Below, piece by piece: positions 1-64,000 of a stretch of DNA of 64,000 bases. Where the stretch lies: NCBI GenBank assembly GCA_031841125.1, contig CM063113.1:40950197-41014196 (forward strand), given 5' to 3'. Within the stretch, counting starts at the first letter, position 1. The number at the start of each line of letters is the position of its first letter. The position numbers and the translations under genes are program-made. A model generated the notes under the pieces. The model ran no database searches. It saw only the letters and a program-made list of their open reading frames with translations, and was not told the origin of the DNA. The stretch comes from Acanthococcus lagerstroemiae (lineage: Eukaryota; Arthropoda; Insecta; Hemiptera; Eriococcidae).

Positions 1-429
1 AGAATCTTACTGTATTCAAACGCTCCAAGATTCTTTCAGCACACATAGTGTCTTAATGAATTTTTCAAAAATTTTCTACGGGATGTACATATAAGTCTTA
101 GTGTTTTCAAAAATTTTTTACAATTTTTAAAGTTTTAAATGACGAATATCTTACAACCTCAAATTTTAAATTATTTTTTTTAAAGACAAAAAAGGAGTAT
201 TAATGAATTTTTCAGCGAGTCTCAATGGCATTTTTACAGGTCACAGTTCTGCATGTTGTGTCTTGCAATCTTCGAACTGACAAAGAGTTTCTAGGCGAAA
301 ACCGAGTCCTAATAAATTTTTCATAAATTTTTTGTGGGTCGTTGATTCAGAATATTGCATCAGATATTTGATACGACTCCAAAATTTGCAAAACTGTATC
401 AATTGACTGAATGTAAACATTGAGTTTTT
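1..429. other. AT-rich DNA without a recognisable gene
   Basis: Repeated TTTTTCA-rich stretches are present, for example three variants of the phrase AATTTTTCA around 60, 205 and 320. No coding region, RNA gene or element end could be supported. The stretch probably belongs to the same diverged repeat landscape as the satellite units that follow. Confidence 0.4.
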
Positions 430-585
430 TTAGGTCGTAAGCCTCAATAACCCCAAAAATTGCCAGAACTATGCATAATATTTACTTGGTTTGTTTCAAA
501 AGTTGAGCAAAGTATCAAAATCGGGCTCTTCGGGTGACTAATTCCGAACATCTGATTAGATTTCGATCGAACTCCAACCTGGGTA
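430..585 (-). repeat. inverted copy of the ~137-bp satellite unit
   Basis: Read on the minus strand, this stretch begins with GATCGAAATCTAATCAGATG. It then carries the phrase TACTTTGCTCAACTTTTGAAA. This is the same order of words seen in the plus-strand units at 1792-1929 (GATCGAAAATCTGATG, then TACTTTGCTCTACTTTTAAA). It is therefore a single inverted, diverged unit of the same repeat. The short open frames here are incidental. Confidence 0.6.
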
Positions 586-905
586 TCAATGTGCTCGAGT
601 GCCAGCGCTTTAATAATTTGACTGATGAAGGTTAATCTGCTAACAAACATATTACTATACCTTCCCGAATATAACACGCACCATTTTTCACTTATAATAA
701 ATCGGCAATTCCTACTGCGTGTTATCTGCGAGAGCATTTTTGCAGCTATTGCGGAAAATTTCTTTCTAATACATGTTTTTCAAATCTCTATTGCGTGTTA
801 CATTCGGGGAAATGCGGTGGTTCGTTACTAGAACTATTTGTCATGACAAGCATATATCAGGTAAGACTAAATGAACACCCCATCAAGTAACACAATGAAC
901 ACATC

Positions 906-1213
906 AGGGTACCCACTTTTTTAAAAACGATTTTCCCCAACTTCTCCCGGTTAGACCAATTTTTCAAATTTTCCTCGACATTTTCTCAGTTAGTATTGTA
1001 CACAGCTTTGAAAATACTTACTATTTGAGATCAAATTTGATATTTGTTGACTACTACGAGTATGAAAATTGTGTGTAATCCTTAATTCTCATTATTCTAA
1101 AAAAGTTCCCTGATTGCGATTAAAATTATAGCAATTTCCTGACTTTTCCCTAACTTTTCTAGACTGACGAAATAATCTGATCTCCCCCACTTTTTCAGAA
1201 AGGGGCTACCGTA
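906..1213. mobile_element. MITE family A, copy 1 (diverged)
   Basis: This is similar over its whole length to 25465-25733. Shared landmarks in the same order are a left end GTACCCACTTTT, the phrase AGACCAATTTT, the phrase CTTAATTCTCATTATTCT, the phrase ATTATAGCAATTTCCTGACTTT, and a right end CAGAAAGGGGCTACC. The right end is an imperfect inverse of the left end. No coding capacity is seen, so it is a non-autonomous inverted-repeat element that is older than copy 2. Confidence 0.6.
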
Positions 1214-1516
1214 GAATCGACAAACTGCAAAGGACCTGAGACTAAAAAAACTTCTCGTCTCCCAAAAGGGAGGCTCAGGAGGACCACCAACTTTGAAATT
1301 TAAAATGAAAAGTTATTGAGCAAACCATCAAAAATATGGTTTTCTGGGGTCTACTTTTTTAATGGAATGAAAACTTTTCTATTCTCAAAGAATAGAGTTC
1401 TTCTGATAAAGGAATAATTTTTCTTTACATTCCTCCAGGAAAAGAACGAGTTCCTTTTCCATTACTTCGGAAACGTTGACAGGGCCTCTCAAATTTGAAG
1501 ACCAAATTGAGGCCGG

Positions 1517-2059
1517 ATCAAAAATTTCATTGAATTTTCGAAGTCGGTGACTCAAAAAATCCATATTCGGATACTTGGATCAATTTTTTCGGTAAAGTCA
1601 ACAAGGCCTTCTCAGAAAGGAGAAAAGTCAAATTCTCGGCCTAAATTACAGTTGGATCCAATATCTGATAGAATTTTCAAAATAAATCTCTCAAAAAAAT
1701 CCTTATCCGATACTTTGTTTGATGCATTCAGCAAAATCAACTTGGTCCCTCCAAGAGAGAAAAAGTTAAATTTGAGCCCGAATCGAGGTCAGATCGAAAA
1801 TCTGATGTGATATTTGAAATCGGCGAGACAGCGACCCAGAAAACTCTTATTACGGTACTTTGCTCTACTTTTAAAACCAAGTCAATTTTACCCAATGTTT
1901 GCAAATTTCGGGGGTCAAATTGGAGTCCGATTGAAAACCTGATACGATATTCGATATCAGCAACCCTGAAAATCCTTATTTTAGTACGTTGCTCTACTTT
2001 TAAAGTCAATAATCATTTTGCTCACTTTTCGTCAATTTTTTAACCCAAATTAGAGTTTG
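1517..2059 (+). repeat. diverged tandem array, about four units of ~137 bp
   Basis: Units start near 1517, 1656, 1792 and 1930. Each starts with a variant of GGATCAAAAATCTGAT, continues with TCTCAAAAAAATCCTTAT-like and GATACTTTG-like words, and ends with AAATTNGAGTCC-like words. Unit lengths are about 130-139 bp. Units 3 and 4 resemble each other most (TTGCTCTACTTTTAAA in both). Overlapping open frames on both strands are by-products of the repeat. Confidence 0.65.
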
Positions 2060-3060
2060 ATCGGGAAGTAATTGAAGAACCGTCTACTGCTTTTATACAT
2101 TTCCATATTTCCTATTCCCACTTACCAATTTTCAGTAGTTTCCTCCATTATTTCCCCCTCATTATTAAGTAGTTGATTTTTTGCGCTCCCTTTGCCCCTT
2201 CGTTCCAGTATTTCATTCCAGAGCTGTCCGCCAAAAGGCGAAGACGCCATTTTCTTCTCTTTTCAGGTACAAATTTTTCTGAATTCTTCGCGGCGGATAC
2301 GCATATTATAAGAGTATGTATATAAATTTGTAATGTGGGAAACTTTTCATCTTGAACATATTAGTGGCATTCTCCTCAGATTAAATCCCGCTGCGTTGTA
2401 TATCCCCTTATCACACAGCTCGTAAATATTTTAAGAGCTTCCACGTGGATTCCCGCTAACCCTTTCGAAATTAAGACTTGTATTAGGCTCTAAGATTTCT
2501 CTTGAAACTGGGAGGCTGGTTTAAGGCTCTCTCAGATGCCTATGACGACAGAAACACAACTCCAAAGATAACTTGCGAAAAATACAGCATGAACGGCCAC
2601 TTCACTTGTCACCATGGTCCCAACTGCCGCAATAAAGAAGGCGTTTGATTTACTGACAATTTTAATTTTCATGTTTTCTATTTTATTTTTATCAACGCGT
2701 GCTTGTTGGCAATTATTACTTCATTAGAATAGTTTCGCGAATTTCGCGCGGCAATTTTTAAAATCTAATTCATAGATTTTTGGGTTCTGTTCAGTTGCCT
2801 TAGCAATTAAGTCTCAGGCAGCTTTAGCTGGGCTGGTCGAAACTAGGGGATCAGAAAACTAGTTTTTAGGATGTTTGCCCGCGCACAGCGCTGCAAGCAC
2901 CCTATTGCAATTGCTTTTTCATTTTTCTTTAAATAAGAGTGAATTGTTTACAGATCATAGTTCAGTTTTAGCTCAGTTTCATTCTCCGTCAACTGCTGCT
3001 GCCATCTATCGATCAGTCGGTTTGCTATTATGAATGTATCCTCTCCGTTAGGCTTACGAT
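2060..3060. other. intergenic DNA with one diverged dispersed repeat
   Basis: No gene is recognisable. At 2798-2870 the phrase ATTAAGTCTCAGGCAGC, then GCTGGGCTGGT, CAACTAGGGG-like and GAAAACTAGTTTT, matches 8078-8145 (ATTAAATCCCGGGCAGC, CCGGACTGGT, GAAAACCGGTTT). This is a dispersed repeat that also lies on the far side of the Copia insertion. Nothing else is supported. Confidence 0.45.
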
Positions 3061-3068
3061 TTACAAAT

Positions 3069-3145
3069 GAGGAGTTATCTGTCAAAAGGGCGTCCGTTCC
3101 ATAAGAAATACATTGAACGGGCGCCCTTTTGACAGATAACTCCTC
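3069..3145. repeat. 31-bp inverted repeat (hairpin)
   Basis: The arm at 3069-3099 is the reverse complement of 3115-3145 with one mismatch (CGTCC against CGCCC). The spacer is 15 nt. It forms a long near-perfect hairpin inside an otherwise ordinary 84-codon minus-strand open frame (2948-3202), which I do not regard as a gene. It could be a small foldback or a duplicated-inverted junction. Confidence 0.8.
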
Positions 3146-3441
3146 AAATGCAGCTTGGAAAGATGAAAATGAAAGATTCTCATTCTGGCGTTTGTGCTTC
3201 ATAGCGTAATTGTTTTATCGCATAGATGTTGGTCCTGTGTCTGAGTATTAGCTTCAAAGCTTCAACATTTCAGATTTGGTTTTGTTTTATCAATACCAGT
3301 GTAGGAAGCTAGCACAACAACAGGATGCGGAGAAGCCGGAAGTTTTCGCAGTTTTAGAATAATTTTAAGAAACCAGAAGTTGGAAGCTGAAAGTTTTTCA
3401 GCTTCAGCAAACACCCTCTTACTACCTCGCTATCTGCGAGG

Positions 3442-3596
3442 TGTTGAAGTTTCTATGTAACGTAATGTAATCAGTAATTTATGTAACGTAATGTAATCAG
3501 TAATTTACTGTTGAAGTTTCTATGTAACAAAGTGTTTAAAGTTTTTTTAGTATGTGAGTTTAATATATATTCAGTTACGAATTATTAATTTCATTA
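3442..3596 (+). repeat. 5' LTR of the Copia element
   Basis: This 155-bp LTR starts TGTTGAAG and ends TTTCATTA, so its ends are TG...TA rather than the usual TG...CA. It contains a 26-bp unit (TATGTAACGTAATGTAATCA...) twice in tandem (3454-3479, 3480-3505) and a 20-bp phrase TGTTGAAGTTTCTATGTAAC at both 3442 and 3509. A TATA-like stretch TTTAATATATATT near 3559 could serve transcription. Confidence 0.95.
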
Positions 3597-3610
3597 GGTT
3601 ATGGGTTCAG
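3597..3610 (+). promoter_or_regulatory. primer-binding site (initiator Met tRNA fragment)
   Basis: The sequence GGTTATGGGTTCAG begins at the first base after the 5' LTR. Copia-type elements prime with an internal fragment of initiator methionine tRNA. The complement of that tRNA region is close to GGTTATGGGCCCAG, so this is a match with two differences. Confidence 0.7.
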
Positions 3611-3706
3611 ACGTTTCGTCTCGCGTTTAATATGCTCTGTAAGTCAGTAAAGTAGTCAGTTTTTCGTTTCGAGTCGTTATTTTGATGTGGAGTGTTGCTC
3701 AAGTTC

Positions 3707-6700
3707 ATGGATAAGATGGAACTGGCGAAACATATCAAACCACTCGCTGGTGAAGCAGACTGGCCTGTGTGGAAGCGGAAAATCAGAGATCTACTTGATT
3801 ACCATGAAGGAGCCGTAGATGCGATTGATGGCAAGTTATCAAAACCTGATCCACTCGGAGAAATAAACGCTACGAAAGAAGAGAAGAAAGAGCACAAAGC
3901 AGCTTGTGACCTGTATCGTAAGGCCAATAGTTATGCCAAGTCTATGATCACAAGTACTGTTTCAGATTCAGTCTACCAAAAGATTATGGATAAGACTACC
4001 GCTCAGGAAGCCTGGGAAGCTTTGAAAAGTCATTTCGAAGCTACTTCACAGGATCAGCTTTTCAAGGTATGTGCAGATTTTTTCGCCTTCAGTTGGACAT
4101 TGAGTGATGAGGTTTCAACCCATGTTGCGAAGCTTCGAACTCTATGGAATGATTTGAATAATGGATTAAAAGCAAAGAACCAGAATCCCTTACCAGACCT
4201 AATTTTGGTCTGTAAGGTGATCCATATTCTTCCTAGCAACTTCGAGAACTTTAAATCCAGTTGGATGTTACTCTCAAAAGATGAAACGAGAACATTCGAT
4301 GAGTTATGTTCGCAGCTCATAGTTTATGAAAGAACTCGCAACTCAAATCAGCAAAGTAGTAGTAGCAGTACAGATCAAGAAGCTCTTCTTACTAGATCGA
4401 ATCAGAAGAAGAATAGTAGTTCTGCTAAACCAAAAAATCACTCAAGTTCAGAGTCCAAACCGAGTAATAATTGTAATTACTGTCACAAAGCTGGTCATTG
4501 GGTTCGTCAGTGTAGAAAGTGGATTGCTGATGGACGCCCAGCTAGAGATTCAGCTAGTAGTGCTAAGAGTAGTGCTCAGAGCAATTCAGTAGAAACTCTT
4601 GCTCTTGTATCGATTCATAATTCAGTTTTAGCTGCTGAACCGAATGTAGAGGATTGGTGGATTGATAACGGCGCTACTAAGCATGTCACAAACCGTTCCG
4701 ATTGGTTTAGTTCATTCAGTAAGTTTGAAAGCTCGCATAGCATCAAAGCAGCCGGTAACGAGCAATTGGATGCAGTTGGTAGCGGTATCATCGAGATCGT
4801 CTCATCAGTTAATGGTCAGCGCCGGCATTTACAGCTTAAAGATGTTTGGCTTGTCCCTAGAATCGCCAGACATTTATTTTCACCATTGGCAGCGCATGAT
4901 AAACAGCAAAATAGCAAGTTTGAATCTACCGTCACCTCCTGTACGTTTTCTGTGAATGGTGCTGCTGTAATCAAAGGTGTTCGAGAGAAGAATGGAACGT
5001 TGTACAAGGCAGAGATTCAGACTGTTAGTTCGAATAACAGTTCCACAGTCAACATCGCGGAATCGAGTGATCTGCTTCAGCTTTATCACGAGAGATGGGG
5101 TCACCAAGATAAACGTCATGTCAAAGAAAAGCTTGAACGAGAATTAGAGATTAAAATCAAGCTAGAGAATAAGATTTGTGAACCGTGCGTTTATGGTAAA
5201 GCTCATCGTTTACCGTTTGGTACTAGAAGAAAAGTTTCAAAACCAGGAGAGCTCATTTCTACCGATGTTTGTGGTCCTTTTTATGAGTCATTTCAGAAGA
5301 AGCGTTATTTGGTTGTATTCAAGGACTGTTACACTAAATACAGATATGCTTTTGTCATCAAAGAGAAGTCAGATGTCAAAGGAGTTTTAGAACAAATGCT
5401 TACTCATGCAGAAAAACAAGGACACAACATCAAAGAGCTGCTCAGTGATAATGGTGGTGAATTCGACAATTCAGAGGTTTGTGATATTTTGCAAACAAGG
5501 GGTATCACTCAGAGATTAACGGCTCCCTACACACCAGAGCAGAACGGCAGCAGTGAACGAGAAAACAGAACGATTGTCGAGATGGCTAGAACTTTCATGC
5601 ACTCGAATTCAGAGATACAGTTTCCACAAGCAATTTGGGCTGAGTTTGTCACCACAGCAGTCTACATTCTGAACAGAACAGGAAAATCATCAGAAAATGG
5701 TGTCAGTCCATACGAGCTATGGTTTGGTAAGAAACCAAGAATCAGTCATCTGCGTATCATCAGTTCAGCTTGCTATGTCCATGTTCCAAAGCAACAGCGT
5801 CGCAAAATGGACAGAAAGGCTCAAAAAGGTTACCTTGTTGGTTACAATGCAGAAGAGCGTTATCGAGTATACATTCCAGAGAAAAACAAGGTCGTGTTGT
5901 CCCGAGACATTCAGTTTCAAGAAACACTTCGTGATTGTGCAGAAAAAGTAAAGGTACCTTTTTATAGTCCACCTGCAAAATATGAAGATGAAGAAGCAGA
6001 AAAACCAGAAACTGAACCAGCCTCAGATTCCTCAGATTTAGAATCAGAAAAATCAAAATCATCAGAAAATAGTCGAACTTTGCGCAATAGAGATTTTATT
6101 CACGCGTCAAAGTACTACGATGATTTTGTGTGTGTGATGACTACTGAGGAAGAGCCACAGAGTTACGAAGAAGCGCTCCAGCGACCAGATAGCGCATCCT
6201 GGCAAACAGCAATGGATAGTGAAATGTCTTCTTTGAAAGAAAATCACACATTTGAGTTAGCTGATCTGCCTCCAAGTGCCAAGGCAATACCTTGTAAATG
6301 GGTTTTCAAGTTGAAACTAAATCCAGATGGTTCTGTTTCAAGGTATAAAGCTCGGGTTGTTGCAAAAGGGTATGATCAAAGAAAAGGCATAGACTACAGT
6401 AAAACGTTCAGCCCAGTCGCCAAGCTACAGACTATCAGATTAATGCTCGGCGTTGCAGCAATAGAGAGGATGCATCTAGTCCAGTTTGATGTGTCAACTG
6501 CATTTCTCTATGGCGAGCTTGATGAAACCATTTTTATGAGGCAGCCGGAAGGATATGATGATGGGTCAGGCAGAGTTTGGAGACTTGCAAGAAGTCTGTA
6601 TGGGCTCAAGCAATCGCCGAGATGTTGGAATAGGCGAATTGGCAGGTTCTTGGAATCACTAATGTTCAAAGTCAGTGATGAAGAGGCATGTATGTTTATC

Positions 6701-7669
6701 CGAGAAGAGAATGGAGTTAAGATTATCCTAGTATTGTATGTTGATGATAGTCTTATCGCCTCCACCAGCCATGCAGAATTAGAAACGTTTTTAAGTCAAC
6801 TCAGAGCAGAATTCAAGATCATGTCAGAAGAAGCAAAGTATTTTCTAGGACTAGAGATTGAGAAGCAGTCAAATGGTGATATTAAAGTGTGCCAGAAGTC
6901 CTATGCACAGAAGATACTCGAAAAGTTCAATTTTGTGGGGTGTAAGCCAGTTAAAACACCTATATTGAGCTCTGTGCCAGGGAAAGCATCAGAAAAAGAA
7001 AACACGTACCCGTACAGACAGGCTGTAGGATCATTGATGTACTTAATGTTGGGCTCGAGACCTGATTTAGCTTATGCAGTTGGTTTCCTATCCAGATCAC
7101 TTGAAAATCCGACCTCAGATGACATCGGCAGACTAAAAAGAGTGTTCAGGGACATTGCTGGTACCATCAACGTCGGGTTGTTGTATCACCATAATGCAGA
7201 GAAAGGTATTCTCACCTGTTATTCAGATGCAGATTTTGGTGGGTGTATCCAGACAGGCAGATCAACATCAGGAGTTTTAGTAACTTATGCAGGAGCAGCC
7301 GTCTCTTGGTTAAGTCAACGCCAAGGTTCAGTTACTGACTCCACTACAGAAGCTGAAATAGTTGCAGCTAGTGAAGCCGCAAAGGAAATAATTTGGCTTA
7401 GTCGTCTTCTGAGTCAAATGAGCGAGCTGTTGGAAGTGCCGATTTTGCAGATTGATAATACAGCAGCTGTGAGGTTAGCCGAAAATCCAGAGAATCATAG
7501 AAGAACAAAACATATCCAAAGGAAACACTTCTTTGTCCGAGAGAAAGTGTCAGAGGAAAGCCTAGCAGTCGAACAAGTGTCATCAGAGAACCAAGTGGCT
7601 GATGTGATGACCAAACCAATAGCAGCGCCCCGTTTTCAAATTTTGTGTAATAAAATGGGTCTTTTATAA
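3707..7669 (+). CDS. Copia Gag-Pol polyprotein, intact
   Basis: The protein has 1320 codons from the ATG at 3707 (a second ATG follows at 3716; no ATG lies further upstream in frame, although the frame is open to a GTG at 3692). In order it has a Gag region, a zinc knuckle CNYCHKAGHWVRQC from about residue 256, and an aspartic protease motif WWIDNGAT with Asp320 (DNG where DSG or DTG is usual). A GAG-pre-integrase HHCC segment follows near 460-490, then integrase with Asp520, Asp581 and Glu617 (exact DD35E spacing). Reverse transcriptase has LYVDDS with the Asp pair at 1013-1014, and RNase H closes the protein (CYSDADFGG, STTEAE). No frameshift separates Gag from Pol, which is typical of single-frame Copia elements. 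It should make all enzymes needed for its own transposition in virus-like particles. Confidence 0.96.
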   Translation: MDKMELAKHIKPLAGEADWPVWKRKIRDLLDYHEGAVDAIDGKLSKPDPLGEINATKEEKKEHKAACDLYRKANSYAKSMITSTVSDSVYQKIMDKTTAQEAWEALKSHFEATSQDQLFKVCADFFAFSWTLSDEVSTHVAKLRTLWNDLNNGLKAKNQNPLPDLILVCKVIHILPSNFENFKSSWMLLSKDETRTFDELCSQLIVYERTRNSNQQSSSSSTDQEALLTRSNQKKNSSSAKPKNHSSSESKPSNNCNYCHKAGHWVRQCRKWIADGRPARDSASSAKSSAQSNSVETLALVSIHNSVLAAEPNVEDWWIDNGATKHVTNRSDWFSSFSKFESSHSIKAAGNEQLDAVGSGIIEIVSSVNGQRRHLQLKDVWLVPRIARHLFSPLAAHDKQQNSKFESTVTSCTFSVNGAAVIKGVREKNGTLYKAEIQTVSSNNSSTVNIAESSDLLQLYHERWGHQDKRHVKEKLERELEIKIKLENKICEPCVYGKAHRLPFGTRRKVSKPGELISTDVCGPFYESFQKKRYLVVFKDCYTKYRYAFVIKEKSDVKGVLEQMLTHAEKQGHNIKELLSDNGGEFDNSEVCDILQTRGITQRLTAPYTPEQNGSSERENRTIVEMARTFMHSNSEIQFPQAIWAEFVTTAVYILNRTGKSSENGVSPYELWFGKKPRISHLRIISSACYVHVPKQQRRKMDRKAQKGYLVGYNAEERYRVYIPEKNKVVLSRDIQFQETLRDCAEKVKVPFYSPPAKYEDEEAEKPETEPASDSSDLESEKSKSSENSRTLRNRDFIHASKYYDDFVCVMTTEEEPQSYEEALQRPDSASWQTAMDSEMSSLKENHTFELADLPPSAKAIPCKWVFKLKLNPDGSVSRYKARVVAKGYDQRKGIDYSKTFSPVAKLQTIRLMLGVAAIERMHLVQFDVSTAFLYGELDETIFMRQPEGYDDGSGRVWRLARSLYGLKQSPRCWNRRIGRFLESLMFKVSDEEACMFIREENGVKIILVLYVDDSLIASTSHAELETFLSQLRAEFKIMSEEAKYFLGLEIEKQSNGDIKVCQKSYAQKILEKFNFVGCKPVKTPILSSVPGKASEKENTYPYRQAVGSLMYLMLGSRPDLAYAVGFLSRSLENPTSDDIGRLKRVFRDIAGTINVGLLYHHNAEKGILTCYSDADFGGCIQTGRSTSGVLVTYAGAAVSWLSQRQGSVTDSTTEAEIVAASEAAKEIIWLSRLLSQMSELLEVPILQIDNTAAVRLAENPENHRRTKHIQRKHFFVREKVSEESLAVEQVSSENQVADVMTKPIAAPRFQILCNKMGLL

Positions 7670-7757
7670 AGCGCTCCTCTTAGTGCCTTAGTATTAATTC
7701 TTGTTGTAGAGTTTAATAGTTTATTAATTTTTTTTTTTTAAGGTTTATTTTACCTTT

Positions 7758-7770
7758 AAACAAGGGAAAG
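7758..7770 (+). promoter_or_regulatory. polypurine tract of the Copia element
   Basis: AAACAAGGGAAAG ends exactly at the first base of the 3' LTR. It is the expected primer for plus-strand DNA synthesis. It lies about 90 bp after the Gag-Pol stop codon. Confidence 0.8.
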
Positions 7771-7925
7771 TGTTGAAGTTTCTATGTAACGTAATGTAAT
7801 CAGTAATTTATGTAACGTAATGTAATCAGTAATTTACTGTTGAAGTTTCTATGTAACAAAGTGTTTAAAGTTTTTTTAGTATGTGAGTTTAATATATATT
7901 CAGTTACGAATTATTAATTTCATTA
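7771..7925 (+). repeat. 3' LTR of the Copia element
   Basis: This is the same 155 bases as 3442-3596, including both internal duplications. It is followed by the CGAGG target duplication at 7926-7930. The absence of differences between the LTRs indicates little time since insertion, or recent gene conversion. Confidence 0.95.
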
Positions 7926-7939
7926 CGAGGTAGCTTGTT

Positions 7940-8262
7940 ATTGTTTTGGCGAATTAAAAGGTTTACAAAACCGGTTTTCCGTCCGCCAGTTTTCACAGCC
8001 CGTCGATGACAGTTGCCTGAGACTGAACTGCTATGGTAACTGGACGTAATCGAGAAATCGGCTCCTCCCTGTGCCTCGGTGATTAAATCCCGGGCAGCTG
8101 TAGCCGGACTGGTATCAACTAGAGGGTGAGAAAACCGGTTTCCATTACTCGGACGAATCAAAAAATTCTGAAAACGGGGGTTCACTCCGCTAGTTTTCAG
8201 CCGGATGATGACAGTTACCTGAGAATAAATTGCCATGCGTAACGTATACATGACAAGGGTGT
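7940..8262. repeat. dispersed repeat with an internal ~150-bp duplication
   Basis: The block CCGCCAGTTTTCACAGCC...GATGACAGTTGCCTGAGACTGAA recurs as CCGCTAGTTTTCAGCC...GATGACAGTTACCTGAGAATAAA about 190 bp later. The middle part matches the repeat at 2798-2870. A 115-codon minus-strand frame spans it but has no recognisable domain and is taken as incidental. Confidence 0.5.
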
Positions 8263-8736
8263 CAACTTATAGCGAGTACGGTTGTGAGAGAGAAGGGGAA
8301 CTGCATTTTCAAATCAGACAAAATATGAAAAACTTTTGGTAAAAATAGAAAGTTATAACATGTATGCGTTAACAAATACTGCATTCCGCCAAGTACCACA
8401 TATAACTGCTTTAACACCGACGAACAGTTCAGTTAATTATCAAGGAAACTGCATTAGTTTGCGGAAAAGAGCAAAAACTTCCCGACACTTTTTTCCAATA
8501 AACGATTTTTTCCAAGTAGGTACTCCTCTACCGATCTTATTGCTTCGTTAGTTGACAAAACTACCTCCTCTCTGTTGAAAAGGAAATAATCTTCAATTAT
8601 GGAGGAGAACATAAATTTGGGTTTTCACGCTTCGGTGTTCACATAAGTTTGATCAGTAATGACGAAAAATAAACGTCGCACAAATTGAAGCGCGTAATAA
8701 ATAAAATCAAGAAATAAAACGACCGAGTAGCGTGAT
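8263..8736. other. no recognisable feature
   Basis: AT-rich sequence with a 71-codon plus-strand frame (8336-8551) that has no domain, splice context or repeat relationship I can support. Confidence 0.4.
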
Positions 8737-9261
8737 TCAAGGATGCACTATACGAGTTTTATGGGTGGTAAAGTACAGGAACATAAAATAGTTCGAAACT
8801 GTCGTGTCATTAAGTTTTAGCAAACGTGTAAGAAGTAAAACTGACTCTGACGTTGGCGGTAGTTCATAAAATCTATTGCACTCTACACCATCATTTTCCA
8901 ATAAGTCACCGATGTCGATGATGTTTAAAAAGTGCAGTGCGCACTTCAAAAAACTAAAACGAAAACATTCGATCGTATCCATATTGATAGAACGAGTTCG
9001 ACCGAGCAACCCCTTTTCTTCTATCATTTTCAATTGCTTACTAGAAGAAATTTTCAAAACACTAAAAGAGGATGAGAAAGGGGTGAACATACAAGAAGAA
9101 TAACCAACTTTAGGTTTCCCGACGGTATCGTCGTGATTTCTAGCAACCTTGAACAAATTGAAATGACAGCAAAATTCCTCCTCAGGGGTAAAGCAGCATG
9201 AACCCAGATAAAAACAAAAAATATTGTCTCTAGCGATCAGACAGTAATAAACTCTCTGCAA
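8737..9261 (-). CDS. unrecognised 174-codon open frame (may be chance)
   Basis: This is one of the longest frames in the window that is not explained by a transposon. The deduced protein is Cys- and Phe-rich with no signal peptide, zinc-finger spacing, EF-hand or other motif I recognise. A 75-codon frame overlaps it on the other strand. In DNA of this base composition, about one frame of this length per 64 kb could arise by chance. It could be a degraded exon, part of an unrecognised element, or noise. I do not assign a function. Confidence 0.2.
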   Translation of the reverse strand: MQRVYYCLIARDNIFCFYLGSCCFTPEEEFCCHFNLFKVARNHDDTVGKPKVGYSSCMFTPFSSSFSVLKISSSKQLKMIEEKGLLGRTRSINMDTIECFRFSFLKCALHFLNIIDIGDLLENDGVECNRFYELPPTSESVLLLTRLLKLNDTTVSNYFMFLYFTTHKTRIVHP

Positions 9262-10224
9262 TCAGGGAGGGAGTCCGACATTCTTGACTGGTCTGATGCA
9301 CCAGCTTCACTTTTTTTAGGGTCGGCTACGAGTAGCAGAGCCTATTGCAATCGAAATTTTTCTCCTCATTTCTTTTCCAATATGAGTTGAATCTCAGTTC
9401 AGTTCAGTGTAACGTCATTTCGGATGTGTAAAGCGTACCAGTTTTCAGTAGTGTTCATTGGTCTGAGTTACAATTCACTTCAGTGACGCTTCATTCTCAA
9501 AGTGTGAAATCAATTAGTTGAAAATAATAAAAGTAATTATAAGCATCAATTTCAATTTTATTAGGGTCAGTGTAATGAGCCTTTAGCAACCACTTTTTTT
9601 CTCTCTGCTTATTTCTTCTTCTTCAGTAGCGCTTATTGATCTTCATTTTCAGTACTGTGCGAGAGTCATTTTCCATGTATAGAGCCAAAGAGATGAAATA
9701 AAGAAAAATAATGATAATTGATATTTCGCATTTTACTTATGACTGGAGTATTGCGAGTTTCGTACTTTTCTACAAAAGGAACTATTTTCTCAAGGAAAGT
9801 GAAGAAATTAACAGGATTTAGGAGAGGTAAGTGTATTGTTCATTAATGTGGAATGGGTTCTCAGTTTCTAGTGTAGAATTTCTTTGAATCAAACCAAGTT
9901 TACATACAACGTTCTATGGTACTCTTATCAGTAAATTTTCCAAGGAATAATGCGATGTAAATTCCATTTCATGTCTCATAAATATGGTAAAAGTATTACT
10001 GGTAATTTTGGTATTCTGTTTTAGGTTTCGAGAGATGAAGCCTAGTGTTGTGAGTGTCTTCATCTGCAGAGAAAACAATGGCGCTACCCTCTGTGGTCTG
10101 TGGCGATGATGGGAATGTATGACGAGACAATTCAGGCCCGTATAGCCAGCCATCTGCGGTAGGGGGTGCTGACTGTTTACCAGGGAGGGCTTGAGAATAC
10201 ACATTGTATATAATGTGAAGATTT
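9262..10224. other. intergenic DNA with imperfect short duplications
   Basis: The stretch contains recurring words CAGTTCAGTGTAA, CAGTAGTGTTCATTG, CACTTCAGTGACGCTTCATT and CAGTAGCGCTTATTGATCTTCATT. These look like a diverged local duplication of about 100-200 bp. The open frames at 9914-10279 have no recognisable domain. Confidence 0.35.
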
Positions 10225-10232
10225 CTACAAGA

Positions 10233-10493
10233 CAGGGGTGTAGCCAAGGGAAGGGGGCAAAGAGGGAAAATGTCACCAAGGCACCAGAAATTGAATGTTT
10301 ATGCGAAAATAAGCAATTTTTCGCCTTTAAAACATGTTTTTTCGAAAAATTTTTGCTCGAGCAGTAATTTTATCATCACTTTTATTAAGTAGTTCGGCGG
10401 TTTTTAAAAAATACCTTCAATTTTCGACTCTTTCTCGCTTGAAGATCTAACTTTACCCCCCCCCCCCTTGGGAAAATCCTAGCTACGCCACTG
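10233..10493. mobile_element. hAT-type MITE with 8-bp target duplication
   Basis: The left end is CAGGGGTGTAGCCAAGG and the inverted right end is CAGTGGCGTAGCTAGG. It is flanked by CTACAAGA (10225-10232) and ATACAAGA (10494-10501), an 8-bp duplication with one difference, as expected for hAT elements. Near the right end is a run of ten C residues. At 261 bp it has no coding capacity. The related words AGGGGGTGCTG and CCAGGGAGG around 10160 and 11325 suggest fragments of other elements nearby. Confidence 0.8.
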
Positions 10494-10945
10494 ATACAAG
10501 ATGACGCCATCAAGGATGCTGAACATCTGAACAATCATGAATTATAATAAATTAATAAGACCATGTCATATTTTATTATTTTTGGAGGTACGTTGTTCAA
10601 GCACGAATTCGAAGAAGTTGGAGTCGAATCTTTATCGTCGCATTTTCTGGATTTTACCATAAATTTTTTACAATAAGAACATTGTATTATGTCATAAAAT
10701 TCATAGTCAAAACTGGTGATTCAACTTACCGACCACCCACTGAAAAAAATTGAATATAACGCGCGAAAAAAGGTTATACTTTCACAACGATCAAATTTTC
10801 GAACTTGGAAAGTAAGAAAATTCTATTTCTGTGGACTTATCAAGTTATCAGTTCTCAAACAGCCATTCAGGCATTTTGCCATCGATATTCAAACAATGTG
10901 AACTGAATCGCGAGCCGACCACTGTGTTTGTGAATATATTCTTTT
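10494..10945. other. AT-rich DNA, no supported gene
   Basis: Contains two short plus-strand frames (10716-10901 and the start of 10831-11163) without motifs. The second runs into the SINE and is not a gene. Confidence 0.4.
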
Positions 10946-10950
10946 CCAAT

Positions 10951-11156
10951 GTTGCTCTCAACCCGAGCCCTGAAATCTGCCCTTTCGAGCATATTATCCT
11001 GAAAGACGTTGGTGAGGCTGTTACAGCTGCCTTAACCCTCTGCCCTTTTCGCCGAGAACCCGGCCTACGTCGAAATGTAGCGAGTTGCTACGTGGGCTCA
11101 AACCCGGGGCCTCCGGATTCCGAGACCAGCACGCTATTCACTCGGCCAACCAGACC
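10951..11156 (-). mobile_element. tRNA-derived SINE, copy 1
   Basis: It is read on the minus strand from 11156. It begins GGTCTGGTTGGCCGAGTG, with a pol III A box TGGCCGAGTG, and about 60 bases later has a degraded B box GGTTTGAGCCC. The tRNA-like head is followed by a non-tRNA body containing CTACATTTCGACGTAGG and GGCTCGGGTTGAGAG. The 5-bp repeat CCAAT flanks it (10946-10950 and 11157-11161). The body matches copy 2 at 17010-17229 along its length. The B box has drifted from consensus, so this copy is probably inactive. Confidence 0.85.
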
Positions 11157-11488
11157 CCAATAGGTCACATGTAAAGAATGACAAACACACGATTCGTCTT
11201 TCTTTCAAAGAAAAAACAGTGTTGCCAAGTTTATAAACATTAAACTGTAGCGGAAAGAAAGTTTTGAACAAAATTAGCGAGAAAAATATAAGGAATTCGT
11301 TATTTTATTCATGAAAGTTTACCAGGGGGTGCTGTTACCAGGGAGGCTCAGCACCCCATAGCAGAGCATCCCCTAGCACCCCTCTGGCTACGGACCTGAG
11401 ACAAATGAACAGTTAAGTGAATCGAAATCAAACTTTGTAGCCTGCTGTTGAATTCTTGAATATAATGAAGAGATTCATCTTGAGAATG
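11157..11488. other. fragments of hAT-like MITE ends
   Basis: Around 11325-11400 the words CCAGGGGGTGCTG, CAGCACCCCATAG and GCACCCCTCTGGCTACGGACCTG look like an internal inverted repeat plus a right terminus (reverse complement CAGGTCCGTAGCCAGAGGGG) of a MITE. The left end was not found. No gene is seen. Confidence 0.4.
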
Positions 11489-11756
11489 TATATGTCGAGT
11501 GTCTCATGCACACTTGACCTAAGCGCCATTTTGACGAAAAATGAGTTTAATACATATTCTTATAGATCTCAATGCCCTCTATCGGGCTACACTCGCAAAT
11601 GACGAATTACCTCCTTTTTTAGCCCGCTATACGGCGTAAAGGATTTAAGCCACGTATATAACACAACGTTATTTAATTCTCAAATCGCTCTCCTGAAAAA
11701 AAAAAAAAAAAGTTTTTGTCACTTAGGTCAAGTGTGCATGAGACACTCGATGTATA
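11489..11756. mobile_element. foldback MITE with 35-bp terminal inverted repeats
   Basis: The arm at 11489-11523 is the reverse complement of 11722-11756 with two mismatches (core GAGTGTCTCATGCACACTTG). The centre is AT-rich and contains a run of 14 A residues at about 11697-11711. At 268 bp it has no coding capacity. It abuts a second foldback element, and the second insertion appears to have gone in at the right edge of this one. Confidence 0.85.
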
Positions 11757-11758
11757 AG

Positions 11759-11904
11759 TAAGGCGGCTCTATGGGGAGGTATAACGGGCAGCCATTTTGA
11801 TTGCAAGAAAAGCATGTATACGATTTCTCATTCTCAACACGAGGTATGTTTATTTCTTGCAATCAAAATGGCTGTCCGTTATACCTCCCCTTAGAGCCGC
11901 CTTA
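11759..11904. mobile_element. 146-bp foldback MITE with 7-bp flanking repeat
   Basis: The 52-bp arms 11759-11810 and 11853-11904 are reverse complements with two mismatches (outer end TAAGGCGGCTCTA). Only 42 bp lie between them. GTATAAG occurs directly outside both ends (11752-11758 and 11905-11911). On single-stranded DNA or RNA this would fold into a very long stem. Confidence 0.88.
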
Positions 11905-11911
11905 GTATAAG

Positions 11912-13007
11912 TTGCGATAGATTGTTTCTCTGTTTTTTGGTCATTTTATGCCAATGCTGAAATACATAGTTATAACGAACACGTACTTCCAATGTTCTCA
12001 AAACTGGATGCCAGTTAACAAGTTTTGATAGTAGTAGTGATAATCTCGGTTATGCCTATTCAAATTGTAAACTTTATTTGAATCGAAATAAATTCCACCT
12101 TTGTCTTTAGCGTATGAAGAATTACAACTTCCTAAGATGCCACCTGAATTGTTTGGAATTGATTGAAGAGTACGGTATCTTCCTGTTAATAGAGAGGTAA
12201 GTTATAGAGCTGCGCGACTGCAGTCTGCAGCTTTGCAATTTGAAGGTGTTGTCGGCCCTCTTCGAGTAGCGAAGTTACTTGTCTCAACATATTTAGGATC
12301 TCGATGAGTTATTCTTGCCTTCTTCCAACAGAGAAGTAATTCGTTGGATACAAGAACAGTGGCTTTGGATAAATCTTAACATCCGATATCCTAAACCTAA
12401 AACAGTACCTTCAGTACATCACCTTTAGAAAGCAACTTTGCACCAGTCATTTTACACTTCACAGCGCAGAGTAAAAAAATCTGCGGGAATGAGCTGACAT
12501 CATCAAAAAATTTTAAGGAGTAAGTAAAACTCGAGGTTGCCTCGATTTGTGTAGAGTAGACAGGGCAGCGAATACCTAAAAACGCCTCGTTCGGTGTTCG
12601 GACCCGATCTGTTGGTTGTCGATCCATCTAAGAATCTCATTTACTCGACATTTTGTAATGGAATACTAGTTACACTCAGAGCAGGGACGTTTCTTGGTGT
12701 GGGGGTGGGGGTCAAGGAGGCATATGGGTTGTTAGTCTGGACTTGAATGCTGCACATTACGCGACAAGTTGTTGGTACAAGTGGAAGGTGAGATCGAGCG
12801 TCGACGAACTACGCGGCAGGACATGCACTGCTAACCGCTTCGCGTTCAGGCGCGCTCGGGCATGTATTTTAAAAACTTTGGTGGACCGCATCGGGTGGAG
12901 GAAGAAAATCAGCGACCGAATCGATGGAACAGCGATAGTTGATATCGGTTAACGCAACGCAAAAGTAGCATCTAATACTATACGAAAGGATTTAAATATG
13001 GCAGGTA
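11912..13007. other. intronic or intergenic DNA downstream of KChIP exon 3
   Basis: This lies in the expected intron following the EF-hand 3 exon of the minus-strand KChIP gene. It holds the phrase GACTGCAGTCTGCAGC at 12219-12234, which recurs in the 18-20 kb cluster. It also holds a truncated copy of an hAT-MITE left end near 12684 (CAGGGACGTTTCTTGG). A plus-strand candidate exon (12111-12196) is discussed in the findings. The EF-hand 4 exon was looked for on the minus strand and not found. Confidence 0.4.
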
Positions 13008-13013
13008 GCTTAC

Positions 13014-13175
13014 TTGACACTTTTTGCCCATTAATTCGTGAACAGAAAAAACGATTTTCTCTAGTTCCGATCTAGTGATGCAACCGTCGCCATTCAGGTC
13101 GTATAGTTTGAAAGCCCAGCGTAATTTTTCGTATATCGAACCTCTCAATATCGTTGAGAGAGTAGTTAATAAATC
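13014..13175 (-). CDS. KCNIP: KChIP-like calcium sensor, exon with EF-hand 3
   Basis: This 162-bp phase-0 exon encodes 54 residues. It is preceded on the minus strand by TTTGTTTCAG and followed by the donor GTAAGC. It begins with the Asp that closes the EF-hand 2 loop. It then has LLTTLSTILRGS, EKLRWAFKLYDLNGDG and the canonical EF-hand 3 loop DLNGDGCITRSE (acidic or polar ligands at 1, 3, 5 and 9, Glu at 12), and ends HELMGKKCQ. The helix before EF-hand 3 (EKLRWAFKLYD) matches the KChIP branch of the neuronal calcium sensor family better than frequenin or neurocalcin. KChIPs bind Kv4 potassium channels and report calcium at the plasma membrane; that role is inferred from the family. EF-hand 4 must be encoded beyond 13014. 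Confidence 0.9.
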
Positions 13176-13557
13176 CTGAAACAAAGAAAAAAATATATAC
13201 TTAAGTAAATTCTCCGCTGAAAATGGTCATCGGATAGTTTCGATTGCGTTGTGTATACGATATTTTTTTCAGTCATACATCGATGTATATGAAGCGGCTT
13301 TACGGTATGGTTTTTCTAGAGATAAACCGTATCTTACTTTCTATTAAATATCTATTGATGCCTTCGCTAGGGTCAACTCATGAACTTCCTTAAGCTCGCT
13401 GTGCCCACTTTGGTGTTTCATTAAGCCCGGCTAGTCAGCTCACGTGACCAGTACAACTCTCCACAAGACGAAAGATTGGCAAATCTTGCCCGCCAATGAA
13501 TGTAAGTCACAAAATACATATCTGTAAATAGCTAGGTACGTGTTCGCTGGACAGATC

Positions 13558-13614
13558 TCGTTCTCTCTCTCTTTTTTTCTTCTTCTTCTTCTTCTTCTTC
13601 TTTTTTTTTTTTTT
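13558..13614. repeat. polypyrimidine microsatellite (CT/CTT/T)n
   Basis: About 55 bp of CTCTCT, then TTTTTTTCTTCTTCTTCTTC, then a T run. It has no CDS value; open frames across it on both strands are low-complexity artefacts. Confidence 0.95.
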
Positions 13615-14126
13615 ACACAAAACAGCAGCCCATTGTCGCCATTGTCGTGTGCATCCTCTTCGTCCTTACTGCCGCCGTACCCTGGTCTCACCTTCCGGTA
13701 TTCTTCTCGGGCTCCAGCTGCAGAGCCGACTGTTTCGTGGGGAGCCTTCCTTACTTATGAGGAGTCGTCGCTCATGACCTGCTGTAGATTGCGAGATCTA
13801 CGCGGATGCTGTCCGCTATCTCACGCGCTCGGCGCCCTCCTTAACCCGCATTAATGTGCCGGCGAATTCGATCATCGCTGACCAGTTCGGCAGACAAGCC
13901 AGCATCACATCAACCATCGCGTCGAAAGTGATGTGGCTATCTACAGACGCCTGCCTCGATCACTGCTCATGTGTTGTTCCAAGCAATGCAGCAAAAGATG
14001 AAGTGCTGTGCATCATCCATTTCTGCTGGACAGTGTGAATACTAACTGGATACCTTGTTCTAACGGTTCAAGTAACAGCTGAAACACCCATACCAGGTGG
14101 ACATTCGCGTAAGATGGCACGTCAGC

Positions 14127-15863
14127 TCATTGTACCACCGCAAAAGCCCAAGATCGTGTACTAGCCTCAAGATCCAGCGGCCATGAGCAGGCTCTTGGAG
14201 GCAAGCCCGCCACTCGTGAACCGTTTACGGCCGGATTTCCCTCTTGATTCTTTCCTTTGCTCCTTTCTTTTTTCGATGCGCAGGGGAGAGCTACTGGAAG
14301 CGCTGGAAGAGCGTAGCGCTTTCCCCAGCCAGCAGATCTGAGAAGGCATCCGACCAACTACAAGAGCTGCCTCGTATGCGTAGCGCCGTAGCCGCTAGAC
14401 CCTTCCTGTCTTCTCTGTTATCGCGGAATACTGCGGCTGGCGCCTGATTGGGCGCCCCATAGAGAAAAACTGAATGAAATACTGTCGAGTACAACCTTCT
14501 GCGGCTCTTACTCGACCTCCAGAGGTTCGACATAAGCTAACGTAACGCCTTCAGCGTTCGCTCTGCTTTCTCCGCCGTTGCCTGGAGATGCGGTTTCCAA
14601 CACAACTCGAAGTCCACCATTATCTCCAGATACACTATCCGAGCCTGAAGGAGCACCCCCCAGTTCTGCTAGGTTGAACGGCTGTGGCCTGCCCCGTTCC
14701 CGCCTATTGAAAAAGACGGCTTCTGTCTTCTGAGCAGCCACCTCTAAGCCATTCGTCTGCATCCAACGAGACACCATCTCGATGCTGCTAACTTCCTGCT
14801 TTGACCTCTCCTCTACAAAGAGAAGGGTGTCGTCGGCAAAGCAGATGGTCTGGGCTGCCTTTGCAAGGATGAGCCGCAAAACCCTGTCAAGAGACAAAGG
14901 GTCCTAAGACCGAGCCCTAGGGTACACGCGCTAAGATGATCTCCTGAACCTGGCGACCTTCCACGTCTAGATACGTCATCTTTCTGCCCGCCAGGTAGCT
15001 TCTGATGATTGCTTGATTGCTTGTAAGTACCCTAAAAGATCCCACTCATGCATCACTTTCGGGATACGCTTCCAAAGCATGGTATTGAAAGAATTCCTCA
15101 CATCGGGATCAAGGGCTACGCATAAACCACCATTGCTGTATACCGCGTTGATGATCTTTTCCACATACAACATCTCCTCACTGGTCGACCGACCTGCTCG
15201 AAACCCGTACTCGGATTTCGACAGCCAACCGCTAGGAGCGATATAAGCTTTTATCCGCAAAGCAATAATCTGCGCCGGTAACTTGCCTGTATCACCCAGC
15301 AGACATAGGAGACAGTACGAGGAGGACATGGAGATAGTACAAGGAGGGCATGCCCTCTGGTTTGTTATATTGTCTTTGCAGAGCAGGACCAGCCTTGCTG
15401 TCTAACGTATCGCCGGAAAATGGCTCTCTTCTAGACACCTCGTGAAGCATGTGCCTAGCCATTCCAGCCTCAGCGAGTGCATCAGTTCCCACGCCAGACT
15501 AAGTATGCCATCTGGTCACGAGGCTTTCCTCTTTCCGCTGATACCCACGGCTACTATCAGACCGTAAGCTGCGGCTTCCAGCCGCACATCCTTGTTCTGC
15601 CTGATGAGCTAAAGGGTGGAAACGATTTCCCCCAGCGTCGCTAGCGGTAACCTGGTCATCAGGGAGGAGGGCGGGAGTCGCTGCGGGACCATGTTATATG
15701 GGCAGCCCCATGGATCGTCGTCCACCATCTTCACGAGCTCGGACCACTTGTCCGCCTTCGCTCTCTTGACGGCTGCGCGCAGTGCTTTCTTGATAGCCAT
15801 CCACTCGGCATTCGCCTCCTCAGCATCGTCAGTTCGAGAGGTTCTCTCTCCAGCCTTCACCAT
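14127..15863 (-). pseudogene. decayed R1-like non-LTR retrotransposon, ORF2 RT region
   Basis: Several minus-strand frames together follow the order of an R1-type ORF2. At 15863-15609 is the linker before the reverse transcriptase (ALRAAVKRAKADKW, then DPWGCPYNMVPQRLP). At 15329-14976 are the RT fingers and palm (KSEYGFRAGRSTSEE, ALDPDVRNSFNTMLW). At 14897-14508 is the catalytic box FADDTLLF, then NGLEVAAQKTEAVFF. At 14533-14291 is the thumb region (RRRLYSTVFHSVFLYGAP). Frameshifts and stops separate these blocks, and the endonuclease and Gag ends are absent. It sits in the KChIP intron in the same orientation as the gene. It cannot encode a working protein. Confidence 0.88.
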
Positions 15864-16879
15864 CTCTCTCTCAAACCGAGCTGCTCATTCTCGTAAATTG
15901 TTATTTCAAACCACTCGAATAAACAAACACGTAGGTACTTGAAGCCTTCAATGTGATTAAATGATTAAAGTTGAAGATTTTCTGCGGTAAAACTGGACTG
16001 TAAGACGTAAAAATAAAATCGTTAATTTTTCTAAAAATTGGCGAATTTCAATGAAACGTGATTTAGGGTGGAGAAGATGAGTAGTTGCCGATATTGTGCA
16101 GGTACACGAATAGTCGGCTTTAGGTAATATGCGCCGTGGAAGAAAATAATAAATTACAAAGCGCTTTCTGTCCTCAAAAACAGACTTTCTATTCATTGTG
16201 CGGTTCTTGTCTTTCTTTTTTCCTGTTTTTCTTTTTCTATAATAGTTTTCCTTGTTCCATTCTGAATTATGCCTCAAGACTAATTTCGAAATGAATATAA
16301 AGTATGTCTTTATCAAAAGAGCCGACTTTGTTGGTATGGAGTTGGGGGAGGAGATTATACTATAGACGAAATTACATTTCAGATGAGACCTTAACCAGCT
16401 CTGTAGCGTTACAGAAATATATTTTTTCGGATTTTTGAAGTTGAGGTGAGAAAAACACGTTTGAAAGTTGTCAAAGTGATAACGAGTGAGAACTTCCTAT
16501 GAGAAAAACCCCGGATCGACAACCTGGGCCCTTTTTGTTTCCGCGCATTTCATACCCTGGAGAAAAAACGAAGTGAGGCATCAAAAAACGGCAAAGTGGG
16601 AGTGATTGAGCCGGGTTCCTGCTATAAGAGTATTTAAAACGCTCAAAAGCCAAAAATCGATTTTTGGTAGAAATTCAGAAAACGGCTGTACAGTTAAAAC
16701 TAAGATCGACCGCAAGCGGGCCCTTTCCATAGAGACGTACTATATCCGTATTTCATTGACACTTCGAAAAATCAGATTTTTCAAACTCGCACAGACACTT
16801 CCGAACTACCTACTTATTTTTAATTAGCACAAGATTTTTCATAGTCCATAATCCCTTCAGATTTGTAGAATTAATTCAA
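15864..16879. other. intron DNA without recognisable features
   Basis: Contains a 119-codon minus-strand frame (15957-16316), rich in Lys and Arg in its amino half, with no motif. No terminal repeats or element ends were recognised. Confidence 0.4.
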
Positions 16880-17335
16880 TTTTTTTAGACTTGCTTACCA
16901 CTCCTTGAGCACTTCAAAATCTTGCATACATTTGTTCAAGACTATTCTCAACATTTCCAGATTTCTTCGGGACTTATCGAGACGTTTTAAGACTTATTCA
17001 ACACGGGCTCTTTTTCTTCTAACTTTACTTTCAACCCGAGCCCTGGAATCCGCCCTTTCGAGCATTACTTTAGAGACGTCGGGGAGGCTGTTAGGGCTGC
17101 CTTAGCCCTCTTCTCATCTTGCCGAAAAATCAGCCTAGGTCGAAATGTAGCCAGTTTCTACGTAGGTTCGAACCCGGCTGGGACCTCCGGATTCTGAGAT
17201 CAGCGCGCTATCCACTCGGCCAACCAGACCACGGGCTAGGACTCTTGACAGACTTTTTTTTGGGACTCGTTAAGATTTTTCGAGACTCGTTCAGAATTTT
17301 AAAGACGCTTTCAGATTTGACTGTGACTGGTTAAC
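16880..17335. repeat. degenerate GACTT/AGACTC-rich repeat hosting a SINE
   Basis: Words of the type AGACTTATTCA, GGACTCGTTAAGA, CGAGACTCGTTCAGA and AGACGCTTTCAGA recur every 20-25 bp on both sides of the SINE at 17010-17229. This indicates a diverged short-period tandem repeat that was later split by the SINE. Confidence 0.6.
17010..17229 (-). mobile_element. tRNA-derived SINE, copy 2, with 8-bp target duplication
   Basis: It is read on the minus strand from 17229. It starts GGTCTGGTTGGCCGAGTGG, so the A box TGGCCGAGTGG is intact. It then has GGGTTCGAACCT, so the B box GGTTCGAACC is also intact. It ends in an A-rich tail (AAAGTTAGAAGAAAAAGAG). It is flanked by CACGGGCT at 17002-17009 and 17230-17237. 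The tRNA-like head most resembles a Leu/Ser-type tRNA, but no clean cloverleaf or CCA context is present, so it is a SINE and not a tRNA gene. Intact promoter boxes and a clear duplication make it younger than copy 1. Confidence 0.92.
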
Positions 17336-17339
17336 TCGA

Positions 17340-18200
17340 CTTGTTTCAGACCTATGTCAGGAGTACATGATACGCTCCCAAGAATGAACTATCAAAATGT
17401 CTTCCTTCCCCCTCAGCACATCAATACACAGAAAACTTCTCTTTTTTCATTCATTCGTTCTTTCTCTTTTAATTTTTTTTCCTTTTTTTTTCATTTCTAC
17501 TGTCTTCCCTTTTTCCTTTCATTCTTCAGATTTTTCTCTATATACCTCGCTTTTTTAAGGGTCTCTTAGCTCCAAAAAACATTTGGTTTTACTATTTGCG
17601 TCATAGGTGTATCGTTATGAGTGCAAAAATTTTCAGTAATTCATCTTCATGAAAGTGTTACCCCGTAGCACTGATTTCGACCCTGACATAAAATACTCTT
17701 TTGGTTACGTGAAAGTTTGGCACTTGATGTACCTCTCGTGATCAACGTAGAAAACGGATGAGTCTTAACGCGGCATTATTCAATAGAGAGTAATATTGAT
17801 TTTGACCGTAGGTTCGAAAATAGGATATCACACGTTGAAAGTGAAAACTACAAGAATTACTCGAGAAAAACACGACGTAAGAATGAAAAGTAAAATGAGA
17901 ATAGTATCCAGGTACATACAATATTGCGATACGATAGTTTTTTAAACGAATGCGCGAGAAGAAAAAAAAAAAAGATTTTAAATGCGAGTTACCGAGGCCC
18001 GAGTAAGTTACCGAAAGATTATAGTAGCGTAGGGTCATTTTTTATTTCACATTTTGCCCGGCGTGAAAAAAACAAAACAAAAAAAAACATAGTTTTAAAT
18101 CACTTGCTGAAAACAAATAAAAAAAGAGCAGAAAGTAGCTATGTACTTTACGTAGATACGAAACTTTTTCTATAAACGTAATTTTGACATTTTCGTATCT
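17340..18200. other. intron DNA, T-rich, no supported feature
   Basis: Holds a C- and T-rich stretch at 17430-17530 and A-rich stretches near 17960 and 18070. The open frames are low complexity. No element ends were recognised. Confidence 0.4.
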
Positions 18201-20112
18201 TTGCTTTCGCACATGGAGAAAATTTCAAAAAACGTTACTTTAGCGCCCGTAACGCTCCCTAACACGAATTCAGTGGTTGACATTCCCATGGAAGTTTATG
18301 TACTTTTCTTCCAGCCATGGGTATACTTGAGCGAAAACTGTAACTCCAGCCGCGGGCTCATTGATCTTGATCTTTGGTGCGCCCTGCGCGACTACAGTTC
18401 TTCTTTTCGCTTCTCATTTCTAGCTCAGTTCAGCTCACAGTTCTTTAGCTCTTCATAGTGAAAATTAGGTTCAGTGGTGACATTTCCATTTTTTTCCAGC
18501 CTTGGGTACCCCTGAGCGAAAACTGTAACGCTCTCCCGACACGAATTCAGTGATCGACATTTGCTGGGCCCTGCGGGACTACAGTCTGCAGCCGTGTTGT
18601 TAATAAAAAAATTTTCCATGCTCCCCGAAACGAAGCCAGTCCGTATGATTTAGCTCTTCATGGTCACAATTCAGTTCAGTGGTTCAAATGGAAATTTTTA
18701 TTTCTTTCAGCCATCTTCAGTATTTAATAGAAATTTTCATGGATATTTATTTATTAGGGTAGGATCAGGTCGAATTATTTATTAATTCTTCCAGGGATTT
18801 TTTTTTGACATTTTCATGTCTTGGCTTTGGCACATAAACGAGAAAAAAACGTTACATTTTGAGCGTTACTTCTGAGGCGAGAATCGAAATCACGCTCCCC
18901 CCTACACAAAGCCAGTCCGTATGATTTAGCTCTTCATGGTGACAATTCAGTTCAATGATTGACATTTCCATGGAAATTTATTTTTCTTCTAGTCATCGGT
19001 ATACTCGAGCAAGAACCGTAAACGCTCCCAGGGACGTACCAAAGAGTTTTCCCTGTGTTGGGGGGGGGGGTGTTTACCCTTCAACTTGTTGAATTTTTCC
19101 AACTTGCCTGAGACTGAAATGGTAAATTTTCCCAACTGCTGAGATAAAAATTCTTACGGGGGGGGGGTGTAAGTTGCCCCCTACCCCCTATTGGTACGTC
19201 CCTGAACGCTCCCACCGACACGAAGCCAGTCCGTGTGATTTAGCTCTTCATGACAATTCAGTTCAGTGGCGGTTGACATTTCCATGGAAATTTCTCTTAA
19301 CAACATGGCTGCAGACTGCAGTCGCGCAGCAACAACATCATGTCTTTGCTTTAGCACACAGAAAAAATGTCAAAAAACGTTACTTTAAAGCGTTACTGCC
19401 TCACAAAAAAAACAGCTGATCGAAAACGTTGGCACATAAACACTGCCGGATTTAGGTAGGCTGCCGCTGTGTGCAAAATTTTTCTTGCCGCCCTTGGGAA
19501 CCAGCTGACTTGCACTCAATCAGAAAATCTATTCCCGTCGCACATCAGGCGTATTCTGCTGTGTCTCGATTATATTAGGTATGATATTTTTTTCTTCTTT
19601 TTCAAAATTCGCCGTATTTAAGCATTTGCCGCTTTGTGCAAGTGCACAGTCTGAACCGGTAAATCCCCCGCAGCACATAAATGAAAAAATTGTTACTTTT
19701 TTACCCTAATTTAAAAAATTTCCATGGAAATTTCTATTAACCACGCGGCTGCAAATTGTTTCAGCGTTATCTTCCAGCCATCTCGGGAAACGAAGCCAGC
19801 CCGTATGACTTTTTCTTCCAGCCGTAGGTATACTTGAACTCCGACCCCCCCCCACCTCTACACGAAGCCAGCCCGTGACTTAGCTTCTCATAATTACAGT
19901 TCACTTCAGTGGTTAATATTTCCATGGAAATAGCTATTAACAACGCAGCAGCAGACTGCGGTCGCCCAGCAACAATTTCATTATTTCTTGTCGAGAATCA
20001 AGATGCATGCTTCTTTGCCGCGAGCCTCCTCGAGGAACAAATACAGCGTACAGGGATGTACCGAAGAGTTTTGCGTTTTCCGGGGGGAGGAAAATATTGT
20101 GAAAGTCCCAAC
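18200..20112 (+). repeat. complex cluster of ~250-350-bp diverged direct repeats
   Basis: The words GAAGCCAGTCCGTATGATTTAGCTCTTCATG, CAATTCAGTTCAGTGG, TTGACATTTCCATGGAAATTT, TTCCAGCCATGGGTATACTTGAGC and GACTGCAGTCGCGCAGCAACA recur in this order. They appear at about 18270, 18470-18720, 18890-19020, 19205-19345, 19735-19830 and 19855-19990, with gains and losses between copies. The pattern is an irregular tandem array with a larger composite unit. One copy is split by the MITE at 19029-19204. The sequence around 19440-19675, with GCCGGATTTA-like words at both ends, may be another inserted MITE. Confidence 0.75.
19029..19204. mobile_element. hAT-type MITE with perfect 8-bp target duplication
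   Basis: Its ends are CAGGGACGTACCAA and the inverse TTGGTACGTCCCTG. AACGCTCC flanks it at 19021-19028 and 19205-19212. It is 176 bp long with long G runs near both ends. The target is the repeated word of the 18.2-20.1 kb cluster, so this insertion is younger than the array. A truncated relative (CAGGGATGTACCGAAGAGTTTT) begins near 20053. Confidence 0.92.
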
Positions 20113-20520
20113 TGACTAAACTCAAAAGTTCTAAGTATTAAAGCAAAAAAAAAAAAAAAAAAGAAAGTTGCGACTTGTTGGATTTTTCTAATTGGCTCGA
20201 TTTAAAATTCCCAAGTATCAATAAAACAAAACAAAAAAACCTTTCGACTTACTAGAGTTTCTAAACTTCTCAACTCACTTCCCAAGTATCACAGCAAAAA
20301 AAATTTTAAAAAATTCTGACTTGCTTTCAATATTCAACTGCTCGTCGCAACATTCCTACATGTCGATGAGTCAAGTCAGCTACGTTTCCCCAAGGATTTC
20401 GACGTATCGCTTTTTTTTTTCTTCCATGGTCGATCTCGATTTCTTCCCATAGTTTTTATTTTTATATCTTTTTTATCACAGGTGTCGCTCTCTGGGTGTT
20501 TATGATTTTTCCTAATCTTA
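20113..20520. other. A-rich intron DNA
   Basis: Several A-rich runs follow similar words (AAGTATTAAAGCAAAAAA, AAGTATCAATAAAACAAAAC, AAGTATCACAGCAAAAAAA), suggesting a diverged 50-70-bp tandem repeat. No gene is seen. Confidence 0.45.
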
Positions 20521-20524
20521 TATG

Positions 20525-21390
20525 GGACTTGCCTACCCACTGATCGAGGTCGCGTATTAGCACTCGGGTCCACTTGCCTTTAGTCGACTGAGTGAGTGCG
20601 TCCTTCCACTTACGATGCGTGGACTCCTGGACGTTCAGCTTGACCCGAAATACCTCTAGTTTCGTCTTCGCTCTCTGCTTTGCATCTTATACCTCCTCTA
20701 CTTCCCCGACCTGAGTTCAATCGGTGGCATACACGCTGACACGCCTACTGCCCCCGAAAAAACACGTGGCTTTCCGCTGAATCTTCTCCATCTCCGCTCT
20801 CCGTTAGGGTATCTTGATGGCGTCGACAAATATTGTCGCTCGGTATAGGAGGACCGACATGATGACGTTCATACATACAGTTTTCTCTTCTTCTACCTCG
20901 GTCCTCCTAGGTTCCACATTAGACGGGACAGCTGTCCGGCTGCTTAATCAACCTTCTCAGCTGTCCGCCTAAAGTGCTCTGAGAGCAGTAGCATCCCGTC
21001 AAACCACAGCCTCAGGTACTTCAAGGCTATATAGAGCCCAATCTCCACACCTTTGAGGACAAAGATGGGTGGGCCGTAATTGCGTCGCGCCGTCAACAGT
21101 TCCGCCTCCGTCTTCTGTACTACTAAGCACAGCCCTGCCGACTCGATCCAGTAGGTCAGCATCTTCAACGCCTGGTTAACTCGTCGCCTGACCCCTGCTG
21201 TCGTCTCGGCTTGGCACACCCCTAGCATGTCGTCGGCGTAAGCAAATTAGCTTGACGCCTGGTGGTAGCGCCAGCCTCAGCAGTCCATCGAAGGCGACGT
21301 TCCACAAGGTAGGTCCGAGTACTGATTCCTGCGAAACGCCATAGGTCATCTCCCTCGTAACCAGGCCGGCCGCGTGAAGCAATGATATTA
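20525..21390 (-). pseudogene. second R1-like reverse transcriptase remnant
   Basis: Minus-strand frame 21382-21176 carries the RT motif ESVLGPTLWN. After a frameshift near 21235, frame 21228-20944 resumes with MLGVCQAETTAGVRRRVNQA and the phrase AGLCLVVQKTEAE typical of R1-type RT palms. Further on, the frame with WTRVLIRDLDQWVG (20585-20530) matches the carboxy-terminal end of R1-type ORF2. Stops and frameshifts prevent expression. It differs in sequence from the remnant at 14.1-15.9 kb, so it is a separate insertion and probably a different family. Confidence 0.85.
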
Positions 21391-21519
21391 CTATCCTACT
21401 TTTGAAATTTTCATTTTAATCAGTACAGTATGTCTGACGCTCAGATATTTTATACGAGCTTTTCAGTGAAAACCCCTATGACCTTTACTTATTATTTTAA
21501 CACGAATTAATGAATATAT

Positions 21520-21902
21520 GTGACCTGGAATCATGAAATGTGCCTCTCGTGCGAAAACAGGTTTTCGAGATAAACGAGTGTGAAGATGAGATGGTGGTAG
21601 TGGTGCGCACAGATGTACATAGCGTGTACATCTGTGGTGGTGCGTTTACGCGTTGCTATGACAACCGCGTTTAGAATTCTTGTTCTCTGTCATTTCTGTA
21701 AGCCCGTTTCACACAACGCAATGTAAACAGATATTTTTAAAGTTTTGACGTAGTTCTTAAATGCAATTTGTGAAAAAATTAATGAAAACAGGAAGCTGCG
21801 ATTTATTTCATTCGAAAGAGCGCGATTTTTTCTATAAGAATCGTCAAGAAAGTGAAAAATGATTTTTTGACACCAGAGGCACATTTCATGATTCCAGGTC
21901 AC
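21520..21902. mobile_element. MITE with perfect 28-bp terminal inverted repeats
   Basis: GTGACCTGGAATCATGAAAT... at 21520-21547 is the exact reverse complement of 21875-21902. The element is 383 bp and has no coding capacity. It contains a perfect 12-bp hairpin, CACAGATGTACA (21608-21619) with its complement at 21625-21636. Identical long ends suggest recent origin. I could not define a target duplication. Confidence 0.88.
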
Positions 21903-22099
21903 GTATGTAATTACTTTCCCCATCGAAAGTTTGGAATGAATTAGACTCCTTAACCCTATAATAGTGGAAGGCCATTGTTCCGCTGTTAAAATAGTTCGTG
22001 AAAAACTTGTAAAGTAGTATTATTTCATCTCGGGCTCAAGCTCTACTCTCGGCTACTTCATTACCAATAAAAATCTAAGTTTTTTCTTCTTTTTTCAAT

Positions 22100-22104
22100 T
22101 AAAA

Positions 22105-22143
<39 letters not shown>
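22100..22143. repeat. (AAT)n microsatellite
   Basis: About 13 consecutive AAT units. Confidence 0.97.
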
Positions 22144-22840
22144 TTTTGTTACTTGCTCTCGTCGGCCTGTGAATCAGCACTTTTGCTTCTGTTTTTCTCT
22201 GTTTTTTCTTTGTTTTTTCTTGTTTTCCGTTTCTGGCTGTCTATGTTTGTTTATTTTGCAGTTTCCTATTGTTCCTATTCGCTAAATTTCTCCACATTTA
22301 TCTGTATGCGTTCTTGATTGTCTGTGATTTGTTTGTTGCATTCTTTACCTTTATTTTTATTTTATTTTATTTTATTTATATATATATTTTTTTTTTATAT
22401 TTTTGCTGGCGCTTTTGCTTATCTGTGAGTTATTTGTTGTATGAATGGTTTATCTACCTATGTGTCGGTTTATTTATTTATGTATTTATTTATTTCGCAT
22501 GTACATGTTACACTCGGTTCAACTTATTTATTTTATACTTTCTTATTTTCTCGTTGCATTGCATGCTGTACCAAATTAACTTTTCCTTTTTATTTTCTAC
22601 TTTTTACATTTACAATTAGGCTTGATCTGTTTTTTTTTCCCTCGTTTTTTTTTTTCAGATACCCCTTATTTATAAAACGTATTTCTTTTCATTTCATTTT
22701 CTTTTGTAAAACCTATATATTTTTTATTATTATTCCCTCACCCCACTCGCGCTTGTAGCGCATAGGGGTGAGGTATGCACACGTTTGTAAAGATAATTAT
22801 GAGTCAATAAACATTTATTCAATTCAATTCAATTCAATTC

Positions 22841-22899
<59 letters not shown>
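22144..22899 (+). mobile_element. probable 3' tail of a LINE ending in (AATTC)n and (AAT)n
   Basis: A T-rich tract (22150-22740) is followed by CGCTTGTAGCGCATAGGGGTGAGG, GAGTCAATAAACATTTATTC and then (AATTC)n at 22818-22842, running into about 18 AAT units to 22898. Non-LTR elements of the Jockey/I type often end with AATAAA-like words followed by such short repeats. No coding part remains. The hydrophobic frames at 22269-22758 come from the T-rich sequence and are not genes. Confidence 0.5.
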
Positions 22900-23138
22900 G
22901 ATTTTGTACTTAATAGGAGACTGAACAGGTTATTCTACATTATGCAGATTGATAAATTATTATTCACAACATTCTTAGCCCACGAATACCGTAACACCAT
23001 GGGTGAGTTTGCAATCATGGGGTGACGCGGCACAGATGTGTTTCCATAACTGTTATGAGCGCGAGGGAAAAAAAAGGAATGTGTGGCAACACTGACCGTG
23101 ACTTGCTGTAATGTAGGCTGTTGTAGCTATCGTGTACA

Positions 23139-23324
23139 ACAGTGGTTCCCAGTCCGCGGAGGATGACTTAGGGGTCCATAAGCTGATCCGAAAATGTTTC
23201 GTTCGTCAAGAATTTAACAGTTTTAGAAAATTTGAAGTATATTTAAATGCATTATACATAAGGGGTCCTTGAAATTATAGCTATTCTGTCAGGGCTTCTT
23301 GAAAATTTTTGGTTGGGAACCCCT
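23139..23324. mobile_element. hAT-type MITE, 186 bp
   Basis: The left end is ACAGTGGTTCCCAG and the inverted right end is AGGGGTTCCCAACC. It is flanked by CGTGTACA (23131-23138) and CGTGTAGA (23325-23332), an 8-bp duplication with one difference. The CAGNGGTTCCCA terminus is the classic form of many hAT MITEs. Confidence 0.88.
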
Positions 23325-23332
23325 CGTGTAGA

Positions 23333-24391
23333 GCCAACTCGGTATAATTCCACTAGTTCGAGCCTGTGTTATGAGGTCGTCTGTGCAGAACTTCAAAACG
23401 CGTGTGAGTACAAATTTCATCAAAGAAATTTATTGTTTCAGATAATGAGCAAAAATTTAAAAAAACTGTATGTGTTTGGTATCATTATTACACGCAGAAT
23501 TTGATACCATCAGTCATGATAAATGCAGACTATTTTGTATTAATCAGCACAGTGATGTAGCAATTGGTGAAAAACTTAGATAAAAAAGTAGATGGGATGA
23601 ATCTGCACAAAATTTTATTTATTTAGCCAATAAGTGATCAATTTTGATGTTCTGTTACATTGCTAGTGAATGAATAAGTACAAATCGGAGAGATGCCGAG
23701 GACGTATGTTCCTGTATTAGGGTCTCGGCCTCTCAAAGGAAAGGTCTGACCCCCCCCCCGTAACATTTGTTGTTGTTTTTTTGTATACATCTGTACACAT
23801 ATATCAATTTGGGGTTACTTGACACTTTTAGAAGACAACACTACATTTATGACTTTTTCCCTTGTTCATTCATGAACACGTGCAGTGTCACCCCATTGCG
23901 GTATCATTTCGCACACTTACTTCATAATTCTGAGGAAAATTTATAGGCGGGGGTGTCACAATCTTTCGGGAAATTTATTCCGTTATGTTCCATCAAAATT
24001 ACAAAAAATACCGCGGTTCTCTAAACCAGTTTCTACAGTCTGTAGAGCGCGTCAAACATGAAAGTACCGAGACATGTGAGCTAAGTCACCCCGTATTAGG
24101 TACCACAAACACGCACGTGTACAAGATTAATGTAAATATACACACGTCACACGATTAGTACTCACACTGAAATAAAATGTCTCACGCGTGGGTATCGTGA
24201 TCGAGACGAGGGTTAGTTACACTCGAAAGATCTCGTTCTAGGACAGGGCTATCTCTCGCAAATTTGGCGTCCAAGAGAAGGAGTTCTGGATCTGTCACTG
24301 ATCATGACATGGACGGATGTCACGTGGGATAACCCTCAAGTTTCGTATAACCGCGTTGAAACGTGAACAATAAAAAGCGATTAAATCTTAC
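23333..24391. other. intron DNA just downstream of KChIP EF-hand 2 exon
   Basis: Contains a C run at 23751-23759 and a CA-rich stretch near 24100-24180 (CACGCACGTGTACAAG, CACACGTCACACG). No gene or element is recognised. Confidence 0.4.
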
Positions 24392-24462
24392 CTTAAAACT
24401 AATAGCTCCGTTACAATTAATATCGAATGCTTTGAACACATAGTGGGCGTATTGAGTCGAAT
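24392..24462 (-). CDS. KCNIP: KChIP-like calcium sensor, exon with EF-hand 2
   Basis: This is a 71-bp exon. The minus-strand acceptor TTTGTTTCAG precedes it and the donor GTAAGA follows it. One base carried from the previous exon plus 71 bases give exactly 24 codons: Asn, then STQYAHYVFKAFDINCNGAI, then SFK. The EF-hand 2 loop is DINCNGAISFK plus the Asp encoded by the next exon. Asp instead of Glu at loop position 12 is usual for EF-hand 2 of KChIPs. The phrase YAHYVFKAFD is diagnostic of this subfamily. Confidence 0.92.
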
Positions 24463-24613
24463 CTGAAACAAACATTCCGATGGTATTAATTTCAAGCTCG
24501 GTCATTCGCTGACATACTTATTATAAATTGTTTCAGGCAAGAAAACTAATAAGACCAACATAGGTAACTTAGACAGATGTGGTTTAATTTGAATCCGTGC
24601 TTCCTTCCTTCAA

Positions 24614-25410
24614 TTACACTACCCAACAGCCAAAAAACCGCAAGAACGAGAGTAGCCGATTCTAGAAGTATTTTTCACGCTGAATTCAATGCCGCTTTTT
24701 GTTTTTCTTAATTAGCTCTCCTTTTCTCGTAAATTCATTCTGAATTATTTCCCGTAATTTCCCTCACGTGTTAGAAATATTAGTGAATGTGGCCACACTG
24801 CATGTATCACAAAACAAACTCGCCAACACAGTGACGCGTGTGAACGTGTGTTTTGACGTTTTGATATCGAGACGATCTAAACAGTTTCAACTGATTCTAA
24901 GATTTTATCATTAACGATGAAGTGATGGAACAACAGTTTTGAGGAAGGCGATCTCTTCAGTGAAAAAATAACGCCTTTTCATTCCGGTATTACAGTTTAT
25001 TGTTTCTTTTACGAAATGTAAGTGAACTAGATAAATGTGTTCCGACAATAAATTTGATGAATATGTATTCAATGCATGAGTATTCATGATAATCACAACG
25101 TTCGTTGTTGAATTGGAATAAAATACTTACGGAACACAGACGGACAGAGAACAACACGGAAGTTTTCTATTCAGTACCGTCGAAGACGAAGCTTATCGGT
25201 AATATCAGTTTAATACAACATCAGTGTCGCCACATAAAATAGAACAATTTCTCATAATACACTATTAAATTTCCCAGCAAACGTAAAAAATGATTAGCTA
25301 ACTCAGCATTTTTAATATCATATTTGAATTCAGCGTGAAAAATACATTAAGAATCATCTATTTTCCTTCATGCGGTTTCCAAAAAATCTCAGTTTGTTGT
25401 GTAGTGTTAT
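24614..25410. mobile_element. MITE family B, copy 1
   Basis: The left end (TTACACTACCCAACAG, then AACCGCAAGAACGAGAGTAG, then TATTTTTCACGCTGAATTCA) is repeated in inverse at the right end (ATAACACTACACAACAAACT, AAACCGCATGAAGG, TATTTTTCACGCTGAATTCA). The inverted repeats are therefore about 90 bp. It is 797 bp with no coding capacity. A second, shorter copy lies at 36741-37217 in opposite orientation. Confidence 0.8.
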
Positions 25411-25464
25411 GATTGCCGTCAGAATGTCATTTATATTCGCGACATACCCGCTCTTTTTGTCCTC

Positions 25465-25733
25465 GCAGAGTAGCCACTTTTCTTTCTGGAATTATTTTTT
25501 CTGACTTTTCCCGTTTTTCCAGACCAATTTTCTCAATTTTCTCTGATCTTTTTTCAGCTAGTATCGTACACTGTTTTGAAAAAACTTTGTAAAAAAAATG
25601 AGTCTTTACGCTGATATTTATTCAATAGTGTATATTCTTTAATTCTCATTATTCTCAAAAAGTTCCTCGATTTTGATCAAGATTATAGCAATTTCCTGAC
25701 TTTCTCTGAATTTTCAGAAAGTGGCTACTCTGC
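25465..25733. mobile_element. MITE family A, copy 2
   Basis: The left end is GCAGAGTAGCCACTTTTC and the inverted right end is GCAGAGTAGCCACTTTCTG. The body shares AGACCAATTTTCTCAATTTT, CTTTAATTCTCATTATTCTC and ATTATAGCAATTTCCTGACT with copy 1 at 906-1213. It is 269 bp and its ends are better preserved than in copy 1. Confidence 0.85.
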
Positions 25734-26084
25734 TGCGATCGCGAACGACAATTATTTCAAGTGAATCCGATACACGAGTTAAGAACGGCAGTCTAGATAT
25801 TTTGCACTAAAATAACTTTCAGTCCATCTAGATTTGTCTTCCAAAAAATCTTCGTACCCCATCTGCCAATATTTCTGATCCCCGCTTGTCTTGCTCTACT
25901 TATATCTCCTTCCCTTCTCTCAAACAATTGCTTCCCTTTGGTTGACGAAGGCGAAAATTATTAAGCTCGCTTAAGTCCTCTTCGGTGTAGCTGAAGCCAG
26001 TTCAATACAGAACTAAATTTCCTTCCGTCTGTCTGTTTACCTGTCTGTTACACTGGTAGGGTAGATAATCAACTCGTCTGTTCC

Positions 26085-26196
26085 TCTATACTGTGTGGTC
26101 GGACGAGGCGCGAAGCGCCGAGCAAGGCCGGCACGATCGAAGCGAGTGACGGCGGGGGGTAGGGCTGTGAAACGGCCAGGGGGCGGAGCCCCCTAG
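26085..26196 (+). mobile_element. GC-rich fragment with Helitron-like ends (tentative)
   Basis: It starts TCTATACTGTGTGG and ends with the hairpin GGGGGC-GGA-GCCCCC running into CTAG followed by T. A second three-base-loop hairpin, GGCGC-GAA-GCGCC, lies at 26107-26119. Helitrons start with TC, end with a short hairpin and CTRR, and insert between A and T. The 3' end fits, but the base before the TC is C, not A. The block is strikingly GC-rich compared with its surroundings, so it came from elsewhere. It could also be an unrelated GC-rich repeat. Confidence 0.4.
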
Positions 26197-27083
26197 TTTT
26201 TCTTAACAAGGGGGTAATGCAGCTTGACACCCTCTCAGCTGCTGCAGGCTGCATTGAGCGCCTTTACACCGTCATACTTGGTTTTATTAGCCGGCTGATA
26301 ATTCGAGCCGTAGTTATTAGAGATTAAATCTCGATAGGAAAATAATTATTCCAACGGACGGGAAAATAAAAACAAATTGTAACTTCTCGGATGTAAAAAA
26401 AAAGCTTTCCAACAAGCTGCGCGCTAACATGCTATTTTGCTGGTACTTTGAAACTTGGTGTTTCCGGGCCGCCTCGAGATGAAGGCAACACTTTTATAAA
26501 TTTGTAATTCGCTAAGAGCGAATTTTCCGACGACGCGACAAGCGCGGAAGTGCGTTTTCCCTTTGAGAATTCCGCAGTCAAGGTTTCCCCTTCAACTAGA
26601 TAGAGATAAAAAGACGTATACAGATCCAGCCTAGTTTCGTTTCTCGATATTTTTCAAAATAGTATCGGTTCGAATTGAAGATTTTCGTTGAGCTTTCTAC
26701 CACGCCTTACATACTATCGGGCGGGCAACTTGTCCAACACTCTCGACTATGTTCGCTCACAGTAGTTGTAAGTTGTGCGCCGCACCGTCTCAACAACGAA
26801 TCGACGATTTATCTTAGTCACAGTATGAATGTCTTTAGAAGAGAAAATTCGATTCAGTCCGCGAAATCGGTCTCCTTCTCGTGATTAAAAATGCAGACGG
26901 CTATGTAGTTCATAGTTTTTAATTGTTCCGATATGAGCTGATAACAGTATTGCCTATCTTTTCTCTTTTGCTATTTCAAATAATGAAAGACGAGTGTAAG
27001 TATTGCTGAAGTCGTTCGAGATGTGGCTCATACACTTATTTTTACAGTTAAACTGATGACGTTTGATTAAAACGGATACTTAC
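26197..27083. other. intron DNA near KChIP EF-hand 1 exon
   Basis: Non-repetitive to my reading. A 69-codon plus-strand frame at 26675-26884 has no motif. A small palindrome TTCGCTAAGAGCGAA lies near 26508. Confidence 0.4.
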
Positions 27084-27153
27084 TACCGTGGGGAAAAAAT
27101 TTAGCGTATATGTCCTTGAATGCTGTCTCGTGAACCAAACCTTCGGGACAGTC
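27084..27153 (-). CDS. KCNIP: KChIP-like calcium sensor, exon with EF-hand 1
   Basis: This is a 70-bp exon. The minus-strand acceptor TTGTTGCAG precedes it and the perfect donor GTAAGT follows it. It encodes DCPEGLVHETAFKDIYAKFF, then PHG, plus one base of the next codon. The Cys-Pro in the EF-hand 1 loop disables calcium binding there, as in all neuronal calcium sensors. The exon joins in frame to 24462. The exons encoding the amino-terminal region, which precede this one, should lie to the right; I did not find them before the window end, so they may be far upstream or too short to see. Confidence 0.9.
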
Positions 27154-27368
27154 CTGCAACAAACATACTTCGCATTTAGTTTGAAAAATATGCAAAATAA
27201 AAGCTAGATATTTCAAAATCAGTTATACGAAAGTACAAACACGCGCAAATAGGTATACTTAAGTCGGAATTATGGTTACACGGTAGCTATTAGATAAATT
27301 CGCGGTACCTTAATCGAAGCTTTATGCGTTCATTTTTTTTTCTTTTTCTTTTCTTTCATAACACTTAG
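27154..27368. other. KCNIP: upstream intron of the KChIP gene
   Basis: DNA directly upstream of the EF-hand 1 exon. Only the acceptor and its pyrimidine-rich context are recognisable, with a T-rich run at 27333-27357. Confidence 0.5.
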
Positions 27369-27930
27369 GTTTTTTTTTTATTTTAAATTATGATATTTAT
27401 TGCCTCATTAGCTATAATCATACTCGTACATACATTTTACAATAGGTTCTTAATGATGGTTATCTTATAAATTCTATTAGTTTATACAGGTTTTCGAATT
27501 TAATGTCTAGAGCTTTTGGGATAAGTTGGCGGGTTAGTTCGTACAGGATACAGCTTTGAAGAATGTGTTTGACTGAGTATGTTGGGTATGGACAAGCTGG
27601 ACAATTTGGTGGCGAATGGTATAGGAAGATGTGCTGATGTGTGGCACGTGTGTGTCCGTGTAGTAATCGATTGGTTGTTGTCTCCATTACTCGATTCTGT
27701 CTGCAGGACCTTCAAATATAATTTGTCCAGTCTGTATGGTCTTTTTTCCACTGCAAGAGTTAACTAGGCCTAGAGTTCCATTGCTGTTCCCACACTTGCA
27801 AGAAGTTTTTTATTGTAAGGGCGTATAAGTCTGTAGGATTGATGACTGGTAGATATTTGTCGGTTGCACGTTTGGCAGCTCGGTCAACGGTATCATTACC
27901 TGCAATTCCTCTATGACTTGGAATCCACAG
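27369..27930 (-). pseudogene. 3' end of a LINE with RNase H, 5'-truncated
   Basis: Read on the minus strand from 27930, the frame begins LWIPSHRGIAGNDTVDRAAK, the last part of a LINE-encoded RNase H (the motif with the fourth acidic residue). It continues LYALTIKNFLQVWEQQWN, then after a stop and frameshifts ETTTNRLLHGHTRATHQHIF and CPACPYPTYSVKHILQSC, the usual tail of I/Jockey-type ORF2. It ends in ATAAATATCATAATTTAAAA and an A run (27370-27379 as T). The rest of ORF2 is missing. It lies in the upstream KChIP intron in the same orientation as the gene. Confidence 0.88.
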
Positions 27931-27944
27931 GTAAAATACTTAGT

Positions 27945-28135
27945 TTGTATGTAGCAATGAATATTCAACATGTTTACAGAACGGGAGCATCAAAATTTAG
28001 GAAGGGGATGACTTTTGTCTACGACGATAGGTATCTTATCTATGACCACAGCACTGATATCCAAATGTATATTACGTAAAAACAAGCTTCTAAAATTTCT
28101 TTTTCCAGTTTTGAAAATTCTGTCATCAGATTTGC
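27945..28135 (-). repeat. dispersed repeat C, inverted copy
   Basis: On the minus strand it reads GGAAAAAGAAATTTTAGAAGC, then TTTGGATATCAGTGCTGTGG, then ATCGTCGTAGACAAAAGTCA. This is a diverged match to 31405-31565 and to 48220-48375. It faces the copy that starts at 28522. Confidence 0.7.
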
Positions 28136-28521
28136 CAATAGAAGACAAATAAATAAGTAAATAATTTAAAAGATAGCACTCTTCAAAAATATTAGAAAAC
28201 AAATGAATCTATATTGCCCAGAACATCTTAATTATACCGATCACGTTTCTATACGTCGAAGAGGAATGAAAAATCGATTTTAATCATGAAGATTCACGAA
28301 TTTCGAGAGTATATCCTTTCGTGAACGTGTATGTACGACTTTCATACGCGAATAGGTTACTCTCCAGGAATTGGGAATATTTCGCACCTGCAAATTTTAA
28401 GCTCTAACTTTTCGATTTTTTTTTTTTTTTTGAGGAAGAGAGTTATTCGGGGTGATAAAATAACAGAGCATAAGGAGGTGTCCATCATCGTAGATTATAT
28501 TTTTTTAAATTTTTGTTTCAA
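28136..28521. other. spacer between inverted repeat C copies
   Basis: AT-rich, with a T run at 28417-28431. No gene is seen. Confidence 0.4.
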
Positions 28522-29034
28522 AATTGTTTCTTCCAAATAAAGTGGTATTATTACTCAGAAAGATTCAATGCACATGTTAAGAAGTTCAATTTGGTGGTCA
28601 TTGACTTAACATTTCCAGAAGGGGTGGCGTGAAGGTCTGTAACCAGGATATTCAGTCCATTATCGTGGTCAATCTTCGACTGGTGCGAAGATATGAACTT
28701 CATACATTGTTTAGCACAATGGCGATACTAGTGCAGTTTAGGCCTGTCAAAAATCGATAATTTTAATTATCGATTATAATCGATTAAATCAATAATTTTT
28801 CGTTTTTCCAAATTTTTGGTTGCACTGGACGAATATTTTGCTACTGAATTTCGTTGTCAATTAAAATCAAAATTCATGTATCTATAGTGTTATTTTTTTT
28901 CGCGAAAATACGTAACAACAAAAACTAACAAAATTCGAACGCGTTAACCTCTTTTGGGATTTGCATTTGCCCGTTTCGCTTTCCAGAAGCACCCTCGGAC
29001 GGAAACACGAAATTTCTTGGGTTTTTATCTCAAC

Positions 29035-29559
29035 CAGGGATGGTTAGCTAGCCGTTAGTTTTTAGCTGTTAGCCGTTAGCCGAGCGATCTTGGAGTATTT
29101 TTAGCTAGCTGTTAGCTAGCCAATCAGCGAAATATGTAATCAAAAAAACAGCCGTTAGCTGATAAAAACTGAACTTCTATCGGCTAATTGAAACATTAGA
29201 AATTCTCCCCGATTCTCCCAGTCCCAGCCAAACACTCAAATATAAAGTCAAAAAAGTTGGAAACATGAAAAGTGAAGAGGAAATTTTGCGCTAAGTTTCT
29301 AATTTGAGAGAAAAAGAACTTGGCAAAATATGTGATGAATGAAAGAACTTGAAAATAGATATCAAAATTAGGTATTTTTTTCAAAAATGGTTTTCAGCGC
29401 AAAATTTTAATATGAATTAATATATGTGAAGGATAAAATTTTATTAGCCGTTAGCTAGACATTAGCTAGCCGTTGAAAGGCTATTAGCCGAAGCCATTAA
29501 GAAAAATTCGTTAGCTTTAGCCGTTAGCCTTAGCTGTTGGGAACGGCTTTCCATCCCTG
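29035..29559. mobile_element. 525-bp hAT MITE rich in TTAGCTAGCCG words
   Basis: The ends are CAGGGATGG and CCATCCCTG. A perfect 8-bp target duplication ATCTCAAC lies at 29027-29034 and 29560-29567. Subterminal regions on both sides are built of GTTAGCTAGCCGTTAG-like repeats, probably transposase-binding sites. The middle (about 29190-29450) is AT-rich with no domain. Confidence 0.95.
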
Positions 29560-29640
29560 ATCTCAACTTCACTTTTCAAGCAATTCAGAGTCAGAGCTGT
29601 AGCTGCACTGCTTTATGTCTGCATTATCGAACCTAGAAAA

Positions 29641-30846
29641 CAGTGTTGTTAAACATAACAAAACACAATGACAAAATGACAATTGAGTTTTAAAAATTTT
29701 GTAATAGTTTTAGTTTTTTTTTTTCCCCCGATTCTTATTTGAAATAATAAACAGAAATAAAAACCACGAGGTCTGCTTTGTTGTTCTCATATTAGAGTGA
29801 ATGGTAAATACATATTAAATACTCGAAAACACTAGGTATGTTTCATACTAATTGAACGGAGTTCTGAATAGAAAGCCAAGATGACCTGAGCGGCTAGAAT
29901 TTTGCATTGTTTCACACAAGTCTGTCAAGAGCTAATTGATGAAGAATGTTGAGGATGAATCAGCTTATAGAAGAACCTTTTTCTTCCATGACTTCATTCT
30001 CCTGTTATTGTTATGTTTGTAGTAATGTAGTATTTTCCTTCTTGCTGTCTTACTTCTTTCATTCTTGTTTTTTGCTTTTATTCTTACGTTCAAAGGGAAA
30101 CTCAGTAAGTTGCTATTGTTATTTCTTAGTTTGTGTATTCTCTATTATTTCATTATTTCTTTCTTTATTTGTTCTTTAATGCCTCTCGGCTATGAACATA
30201 TTACATTTATTTTAATTAGCTTACAATTATATGATAGTTACAGATACTTTACTAAATTAGAAAAAATTATGAAACGGCGGAGAGAGAGGATATTTTTTGG
30301 AGAATACAGTGTAATAGGGGTAAGGTTTTTTATGTATCAGTTTCTGGTGTTCATATATTGTATACACAATCAAAGATAATGTGGGAGATAGAGACACGTA
30401 TGGGTTATTCGGACAAGAAGGACAGACATTTGTATTTTGGAATTTTAGAAGGTGTCGGTAAGTCGTGAGTGTAGGTATTGCTTAAGAAAATACGAATTAT
30501 AGCTATTCTTTCATGTTCCTAGTAAGGTAATGATTTAAAGAACTTCCTGTGAAAACAACCTCAGTCAGTTATGAAATTTCAACCTCGCCGCCAGACAGCA
30601 ACGTAATGCCGCTGATCTGCTGGATGTTTTCATGGGAAGCTCAAACTCTTCAGTTTTCAAAATGCATTTATTGATTACTATGCAATCGTTGTTGGAATAA
30701 CATTGGTGGAATTGAATTATAAATTAACAGGTATTGGCGTTTTGACAAAATGACAAAATAATTTTGTCATGACATAACAAAAGATTGAAATGCTAGTCTG
30801 ACAAAAACGACAAAATAACAAAAAATCGTTTTGTTTAATATCACTG
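29641..30846. mobile_element. 1.2-kb hAT-type non-autonomous element
   Basis: The left end is CAGTGTTGTTAAACA and the inverted right end is CAGTGATATTAAACA. Subterminal words (CATAACAAAAC, GACAAAATGACAA) occur near both ends. It is flanked by CTAGAAAA (29633-29640) and CCAGAAAA (30847-30854), an 8-bp duplication with one difference. The short frames inside (29946-30379) are AT-rich and hydrophobic with no transposase motif. Confidence 0.85.
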
Positions 30847-31580
30847 CCAGAAAAACAAGATAAGGCAAGACGGTAGTTCAGTGGTTCCTCCGCACGCGCA
30901 TAAAGCGCTGCGTGCATGCGATGCAATTTAACATGGGTTCTTATGAAGATTTCATCAAAATTTGATTTTATCTCTAAAAATATTATATTTCAAGAAGAAG
31001 TGAAGAAAACTGAATTTATTCAGTATAAATTTTTCCTGCAGATAATTGTATGTACGAGCCAATCAGTCGAAATTTTATTTTCCCATAAGAATACAAGCAA
31101 TTCGACTCTGCGACATTTGGTGAGATAAATTAGCTCAACATTTTTTGAGTACCAATGTTTTAAACTCTTTTACACACGTTATACGGAACACGCGTTATCT
31201 TTTTTTTTTCTAGGTGTCTCTATAATCGCAACATTATTTTCACGATTTTGCACCAAAAAAAAATCTATTAAAATTGATAATAATTCTTGGTAATTGATAA
31301 TCGTTAAGAAGGCTCGTTATCGATTATAATCGATTACTTTGACAGGCCTCTAGTACAGTTTTGATCCTTGAACACGATCCAGGTGCCAGATTGTAGTCAC
31401 TTTTCAAAAATTCCATGGAAAAGGAAATTCTTGAAGCCGTTTTGTTTGTAGTCGTGGATATCAGTGCTGTCGCCATAGACAAGATGTCCATCGTCGTGGA
31501 CAAAAGTCGTCCTTCTCCCTGAATTTTAGTACTCCTGCTCTGGAAACTGTTGAATATTGTCTACTACATAAATAAAGTAT

Positions 31581-34067
31581 GTATTTTAAAAAAATGACAC
31601 CTTAATATTTTTAGTTTTTGAAAAATGACTCATTCTTCCGACTCCATAGGCAAAACAAAAAAACTTTTCGATGATCGTGTCGAAACTGCGAAAGCACCAC
31701 ATAATTCCAAATGATCTAATCGATTGGTGGTAATTTCTTTGAAGATACGAAGGTATCGTTTTATTGCTTTGTAGGCATAACTTTGGTTTTAGAGCACAGA
31801 AATGTGAATATGCCTCATGTAATAGAAATTGTTTGAAGACAATACGGAATCATTTAATTTTAGTGGAGCCTCGACCTTTGCGCCGAGCTCTGACTCTGAA
31901 TTCGGTATCTATCGTTACAGAGTACACCCAGTCTGCGCTTCGTGGCGTTCCTGGAAACGGAATCAGAGCCAAACGAGCCCAGGCGACATCTGCAAACGTA
32001 GTACATTCGGAGTTAGACTCAACACTTTAGCAGACTTGAAGAACGAAGATATAAATTACGCTCACATAGGATTCATTAGGCTGATCAACGTTAATCAAAT
32101 TTCTATCAATGGTAGTAAACGTGGCTTGTCATACTCGATTCACTGCATGAGTAACTGTTATAAATACTACGCACTAACTGCATTATCTAAAAATAGAATA
32201 CATCGTATTGCAATATTATAGGCGTACATCAAAGTACCCAATGCCTACAGCAAGTAGATAGTTATTTGTATGCAAAATGGCCAACTTTTCTACAAGGCGG
32301 ATACCCACACTGTAAAAGTAATAAAAACAAAATAATGGAGGGAAAAAGGCATTAGTCGAGTGAAATTTGTTTTTCCTCCCGCTTTTACGATTTGAATAAA
32401 TTTCGAAGCTATCTATCGATACAAATTTCCGAAACTTTTGGTAACCGCGTGAACCAAAATCAAAGTTTATCCCGAAAATACGAATGTAAAAACGACGCCG
32501 ATTTTCAAGCACTCGTTTGCATTACGAGAGAAAGGAAAGAAAGAAGAGAACGAAAGAGTGAGAGAACATGATTCCATTCTTCCTGTTTTTCGACGTTTTA
32601 CAAACATTTTATGCAAATGTTCGGCCGAGCAGGGAGCCAAATGTGTTTTTAATTTTATCGAGTCTCGCGGGCGCTTTCAACGAATTTCGTCTCGAATCCC
32701 GAGTATTGTTTCCTTTTCTTCGCTCCTCAAACAAGCTCGAATAAGGTTCGATTTCAGTTCGACGTGACAATTTCATTCTGTCGAAAAAAATGACGTAAAT
32801 AGGCAACAATACATGATTAGGGAAAGTGTTGGCTCATTTAGCTTTCACAATCAATGATGAAGCCTCTCGCACCTTCAGATTAAATATTTTCGCGATTACT
32901 CGAAAATAACGAAAAAGACGAGTACTTCCTCCAATTTTCAGAAAAAAACGTTCAACCAACTTGGAAACCACAAGTGAAATGTTTAAAACGCTGCCAGCGA
33001 ATGTGGGTGCACGAGAGACAGAGCACTTTCAACGGGAAATTCGCGGTGACCAACTCGAATAAACAAGCTACCTCGAGTAGTTGTGAAATCAAACCAATTT
33101 TGTAGAAACATACAACTGTGAATCCGCGAAAAATAAGAACAAATTTAATTCCAGTTCGAGCCCAATCGAAAAGTACAACAATCGAGAAAAACGTACAGAT
33201 TTTCAACTACATCGATAATGTCGAGCTTCGATAAAACAAAAATGATACGTGTGCTCGTCAAAATACCAGCACGAATTCCTCCAGTCCACCTACCACGGCA
33301 TGGTTTTCGAAATAAATCAAATTACAACCGATAGATGAGATGAAGATGATTGAAGAGCAGGATAGAGGCTAAGGTGTAACTTATTTTTCGATTTTTATTT
33401 TGCTTTTCCCCTTCTGAATTTTTTCTTGTAGGTGTAAAAATGAATCTCTGAAATTTTCAGACAAATCGGAAAATATTAACCCGTGCTGACTCGAACTTAG
33501 TTCGAAGAACACATGTCCGAGCGCACCCGTACACAACGCGGTCATCATCGTTCGGTGCCCCGCGTAACGCAGTGATGAACCTACGCGCGACTCTGAAACA
33601 CTAAAAAATTGTAATTTCTTGCTACCAGAGAATTCATAGGCATCAACTTCGAGATGTCTCTCTTCACCCATATAAATTTTACTCGTATTCGATAATTTGT
33701 TGTTCTGTATTACGGCATTCTAAAATTGATATTAGTTCGTGGACCCGACAGGACAAGTGCAGATTTCAATATGTCTATTGCTAATGGGCAGGCGATTTCT
33801 GAAATTCGTAAATGCTCTTGCTCCATACGGAACCCGTTTGGGAAACCTGTTTAACCCGGATATCAAACTAGAAATGACTCTTCATTCAGCCCCATCTATT
33901 CAATATCCTTTTTTGGATTTTAGAATTTTAATTCAGCTATAATATTTTACCTCCAGCCTCGTTCTTTTAATATTTTTTAGTGCTATCTACCCAGCACTGT
34001 ATTTTGTTTTTTCATTAGGTATGCATCTTTATTGAAGTAATCCCCCATTATTCATTCTTTATATATG
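31581..34067. other. 2.5 kb without a supported gene
   Basis: Less repetitive than its surroundings. A 130-codon plus-strand frame (31829-32221) and a 96-codon minus-strand frame (33381-33671) are open but show no domain. The segment 31865-32010 is somewhat more GC-rich, as exons often are, but I found no splice-supported product. The sequence AAAGGAAAGAAAGAAGAGAA near 32533 is a purine-rich run. Confidence 0.4.
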
Positions 34068-35334
34068 TTAGCGGTAAACTGTGAAATCCGTCATTCAATG
34101 AAACGCCGGGTCATTATGTTACTTATCGGATTTGCAGTGGGAAACCCGTCAATTTATAAAATGACTCACAAAAGGCGAGTCAATTTATAAAGTGACTAAA
34201 CTCACTTCGGCAATACAGGGTGTCTCTTTTGCGATGACCACCCTCCCTCCCCGAAACCTGGTAAGTAGGCAACTTACCCCGACAATATGTAGATATATTT
34301 GCATACTCTTACTTTTGAAGGGATTGAGTTATGGTCAAATTTTGAAAAGTTTTCTATCTTTCAAATTTATTTTTCTTCTCACGACTGGGGATCGACAGAA
34401 AAATTGTACCAGTAGGTAATAGTAGAGGACAGTTGTGGTAACCACCGAGAAAAATTGTCGGAATCGGTTCAACAGGGTGTTCATAAAATCAGTTTTAGTA
34501 CAAATTATATCAGAAAATTTTCACATTTTCTCAATTTTTCGAGAAACTTGCCCTCTTACGTTATTGTTTTTTTATTTGAAATATATTGTATACTAAATTT
34601 CCCATAAAAAAGGACATTAGCCATTTGCTTGTATCTGAATTGGAACAGCTCAAAATGGAGTTCAAGGTATCCCCGTCAAGAATTATTACTTTTTAACACA
34701 GACGCACAGACATTATGAAGATAATCATCTTCTTCAGCTACTTTACCATTGCACAGAGTTATATCGTTTATGGGGCTTATTCACCTCCCTCCTTTCATAG
34801 ATTTACTCCATATTTGAAATTGAGGCCCATGCAATGAGGGGGGGGGGAGGGTTCTAGTATTTTGTAAAGTTTAATATGGGTATCCAATAATTGGTTCCAA
34901 AAGTCGCTAAATTCGGTTTGATAACATTTTGGCCATATGCCCAGAACCAAGCAATGAGGATACTTCGACTTTTCTTTTTAAATACTCACATCTACTTTTC
35001 TGACTCGTGAACCTCTCTCATTTCGTTTTATGTTTTTAGTTCAATTTAAAATTGTTCCTTTTATTTTTTTAATACGCACGCCTACTGTTCTGACTCGTGA
35101 ACCTCTCATTTCATTTTGTTTTGACTTTAATTTTAAATTGTCAATTTTATTGAAATTTTGTAATTATACAGTTCGCTCTGGACACCTGTTCGTCATTTTA
35201 TGTAATATCTAGTTATTTTAAATATTTCCAAGGCCGATAGTGAATGTTTCTTATAATTTGCCTGAAATGACTAGGCATTTTATTACATGCCTAGTCACTG
35301 CATAAAATGGTTGAATTTCATAATCTGCCGCTAA
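34068..35334. mobile_element. 1.27-kb element with imperfect inverted ends (TTAGCGG)
   Basis: The left end TTAGCGGTAAACTGTGAAAT is matched in inverse by the right end TTAGCGGCAGATTATGAAAT. Similarity weakens over the next 30-40 bp. Near the right end is a palindrome of TGACTAGGCATT and AATGCCTAGTCA type. Inside, a ~93-bp segment with TTCTGACTCGTGAACCTCTC is present twice (about 34974 and 35071). No transposase was seen. Confidence 0.6.
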
Positions 35335-35346
35335 TATATTTATGTG

Positions 35347-36740
35347 TTACGCCGAATTCATCAAATTGACGATTTCATAAAACCGGTAACAAAATTTGCC
35401 GAATTTGTGAAACCGGCAGGTTCTGCTGATTTTATGAAACAAGCAATACGTTTTTACCAAATTTATAAAATCGGCAGGTATAGGGTCCCTTGGGGCAAAA
35501 TGTGAACACTCAATTCTCGGGGTAATAAGTGAACATAGTCCAGTTTCCTTTAGAAAGAGTTTGAAAAGGAATTTTTAACGACAATGTGTAGAGAATTCTT
35601 TCTTCTATGATTGTGAGAAATAATCTGCGAATTAAAGGAAAAAACAATAGCACAAAACTTCCCTTTTTCTAGGAAAAAAATGATACTGCAATTTGAAAAA
35701 AAATAAGTAGATTATTTACGATCATTATTTGGAGGCTATTCAGCGAAAGGGAATCAACCAACATTTGTAAACAAAATGATTTATTTGTATCGTTGGAAAG
35801 AGCGTAAAAATTACAACTTTTCAAAATTGGGCCCCTGATTCAAAAATGTGCGCTCACGTTGAAAAAAGCTTATCAGTAAACACTATGTCATATAATTTCT
35901 ATATAGCTCTTCAACTTCGAATCACTTGTTCTCAAAAAACAGATTTTGCTGGTTGGTTCGTCCCTTACACTGAATAGCGTCCATTTCTCGATTGTTTTTA
36001 CATTTTTGAGTGACAAAAATAATGAGCTTTCTTTGAGTGCTCTCAAAAACTGATAAGCCTTAACCAGTCAGTAACTAAAGAAGATTAAATATATGGGGCT
36101 AAAAATGAACCACCAGCGGCAAAAAAGGAACCACTGTTGGGGCAAAAAGTGGACGTATTATTCTGATTGATTCGTGAGCATATTTTAGACGCAATTGTAT
36201 AGTTGGTAATTCTGCTCTGGAACCGCGTGCACTCTACACCTTCAATATCTTTCCAAATTCACACAGCTTCCACCTCTTTTTAATAAGTCTATTCATCTTG
36301 ATCCATTAGGTCGAACTCAAAATCAGAGTCATAAGACATAACTTCACTGGCACTGTTTGCAAACAAATATTGAAGAGCATTTTCGAAGGTACAGATGGAG
36401 TTTACGTCTCTGTTTATCAGTAAAGAAGTCATGATTTAACAAGTCAATGACATTATTCGAATTATGAATAGTACTCATCTTAATTTTATCTTATTACAGA
36501 TTTTTGTTTCTAGTAAGCACATGGAAATTCTGACCTCATCCGTCAGGTACACTCATCAGCAACAATCATTTCTTACTGATTTTGTAAAATCGGCAAACAC
36601 TCGCCTATTATATAAATTCAGCAGAAAGTGTTGTTGATTTTATAAATTCGGCAACAACTGCTCTTGCGCTACTGATTTTATAAAATCAGCAAAATATCTG
36701 CCGATTTTATGAAATCATCAATTTGATGATTTCGGCGTAA
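35347..36740. mobile_element. 1.4-kb element with ~40-bp TIRs and palindromic subterminal repeats
   Basis: The left end is TTACGCCGAATTCATCAAAT and the inverted right end is TTACGCCGAAATCATCAAAT. Both continue into GATTTCATAAAA(T/C)CGG. Behind each end, several copies of short palindromes of the type GCCGATTTTATAAAATCGGC occur (35390-35480 and 36575-36715), which could be transposase-binding sites. The family A-independent MITE at 35729-35984 is inserted inside. There is no coding frame. It starts 12 bp after the previous element ends. Confidence 0.75.
35729..35984. mobile_element. MITE family D, copy 1 (nested)
   Basis: The left end is TGGAGGCTATTCAGCG and the inverted right end is TGGACGCTATTCAGTG. 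Internal words (ACCAACATTTGTAAACAAAAT, TATCGTTGGAAAGA, CACGTTGAAAAAAGCTTATC) match copy 2 at 41405-41657 throughout. About 256 bp. Confidence 0.88.
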
Positions 36741-37217
36741 ACAACAAACTAAGATTTTGTGGAAACCATAAACGTAAATAGACGGTTCTTAATGTATTCT
36801 TAACACTGAATTTAAATATGATATTGAAAATGTTCAATTAGCTAATCAATTTTTACGTTTACTGGGAAATGAAATAGCGTATTTTGAGCAGTTGTTTTAT
36901 TTTACGTGACGGCACTGATGGTGTATCAAACTGATAAGCTCTTTTTAACTTTGATATCAAATCACGCATTTTCAGATACCTTTATTAGTGAATTTACCTT
37001 TCATACCTAATGAATGCAACGTAGCCACATTCCTTAATATTTCAAACAAAAGAGGGAAATGAAGGGCAATATTTAGAATGAATTTAGGAGCTAACAGAGA
37101 AAAACAAAGAACGGCCTTGAATTTAGCGTGAAAAATAGTTCTACAATCGGCTACGCTCGTTTTTGTGTTTTTTTTTGTTTTGTTTTTGTTTTTTTTGTTG
37201 GCTGCTGCGTAGTGTAA
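36741..37217 (-). mobile_element. MITE family B, copy 2 (shorter, inverted)
   Basis: It starts ACAACAAACTAAGATTTTGTGG and ends with GCTACGCTCG...GGCTGCTGCGTAGTGTAA. These match, in inverse, the two ends of copy 1 at 24614-25410. Shared inner words are TTTACGTTTACTGGGAAAT, GAGGGAAATGAAGG and TTGAATTTAGCGTGAAAAAT. A T/G-rich run lies near 37170-37195. Confidence 0.7.
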
Positions 37218-37385
37218 TGTACGATGTACTTATTAGTTATCATTCCATCGATATTTGAAACTTATTGAAGATCTGTAACTGTTGAAAACTAGAAACTGTC
37301 AATCGAAACCCAATCAAAAAAAAAAAAAAAAAAAAAACAGTTGAAGGACGATTTCAAAAACTGGTGAAACTTGATTTCACATACA
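37218..37385. other. spacer with a poly-A run
   Basis: A run of 22 A residues lies at about 37316-37337. No gene is seen. Confidence 0.5.
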
Positions 37386-37777
37386 GTCAGTTATTAAAAC
37401 CGATTACAGATAACCAGTTAGAACTGATTACAGGTTACTCGTTAAAACCCATTAAAGATGACCAGTTAAAACTGATTACAAATAATCAATTACAGATAAC
37501 TAGTTAATACCAATTACAGATAACCAGTTAAAACCAATAATAGGTAACTAGTTAAAATTAATTACAAATATCTGGTTAAAACCAGTAACATATAGCAGGT
37601 TGAAACCAACTACAGATAACTAGTTAAAACCAATTACAGATAACCAGTTGAAACCAACTACAGATAACCAGTTAGAACCAGTTACAGATAATTGGTTGAA
37701 ACCAATTACAGATAACCAGTTAAAACCAGTTACAGATAATCGGTTCAAACTGATTACAGATAACCAGTTGAGCTTCA
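37386..37777 (+). repeat. 24-bp minisatellite, about 16 units
   Basis: The unit is close to ATTACAGATAACCAGTTAAAACC plus one base. Units vary by point changes (GTTACAGATAATTGGTTGAAAC, ATTACAAATAATCAATT). One or two units have lost a few bases. The array is purine/AT-rich and has no coding frame. The same words with GGTT and AACCGG return in a looser form at 38040-38340. Confidence 0.93.
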
Positions 37778-38640
37778 GGATAAGAACATATTAGTTTTGT
37801 GTCAAACTTTTATAGTTTTCTGACATCTCCTACAATTTTTAGTTCTGGATTTCCAAATTTTTAATTGAGAAATGAAATGCTAAATGTTTGCTATTTTTAT
37901 TTATTTATTCTGATTTATAAATGTAAAGAAAAAGTGATGTTTCACAAGAGAGAAATGAGAGGAGGAAGGTAAAAGCTAGTGTTGGATTCATTTTGAGAAA
38001 GGGGACGGGGCTAGACTCCTGTGATCGATTAAAGAAAAGCTGACAATTAACAGAACAGCTGGCTCAGAGCTGAGTAAGAAACTGAAGATCATAATCGAAT
38101 AAACAATGGCGATCACACACGGTTTATCGGATAAAATCCGGGCATTAAAACCGAATAAACAACCCTCAGTCAAAGCTGGTTAGTCAGCGAAAAAGCGAAT
38201 ACAAAACCGGTGATGAAAATTGGTTATCGTTGAAAAACTAAATTAAAAAATGGGGGTTATATAGTCAGTTAATCGGGCATGAAAATTGCTTCAGTTTTTG
38301 AGTAAATCTAAACCAGTTAACCGATTAACCGGTTTTCGTTGACAACGCTACTGTTAACCTGTCGTCTTTTTTTGTGTTGTTATACTTCGAATACTGAATG
38401 CCCGAAAACACTTGTAAGCATCATTCGACCATTTACGATTTCACGCATATTTTTGCTAAAATGTAATCACTTTTATCCAGAGCAGTCTCGATGACTCTAG
38501 GGGCCAAAGGCTGAAGCTCTTACAGTTTTTCCCTGGATCCACCACGGACCCATTTCAGAGCTATAAATGGTTGGGGCAAATTGAATGAGAAAATCGCTAG
38601 CCCCACTTGCAATTCAAATTACTACAGTTTTAAGACATTA
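37778..38640. other. intergenic DNA with AACCGG-type words
   Basis: At 38030-38340 words such as GATAAAATCCGGGCATTAAAACCGAATAAAC, AAACCGGTGATGAAAATTGGTTATC and AACCAGTTAACCGATTAACCGG recur. They suggest a diverged repeat related to the minisatellite upstream. No gene is seen. Confidence 0.4.
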
Positions 38641-38800
38641 CAACGCTGATTCCCTCAATTCCTATTTACGCTGTTGCGCCCGTCGATGGTCAACCGATAT
38701 TTATAAAATCGGGCCGCGCTAAAGGCTACTGTAGTGTTTCTGGACTACAATGTAATGAGTATAAAAAATAAATGAATGAATGAATGAACAAATAAAAGTT
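38641..38800 (+). mobile_element. possible LINE 3' tail ending in (AATG)n
   Basis: A GC-richer segment (GCTGTTGCGCCCGTCGATGG, ATCGGGCCGCGCTAAAGGC) is followed by TTTCTGGACTACAATG, TATAAAAAATAAATGAATG and four GAAT-type units. This layout fits the 3' end of a 5'-truncated non-LTR element, but no coding part remains to confirm it. Confidence 0.35.
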
Positions 38801-39089
38801 ACGTAACTTACACCGCACCGTACCTATCAATCAATCTGCCAACGTGAAGGCAATTAAAAATTCTTAATCGTACGGCCGTATTTTATTAATCTCGACGTCT
38901 CACGTGATATTTTAACGAGGTTCTGTGTGCAGAAGCCTAATCGAGGGCGTCGTTGTAACAACTGAAAGTTTCGATGAAGTTCACGCAACATGCTTGGTAC
39001 CGAACCGATATCGGTTAATACCTAACGATGTCCACATTCGATTCACCATAGAGTGGGTACACATACACGTGCAATTATACTAGCACAGG

Positions 39090-39259
39090 CAGGGGCGGAT
39101 TAGGACCTCAAGCGTTACCGGCAAGATGTAATCGCACAGACCCAAACTTCAATTCTCATTTGCCCTTCATCTCCCATTCATCTTCTTTCAATCCCAGCTA
39201 CTACACGTCAGCCTATTGGGACATTTCTCCGGAACTCATATAGGGCCAATCCGCCTCTG
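39090..39259. mobile_element. hAT-type MITE, 170 bp
   Basis: The left end is CAGGGGCGGATTAGG and the inverted right end is CAGAGGCGGATTGG. It is flanked by AGCACAGG (39082-39089) and AGTACAGG (39260-39267), an 8-bp duplication with one difference. Confidence 0.88.
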
Positions 39260-39267
39260 AGTACAGG

Positions 39268-39560
39268 TACGGGCATACGGCACAGGTACATTAGGTACTG
39301 TACAAGCATATGGCAACTACAACCCGGATGAAAGAAATTTCTACAGTACGTAGAAGAAACCTGCTTACATCCGATTCCAACCAAAGCGAAAGTCAGTCCT
39401 AGACACAGACACAGTACTTAAGTTCTAAAAATACTCGTATACATCCTTTGGCCACTTTTCTCCATAGTCTATCAAATGAACGAGTACACTAACAAATACA
39501 AGGTATCAGAAACGGATACATGGGGAATCAAGGAAGGCCACTGCTCTTCCTAAAGAGAAA
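39268..39560. other. no recognisable feature
   Basis: Unremarkable DNA between a MITE and a degenerate repeat. Confidence 0.4.
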
Positions 39561-40060
39561 AACTGAAATTAAAGACACGGATAACCAAGTCCTATTGAAG
39601 CGAGTTTTAAACGGGCCTACTGGGTGTAGCGTTTCAAAGAATTCTAAACTAATGTAACCAAGAGTCAACTGGAGTAGTCATAAAGAATCTTAAATGAGTT
39701 CTTAACCACATTTTGAACAGCCTTTCAAAGAGCGGCTGGTTTTGTTTTGAGCCAGCATGAAAGAATTTTTATTAGTTATGATCCAGTCTTGAAGACTAGA
39801 GTCTGCAAGAGCCATAAACAGTCTTGAATCAGTTTTAGAGTCAGTGAGTCTCAAACAAGAGCTTAAGGAGTTCTACGTTAGCCTGGCATTGTCTTGAACC
39901 TCTTAATTAATTCCAAAGCGTCTCGAAGAGCCATAAGCTTGAAAAGGTTACAAAGAGACGAATTTTGAATAGTTTTCAAGCGAGTCCAGAATTAATAAGT
40001 TTGTAAACTCCATGAAGAGCTTACAATAACACTGGGATTGCCTTAAAGATTCTTACATGA
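39561..40060. repeat. degenerate short-period repeat (CTTGAA/TCTTAA words)
   Basis: Words such as AGTCTTGAAGA, GTCTTGAATCAG, GAGCTTAAGGAGTTCT, TGTCTTGAACC and GAGCCATAAGCTTGAA recur every 20-30 bp. This is similar in style to the GACTT repeats at 16880-17335. Confidence 0.5.
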
Positions 40061-41404
40061 GCACTGATGAATACAACGTCGAGCTGGTCCAACTTTGAGC
40101 CTTTGGCTGTTGATTTTATCAAGTCATATAGGGCACCCTAACCCTAACAATTTTCGCCAAGCAAATGCATGCATTTTTGAGCACGCTGCGCCCATTTATC
40201 GATTCTGTGGTGGCCACTGGCAGTCGGTGATCACCAACTAGCCGACATAGCCAGCTCGACAATAGAAAACTAAATAGTCAAAGCTAGTCTTAAGAATTAC
40301 ATCCTTAACTAGCCCTCACTATGGAAGGCATTTCTATTTTCAACATTTATAAGGAAAGTTAACAGTGTAGCAGTACAGTTCGTTCTCATGATGTCTACCA
40401 GTTTCAGAAAATGAAAATGCATGCTATTTTCTAGTTTTTTCATGCTTCAAATTTTCTCCAAAAAATACCCACCCCGTGTGTATACTTGATTTGTAGGAAA
40501 TTTCATTCACTCTCACTGACGGAACTGAGATCGCTCTCACGGAAAAATACATAAATATTATCTATCAAGGTTGCATAACTGCAGGAAAATTAATGTGTAA
40601 TCATTTTTCTACTTTAAATCGAAAAAAGTTTAGAGTTCAAATGTTTAAAATTCATGTTTTTACAGAGAAATTGTAAAAAATCATGCCATTTTCATGCTTT
40701 CATACTACTTCGACCAAAAATCATGCTATTTTCTGGTTTTGCGTGTCTTCATGCCCGGTTGTCCACTCATTCACTCACTACCGCGAGGGCGACAAAAATG
40801 ATTCAAATTCGGTGGAAGTGAGAAAGAGTCGTTAAGAAAGCATAATTCTTACTAATTTTAAATTGCTGCTCTAAGGTTTGTTCCCTGGATCCTCCGCTAC
40901 CAAGTAATGGTTATGTAATTTCGAATTATGATTTAGTATTAGAAATTTTTATTAATTAAACTGCTCTTGACACAATTAATGACTAAGAACTAATGAGAAA
41001 AAGCTAAGTTATGTTAATTCGAGACTCTATCAGGGATGACTAACCTCTCCCCTTTAGGACGCTGGCCCTTGAGGAGATCAGTGCTTTCTGAAAGGTATAT
41101 TTTACTTGCTGTCGACTCCATCGACCGGCATTGATCAAATTTCATTCACAGAATAATTAAGAATATTTATCTGAACACAAAACTGGTATTTATTCAAAAT
41201 AATTGACGTACATGTACTAAGCCCAGTTGATACAGATCAATTATTCGCCAACTGAACTATTTTGTGCAACTGGGAGGCTGTGTACCATAATAAGGTAAGA
41301 TAGCCTAATATGGACCTGTTCTCCATATATGAACCACCGGCCTATTTCGTCTGCTTATGGCATTACCTGCTGGCACAAATCTAAGCTGTTGTCCTTGATA
41401 CAAA
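40061..41404. other. no supported gene
   Basis: AT-rich. At 40150-40260 there is a slightly GC-richer stretch (GTGGCCACTGGCAGTCGGTG). The phrase CATGCTATTTTCTRGTTTT appears at 40419 and 40723 in a diverged ~300-bp duplication. No terminal repeats were found. Confidence 0.4.
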
Positions 41405-41657
41405 ATGGACGCTATTCAGCGTAAGGGAACCAACCAACATTTGTAAACAAAATGAGTTATTAGTATCGTTGGAAAGATTGTAAAATGTAGAATTTTTCAA
41501 AATTCGGCCCCCGATTTAAAAATGTGTACTCACGTTGAAAAAAGCTTATCAGTAAACGCTGTGTCATATAGTTTCTACATGGCTCTTAAACTTTGAATCA
41601 CGTGTTATTAAAAAACAAATTTTTCTAGTTGGTTCCCTTACGCTGAATAGCGTCCAT
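41405..41657. mobile_element. MITE family D, copy 2
   Basis: The ends ATGGACGCTATTCAGCGTAA and their inverse (TTACGCTGAATAGCGTCCAT) are perfect for at least 25 bp and continue GGGAACCAAC. The body matches copy 1 at 35729-35984 in order and spacing. It is 253 bp with no coding frame. Confidence 0.93.
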
Positions 41658-42589
41658 ATCATCTCGATGTTGAAAATTCATACAAAAAATACAAGGAAAA
41701 ACGATTTATACGCTTTCAATTTTTTTTTTTTATTGCCATGTAAGTTTGTGCAATAATTTTGGGAAAAAGTGATTGAGAATTTTTTTCGAAGGTGTTATTT
41801 TAGCCCAAAGGAATATGATTCGAATGCCATAGTGACTTTTTTGATTGAAGGTTAGAATTAGCAGCAAGTTATTTTGAAAAATGTTCGTTTTGGTATCTCA
41901 AAATGGACCACCTATGATAATATGGAAATGAGTTCAAAGATTATGTTCATTTTTACACATAGCAAAGGTAATCAAGTATGGACCGAAAAAAAGGCAACCG
42001 GCTATTCTCATCGTTTTAAAAAAAGAAACTGTAGGTCTAAAAGCCTCTACACTACATCCGTTCCTCGGATGACTTTTAAGTGATTTGTTATGTTTCCGAC
42101 ATATGTTTGAGTCCTTGAATTCATGGTACTTATTCGTATCTTTTTGTATTTATCGAAATCCTAAAATCATGACATTTACAACAAAAAAAAATCATGGAAA
42201 ATCCAGTTTTCATTTTTTTTTAATTCCTTAGGGGGTGATACCAGGATCCCTTGGCTACTATGCAAGGCCATTAGCAACATTTGCAGGCTATAGAAGCCAA
42301 CGTATAACCAACAAATAAAATGTGGTCCATATTAGGCTTCCTCACCTTACTATTAATGATTCAGTTGTGGCCAGAGTGATCAATTAAATTAGAGGTTTCG
42401 AAAATGAAACTGTTTGAAAAGACCATTGTCCAAAGTCAAAACATTCATAGAGACTTACTGTAAATATCACTTCTGAAAGAGGATACTGAGCTAATTAACG
42501 TTACACATTATACGCTACACGCTTTTCTCTAATGAAATAACATTAACTTGAGTTTAACGACTGAAAAATATATTACACTTAATTTTCTT
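41658..42589. other. no supported gene
   Basis: AT-rich. A TCAGTTGTGGCC word and other short words do not form a recognisable element. The 69-codon plus-strand frame at 41874-42083 has no motif. Confidence 0.4.
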
Positions 42590-43205
42590 CCAAGGGGCCC
42601 TCTTGCATGAGCCCTCCTCAAATCTGTCTCAAGTTCTTTTCAAGCTCAAGTTAATTTTACTTTTTTCGCAACCGGTATAGGATACAGGAAAATTTATCTC
42701 CACCCAAGGACACCTATCCCTTTCTACTTTTCGTCCAGACAATTAGCCCAATTTTCCTTGCTGAAATCCCGACACAAGTATAACCCGCATCTGAATCAGA
42801 ATTACCGTTTTGGACTCTTCTGGACCCTGAAAATTCCTCGCCAATCGTACGTCCGCTATTCATTTTTTCAATTTTACCACGAATATCTTTTTCCAACAGC
42901 TCTCCTCAAGTCTCACTCAAGAGTATCGGAGACCCGAGTCAATTTAACTTTCTTGTAGCTGATATAGGATGAGGAAAAATTTGGCTCCATCAAGGTACCC
43001 TCCACCTCTTCCTATTTTTCTCCAGAATGATCCCGATCTGAGTGATTCTCACTTTTTTGAACCCCCTTCCTCGATTCTAAGAATCCCCTGCGATCCTTAG
43101 GTTCGCCATTTATTCATTCACTTTTGTCCCAAGTGCCCGTTTTCTGACATTCTTCAAGTTTCACTCAAGTGTCTCCAGAAATGAGTTAGTTTCACCAATT
43201 CATAG
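42590..43205 (+). repeat. diverged ~290-bp tandem repeat, two full units and a partial
   Basis: The order of CCTCCTCAAATCTGTCTCAA, GTTAATTTTACTTTTTTCGC, ATAGGATACAGGAAAATTT, CTATCCCTTTCTACTTTTC and CCAGACAATTAGCCC (42615-42750) is repeated as CTCCTCAAGTCTCACTCAAG, GTCAATTTAACTTTCTTG, ATAGGATGAGGAAAAATTTGG, CCACCTCTTCCTATTTTTC and CCAGAATGATCCCG (42900-43035). A third unit begins near 43150 (TTCTTCAAGTTTCACTCAAG). Confidence 0.75.
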
Positions 43206-45184
43206 GCATGTGCAATGTGTATCGCTACTCAATAGGTACTTTCCTTGTTTAACTTATTTTGTAATTGGACTAACATTTTTTCTCCCTTACATAGTGTGTG
43301 GTTCGTTTGCTTCTTTTTTCGGAGAACTCACTTTTCAATCATTCCATTTTTTTCCACCATAGTTCGTACATTCTATTTTACCGGGCGATCAAATGACACC
43401 CCTTTTGAAAATTTTATTTTTATATAAGTACGTAGTTCAGTTTGGCAAAGGCCCGCCAAATGTGTTCTTTTACTACATGCCTACAATGACAAATGTTTGA
43501 GCAAACTGTCGAAATTAAGATGTCTTTTAAAATGAGGATCGGGAGCGAACTCGAACAATATTGCTGGTAAGCAGACGGATATCACCACCAGAGGAATGAG
43601 GAAAAAAATTTTTGATCTGGGCTAGAAACAACCAAAAATCAGAACAGGAAGGCCAAATAAAACTTGTGGGAAACTGCCATCCGTACCAGAACTATTGGTA
43701 ATGCCCAGACGGAAATTTTTTACCGAAATACTCCTAAGATTCCCAAAATGTTTGCTAGCAAATGAGGATTTCGTATACCTCATGAAGTTCACCCCACACA
43801 AGACTTATGGTACCGAATCTACTCAAAGGCGTTAATATTCATACGTAAACGCGAACAGGCGAAAAATAAGTTACACAAGTAGGCTAATTGGTTGCTTTTA
43901 TGAGAAAAGCGCCCTACGCACTGTAAATGAAATGACAAGGTCAGACCATGAGGTCTAGTGTGGACTAGTCCGGCTAGTCAGGTCAAATTAGTCTATGTAT
44001 TCAGAGTACAGATACATTCGGGCTCGTTGCACACTGGGGCCAGTATCAAGTTTGTCCCTTGTGCTGGAGGCGGATGAACGTATTTTGCTGGTGGACGCTA
44101 TAGGCCGGTAGTGCTATTGTCGATACGTACGGAGATATTGCCAAGAGTTGTTGTCGTTGCAGCGGAAGCAGACATTAATGACAATTGAGCATCTGCCACC
44201 AGTTGTCGAGACTGCAACGACAGTGGTCAATAACAGTATAGTGCAGTTGGCACCTGAAATATAAGAGGGCTGCGTACTCTGGAGTTGCAGTATGAAGGGG
44301 TTGAGTACCACAGAGCCGAAGTATAAAGGGTCAAGTACCTTGGAGCTGAAGTTACCGAATGAGTGATTAGAGTGGAACTGAGACGGATTAAATCTGCCTC
44401 CTGATACATGGTTGAAAAGTCTTAGGCCTAACTTAGCTCAGCGTTAGCCTAGTTTCAGAAATTAGGACGACAGAAACGTTCCCACCATGTTTAAAAATTT
44501 TTTTACAGTGTGCTATGCTATTTACCAATTCGGCCAGAATACGTGACAAGATTATCATTTATGTACCTATTTGCTAAGTCTTTGTACAAATAGTTGAAGA
44601 AAAGACGATCCAGAATTTCGTGTCTTACAAGTAGACCGAAGAACATTTTAATCAAGTACCAGCCTATCGGTAGTTAATTGACAGAACTGTAATGAGTTCG
44701 GATAAGTATACACATGTTTCGTACACTGGGTAAACATTAATACCCACTACTATACAAAGTGCCGACCGCCATCCGACATCTGACAAGCAACCGAACTGTT
44801 GCGACCGCGATCCGAAGCGATGCACTCGGTAATATTACAACCGATACCGACGTATTTATCCCGCGTCGATTATTCGTCAGTAATTAGCGTGTCGAATATA
44901 ATGAATTTCAAACGTCGAATTAATACGCGGAAATAGCGATAACTGCCGCTTTGGGTTTCCGCTTTAATCAGCTGGCAAAGACCAAAAAGACCTCTAATCG
45001 ATCAATATTCGTAGTTACACGTGAAATTCGCTCGCCTCAACGATGATACTCGTACCTACCTCACTGAAATCTGTATTTGAGTTGAAACCAACAACTTTCC
45101 CTACCGAATGTTGGGATGAACATCAAAAGAACGCGATTCTGATTCAAAAGCACTGGATTTTCGCTACTGTTCGAGAAAGATATA
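43206..45184. other. 2 kb without a recognisable gene
   Basis: At 44750-45010 the DNA becomes richer in CG dinucleotides (CCGACCGCCATCCGAC, CGACCGCGATCCGAAGCG), which can mark regulatory sequence, but no motif is clear. A loose triplicate of GGAGTTGCAGTATGAAGGG and GAGCCGAAGTATAAAGGG words occurs at 44280-44350. The open frames are short. Confidence 0.4.
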
Positions 45185-45505
45185 CACAGGGTGGCCCAAA
45201 AGTCGGTTTACCTCTACCACCGTGTCCCAGAAAGTCAGTCAATGCTCTCTGTTGTTAGCGAACCTGGTGTAAAGAAACCGAATTAAGAACCTAGGAGCGG
45301 TTTCCGCGTGTAGTTACTGGGGAACCTGAAATGTTATCAGTGAAGTGTTTACCTAGGAGCGGTTTCAGCGTGTAGAAATTTGTAATGATTAAAATATGTA
45401 CAGACTATCGTATTAGTTTTGTCTTTTATTTTTCATACGCGAAAAATGGTAAACTACAATTTTTCTACATTTGCAAAATGGTAAACTGACTTTTGGGTCA
45501 CCCTG
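45185..45505. mobile_element. mariner-type MITE with TA flanks
   Basis: The left end is ACAGGGTGGCCCAAAAGTCG and the inverted right end is CAGGGTGACCCAAAAGTCAG. Both continue into GTTTACC. TA is found at both borders (45183-45184 and 45506-45507). Inside, CCTAGGAGCGGTTTCNGCGTGTAG occurs twice (45291 and 45353). CAGGGTGNCCCAAAA-type ends are characteristic of Tc1/mariner non-autonomous elements. Confidence 0.85.
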
Positions 45506-46004
45506 TATTTAGTTTCTGTGCGTGCGCCTGGTCGAATATAGCCTAGTTTCGCTCTACGCAGCCGCATAAATTTAAGACAAGTAGTCTAGAGGCAAAGGTT
45601 TGTATATTAGGTGTCATTCTGGTCTTTCGTATTATATCTATTCGTACTTCCTGTCATATAATGCATAATTTTCTCAGTTCTGTCTTTTTAGTTATTCGCG
45701 GCATTTCAATCGTTTCGCTCATTTCCACGGATGAAATAGAAGTTCATTAGGTTGAGTTTAGTCATTTCTGACCGTTTAGGTATTCTTGCGCATTATTTAA
45801 ATCCTTTCGCCTCAGGATACCTAGCTGAAGTTTGCATCAAACTGTTCAATGACTGTTGAACAAGACGCCTTTCCTTCTCCCTTGAAAACGAAAATTATCA
45901 TCCCTGTCTTCAACAGAAAAAGGCAGTCAAAGGAAGAAAAGAGAACGAGGCCCTCCTAACAGAAGAAACGGGAGGACGAAGAGGCGTCAGCAAGTTGAGC
46001 AGGG
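45506..46004. other. DNA upstream of the R1-like remnant
   Basis: No feature is recognised to about 45850. The 5' untranslated part of the following R1-like copy may begin near 45870, where the DNA becomes GC- and purine-rich. Confidence 0.4.
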
Positions 46005-46820
46005 GTGGTCGGGCGGAGAAAGCGACGGAGTCAAAGGGCCAACCAGGACTCGGCACCAGCACCTCCGAAAGCCGTTGCATCTAAGAGGACAACGGCGGCA
46101 GCTAAGGAAACGCTGCTGCGAAAGAGTAGACAGAGGCAAGCAGCGATAGTCATCGCCAAGACACGAGAAGAGGACAGCTATGCCGCTGTCATACGAAAGG
46201 CGAAGCAAGAAGTGACTCCGTAACAGAATGGCCTGGAGATACCGAGAATGCGCTGTACTCTAAAGGGAGAAATGGTGCTGGAGCTGCGCAACTTACCCGA
46301 GAAAGAGGACAATGCTCAAAGGTTCACAGCGCAGCTTCAAGAGGCCTCAGGTGCAATGGCGACCGTGAAGCAGCTTCAGCGAAACACCACCCTTTTTCGC
46401 CTCGACATAGAAGAATCGGTGAAAGAAGCCACACAGAGGCCGATTCTGCAACGAATGCGAGGTGGAGGACAGATAGCGAAGAAGCTGGTGCCAACCAGCA
46501 GGGGCCTGGAAATTCTGAAGAGTAACCCCCTGAGGATTGGATGCAGTAACTGTAGGATTCGCTCCCTAGAGAGAACCAACAGCACCCCCACGTGCTACAG
46601 GTGCCTGCGTCCTGGGCACATGACGAAGGAGTGCCAGAACCAGGACCTGGAGCGTCCGTGCTACCGCTGCGGGGAGAGAGGACTTATCGCAGCGGTATGC
46701 CGTGCCGAAGCAACATGCCCCGTATGCAAGAAAATCGGGGGGCAAAACTGTGGGCACGCCATAGGAAGGCGCGGCTGTCAGGCAAAGGCAGTGAGCGAGA
46801 ACCGAAGACGAACGCGATAA
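46005..46820 (+). pseudogene. R1-like ORF1 (Gag) with three zinc knuckles, interrupted
   Basis: The frame is shared by 46005-46223 and 46248-46820 and is broken by an in-frame stop at 46221-46223. The second part has the region before the knuckles (SRGLEILKSNPLRIGCSNCR) and then CYRCLRPGHMTKEC, CYRCGERGLIAAVC (normally His where Ala or Leu now stand) and CPVCKKIGGQNCGH. This triple-knuckle pattern is typical of Gag proteins of R1/I/Jockey-type non-LTR elements and binds element RNA. The stop and a degraded second knuckle indicate an inactive copy. Confidence 0.88.
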
Positions 46821-46829
46821 GCCCGTTAC

Positions 46830-47530
46830 CGATAGCCCTCTCCGTGCCACAGATAAATCTGAACCATTATAGGATGGCTCAGGATTTCATGTTCGAGGCA
46901 CGGAGGAGGATCGACATGGTGATAGTGAGCAAACCCAACCAGTTGGACGATGTTGTGGGATGACATGCAGACCATACTGGCTTGGTGGCCATTGGTGTGA
47001 GTCCCGACTGTCCATTGGCCCCAAGCAATGTAGAGAGAAGTGACGGGTTTGTCACAGCGGAGATTGGGGAGTAAGGATACACAGCTGTTAACAGAACGCC
47101 GGCAGAATTTCAGGCCTACCTTACTCAATTGAAAAAGAGTACTTCCAGGGGAGGCAAGAGTGGTACGCCAGCCGCCCAGACGTGAAAGGAGCACTGCTGG
47201 GCGAGTTTGCGACATGCAACTGCCTGGTGCCGATGAACGACATCACCTTTGCTGTAGCAAGGGAGACAGTGGTCGCTACTTCAAGGAAGCTAGGGAAATG
47301 GGCGACTAGCAAGCTGGACAAAGACCAGCTAGAGGCAGTTTTGCCAGTCAGCAGTTGGGACAGAGAAGAGGCAGAAGATAGCGAGGACGTGGAAGAGGCG
47401 GCAGAGAAGCTACATCGAAGAGTAGCCGCCGCCTGCGATGCCGCAGTGCCCCGCCGTGATCCACCGAGGAAGAAACGAGAGACACAGGTGGACCACGGAA
47501 ATTGTCCATCTGAAGTCCGAACCAGTTGCG
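46830..47530 (+). pseudogene. R1-like ORF2 start (endonuclease region), truncated
   Basis: It directly follows the Gag remnant. QINLNHYRMAQDFMFEARR is the usual amino-terminal motif of the R1-type apurinic-like endonuclease, followed by VSKPNQL, where an EP motif is expected (Glu replaced by Lys). After a stop at 46961-46963 the same frame continues TGLVAIGVSPDCPLAP. A frameshift later, ITFAVARETVVATSRKLGKW (47240-47310) is the region after the endonuclease. The copy breaks off near 47530 before any reverse transcriptase. Confidence 0.85.
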
Positions 47531-47534
47531 TCGA

Positions 47535-47745
47535 AGATATCAGCGCACACGTGGCCGAGGAATATTAGCGCGCTCGGGGTCGGCCAGTAGAAGTGCTCTC
47601 GAATCTTCGCTAGAGTTTTTGTGGTGCCCCGATGCCCTCCCGACAGTTGGTAATGTACACCACGTAGGAATTCCGGAATTTTCCTCTGTGGAACGATGGT
47701 CTGCATTCGCACTGCTGTGCCATCTTTCGACTCCCGAGGGCACAT
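47535..47745 (-). pseudogene. Ty3/gypsy-type integrase zinc-binding remnant
   Basis: The minus-strand frame includes IPEFLRGVHYQLSGGHRGTT and KTLAKIREHFYWP. This is the H2C2 zinc-binding domain at the front of integrases of Ty3/gypsy or BEL/Pao elements (His-x-His then YWP). A Cys follows (GHVCADIF), but the second Cys of the usual C-x2-C is missing. No catalytic core or LTR was found. It abuts the oppositely oriented R1-like remnant. Confidence 0.82.
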
Positions 47746-48011
47746 CAGAAGACCGTCACACTCTTTTTTTTTCTCTCTCGATCGGCCAGGCAGGACATCA
47801 GTTTAGTTCAGTCATGGTCACAGTATATGTTTAGCATTCACAAGATCTGTTTTCGCTATCGGTCAATTAATACACACGCTTTTTCTACCCTCTCGTTTCG
47901 TTAATTTCAAATTTTCTCGCTGCGGTCCGGACTAAGGACTTCTCTCTCTTGTACAAATTCGGAAAAACCCGCATTACCATCTTATCTCAATACCTGTTAA
48001 TTCTTATTTCC
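47746..48011. other. no recognisable feature
   Basis: T- and C-rich DNA between the integrase remnant and repeat C. Confidence 0.4.
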
Positions 48012-48400
48012 AGTTGTTTTTTCCAAATAAAGTGGTATTCTGGTACCAGGATTTTCAGTCCATTGTCGTGGTCAATCTTTGACTGGTGCAAAGATACGTG
48101 CCTTAATACATTTTTCAGCGCAACAAATGGCAACAGTGGTACAGTTATGATCCCTGAACACGATCCAGGTATGAGATCATAGTCATTGGTACATGTGATA
48201 GCACAGTTTTCAAAAATTTCCTGGAAAAAGAAATTCTTGAAGCTGTTTTGTTCACAGTCGTGGATATCAGAACTTTCGCCATGGATAAGATGTCTATAAT
48301 TGTACACGAAAGTCCCCCCCCCCCCATATATTTCAATGCTCCTACTCTGTAAATTTGTTGTATATTCTCTACTATGCATAAAAATGACTAAATATTATGA
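48012..48400 (+). repeat. dispersed repeat C, uninterrupted copy
   Basis: Contains TTCCAAATAAAGTGGTATTC, TTTTCAGTCCATTGTCGTGG, CCTGAACACGATCCAGG, GAAATTCTTGAAGCTG and GTGGATATCAGAACTTTCGC in one piece. It is the empty-site reference for the insertion at 28740-31349. A run of 13 C residues lies near 48314. Confidence 0.88.
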
Positions 48401-50160
48401 GAAACAAAAAAGCCTAACAAAAAAAGAAATGCTATCTTAATATTCTCAGTTTCTAGAAAATGATATATAAGTAGTATTTTTTTTAGGGGGGAGGGGGCAA
48501 ATTTATTCGGTTATATGTTTGTGCGGTTCTTCATAGCTTTCCGAAATGATTACGTACTCAATATTCCACATAAAATGTTGAACTCGATTCGATAGGGATA
48601 ACTATTCTCAACCACGTCCTCCTTCGACAATAGTCCACCCTTGTTTCAACGGACAAGCACTCTCACGTCCCCACCCCTAAACGAGCGCAAGTTTGATTTG
48701 GCAGAAAACACTAACCACCGAATCGTTGTCCCGCGAGTCGAATCTCATAGTTCGCGTCAAAAAGTAGATCGAAGAGGGTGGAAACTGTGTCCAAAGTTCA
48801 AAAAGCTTAGTTTTCTTCCAAGTATTTGTAACTTTTTACGCGATCCACTTAAAAGGTTCACTATGTTTCGAACTGACGGCAATACGGAAGTGATAAGTTT
48901 CCGCGCTCGCCGTTCAAATTTCGTTATAGGGCTACTTACAATCGAATCTCGAATTAATTCTCGTTTTTTCAAGTACAAGAACTACAAGAACTCTTCATTC
49001 TTCTCCGAAAAAAATGTTCCATTTCATGAATTTTCGACCGAGACACAGCAAAACGAACGGCATGGGGAACGGAGAGCAGAGCAATTTGTTAATTGAAATT
49101 TCGCAAAATCTCAAGCGGAGCGAGCGTATACATTTTGGAGTTATTTCTTCACCACGATTTGAGTAACAGAAATGGGCAATAATGGATCTTTTCGCACCTT
49201 TCATATCGGGGACTTTCCCCACTGGGATGGCATTTTCTCAACCTTTCCTTACCGGCGAACTAGATTGATAGGGGTAAGGGGCAGCTACCATGTCCCTGAT
49301 TTTTTTTTCAATCGCGCGAAGGCAGAAGCGAGAACACCGACAAGATATCTCAGCAGCTATAGGCAAAAATATCGACACGTAATCAAAATAGGTTGCCTGC
49401 TTAACCAGGATTCAAGAACAAATCAGTTTCAACGATTCGCTCCTATTCTTTCACTTTAATTGACATCATTTGTGGCAGTACGAGGAATAAGGCCCCATTT
49501 TGTCGATACAGATTTATGAGTACCGGCATATACTAGATAAAATTTCTAACAAAATGAGACCTTTTAGAGCTTTTTAGCTCCCAAATTCGCTGAGATATGG
49601 CTGATCAAAGTTGAGATTTCAAAAAACCTGTGTTTGAGAAAAATGAGCATCAAAGTATCATACCTTTGAGAAAAATAAAGCTAGAGAGTTCCGCGAGGTT
49701 TCATTTTATTCGAAATTCGGTGAAGAATTTCGTCGACAAACAGGGACCTTTCCAGAAAATTAATACGAAATGAAAGAGTTTAATTTTCAGTGATAACAAA
49801 ATTGAGTTGGATGGGGACAAAATAAACAAGAGGTGGGTTTACGTTTTCGTCTGTAATGAACGAACGCAGACAGAGAGAAACGGATGATAATGCAACTCGA
49901 AAGATGAGGGTTTTTTCCACCGAAATCGTTACGAACCCTGATTTCGACAGTTTTGACCTTGTATTCACAAAAAATGCCGTATCTTGAAAAAAAAAAAACA
50001 GTCATCGAAACAAACAAGTAAAATCCTCATAAGACGAGACCAATCTTTGATCTCCGTGTTAAAGGATAGGAAACATCGATTTTGATCACTCAATCTCATT
50101 ACATGAGTTCATTAGTGTGCGTGCATGTGTGTAGCCTCACGAGCGCTCTCTACATTTCAT
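48401..50160. other. 1.75 kb without a supported gene
   Basis: A 151-codon plus-strand frame at 48641-49096 and a 95-codon frame at 49172-49459 are Arg/Ser-rich with no recognisable domain. They overlap similar-length frames on the other strand. No element ends were recognised. Confidence 0.4.
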
Positions 50161-50162
50161 TT

Positions 50163-51943
50163 CACATCCAGTGCTGGAAAAGAGATGCTTGGTACTGCCA
50201 AGAAGAAGAGTCCCGACTGGTTTCGTGATAATGAGCGTATTATTGAGCCAAAGCTTTCTAAAATTAAGAAATGCCACATCGATGCCATCAAGAACCCTAG
50301 GACAAAGTTCTTAAGGTCAGTTTCAAGGCAACATAAAATGAGCTCCAGAACGTTACCAAACAGCCAACGAACTCATGGTCGTTGAAAAAAAGAGAGTAGC
50401 TGAATAGCTACTATAATCAGCAAGACTACAGCAGCTTCTATCAGGCAGTATGAGCTATATGCCCCCCCCCCTCCCAAGAAACTTGATGTACCTATAAATA
50501 GTAGCAACCGGAAACTATTAAAAGAGAGGAACGAAATCGAAAAGAAGTAGACAAAATACTTCAATAAGCTTCAGAATCAAATTAGGCCATTGGACGTTGG
50601 CTCATTATCCAAAATTCCACACTATCCTGTTATAGAACACGTTGATAGTCCACCTACCCTACTAGTTACTGCTGTAAAACTGATAGCAAAAATATTCAAT
50701 AACTGTCTTTCTCAGATTATTGAACCTGTAACTCCACCATCGCAAGCTGGTTTCCAAAAGAATAGAGGGACTGCTGATATGATCTTTACATTGCGCCAAT
50801 TAATGAAAAAAGCTCATGAGCAGAATGTAGACCTCTTTATTGCATTTGTAGACTTGTTAAAGGCATTAGACACCGTAGATAGAAACACTTTATGGAGTGT
50901 ATTCGAGAAGTTTGGCTGCCCTCAGAAGATGTTGCAGGTGATTGAGGATTTACATATTGACAACACATCGAGAGTTGTACTTGGTCAAGGTCCCAGCTCC
51001 CTATTCAAACATGTTATTGAGTCCGGAATAGACGCACATTAGCTCCAACACTATTCATGGCATTCACAAGTCCAGCGATGCACCTGGTTGACACAAAACT
51101 AACTGCTAGAAGTGTGTGTATCAGATCGAGGAGTGATGGAGACGTAACTGACTTACAATGCTGAAAGGCAACCTCCAAATGTAAGAGAACATACATTTTG
51201 GAGCTTCAGTACTCTAATGATAGTGTTCTAGTTGCGGCATCCCGGGAAAGGGAACAATCAAGTGCTTCAACAACGCCTACACTGCACTCGAGGTGGAAGT
51301 ATATGCCAGCAAGACTAAGATCCTGATGCCATTAGAAAAAGAATCACAATCTGCAGTTGGCCAAAACACTTTGAGGCCGTGCCCGCTTTGCAGTTCATGC
51401 GTCTCGGGTTCGAGTGTCACCAACGCCAGAAAGCCAGTAATATTCGAATACCCACACTAATATCCTAGTGAACACAGCGACTACAATATGAATCGAGGTG
51501 TAATCACAACGCGTCCTGCAACTCCGTCATTTCATACGAACAAGGCATTACTTAGCACGGCGTGTTATTACCAGATCAGAAAGATTAGTACTGTGCGTTT
51601 GCATGTCAAAGACAGCTTACTCAAAGACGTGAAACACGTAGCTAGTAAACGAACTGCGGCTGCACACTCTTCGGGTACGGAGAAGGAAAAGTCTAACGCA
51701 ACAAAACCGTGGAAAAAGCAACGGCAAACTACCTCGACTATAACCGCGACCGCCAACATTTGGCATCGGATACGGCACCTGAAGAAGAAGACACATTGGA
51801 AAATTTATCCTCCTTCTGCTACCTGGGAAACACCGTAACAAATTAGCTAGACATGGACACTGAAATTCAAAGAAGAATCCAGACCGCATTAGGAGCCATC
51901 TAAAAACCGGATCAGAGTCTTCCGCAACCATAATATATCCATC
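50163..51943 (+). pseudogene. LINE ORF2, left part (5'-truncated, decayed)
   Basis: It begins with a conserved segment after the missing endonuclease (KKKSPDWFRDNERII). It continues through the linker (PLDVGSLSKIPHYPVIEHVD) to reverse transcriptase: PPSQAGFQKNRGTADMIF, FIAFVDLLKALDTVDR (Leu-Lys-Ala where SKAFDT is usual) and LQYSNDSVLVA (YSND in place of the catalytic YADD). It then reaches the region before the break (DMDTEIQRRIQTALGAI). Many stops and frameshifts separate these blocks. The rest of the LINE continues at 57786. The clade is CR1/RTE-like but I do not assign it further. Confidence 0.88.
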
Positions 51944-53549
51944 CAGTGGCGCCCATCGTAGGGTCAAGGTGGTGCGGCCGCACCACCTCTCCGGGGGTGG
52001 GTCCCCCAAAATTGAGGGGGTGGTAGCGTTTTTTGAGGAAAAAGAAAATGAAAAAGAAATACTAAATCACTGAAAAATATCGCGAATAGGAATATCAAAT
52101 ATGTTAAAGAAATAATATACTGAAGTGCGAAGTAAACAGAAGAGTAGACATAGCTGTATATAGGTAGGTGCTCCCATTCTCAAGTGAAGTAATGGTCCCT
52201 CTTGAAGAGCGATAACGAACGCATTGCCACGAAACAGCAGTGGGAATTACGACGATGTGTTCGGGACTGTTTTTTCACCACTTGAAACAAAACACTGTTT
52301 ATTGGGATGGCCCATCTATACTTGGATTTTTTGGTCCCCAATGTTGCTGGTTTTATGAGTAAAAAATTTTATAATTTTTTGTTTTTCAAAAAATTGAAAA
52401 AAATGTGATGCTGGGATTTAGGGTTAAAAATCTCCAAAAGTTCAACATTTTCTAAAAATTCAGAAAATTCAATATTTTAACGTTTTATATTTTTCTTCCT
52501 GAAAGTCTTCCTATAGAAGATTTTGTTAAAACTCACAAGGCATAAAAAATGGTTACTCTTCCAATTATGAAAAAAGTGGAGCCAAAACTCTCTCTCTGAA
52601 AGTAATTAATTTTTTTCAAAAAATCAGGATTTAAATGTGCTGTAATCGTCTCTGTCTCTTTAATTTTTAAAGAAAACTTCAAAAAAAAATCTCCCCTGGA
52701 AAAAATTATTTTTTTAATTTTTTGTTGTTCTAAGGACAAGTTGGCTCTGCTCATTTTGTATTTTGAAAGGGATATTTTTTTGAAGTCGTTAATAATTGAA
52801 ATGAAATTTTTAGAATGGATATTTAGAAAAGAATAATTTTGAAAATTTTTCGTTCTTTGTAAATTTATATTTTAAGAGGTTATTTGGCTTCACTTTTCTC
52901 ATACTTTGGATTGGAATACATAAATATTCTGTTTTGTTTGTTTGTTTTTAGTTTTTTTTTCTTAAATTTTTTTACTCATAACTTTGTGCCACATCTTTCA
53001 ATTTAAAACAAACAAAATACCAAATTTTTGCTTGTAAAAAGACAAATCTGAGATGTCACATTTCAATGTTTTCAATTTTAACAGTAAAACACGTTTTAGA
53101 GTCCATTTTTTTCAATTTAATGATTATTATGTTCGAGAAATTATTTTCCTATGTACATACAAAAAAAATCAGAAGCAACTTACTCATCAAGACATTGTTT
53201 TCTCATCGAAAAAAAAAAATTGTCATCCTCAAATATTGAAAAATTTAAAGACTCGAAGATTGATATCAAGTATTGCGTAACGCAGATGCAGATTATGAAA
53301 AAGACTGGGCAAATAATTCTCAGAAGTTAGAACACCGGCCGATATTTGTTGGGAGATTTTCCTAGAAAACTTAGTGGCGTGCGAATTATAAGATAAGGTT
53401 TTCATCTGTCCAGAAATTGTCATGTCTCTCAATCATTTATCAACTAAGCGTGCGCGTGGAAAGAAGTGATTTAACTCGTGTCGAGTCATCGTGTGTATTG
53501 TTTTACTGTTTTATTTTTCGTTTTTTTAAATTTATTAAATTTATTAAAA

Positions 53550-53715
53550 ATGGAAAATCTTAGTGTTTGTGTGTGTGGAAAGCGAAGAAAAAAAGGAGAA
53601 AATACCACGAATTGGTTAAGGCACGTCGATGCGTGTAAACGTAAATTAAAACTCAAAAAAGCTTCGGCATCAATGGATAATTTTTTGCTACCAAAAAGAA
53701 GAAAACCATCAGAAG
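53550..53715 (+). CDS. hAT transposase exon 1 (zinc finger)
   Basis: It begins at ATG 53550 (MENLSVCVCGKRRKKGEN...). It carries Cys-x-Cys, then HVDAC, i.e. C-x-C-x15-H-x3-C, a small zinc finger of the kind found at the front of many hAT proteins. A basic tail with KKASASMDNFLLPKRRKP follows, which may act as a nuclear localisation signal. It ends at the donor GTAAGT after 166 bases, phase 1. An upstream in-frame ATG at 53478 exists; I prefer 53550 because the finger follows directly. Confidence 0.82.
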
Positions 53716-53809
53716 GTAAGTACTTGAAAATCTTAGAATGAAACGTGATGCGTTTGCCCTGATTCTAATTTACATAAAATATAAAAATTCTACTACTTGC
53801 TGTTTTTAG

Positions 53810-53899
53810 TTGATGCGAGTTCAGACACAGGTGCTATTGCTTTGGAAAATATTGCTGAACCAGAAATTATGCCAGAGTTGATGGAAAAAAGTGGAACAG
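53810..53899 (+). CDS. hAT transposase exon 2
   Basis: This 90-bp phase-1 exon lies between TTTTTAG and GTATGT. It encodes an acidic, low-complexity stretch (VDASSDTGAIALENIAEPEI...). Length divisible by three with phase 1 on both sides keeps the frame whether included or skipped. Confidence 0.75.
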
Positions 53900-53987
53900 G
53901 TATGTAAATTAAATTTTCTTTGAACTTGCTTACATAATTTTCATTGTTTTTTGGATAGTAAAAATTAATCCTACTTCTTTATTCCAG

Positions 53988-54128
53988 TTACTGCAATACA
54001 GTCTGTATCTTTGACTGAAAATTTGGACATTAACCCTATTCTATCAACTGAAAAATCGGACACAGACCCTATTGGTTCCGAAAGTACTGGTGAAATTATG
54101 TCAGAGCCTGAGCAAAAAAGTAGAGCTG
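53988..54128 (+). CDS. hAT transposase exon 3
   Basis: This 141-bp phase-1 exon lies between TTTATTCCAG and GTATGA. It encodes TAIQSVSLTENLDINPILST and a further acidic stretch. As a symmetrical exon it also preserves the frame. Confidence 0.75.
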
Positions 54129-54255
54129 GTATGAATATTGAATTTTTATTGAAAATACTGTTAAACTCGGAGTATGCGCACTGTTCGTGTGAAAAAAAAA
54201 ATCTGCAAGAAGTATTATGGCATGCAAATTTCAAATTCTAAATTTTTTGTAATAG

Positions 54256-54399
54256 ATGAACTGCAACCTGAAAACTTCAATGAAACTTCAGATGCTAATA
54301 CTACTGATGTTACTCTCATAAACCCTGATTCCACTGCTCACAACCCTCTCAAAAATATAAATGAAACTCCATCGGAACCTTTGCTTAGTACTGGAATTG
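54256..54399 (+). CDS. hAT transposase exon 4
   Basis: This 144-bp phase-1 exon lies between TTTTTTGTAATAG and GTAAGT. It encodes DELQPENFNETSDANTTDVT and more Asn/Thr/Pro-rich sequence. Similar in style to exons 2 and 3. Confidence 0.75.
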
Positions 54400-55030
54400 G
54401 TAAGTTCATCAAATTTTCTATGAGAAAACGCTACGTTTGATGCACTGACATTCATTTACGATTTTCCTTCAATATCTGATTCATTTCTACGAAATTTCAA
54501 AGACTGGTAAATAGGTAAAGTTGATCAATTAAATTTAAATGAGTTATTGTTATATTTTTTTGAACTTATAATAAATGAAAAGAATACTGAAATATTTCAT
54601 TTAAAATTTTCAAAAATGGAGTTGATTGAAAAAACGCCTAAAATTAGATGAAACAATTTCACAATAAATTATGCTAAATAAAGAATAATAATGAAAAAAA
54701 AATTAAAAACCTAAAATTTTTAACAAAAAGCTGTTTAATTAATAAATATAATTAAATAAAATAAAAAATTTCCAGGGTTGACCAAATTTTCAATTTTGCA
54801 TATTTAAACTTCAAAACTTAAAAATAAAATTTCAACGTAATTTTTTTGAATGAATTAATTTTTTTCAAAATATTAAACGTGAAAAAATAAAGCTAATCAT
54901 GCCACTAGTCATTGTAACTGTACCGGGCGTATTATAAAATAAAAACAAAAAAACAAAAAAAAGTTATGCTTATATTTTAATTTTATCTTTTCAAAGAAAA
55001 TAATGAATTTTTTCACGTTTTTCATTTTAG

Positions 55031-57471
55031 GAGTAACTGTTGATTGTGGAGACGAATTGAACAATTTCGCACCGATTTCTAGAGATCCTGCAACTTTTTG
55101 TCAGATGAAAACTTTTAATGAGGCAACTGTATCATATTTGCTCAAAGAGGGTGCATTCCAGCCTCAATCTGCCGATATGCCTGGTAAGAAATTTCCATTG
55201 GACAAATATAATCGCTCATTCCATGAAGCTTGGTACTGGAGAACGTTACCATGTGGCAGAAAAGAACGACGAAATTGGTTGAGCTATTCACCAAAAAATG
55301 ACAGAATGTATTGCACCCATTGTATATTATTTGCGAAAGATGGGCAGAATGCATGGACTAAAACAGGCTGTCATGCATGGAATCGAGCAACTAGTAGCTT
55401 AATTGCCCATGAAACATCGGCGGAGCACATTACGGCTTCAGTGAAGGCCCTTTACAGAGAGGCTACTCTTCCACTTATCCCTTCTTTGGAAAAAAGCTTG
55501 AAAGAAAAAGTTGAACAGAATAGAGAACTAGTAAGACAATTGATTGAAGTGACAATATATTTGGGTCGACATTGTCTTGCTTTTCGTGGTCATCGAGAAG
55601 GTTGGAAAGAAAAAATGATGGGAAATTTCAAAGATCTTGTAATGCTGCTGGCAAAATATTCTCCGGCTATGTCTGCATATGTCGCTAAATTACAATCATC
55701 GAAGAAAAAGTCATGGAATTATTTATCGTGGAGCAATCAAAACCGTTTAATCGATGCTGTTGCGACTTTCATTAAAAATGTAATCAAGAAAGAGTTATAT
55801 GAATCAAAGTTTTTTAGTATTTCACTGGACACTACCTTCGATGTTTCCAAAAAGGAGCAGCTGTCTTTCATAGTAAGGTATGTTTCACCAAATGGTACTG
55901 TTGTTGAACGGCTAATAAGTTTGAACGAAAGTTCAGTAACCACAGGTGAAGCTTTATTTAAATTGTTCCAAGAGGTATGCGAAGAATTACACCTCGATTG
56001 GGAAAAATATCTCGTCGGTCAGTCATATGACGGAGCAGCAAATATGCGAGGCTCCTACTCAGGTTTACAAGCTAAAGTAAAAGATAAGAACCCCAGCGCT
56101 GTGTACATATGGTGTTATGCGCATCGATTGAATTTAGTCGTCACTGATGTAGTTGGATGTTGCATAAATGCAACGCATATGTTCGGGGTATTGGAAACTC
56201 TCTTTGATTTTATATGTTCGAGTAAAAATCGTGTAAAAATTTATGAAGATTATCAAAAAGAACGTTATCCAAAGAAACGTCTTCGACGTGTCAAGAGAGT
56301 AGAAACAACGAGGTGGATGTCTCATTCGTTTGCCCTTAATGTCGTACTCGAGACATATGATGCGATTTTTGACACGTTATCAGAAGTGGCGTCTTCTACC
56401 GGATCGCAAGAAAGAAGTGCTGTTGTTCAGGCAACTTCTCTCTTGAACAACATCACTTCTGAACGATTTATTCTAACAGCGTTAATATTTAAAAAAAATT
56501 TTTCTATTCTGCAGCCATTAAGTGCAATGCTCCAAAGCATAGATATTGATCTAATAGGCGCCACTCATTACATCGACTCGGTTCAAACAACCTTATCGAA
56601 TTTAAGAACCGAAGAAGAATTTCAAAATATTCTTCATGAAAAAGACGAATTCATTGAAATACATCAACGAGAAGACTATGTTTTTACACCGTTACCAGCT
56701 GCTCGTGCCCGAAGAGTGAAAAGACAGGCAGGAGAACAAGCTACAGATGAAGTGATCGACAACCCTACCAAAAATTTTGAAATTGGAACTTTTTTAACCA
56801 TTTTTGACACGATCTCGACTCAGATTTCGGAAAGATTTAATAAGGAGGCTCAAGGAATTTACAAAGATTTGAGTCTTTTCACCAAACGAAGATTAGCCGA
56901 AATAAAAAACGATCATAAATGTTTTCCGAAAGACGCTTTTTCAGAATTTTGCAAAGTGTATGGAAAATTTGTGAATATGGAAAACCTGAAGTCCGAATAT
57001 CTGCAATTTGTTGATATTTACCCATCTTTTGAAGCAGCTCAGAAACTTCCTGAGAATTTGCACGAAGAAGATGCAAACAGCGAAGAAGAAAATGACGAAG
57101 ATAATTCTGAATCTGAATCTCAAATTTTCGAGATTGAAGATGAAGAAAGTAGAAAAATTAAAGAGCCAACCAACAGTTGCAGCCTTCTAACAGTTTTCCA
57201 AATTTGCCACAATTCGGGCTTGAAAAGCATTTTCGTTGAAATTTACACGGCCCTGCACATTGCAGTCACACTTTTTGTTTCTAGCGCGACCACCGAAAGA
57301 TCGTTTTCTAAATTAAAGTTGGTAAAAAACAAACTGAGGAGTACCATGACTGAAAACCGATTAGCTTCATTAATGATAATTGCCTGCGAAAATGACATTC
57401 AGATTGATAATGACGAAGTTATTGAAATATTCAGTAAATATAGCTCTTTTTTGAGTAAAGAATTGATGTAA
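55031..57471 (+). CDS. hAT transposase exon 5, TTF-zinc-finger and DDE domain (ZMYM1-like)
   Basis: This 2441-bp exon follows the acceptor TTTTCATTTTAG and ends at TAA 57471. With exons 1-4 the gene has 2982 coding bases, 993 codons plus stop. A TTF-type zinc-binding domain lies at about 244-315 (WYWRTLPCGRKERRNWLSY, YCTHCILF, ending HETSAEH). The catalytic acids fit hAT: Asp447 in SLDTTFD, Asp514 in YDGAANMRG and Glu936 in SATTERSFS, with the C-x2-H pair Cys542/His545 (WCYAHRLN). The carboxy end (SATTERSFSKLKLVKNKLRS) is the hAT dimerisation region. No stop or frameshift interrupts it. It is close to ZMYM1/THAP-type hAT proteins found in insects. It may be active or recently active. Confidence 0.93.
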
Positions 57472-57675
57472 AAATTGAAAAAAAAATTTTATGTTATTAT
57501 GTTAAAATATTCCTTTTGTAAAAAAAAGTTTGTACCTACCTGTTTCAAAAATTTTTCTTACGTATGATTTTTTTGTGTGTGGGGGGGGGGTAGCGATCGA
57601 TTGAGCTGGGGGGGGGTGGGTGGTCTTCGAAAAAAAATCTCGCACCACCTCCAAAAAAAGTAATGGGCGCTACTG

Positions 57676-57777
57676 TACATATTATGGGCACTACATACGT
57701 GAGACATAAAACATAAGACGTAAAGAAGTAAGATATAAGAAGACATAAGATTTGAAAAAGTAAAACATATAAACATA
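57676..57777. repeat. ACATAA/AGA-rich simple sequence between hAT end and target copy
   Basis: Words ACATAAAACATAAGACGT, AGATATAAGAAGACATAAG and AAACATATAAACATAA repeat every 8-14 bp. The stretch belongs neither to the hAT inverted repeat nor to the LINE. Confidence 0.7.
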
Positions 57778-57785
57778 AATCCATC

Positions 57786-58360
57786 TAAACCCTGATTGCT
57801 GTGTACAGAGCTGTTGTTATCCCAACTTCCCTCTGTAGCCGTGAAACAAGGACTCCATACCGAAAACAAATTAAGCAGCTAAGACTCACCAGTGGTAACT
57901 GAGAAGGATATTAAGAATAAGATAGGACAGTTCAATTTCCAGTAAAGAAATTCTGAGACGTACCAAACTCCAGCCAATTGAGTTATCATCAAAAGAAATC
58001 GATTGTCGTATGGGTAATAATACAGAGCTCCCTAAGGTTGCTCTCTTTAGAGAACTAGCTCATGGAAAAAGGAGCTAAGGTGGGCAGAAGAAACGGTACA
58101 AAGACCAAATGAAGGCGCTGTTCAAACAAGCAAATCCAACATACAGCTGGCAACTCATAGTCAATGATTCGAAAGCCTGGAGAAAAGGAAATGACATCAC
58201 ACTGCTCGATGCCAACCAAACACTGAACCGACTGAACACAAATAATGTACTACATGTGGAAGGAAGATCATATCCAAGATTTGACTATTCTTACATGTCA
58301 AGACACACATGCGTTGAAAAGTCAGACAAGCTATAGTCGGAAGCGACTGGCTCGAAGAAG
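57786..58360 (+). pseudogene. LINE ORF2, right part (carboxy end)
   Basis: LINE sequence resumes with LIAVYRAVVIPTSLCSRETR-like coding words (57793-57850), shifted by indels. It continues RRTKLQPIEL, then LPKVALFRELAHGKRS, a stop, GGQKKRYKDQMKALFKQ and WQLIVNDSKAWRKG (58000-58200), the usual LINE carboxy end. A degraded final zinc-finger-like segment follows (HVEGRSYPRF...SRHTCVEKS). It is the direct continuation of the part ending at 51943. Confidence 0.88.
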
Positions 58361-58690
58361 ATAATCTCCGTGTATTTCTAACTTTGTTTCACATTCTCGA
58401 CCTGTCAGTTCTCTATTCACTGCTGTTGATCTCGAGGATCGACATACCGAAGCAACACGAGACAGTGATTTACGAAACGAAAGAAAAAAATCGTGAAACA
58501 GCATCGGTAATCGCAGTCGCAGTCATCGCCTCACCACTCGCTATTCCCTCATCTGCTAGAAGCGAATTTGTTTTATACGAGTATTTCGAATGCGACGACA
58601 AAACCACGCGACTGCGAAGAGAAACACGACTCGTGTTACGCGGGTAACACTGAAATTTCGATTCGCACTTGGCAGAAAACATCGAGTGAG
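58361..58690. other. no recognisable feature
   Basis: DNA immediately after the LINE. The 87-codon plus-strand frame (58384-58647) has no motif. Confidence 0.4.
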
Positions 58691-58930
58691 TATGAGTGAA
58701 GGAGTACCGAATGGGAAATGGGAACAGCGAACGAGCGGCACTCCGACTCTGGCGAAAGCGCTCTCGTTCCCAAATTGGGAAATTATGTCCGGGTGAAGCG
58801 CCCGTCCGTTGTCTGACGTCACGCACGGTAATCAATACAGCGCCCGGTTTTGCAAAACGCCGTTAGGGGCTACACTGCGGCCCTTTTCTCAAAATGCTAC
58901 AAACCGGCCGCCGCGCAATCTCTAACCGTT
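58691..58930. promoter_or_regulatory. GC-rich block with a perfect CRE site (possible regulatory region)
   Basis: The GC-rich, CG-rich sequence contains TGACGTCA at 58814-58821, the palindromic binding site of CREB/ATF factors. It is flanked by TTGTC and CGCACGG. It might be a promoter or enhancer, but no TATA or initiator arrangement and no transcribed exon could be tied to it. A single 8-bp match is weak evidence on its own. Confidence 0.3.
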
Positions 58931-61260
58931 TTTTCTTCTTTTTCTACTAGATTGTATTTTTATATCTTTCATTCATTCTTTTATTTATTCTTTCTGCCTG
59001 CTGCCTGTCTATCCGTCTGTCTTCCTTTCTTTTCATATTTTCGTCTCCGCGTAGTTCGCGGACTCTTCCACACTTGCTCTGTCGCTTGTACGATAGTACG
59101 AGTACAAATGTGTTTTCGCGCTTGTTAAGATTTTTCACGACTTACGTACTCCAAGTGTACAGTTATATGCAAGGTACGAGTAGGCAAAGCTTGAATACTG
59201 CTACTGTAGATAACAGCGAACTCTTGCACCTGTAGTAATTGCTTTCCAGTTTTCATTTGAACCAACTCAGTTCGCACGTCACGCATATTGTGGGTCGCTA
59301 TAGTGCGGCCGCAGTCTCCATATTACTGTTAGGAGAACAGTACGGGTACGGGGTCGATAGAAAAGCCCGATACCTGTTTTTCATCGCCCCTCGAGAAGTA
59401 CTTTGTTTACGGAAATGATTGAAATTGCGGAATACGAACGAATTTGCATCTCTGAAGGGTTGCGCGCGTTAATTAACCTTAGTTATCGCGCGGCAAACGC
59501 AACAGTTGAAGTTTCATTTCCTCCCTGAAATCGATTTCGAGTACATTTTTCTTCACTCTTACATCGGGTAATCGCGTGTATAATGCGCGACGCGACACAA
59601 CGCTGAAACTGGAAAAAGCGGTACCTGCCGCGGTTAATTCAATTCTAAACGCTACCCGATTCGAATGATCGTTTCCGCAGAGTCGCAAACCAGCGCACGG
59701 TCTAATAGCGAAAGTCCGTCGACCGCCGCCAACATTGGCCGGGCCATGTTGACCGAGCTTCTCGACATACGAAGTCTGTATGAAAGGTAATAAGAAAGGT
59801 CCCATAACTCGGCGACACATGACGTTTGTTTACTCCCCACCAACTCGGCGGTGATGCACATTTCTCCTCTACCAACAGTGCAAGTCTCGACCAATTTACT
59901 GTCTCCATTCTCATTTTATCACGTTTTGTAAGAACTTATGTCTGGTAACTTCCGTATTCTAGAGGCACCTCTTGGCAGGGCCGATACCGTGAAGCCGGGA
60001 ACTCAGCCTGCCGAAGGAATGGTACTCTTTTCTCAAGAGTGTGATGATGTCGTGACAGACAGAGCTCACGCACACATAAGCACCATCTTCTTTTGCGCCA
60101 CAATTGTGGAGGTTATAGAATCGCATGGTCAGTTTGATTTTTGAGTTGCTGTGCGCGCTCAGGATTTTTTTTATTAGCTTTTGGTTAACACTTTGGTACA
60201 GATACACACGTTCCATAAGTACATACGATTTTAAATTTATACGTACGTTAATTATTGGAACGATTGCTATCATACTACTTCAGTCTTTGCCCTTGCGGTA
60301 TACAAATGGCCACTTGATGGTACTGTGTGTGAGCAGCTTTGTGAAGTCATTCTACCATCTCAATTTTTGTCTTCCCGGATTTCATTTTTTATGTCTCAGA
60401 TACCAGTGAGATGTCCTTTCCACACAGTTGTTTCCACCGCATCTTGCCAGATGTGCTGCCTAATCCCATTTTCGTATAAACCAAATTTTTTAACCTCCAT
60501 AATGTGGCCTTTTTCATTTTGTTTTGCCGAACTCTTGCCAGTTTGTCGAAGGATTTATGTTTGTGATCCTGTTGTGAGGTGCATTCTTGAATTCTGGGGG
60601 TTCTCTGATTATGTGGCTCGGGAACGGTGGCAATAGAACCGGAAAGTCGGACCGAGGGCTGTCATCTCAGTCAGTTGTAATGGTGTAGAACGGCGTTTAC
60701 ACAACAATTTGAAATTTTTCAAAAAACAATGGCATGAGACTACATGATTCTACATGTATTTTTAGCGAGGAATTCAATGCCGACGTTAATTTTTTGATTA
60801 CAGTTTATTGTTTTTTCCTATCATGCATAAGCGTGTCTGGACCTTCTGAGTAGGATGTGCCAAAAGCAGGATTGTCCACTCCTGCTGATGGGTAGGGAGA
60901 GAACGCTCCAAGCCGATAGCAATATTAAAATTATATTTTCGATAGTCAGTGTCGCAACGTTGGCAAATTCCAAATTTGACCAAGGATGACTAGCACTAAT
61001 TTTTAATGAAAATGAAAAATATTTTATATTATCGTGACTATATTAGTGGAGGAATTTAAAAAAAAAGTGGAGGGTGCCCAAGCACACTCGGCACACCTGG
61101 CAGACACGCCTATGCTATCATGCAAATTTTAGTCTGATCGAACAACTATACCCGTTCAGTATTATCAGTATCACTGCAGCTATTCCTGCACGACAAAATA
61201 GAATAAAACATGAACATTTTAATTTTGAATATGGAAAACTAGAGGTTCTTGAGAAAAATG
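58931..61260. other. 2.3 kb without a supported gene
   Basis: Starts T-rich (58930-59060). CG-rich unique sequence follows at 59280-59720 (GTTGCGCGCGTTAATTAACC, ATCGCGCGGCAAACGC), with a 113-codon minus-strand frame (59479-59820) that has no motif. 60125-60640 holds further open frames without domains. It could be intronic or upstream sequence of the KChIP gene. Confidence 0.4.
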
Positions 61261-61277
61261 GATAACGCCATTGTATT

Positions 61278-61465
61278 CAGTAAAGGAAAAAAGGGGAAAA
61301 GAGGAAAGAGGGATGAGGGAAGGGGGACGGGGGAAAAGAAGAAAAGGGGAACGAGTGGAAAAGGGAGGGGAAAAGAAGGAAAATGAAAAAGGGGAAATGG
61401 AGAATTGAGAATTGAGAATTGAGAGAGCGCGCGCGCGAGAGCGAGCGAGCGAGAGAGAGAGTGAT
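61278..61465. repeat. polypurine tract, ~190 bp, ending in (GC)n/(GA)n
   Basis: Almost pure A and G on the plus strand (GGAAAAAAGGGGAAAAGAGG and similar). It then has GAATTGA three times, GCGCGCGCGA and (GA)n to 61460. The minus-strand frame over it is Pro/Leu/Phe low complexity and not a gene. Confidence 0.93.
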
Positions 61466-62322
61466 TCAGAATCTCAAACTTCAAAAAATCACAGCGAGAC
61501 GGCAGATTGGCAGATTTTACCCGTACATACAGAGTTCGGCGGAACGTCATTCAAAAAAGAATGTTAGGTAATATAATACGTATCCGAGTTAGTAATAGTA
61601 ATACCGTATCAACAAAAAAGGTATCTTTCCACTGAGACGTGTTACCGAGCTTGCGTTAAGTTTTGAATTAAAGCAGTGCGAATAGTAAGCTGCGAAGTTT
61701 TGACGCAAACTATAGAGAAGAACAAGCCCGAATAAATCCGATTGTATCGATATTGGAACTTTCTCACGCGCGCGGCGAAGTTGATTAGAAGATGTAGGTT
61801 CGGATAACGAAGTAAAAAGTACATTAGAACTTTGAATTACTAATCCACATCGCGGAGCATTCGGATGAAAGAAAAAGAAAGAGAAAAGAAACAACCCTAA
61901 GACTTTTCTTCCATGAAACACTACACCAACACACATACTATTATGTAGTCAATTATTGATATAGCATCCATTCGTCGTTTTTCACTCAACGGCTATTCAA
62001 AATGAATCATTACCAAGGGGTACAACGAATTTCGTTTACGAAAGGCCGGTCAGTACCCCTCATGCTATTGCAAAACCTCAATCAACGTAGAATTACGACA
62101 TCCCGCATTATCAATTTATCTTCTGTGAAGTGATATGAGAAAAAAATAATAAAACAAATTCATGGCTAGTCAAGTCGCTGGGATGTGATGCGAATGGATG
62201 GTACGGTGTGGTATGGCAGGTGGTACAGTATGGTTAATGGCAAATTTACTATTGTGCTCAAGCGTGCGTAGGCACAGACTGGCAAACTTTTAAGGTGACA
62301 AAATGCAGAAAAAACATTGTGA
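61466..62322. other. no recognisable feature
   Basis: Contains a 115-codon minus-strand frame (61589-61936) without motif and the words GATGGTACGGTGTGGTATGG near 62195. No element ends were recognised. Confidence 0.4.
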
Positions 62323-62377
62323 TTTCCTCAGAAAATTACAAATAAATCGATAATTTATATGTAATTTTCTGAGGAAA
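62323..62377. repeat. perfect 18-bp inverted repeat
   Basis: TTTCCTCAGAAAATTACA at 62323-62340 is the exact complement of TGTAATTTTCTGAGGAAA at 62360-62377, with a 19-nt AT-rich spacer. A second, imperfect stem (AAGACGGAGTACTCTTTT with AAAAGAGTACGTCTT) lies at 62416-62459. The pair may be the centre of a small foldback element. Confidence 0.85.
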
Positions 62378-62469
62378 AGGCAAAAACGGGAACATCTTTA
62401 GCAAATTAAAGGAAAAGACGGAGTACTCTTTTCTTTTTTGCTGCAAAAGAGTACGTCTTAATAGTAACA

Positions 62470-64000
62470 CACAGCCATTAATTCGTGAACTAATGATTTG
62501 TTTTCCAATTGCATTCGCATACCGAACTCATTCCCATAAAAAATATAAAAATATCATTTCTCCACATGTGCTAGTTTTCATCTGCTGCGCAATATATGTA
62601 CTGCGCATTGCTCGATTTTTAGTAAATTCATCGTTTGTGCATCCCTCCTTCGATTTCCATATAATCGTTTCCCAATTTTCATTTATGAAACGCTGTTCAA
62701 CTGTTCTGAAGTCTTGTTGATGTAAAAACCTGGTCATGTCACTGCTTTTCACAACAAAAGAAAAAAAATTACTTCAAATTTTCAAAACAAACCATCCTGA
62801 TTCGGTAGGATTTTTTCATCGTAATTTTAGGGCGTGTATTTTCACGAGCGAAACAGAATTTAAAAATTATAATAAACTAGGACCGGTCCGAGATTTTGGT
62901 ACTTTCAAAAAGTTTTTTAGGACTGATCCCCATTGTGTCAATTTTTTTTCAATCGATATGTCTTTGAATTTTTCATGGTCACAATTTACTGTGAAACTTC
63001 CCTAAATATTTCATGGATGTCGATGATGTCATAATTTCGTAATATCCATAAATATGGTTTTCGCAATTCAATGTACATTCTTCAAAAACTGGGAGTCGGG
63101 CAGTAACGAAACTTGACTTTCAGTTGGTGGGGAGGGGGTGGAGAAGAAAAATTTGCCGACAAATATTTTTTGAAAACTAAACATTCGCCGAAAAAATTTG
63201 TAAAAATTTGAAAATTTGCCGGTTTTTCAATCAAAATATTCTTCAATTGAAAAAACAAAATGAACGAACCAACGTTCTTAAAAAATGAACAGTTTCAAAG
63301 TGTACCGACTGCCAAATTATTGGGGGAGTGTCATCCCCCCACATAGTTTTGTCCCTGGAGTCGGGCCGCGAAGCTCCCTGGCAATAATAACAATACAGGG
63401 TGTCCGAGTTTTGGTTGCTAAGCGGGGAGGAATGAATTGCACTTGAGTAGACAAAGCAAAAGTGTTATTATGACCTTTGCCTAATCACAAAATTGAGGGC
63501 ACAGCATCTTTGTAAAAATCGAAAAATTCACCAATTTTGACCCATTATAAAAATCACGAGTAATGATGTTGCCCAGTCTACAATGATGCCATGTTACAGT
63601 ACTCACTTAGAGTAACAAAACAAGTTATTACGATATCCGGCCTGCTCTGAAAATTTAAGCAGGTAAATGGCATCCAAAATTCAGAAATTTCAATTTTTTA
63701 CAAAATTTTGCAAAAAGCCTACTTTTACTGAACCCCAACATGAATAACCAAAGGCCGGCGTACAGTTCTCATTATCAAAACTGGTAGCCCTGATTCAGAT
63801 GAACAAAAAATCATACCACTATCTCCTTCCAGTTTTTAGAATTTAAAAAGATATGTCGCGTTGAAGTTCATGAAGCTTCTGAAATGATCGAAAGATGAAC
63901 CTCATGATCAAAGAAGAAAAAAAAAAGAGAAAAAAAACAAACGCTTCTAATTTATTGTAACTTTCAATAGTCGTTATGCCTGAATGAATGACTGGCGTTA
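62470..64000. other. right end of window without a supported gene
   Basis: Short open frames (62493-63005) without motifs. At 63393 AATACAGGGTGTCCGAGTTTTGG resembles the left end of a mariner-type MITE, but no right end was found before 64000. A similar unpaired end, ATACAGGGTGTCTCTTTTGCG, occurs at 34213. A purine/A-rich run lies at 63917-63937. Confidence 0.4.

Follow-up and report, generated by a model that had tools for sequence, protein, structure and literature searches.

A complete hAT element and its five-exon transposase gene: one of eight near-identical copies in the genome of Acanthococcus lagerstroemiae

The window, that is, the whole stretch of 64,000 nucleotides of contig CM063113.1 analysed here, contains at positions 51944–57675 an element of 5732 bp with a five-exon transposase gene inside it. 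The features of the element and its flanks, in window positions, are as follows.

50551..51943, + strand: left part of a broken host LINE, with an RVT_1 match in its first 163 codons
51936..51943, + strand: left copy of a likely 8-bp target duplication, TATCCATC
51944..57675, + strand: complete hAT element, terminus to terminus
51944..51956, + strand: left terminal inverted repeat, CAGTGGCGCCCAT
51967..51988, no strand: perfect 22-bp palindrome near the left end, AGGTGGTGCGG/CCGCACCACCT
53550..53715, + strand: exon 1, with the start codon (splice and coding tests)
53568..53636, + strand: N-terminal CxC..NTNW..H..C finger within exon 1 (matches the N-termini of relatives)
53810..53899, + strand: exon 2, linker, phase 1-1 (splice and coding tests)
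53988..54128, + strand: exon 3, linker, phase 1-1 (splice and coding tests)
54256..54399, + strand: exon 4, linker, phase 1-1 (splice and coding tests)
55031..57471, + strand: exon 5, with a zinc finger, DUF4371, RNase H-like core, hAT C-terminal dimerisation region and stop codon
55312..55428, + strand: C2-H2 (TTF-like) zinc finger, exon-5 residues C94, C97, H126 and H132 (PF25431 match)
55828..55830, + strand: probable first catalytic Asp, exon-5 residue 266, D447 of the protein
56029..56031, + strand: probable second catalytic Asp, exon-5 residue 333, D514 of the protein
57295..57297, + strand: catalytic Glu, exon-5 residue 755, E936 of the protein
57663..57675, - strand: right terminal inverted repeat, CAGTAGCGCCCAT
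57676..57777, no strand: 102 bp of extra DNA that follows the right terminus and precedes the likely right copy of the target duplication
57778..57785, + strand: right copy of the likely target duplication, AATCCATC, a 7/8 match
57786..58336, + strand: right part of the broken host LINE, from a reading of its frames

The 13-bp ends match each other at 12 of 13 positions, giving the element the short terminal inverted repeats of a hAT transposon, and the two repeats are the only sites in the window that fit the end pattern CAGTRGCGCCCAT exactly. The same termini recur in six of the seven other genomic copies, with one base different at the right end of L027; both ends are recognisable, as stated in the sequence-only reading. 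The core of the palindrome, GGTGGTGCG, is found once more, inverted, near the right end (57641–57649), and the palindrome is a candidate binding site for the transposase. A search for five types of poly(A) hexamer between the stop codon and the right end found none, and tRNA and Rfam scans gave no matches.

The exons sum to 2982 nt, encoding 993 amino acids with a single, terminal stop. All four introns are GT-AG, every exon junction is in phase 1, and the four GT-AG pairs are kept in all eight genomic copies. Chance formation of the chain is ruled out by dinucleotide shuffles: in none of 500 did internal exons make a phase-1 chain of 375 nt without a stop (the longest was 108 nt), in a test whose site patterns were fitted to the observed sites and thus favour the observed chain; the five canonically spliced exons free of internal stops that had been proposed therefore stand. 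Under the codon usage of exon 5, exons 1–4 scored +21.6 to +25.1 bits, the predicted frame being best each time, and 14 of 15 intron frames were negative, the remaining one scoring +1.9. The longest open frame of the element has 842 codons, against 193 in 200 shuffles of the element. The exon-1 finger is matched in the N-termini of 9 of the 25 relatives with at least 60 residues there, and linker exons 2–4 found no convincing match among the relatives.

Exon 5 bears out the proposed zinc finger, DDE residues and hAT carboxy end, the two aspartates by inference. The finger is of the kind called TTF. Both catalytic aspartates are probable assignments from conservation and strand position: residues 266 and 333 are each conserved in at least 90% of rows, the former within the model's first core strand and the latter at the end of a core strand. 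Invariant D270 is close to D266. The catalytic glutamate is invariant and aligned with the ERTFS motif of the Hermes transposase of Musca domestica, and the fold around the triad is RNase H-like and carries a helical insertion, as in hAT transposases. The modelled fold is that of Hermes in the catalytic core, in the insertion domain and at the C-terminus. From Hermes the protein differs in having 12–14% identity in structural alignments; Hermes was found in the PDB by a profile search, a single-sequence search of the PDB giving no matches. Hermes is a member of another hAT group.

PF05699 matches exon 5 at 21.1 bits (cut-off 21.4; E 0.00027), and the Hermes alignment covers this stretch, which identifies the C-terminal dimerisation region; of the 120 relatives listed, many carry a precomputed match of this kind, and the NCBI contig P0001 does not. 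Together with the match of exon 5 to PF14291 (DUF4371; E 3e-14), the PF05699 match points to the Tip (Tip100-like) group. The label ZMYM1-like in the sequence-only reading is an automatic database name, and the five Pfam matches up to E 1 include no MYM-type zinc finger model. Many of the aphid and thrips relatives are named 'zinc finger MYM-type protein 1(-like)'. The window protein keeps 117 of 121 columns conserved in relatives, and at two positions ahead of the catalytic glutamate (exon-5 V735 and F748) it has replaced prolines that the relatives conserve.

The family is best filed as a new one in the DUF4371-bearing (Tip100-like) hAT group. Tip100 is a DUF4371-type protein. As compared by description, Tip100 of Ipomoea purpurea resembles the present element in short terminal repeats starting with CAG, 8-bp duplications and a transposase core of similar size, with repeats of 11 bp and 808 amino acids reported (PMC12511174). 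It differs in its plant host kingdom and its length, 3.8 kb versus 5.7 kb here, and the gene here has five exons, to which belong an N-terminal finger and a linker as additions. From the Tip group, BuT2 of Drosophila buzzatii is described as a predicted five-exon hAT gene with DUF4371 and a hAT C-terminus, 12-bp repeats, 8-bp duplications, a length of 2.8 kb, a 643-aa protein and exons of 133–500 bp (PMC3942097). The exon number, both domains, the short repeats and the duplications are shared, whereas BuT2 is the smaller in element and protein, and exon 5 of the window element makes up four fifths of its protein.

Aphid and thrips hAT proteins (among others P0005, P0011, P0014, P0018 and P0020) are 47–50% identical over 96–99% of exon 5, and the exon-1 finger is common to four of these five, the aphid ones. 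A first tree grouped the window with thrips proteins and P0017 (97% SH-aLRT), a grouping left open by a second tree with fewer rows; the first tree consisted of database relatives only, the second of these and other families of the same genome. None of the 120 listed relatives is a near-identical named protein. Literature searches brought no paper on the family to our notice, which does not prove that there is none.

The 658-Mb host genome holds eight copies at 98–99% DNA identity, seven besides that of the window, and one right-end fragment. All eight copies are less than 0.5% from their majority, with differences mostly private to a single copy. All five exons are open in four copies (window, L021, L022 and L023), and four copies are broken, among them L026, which is nevertheless the closest to the majority. 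From the majority the intact copies differ by 1 to 10 nonsynonymous changes, the window copy by one amino-acid change. At the six other two-ended copies the target duplications are perfect 8-bp repeats in five and 7/8 in one, as is typical of hAT elements. Read as empty sites, the joined flanks give open frames of 193 codons in L021, 209 in L023, 173 in L024 and 153 in L025, against 66–185 in wrong-spacing controls, one L025 control being longer; the values are 73 against 64–69 in L026 and 31 against 27–30 in L027. Searches of the genome with the protein and both ends found no older relic of the family and no short element with both ends. The copy C1, considered as an old decayed one (82% protein identity, 18 stops), is 98.4% identical in DNA, which rules this out; measured from the majority, its defects come to four stops and three length changes. 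Contig C3 carries four of the eight copies, as segmental duplication instead of transposition might produce, but the flanks differ and the six sisters have duplications of their own, which contradicts that origin and leaves it next to no credence. The copies thus reflect one recent burst, and the suggestion that the element was recently active is well supported.

The window copy was said to be nested in a dead LINE full of stops, and the counts agree: on the left the three frames have 15, 28 and 25 stops in 464 codons, and on the right, where we infer the LINE from its frames, 10, 13 and 7 in 183 codons. The RVT_1 match stops part-way through the profile. A LINE protein search across the insertion site gave 21 candidates, none significant, and a Pfam scan of the joined LINE peptide gave nothing. 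Directly at the right end the target duplication matches at 4/8, and 7/8 is reached only after 102 bp, a match expected 0.05 times per 150 bp. The 102 bp, which none of the seven other copies has next to its right end, is likely to be extra DNA, judging from the 7/8 duplication and the LINE frames; it contains a degenerate second right-end-like stretch (57684–57694). The joined-flank open frame has 173 codons with the 102 bp kept and 139 without, which does not support the empty-site reading.

Selection for the protein, as had been suggested, is supported for the lineage in the long term and not for the present copies. That 117 of the 121 conserved columns are kept supports constraint on the lineage in the time preceding the burst. 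The four intact copies give a dN/dS of 1.1 (limits 0.44–3.4), with 21 nonsynonymous and 6 synonymous changes (site ratio 3.12; binomial p 1.0); only 27 changes enter, so the limits are wide and the test is not strong, and weak selection lies within them. The conserved lineage, the open 993-codon frame, the lower limit of 0.44 and the fewer coding than non-coding changes in the intact copies (25/11928 versus 49/10910; Fisher p 0.0015) could be read as a host gene domesticated between transposon ends and kept by selection. However, we did not take the coding deficit as selection, because the nonsynonymous/synonymous ratio is neutral and the non-coding DNA is homopolymer-rich; in the broken copies the difference has p 0.32. 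Nor was there a single stable locus, lost ends or a dN/dS well below 1, as expected of domesticated transposases: the copies are near-identical and dispersed, six others have their own target duplications, four are broken, and the terminal repeats are intact. Domestication is accordingly very improbable.

We therefore consider, with high confidence, that 51944–57675 is a full-length hAT transposon of the cut-and-paste kind, from a family that has few copies and was amplified recently. From established knowledge of hAT elements, its spliced mRNA would yield the 993-aa transposase, whose N-terminal and second zinc fingers would bind the terminal and subterminal repeats. Its DDE core of RNase H-like fold, into which a helical domain is inserted, would together with the C-terminal dimerisation region excise the element and join it to a new site with an 8-bp stagger. 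The eight copies would stem from one or few active sources and would have drifted since insertion, four genes staying open and four breaking. Counted against this explanation are the window's right end without an adjoining duplication, the V735 and F748 proline losses, and the four broken copies, L026 included.

The window copy could encode a transposase between two intact termini, and it is possible that the family can still move. That it is young but makes a working transposase from no copy any more is only slightly less probable than the reverse: half of the copies are broken, the intact ones have accumulated nonsynonymous changes, and the window protein has lost its two prolines. When neutral evolution of exon 5 was simulated with substitutions only, up to 0.5% protein change, 121 of 200 runs were still free of stops, and therefore open frames at such an age need no selection. 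Against this, four of the eight genes are open with conserved splice sites, and the window copy is a single amino acid from the majority. A recent horizontal transfer into the lineage by a still jumping family would be a rather unlikely history, proposed because the copies are so close to their majority, older relics and short two-ended elements were not found, other hAT matches in the genome have at most 42% protein identity, and the named relatives are in aphids and thrips. Scans of viral and prokaryote genome contigs gave no DNA relatives.

The family is well bounded and low in copy number, and it has four open genes and, at six sisters, clean insertion sites; this makes it a good subject for tests of hAT activity in nature, of how the transposase is spliced and of a possible horizontal arrival. 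Apart from these uses the element is an ordinary young transposon of a well-known kind. The contig P0001 (9358 bp) is identical to window exon 5 at 784 of 788 residues and differs from the majority of the eight copies at three residues, none of these changes occurring in any copy. The 102 bp, the exon 2/3 duplication and the sister copies go beyond the sequence-only reading. Within the gene, 54056–54153 (the 3' half of exon 3, its donor and the start of the intron) is a 72% duplicate of 53821–53924 (exon 2), and internal duplication of phase-1 linker exons illustrates a route by which the linker of a transposase can lengthen while its frame is kept.

The sequence-only reading, which had pointed to an autonomous-looking, recently or possibly still active hAT transposon, proposed a genome-wide look for near-identical copies, and seven others were found in the host assembly (658 Mb, 438 contigs), sharing 98.2–99.3% DNA identity with the window element. 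The same eight copies were reached by a protein search and by a left-end DNA search, each: the window element and L023 on contig C8, L021, L022, L024 and L027 on C3, L025 on C1 and L026 on C7. Six of the seven others are full length relative to the window element; in L022 about 138 bp are missing on the left. The window's termini are present in all six other two-ended copies, with perfect 8-bp target duplications at L021, L023, L025, L026 and L027 and a 7/8 duplication at L024; these termini and duplications fix the element boundaries as 51944–57675 and demonstrate independent transposition. A right-end DNA search returned those eight copies and a ninth place, L045, left out of the eight-copy count:

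C2:35893527–35893807, minus strand, right-end-only fragment, the terminal 282 bp

Its alignment of 289 columns shows 1 mismatch and 9 gap columns, a nearly unchanged sequence, and no left end was found in the 6.7 kb upstream; L045 is a truncated but young piece of the family.

Only 5 substitutions are common to at least two copies. Divergence from the column majority, a consensus built from the same eight copies that are compared with it, runs from 0.05% (L026) to 0.48% (L022), with the window copy at 0.24%. The insect mutation rate is near 3e-9 per site per generation, which, as a rough figure, puts the copies at 0.2 to 1.6 million generations.

The five exons claimed from the sequence are real in sequence terms, adding up to 2982 nt with a single terminal stop, with GT-AG introns throughout and all junctions in phase 1:

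53550–53715, plus strand, transposase exon 1
53810–53899, plus strand, transposase exon 2
53988–54128, plus strand, transposase exon 3
54256–54399, plus strand, transposase exon 4
55031–57471, plus strand, transposase exon 5

Exon 5 lies within an 842-codon open frame, the longest in 200 shuffles of the element being 193 codons. As exon 1 joined directly to exon 5 is in frame, exons 2–4 are optional for the frame and were tested separately. Their 375 nt of stop-free, phase-1 internal exons were matched in none of 500 dinucleotide shuffles of the exon 1–exon 5 interval, with splice patterns fitted beforehand to the observed sites. Under exon-5 codon usage, the predicted frame is the best-scoring one for each of exons 1–4, at +21.6, +23.6, +25.1 and +22.9 bits, and 14 of 15 intron frames are negative, one standing at +1.9 bits. 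The second half of exon 3 carries a duplicate, 72% identical, of exon 2 with its donor and the start of its intron; duplication of exons of this type (2–4) keeps the frame because both sides of each are in phase 1. A perfect palindrome of 22 bp is located 23 bp in from the left end; close to the right end, nine bases of its arm are found again in inverted orientation.

No stop, insertion or deletion was found in any of the five exons of the window copy, L021, L022 and L023, so the other copies are not all equally decayed, the outcome that would have spoken against the sequence-only reading. L024–L027 are broken:

L024, one stop and a 3-nt deletion
L025, four stops and three length changes
L026, a 1-nt and a 28-nt deletion
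L027, four deletions

None of the eight copies has lost a splice dinucleotide. L026 (C7 near 38.31M) is the nearest to the majority yet already broken; it may have been mobilised by transposase that another copy made, or have been broken since. L022, given its missing left end, is presumably immobile, and judging from its exons could still make transposase; on the left (junction at C3 near 21998817) it borders on sequence resembling a LINE. L021 is flanked by two 127-bp stretches that are 96% identical, share one orientation and read like reverse transcriptase.

Selection for the protein, also suggested earlier, does not emerge among the present copies. Compared with the column majority, the four intact ones show 21 nonsynonymous changes and 6 synonymous ones, over 2256 nonsynonymous (changes to stop included) and 723 synonymous sites, giving a dN/dS of 1.1 (95% limits 0.44–3.4; binomial p 1.0 versus neutral), compatible with drift and also allowing weak selection. 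Pointing in the opposite direction, coding DNA has fewer changes than non-coding DNA in the intact copies (p 0.0015), a deficit not seen in the broken ones (p 0.32). Deeper comparisons indicate that the lineage was constrained before the present copies: of 121 columns at least 90% conserved in 64 relatives, 117 are unchanged in the window protein, one of the four departures being only the start of the fragment, and in a leave-one-out comparison the relatives themselves differ at between 0 and 17 of these columns. The branch of the window lineage is 0.59 or 0.53 changes per site (two trees), and neutral simulation to 25% protein change gained at least 5 stops in 200 of 200 runs. The protein of the NCBI contig P0001 differs from the window's at 4 of 788 residues, one being the window's private change, so that P0001 is 3 residues from the majority; those three changes occur in no list of the eight copies.

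In hAT transposases such as Hermes, zinc fingers bind the ends, a DDE core excises the element, and insertion occurs with an 8-bp stagger. By analogy, the spliced window protein would bind the element ends via its zinc fingers, its DDE core would excise the element, and this would be inserted at a new site with an 8-bp stagger. Termini, duplications and open genes are present in the DNA, and the fold is a predicted one; on the Hermes model the family may be expressed, spliced and mobile. The window element shows all the hAT features tested. BuT2, of the Tip group, has DUF4371 and a predicted five-exon gene (PMC3942097), so the five-exon layout has a precedent among hAT genes. The window element resembles BuT2 in carrying DUF4371, a likeness by features described for that element (PMC3942097). 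We noticed no description of the window family in the open-licence literature searched. 'ZMYM1-like' fails as a gene identity: Pfam matches up to E 1 include no MYM finger, so this is no ZMYM1 gene.

The eight bases just outside the two ends of the window element match at 4 of 8. A 7/8 match joins the left flank TATCCATC and AATCCATC at 57778–57785, 102 bp past the right end (0.05 such matches expected per 150 bp), leaving:

57676–57777, extra DNA of 102 bp, A-rich, ACATAAG-like, separating the right terminus from the likely target duplication

Eight bases into it, at 57684, the right terminus recurs in degenerate form, ATGGGCACTAC; only two places on the window plus strand come within one mismatch of 11 bases of that right-end stretch. 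None of the seven other copies has this stretch next to its right end, and both termini of the window element are intact. Without the 102 bp the flanks can be read as a single LINE, a reading that gained no support from an open-frame test of the joined flanks, and a database search found no LINE homologues across the insertion site. Our guess is that the right flank changed during or after insertion, for example by filler DNA at repair.

Matches in the element's own genome include no older relatives of the family, and the named relatives are from aphids and thrips, which is compatible with horizontal arrival, though no proof of it. Four compared copies of a second hAT family in this genome (L015, L016, L017, L019) are 99.2–99.6% identical in DNA, indicating more than one recent hAT burst; its proteins are distant, about 31% identical to the window's. 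L014 and L018 look like this second family, the comparison having covered the other four. The window also holds a very young Copia insertion:

3442–7925, intact Copia LTR retrotransposon, with 5-bp target duplication CGAGG
3442–3596 and 7771–7925, its identical LTRs, 155 bp each
3686–7669, its 1327-codon open frame, with gag, integrase and reverse transcriptase domains

An open frame at 46224–46820, with weak zinc-knuckle matches (below the Pfam cut-off), resembles a non-LTR retrotransposon gag.
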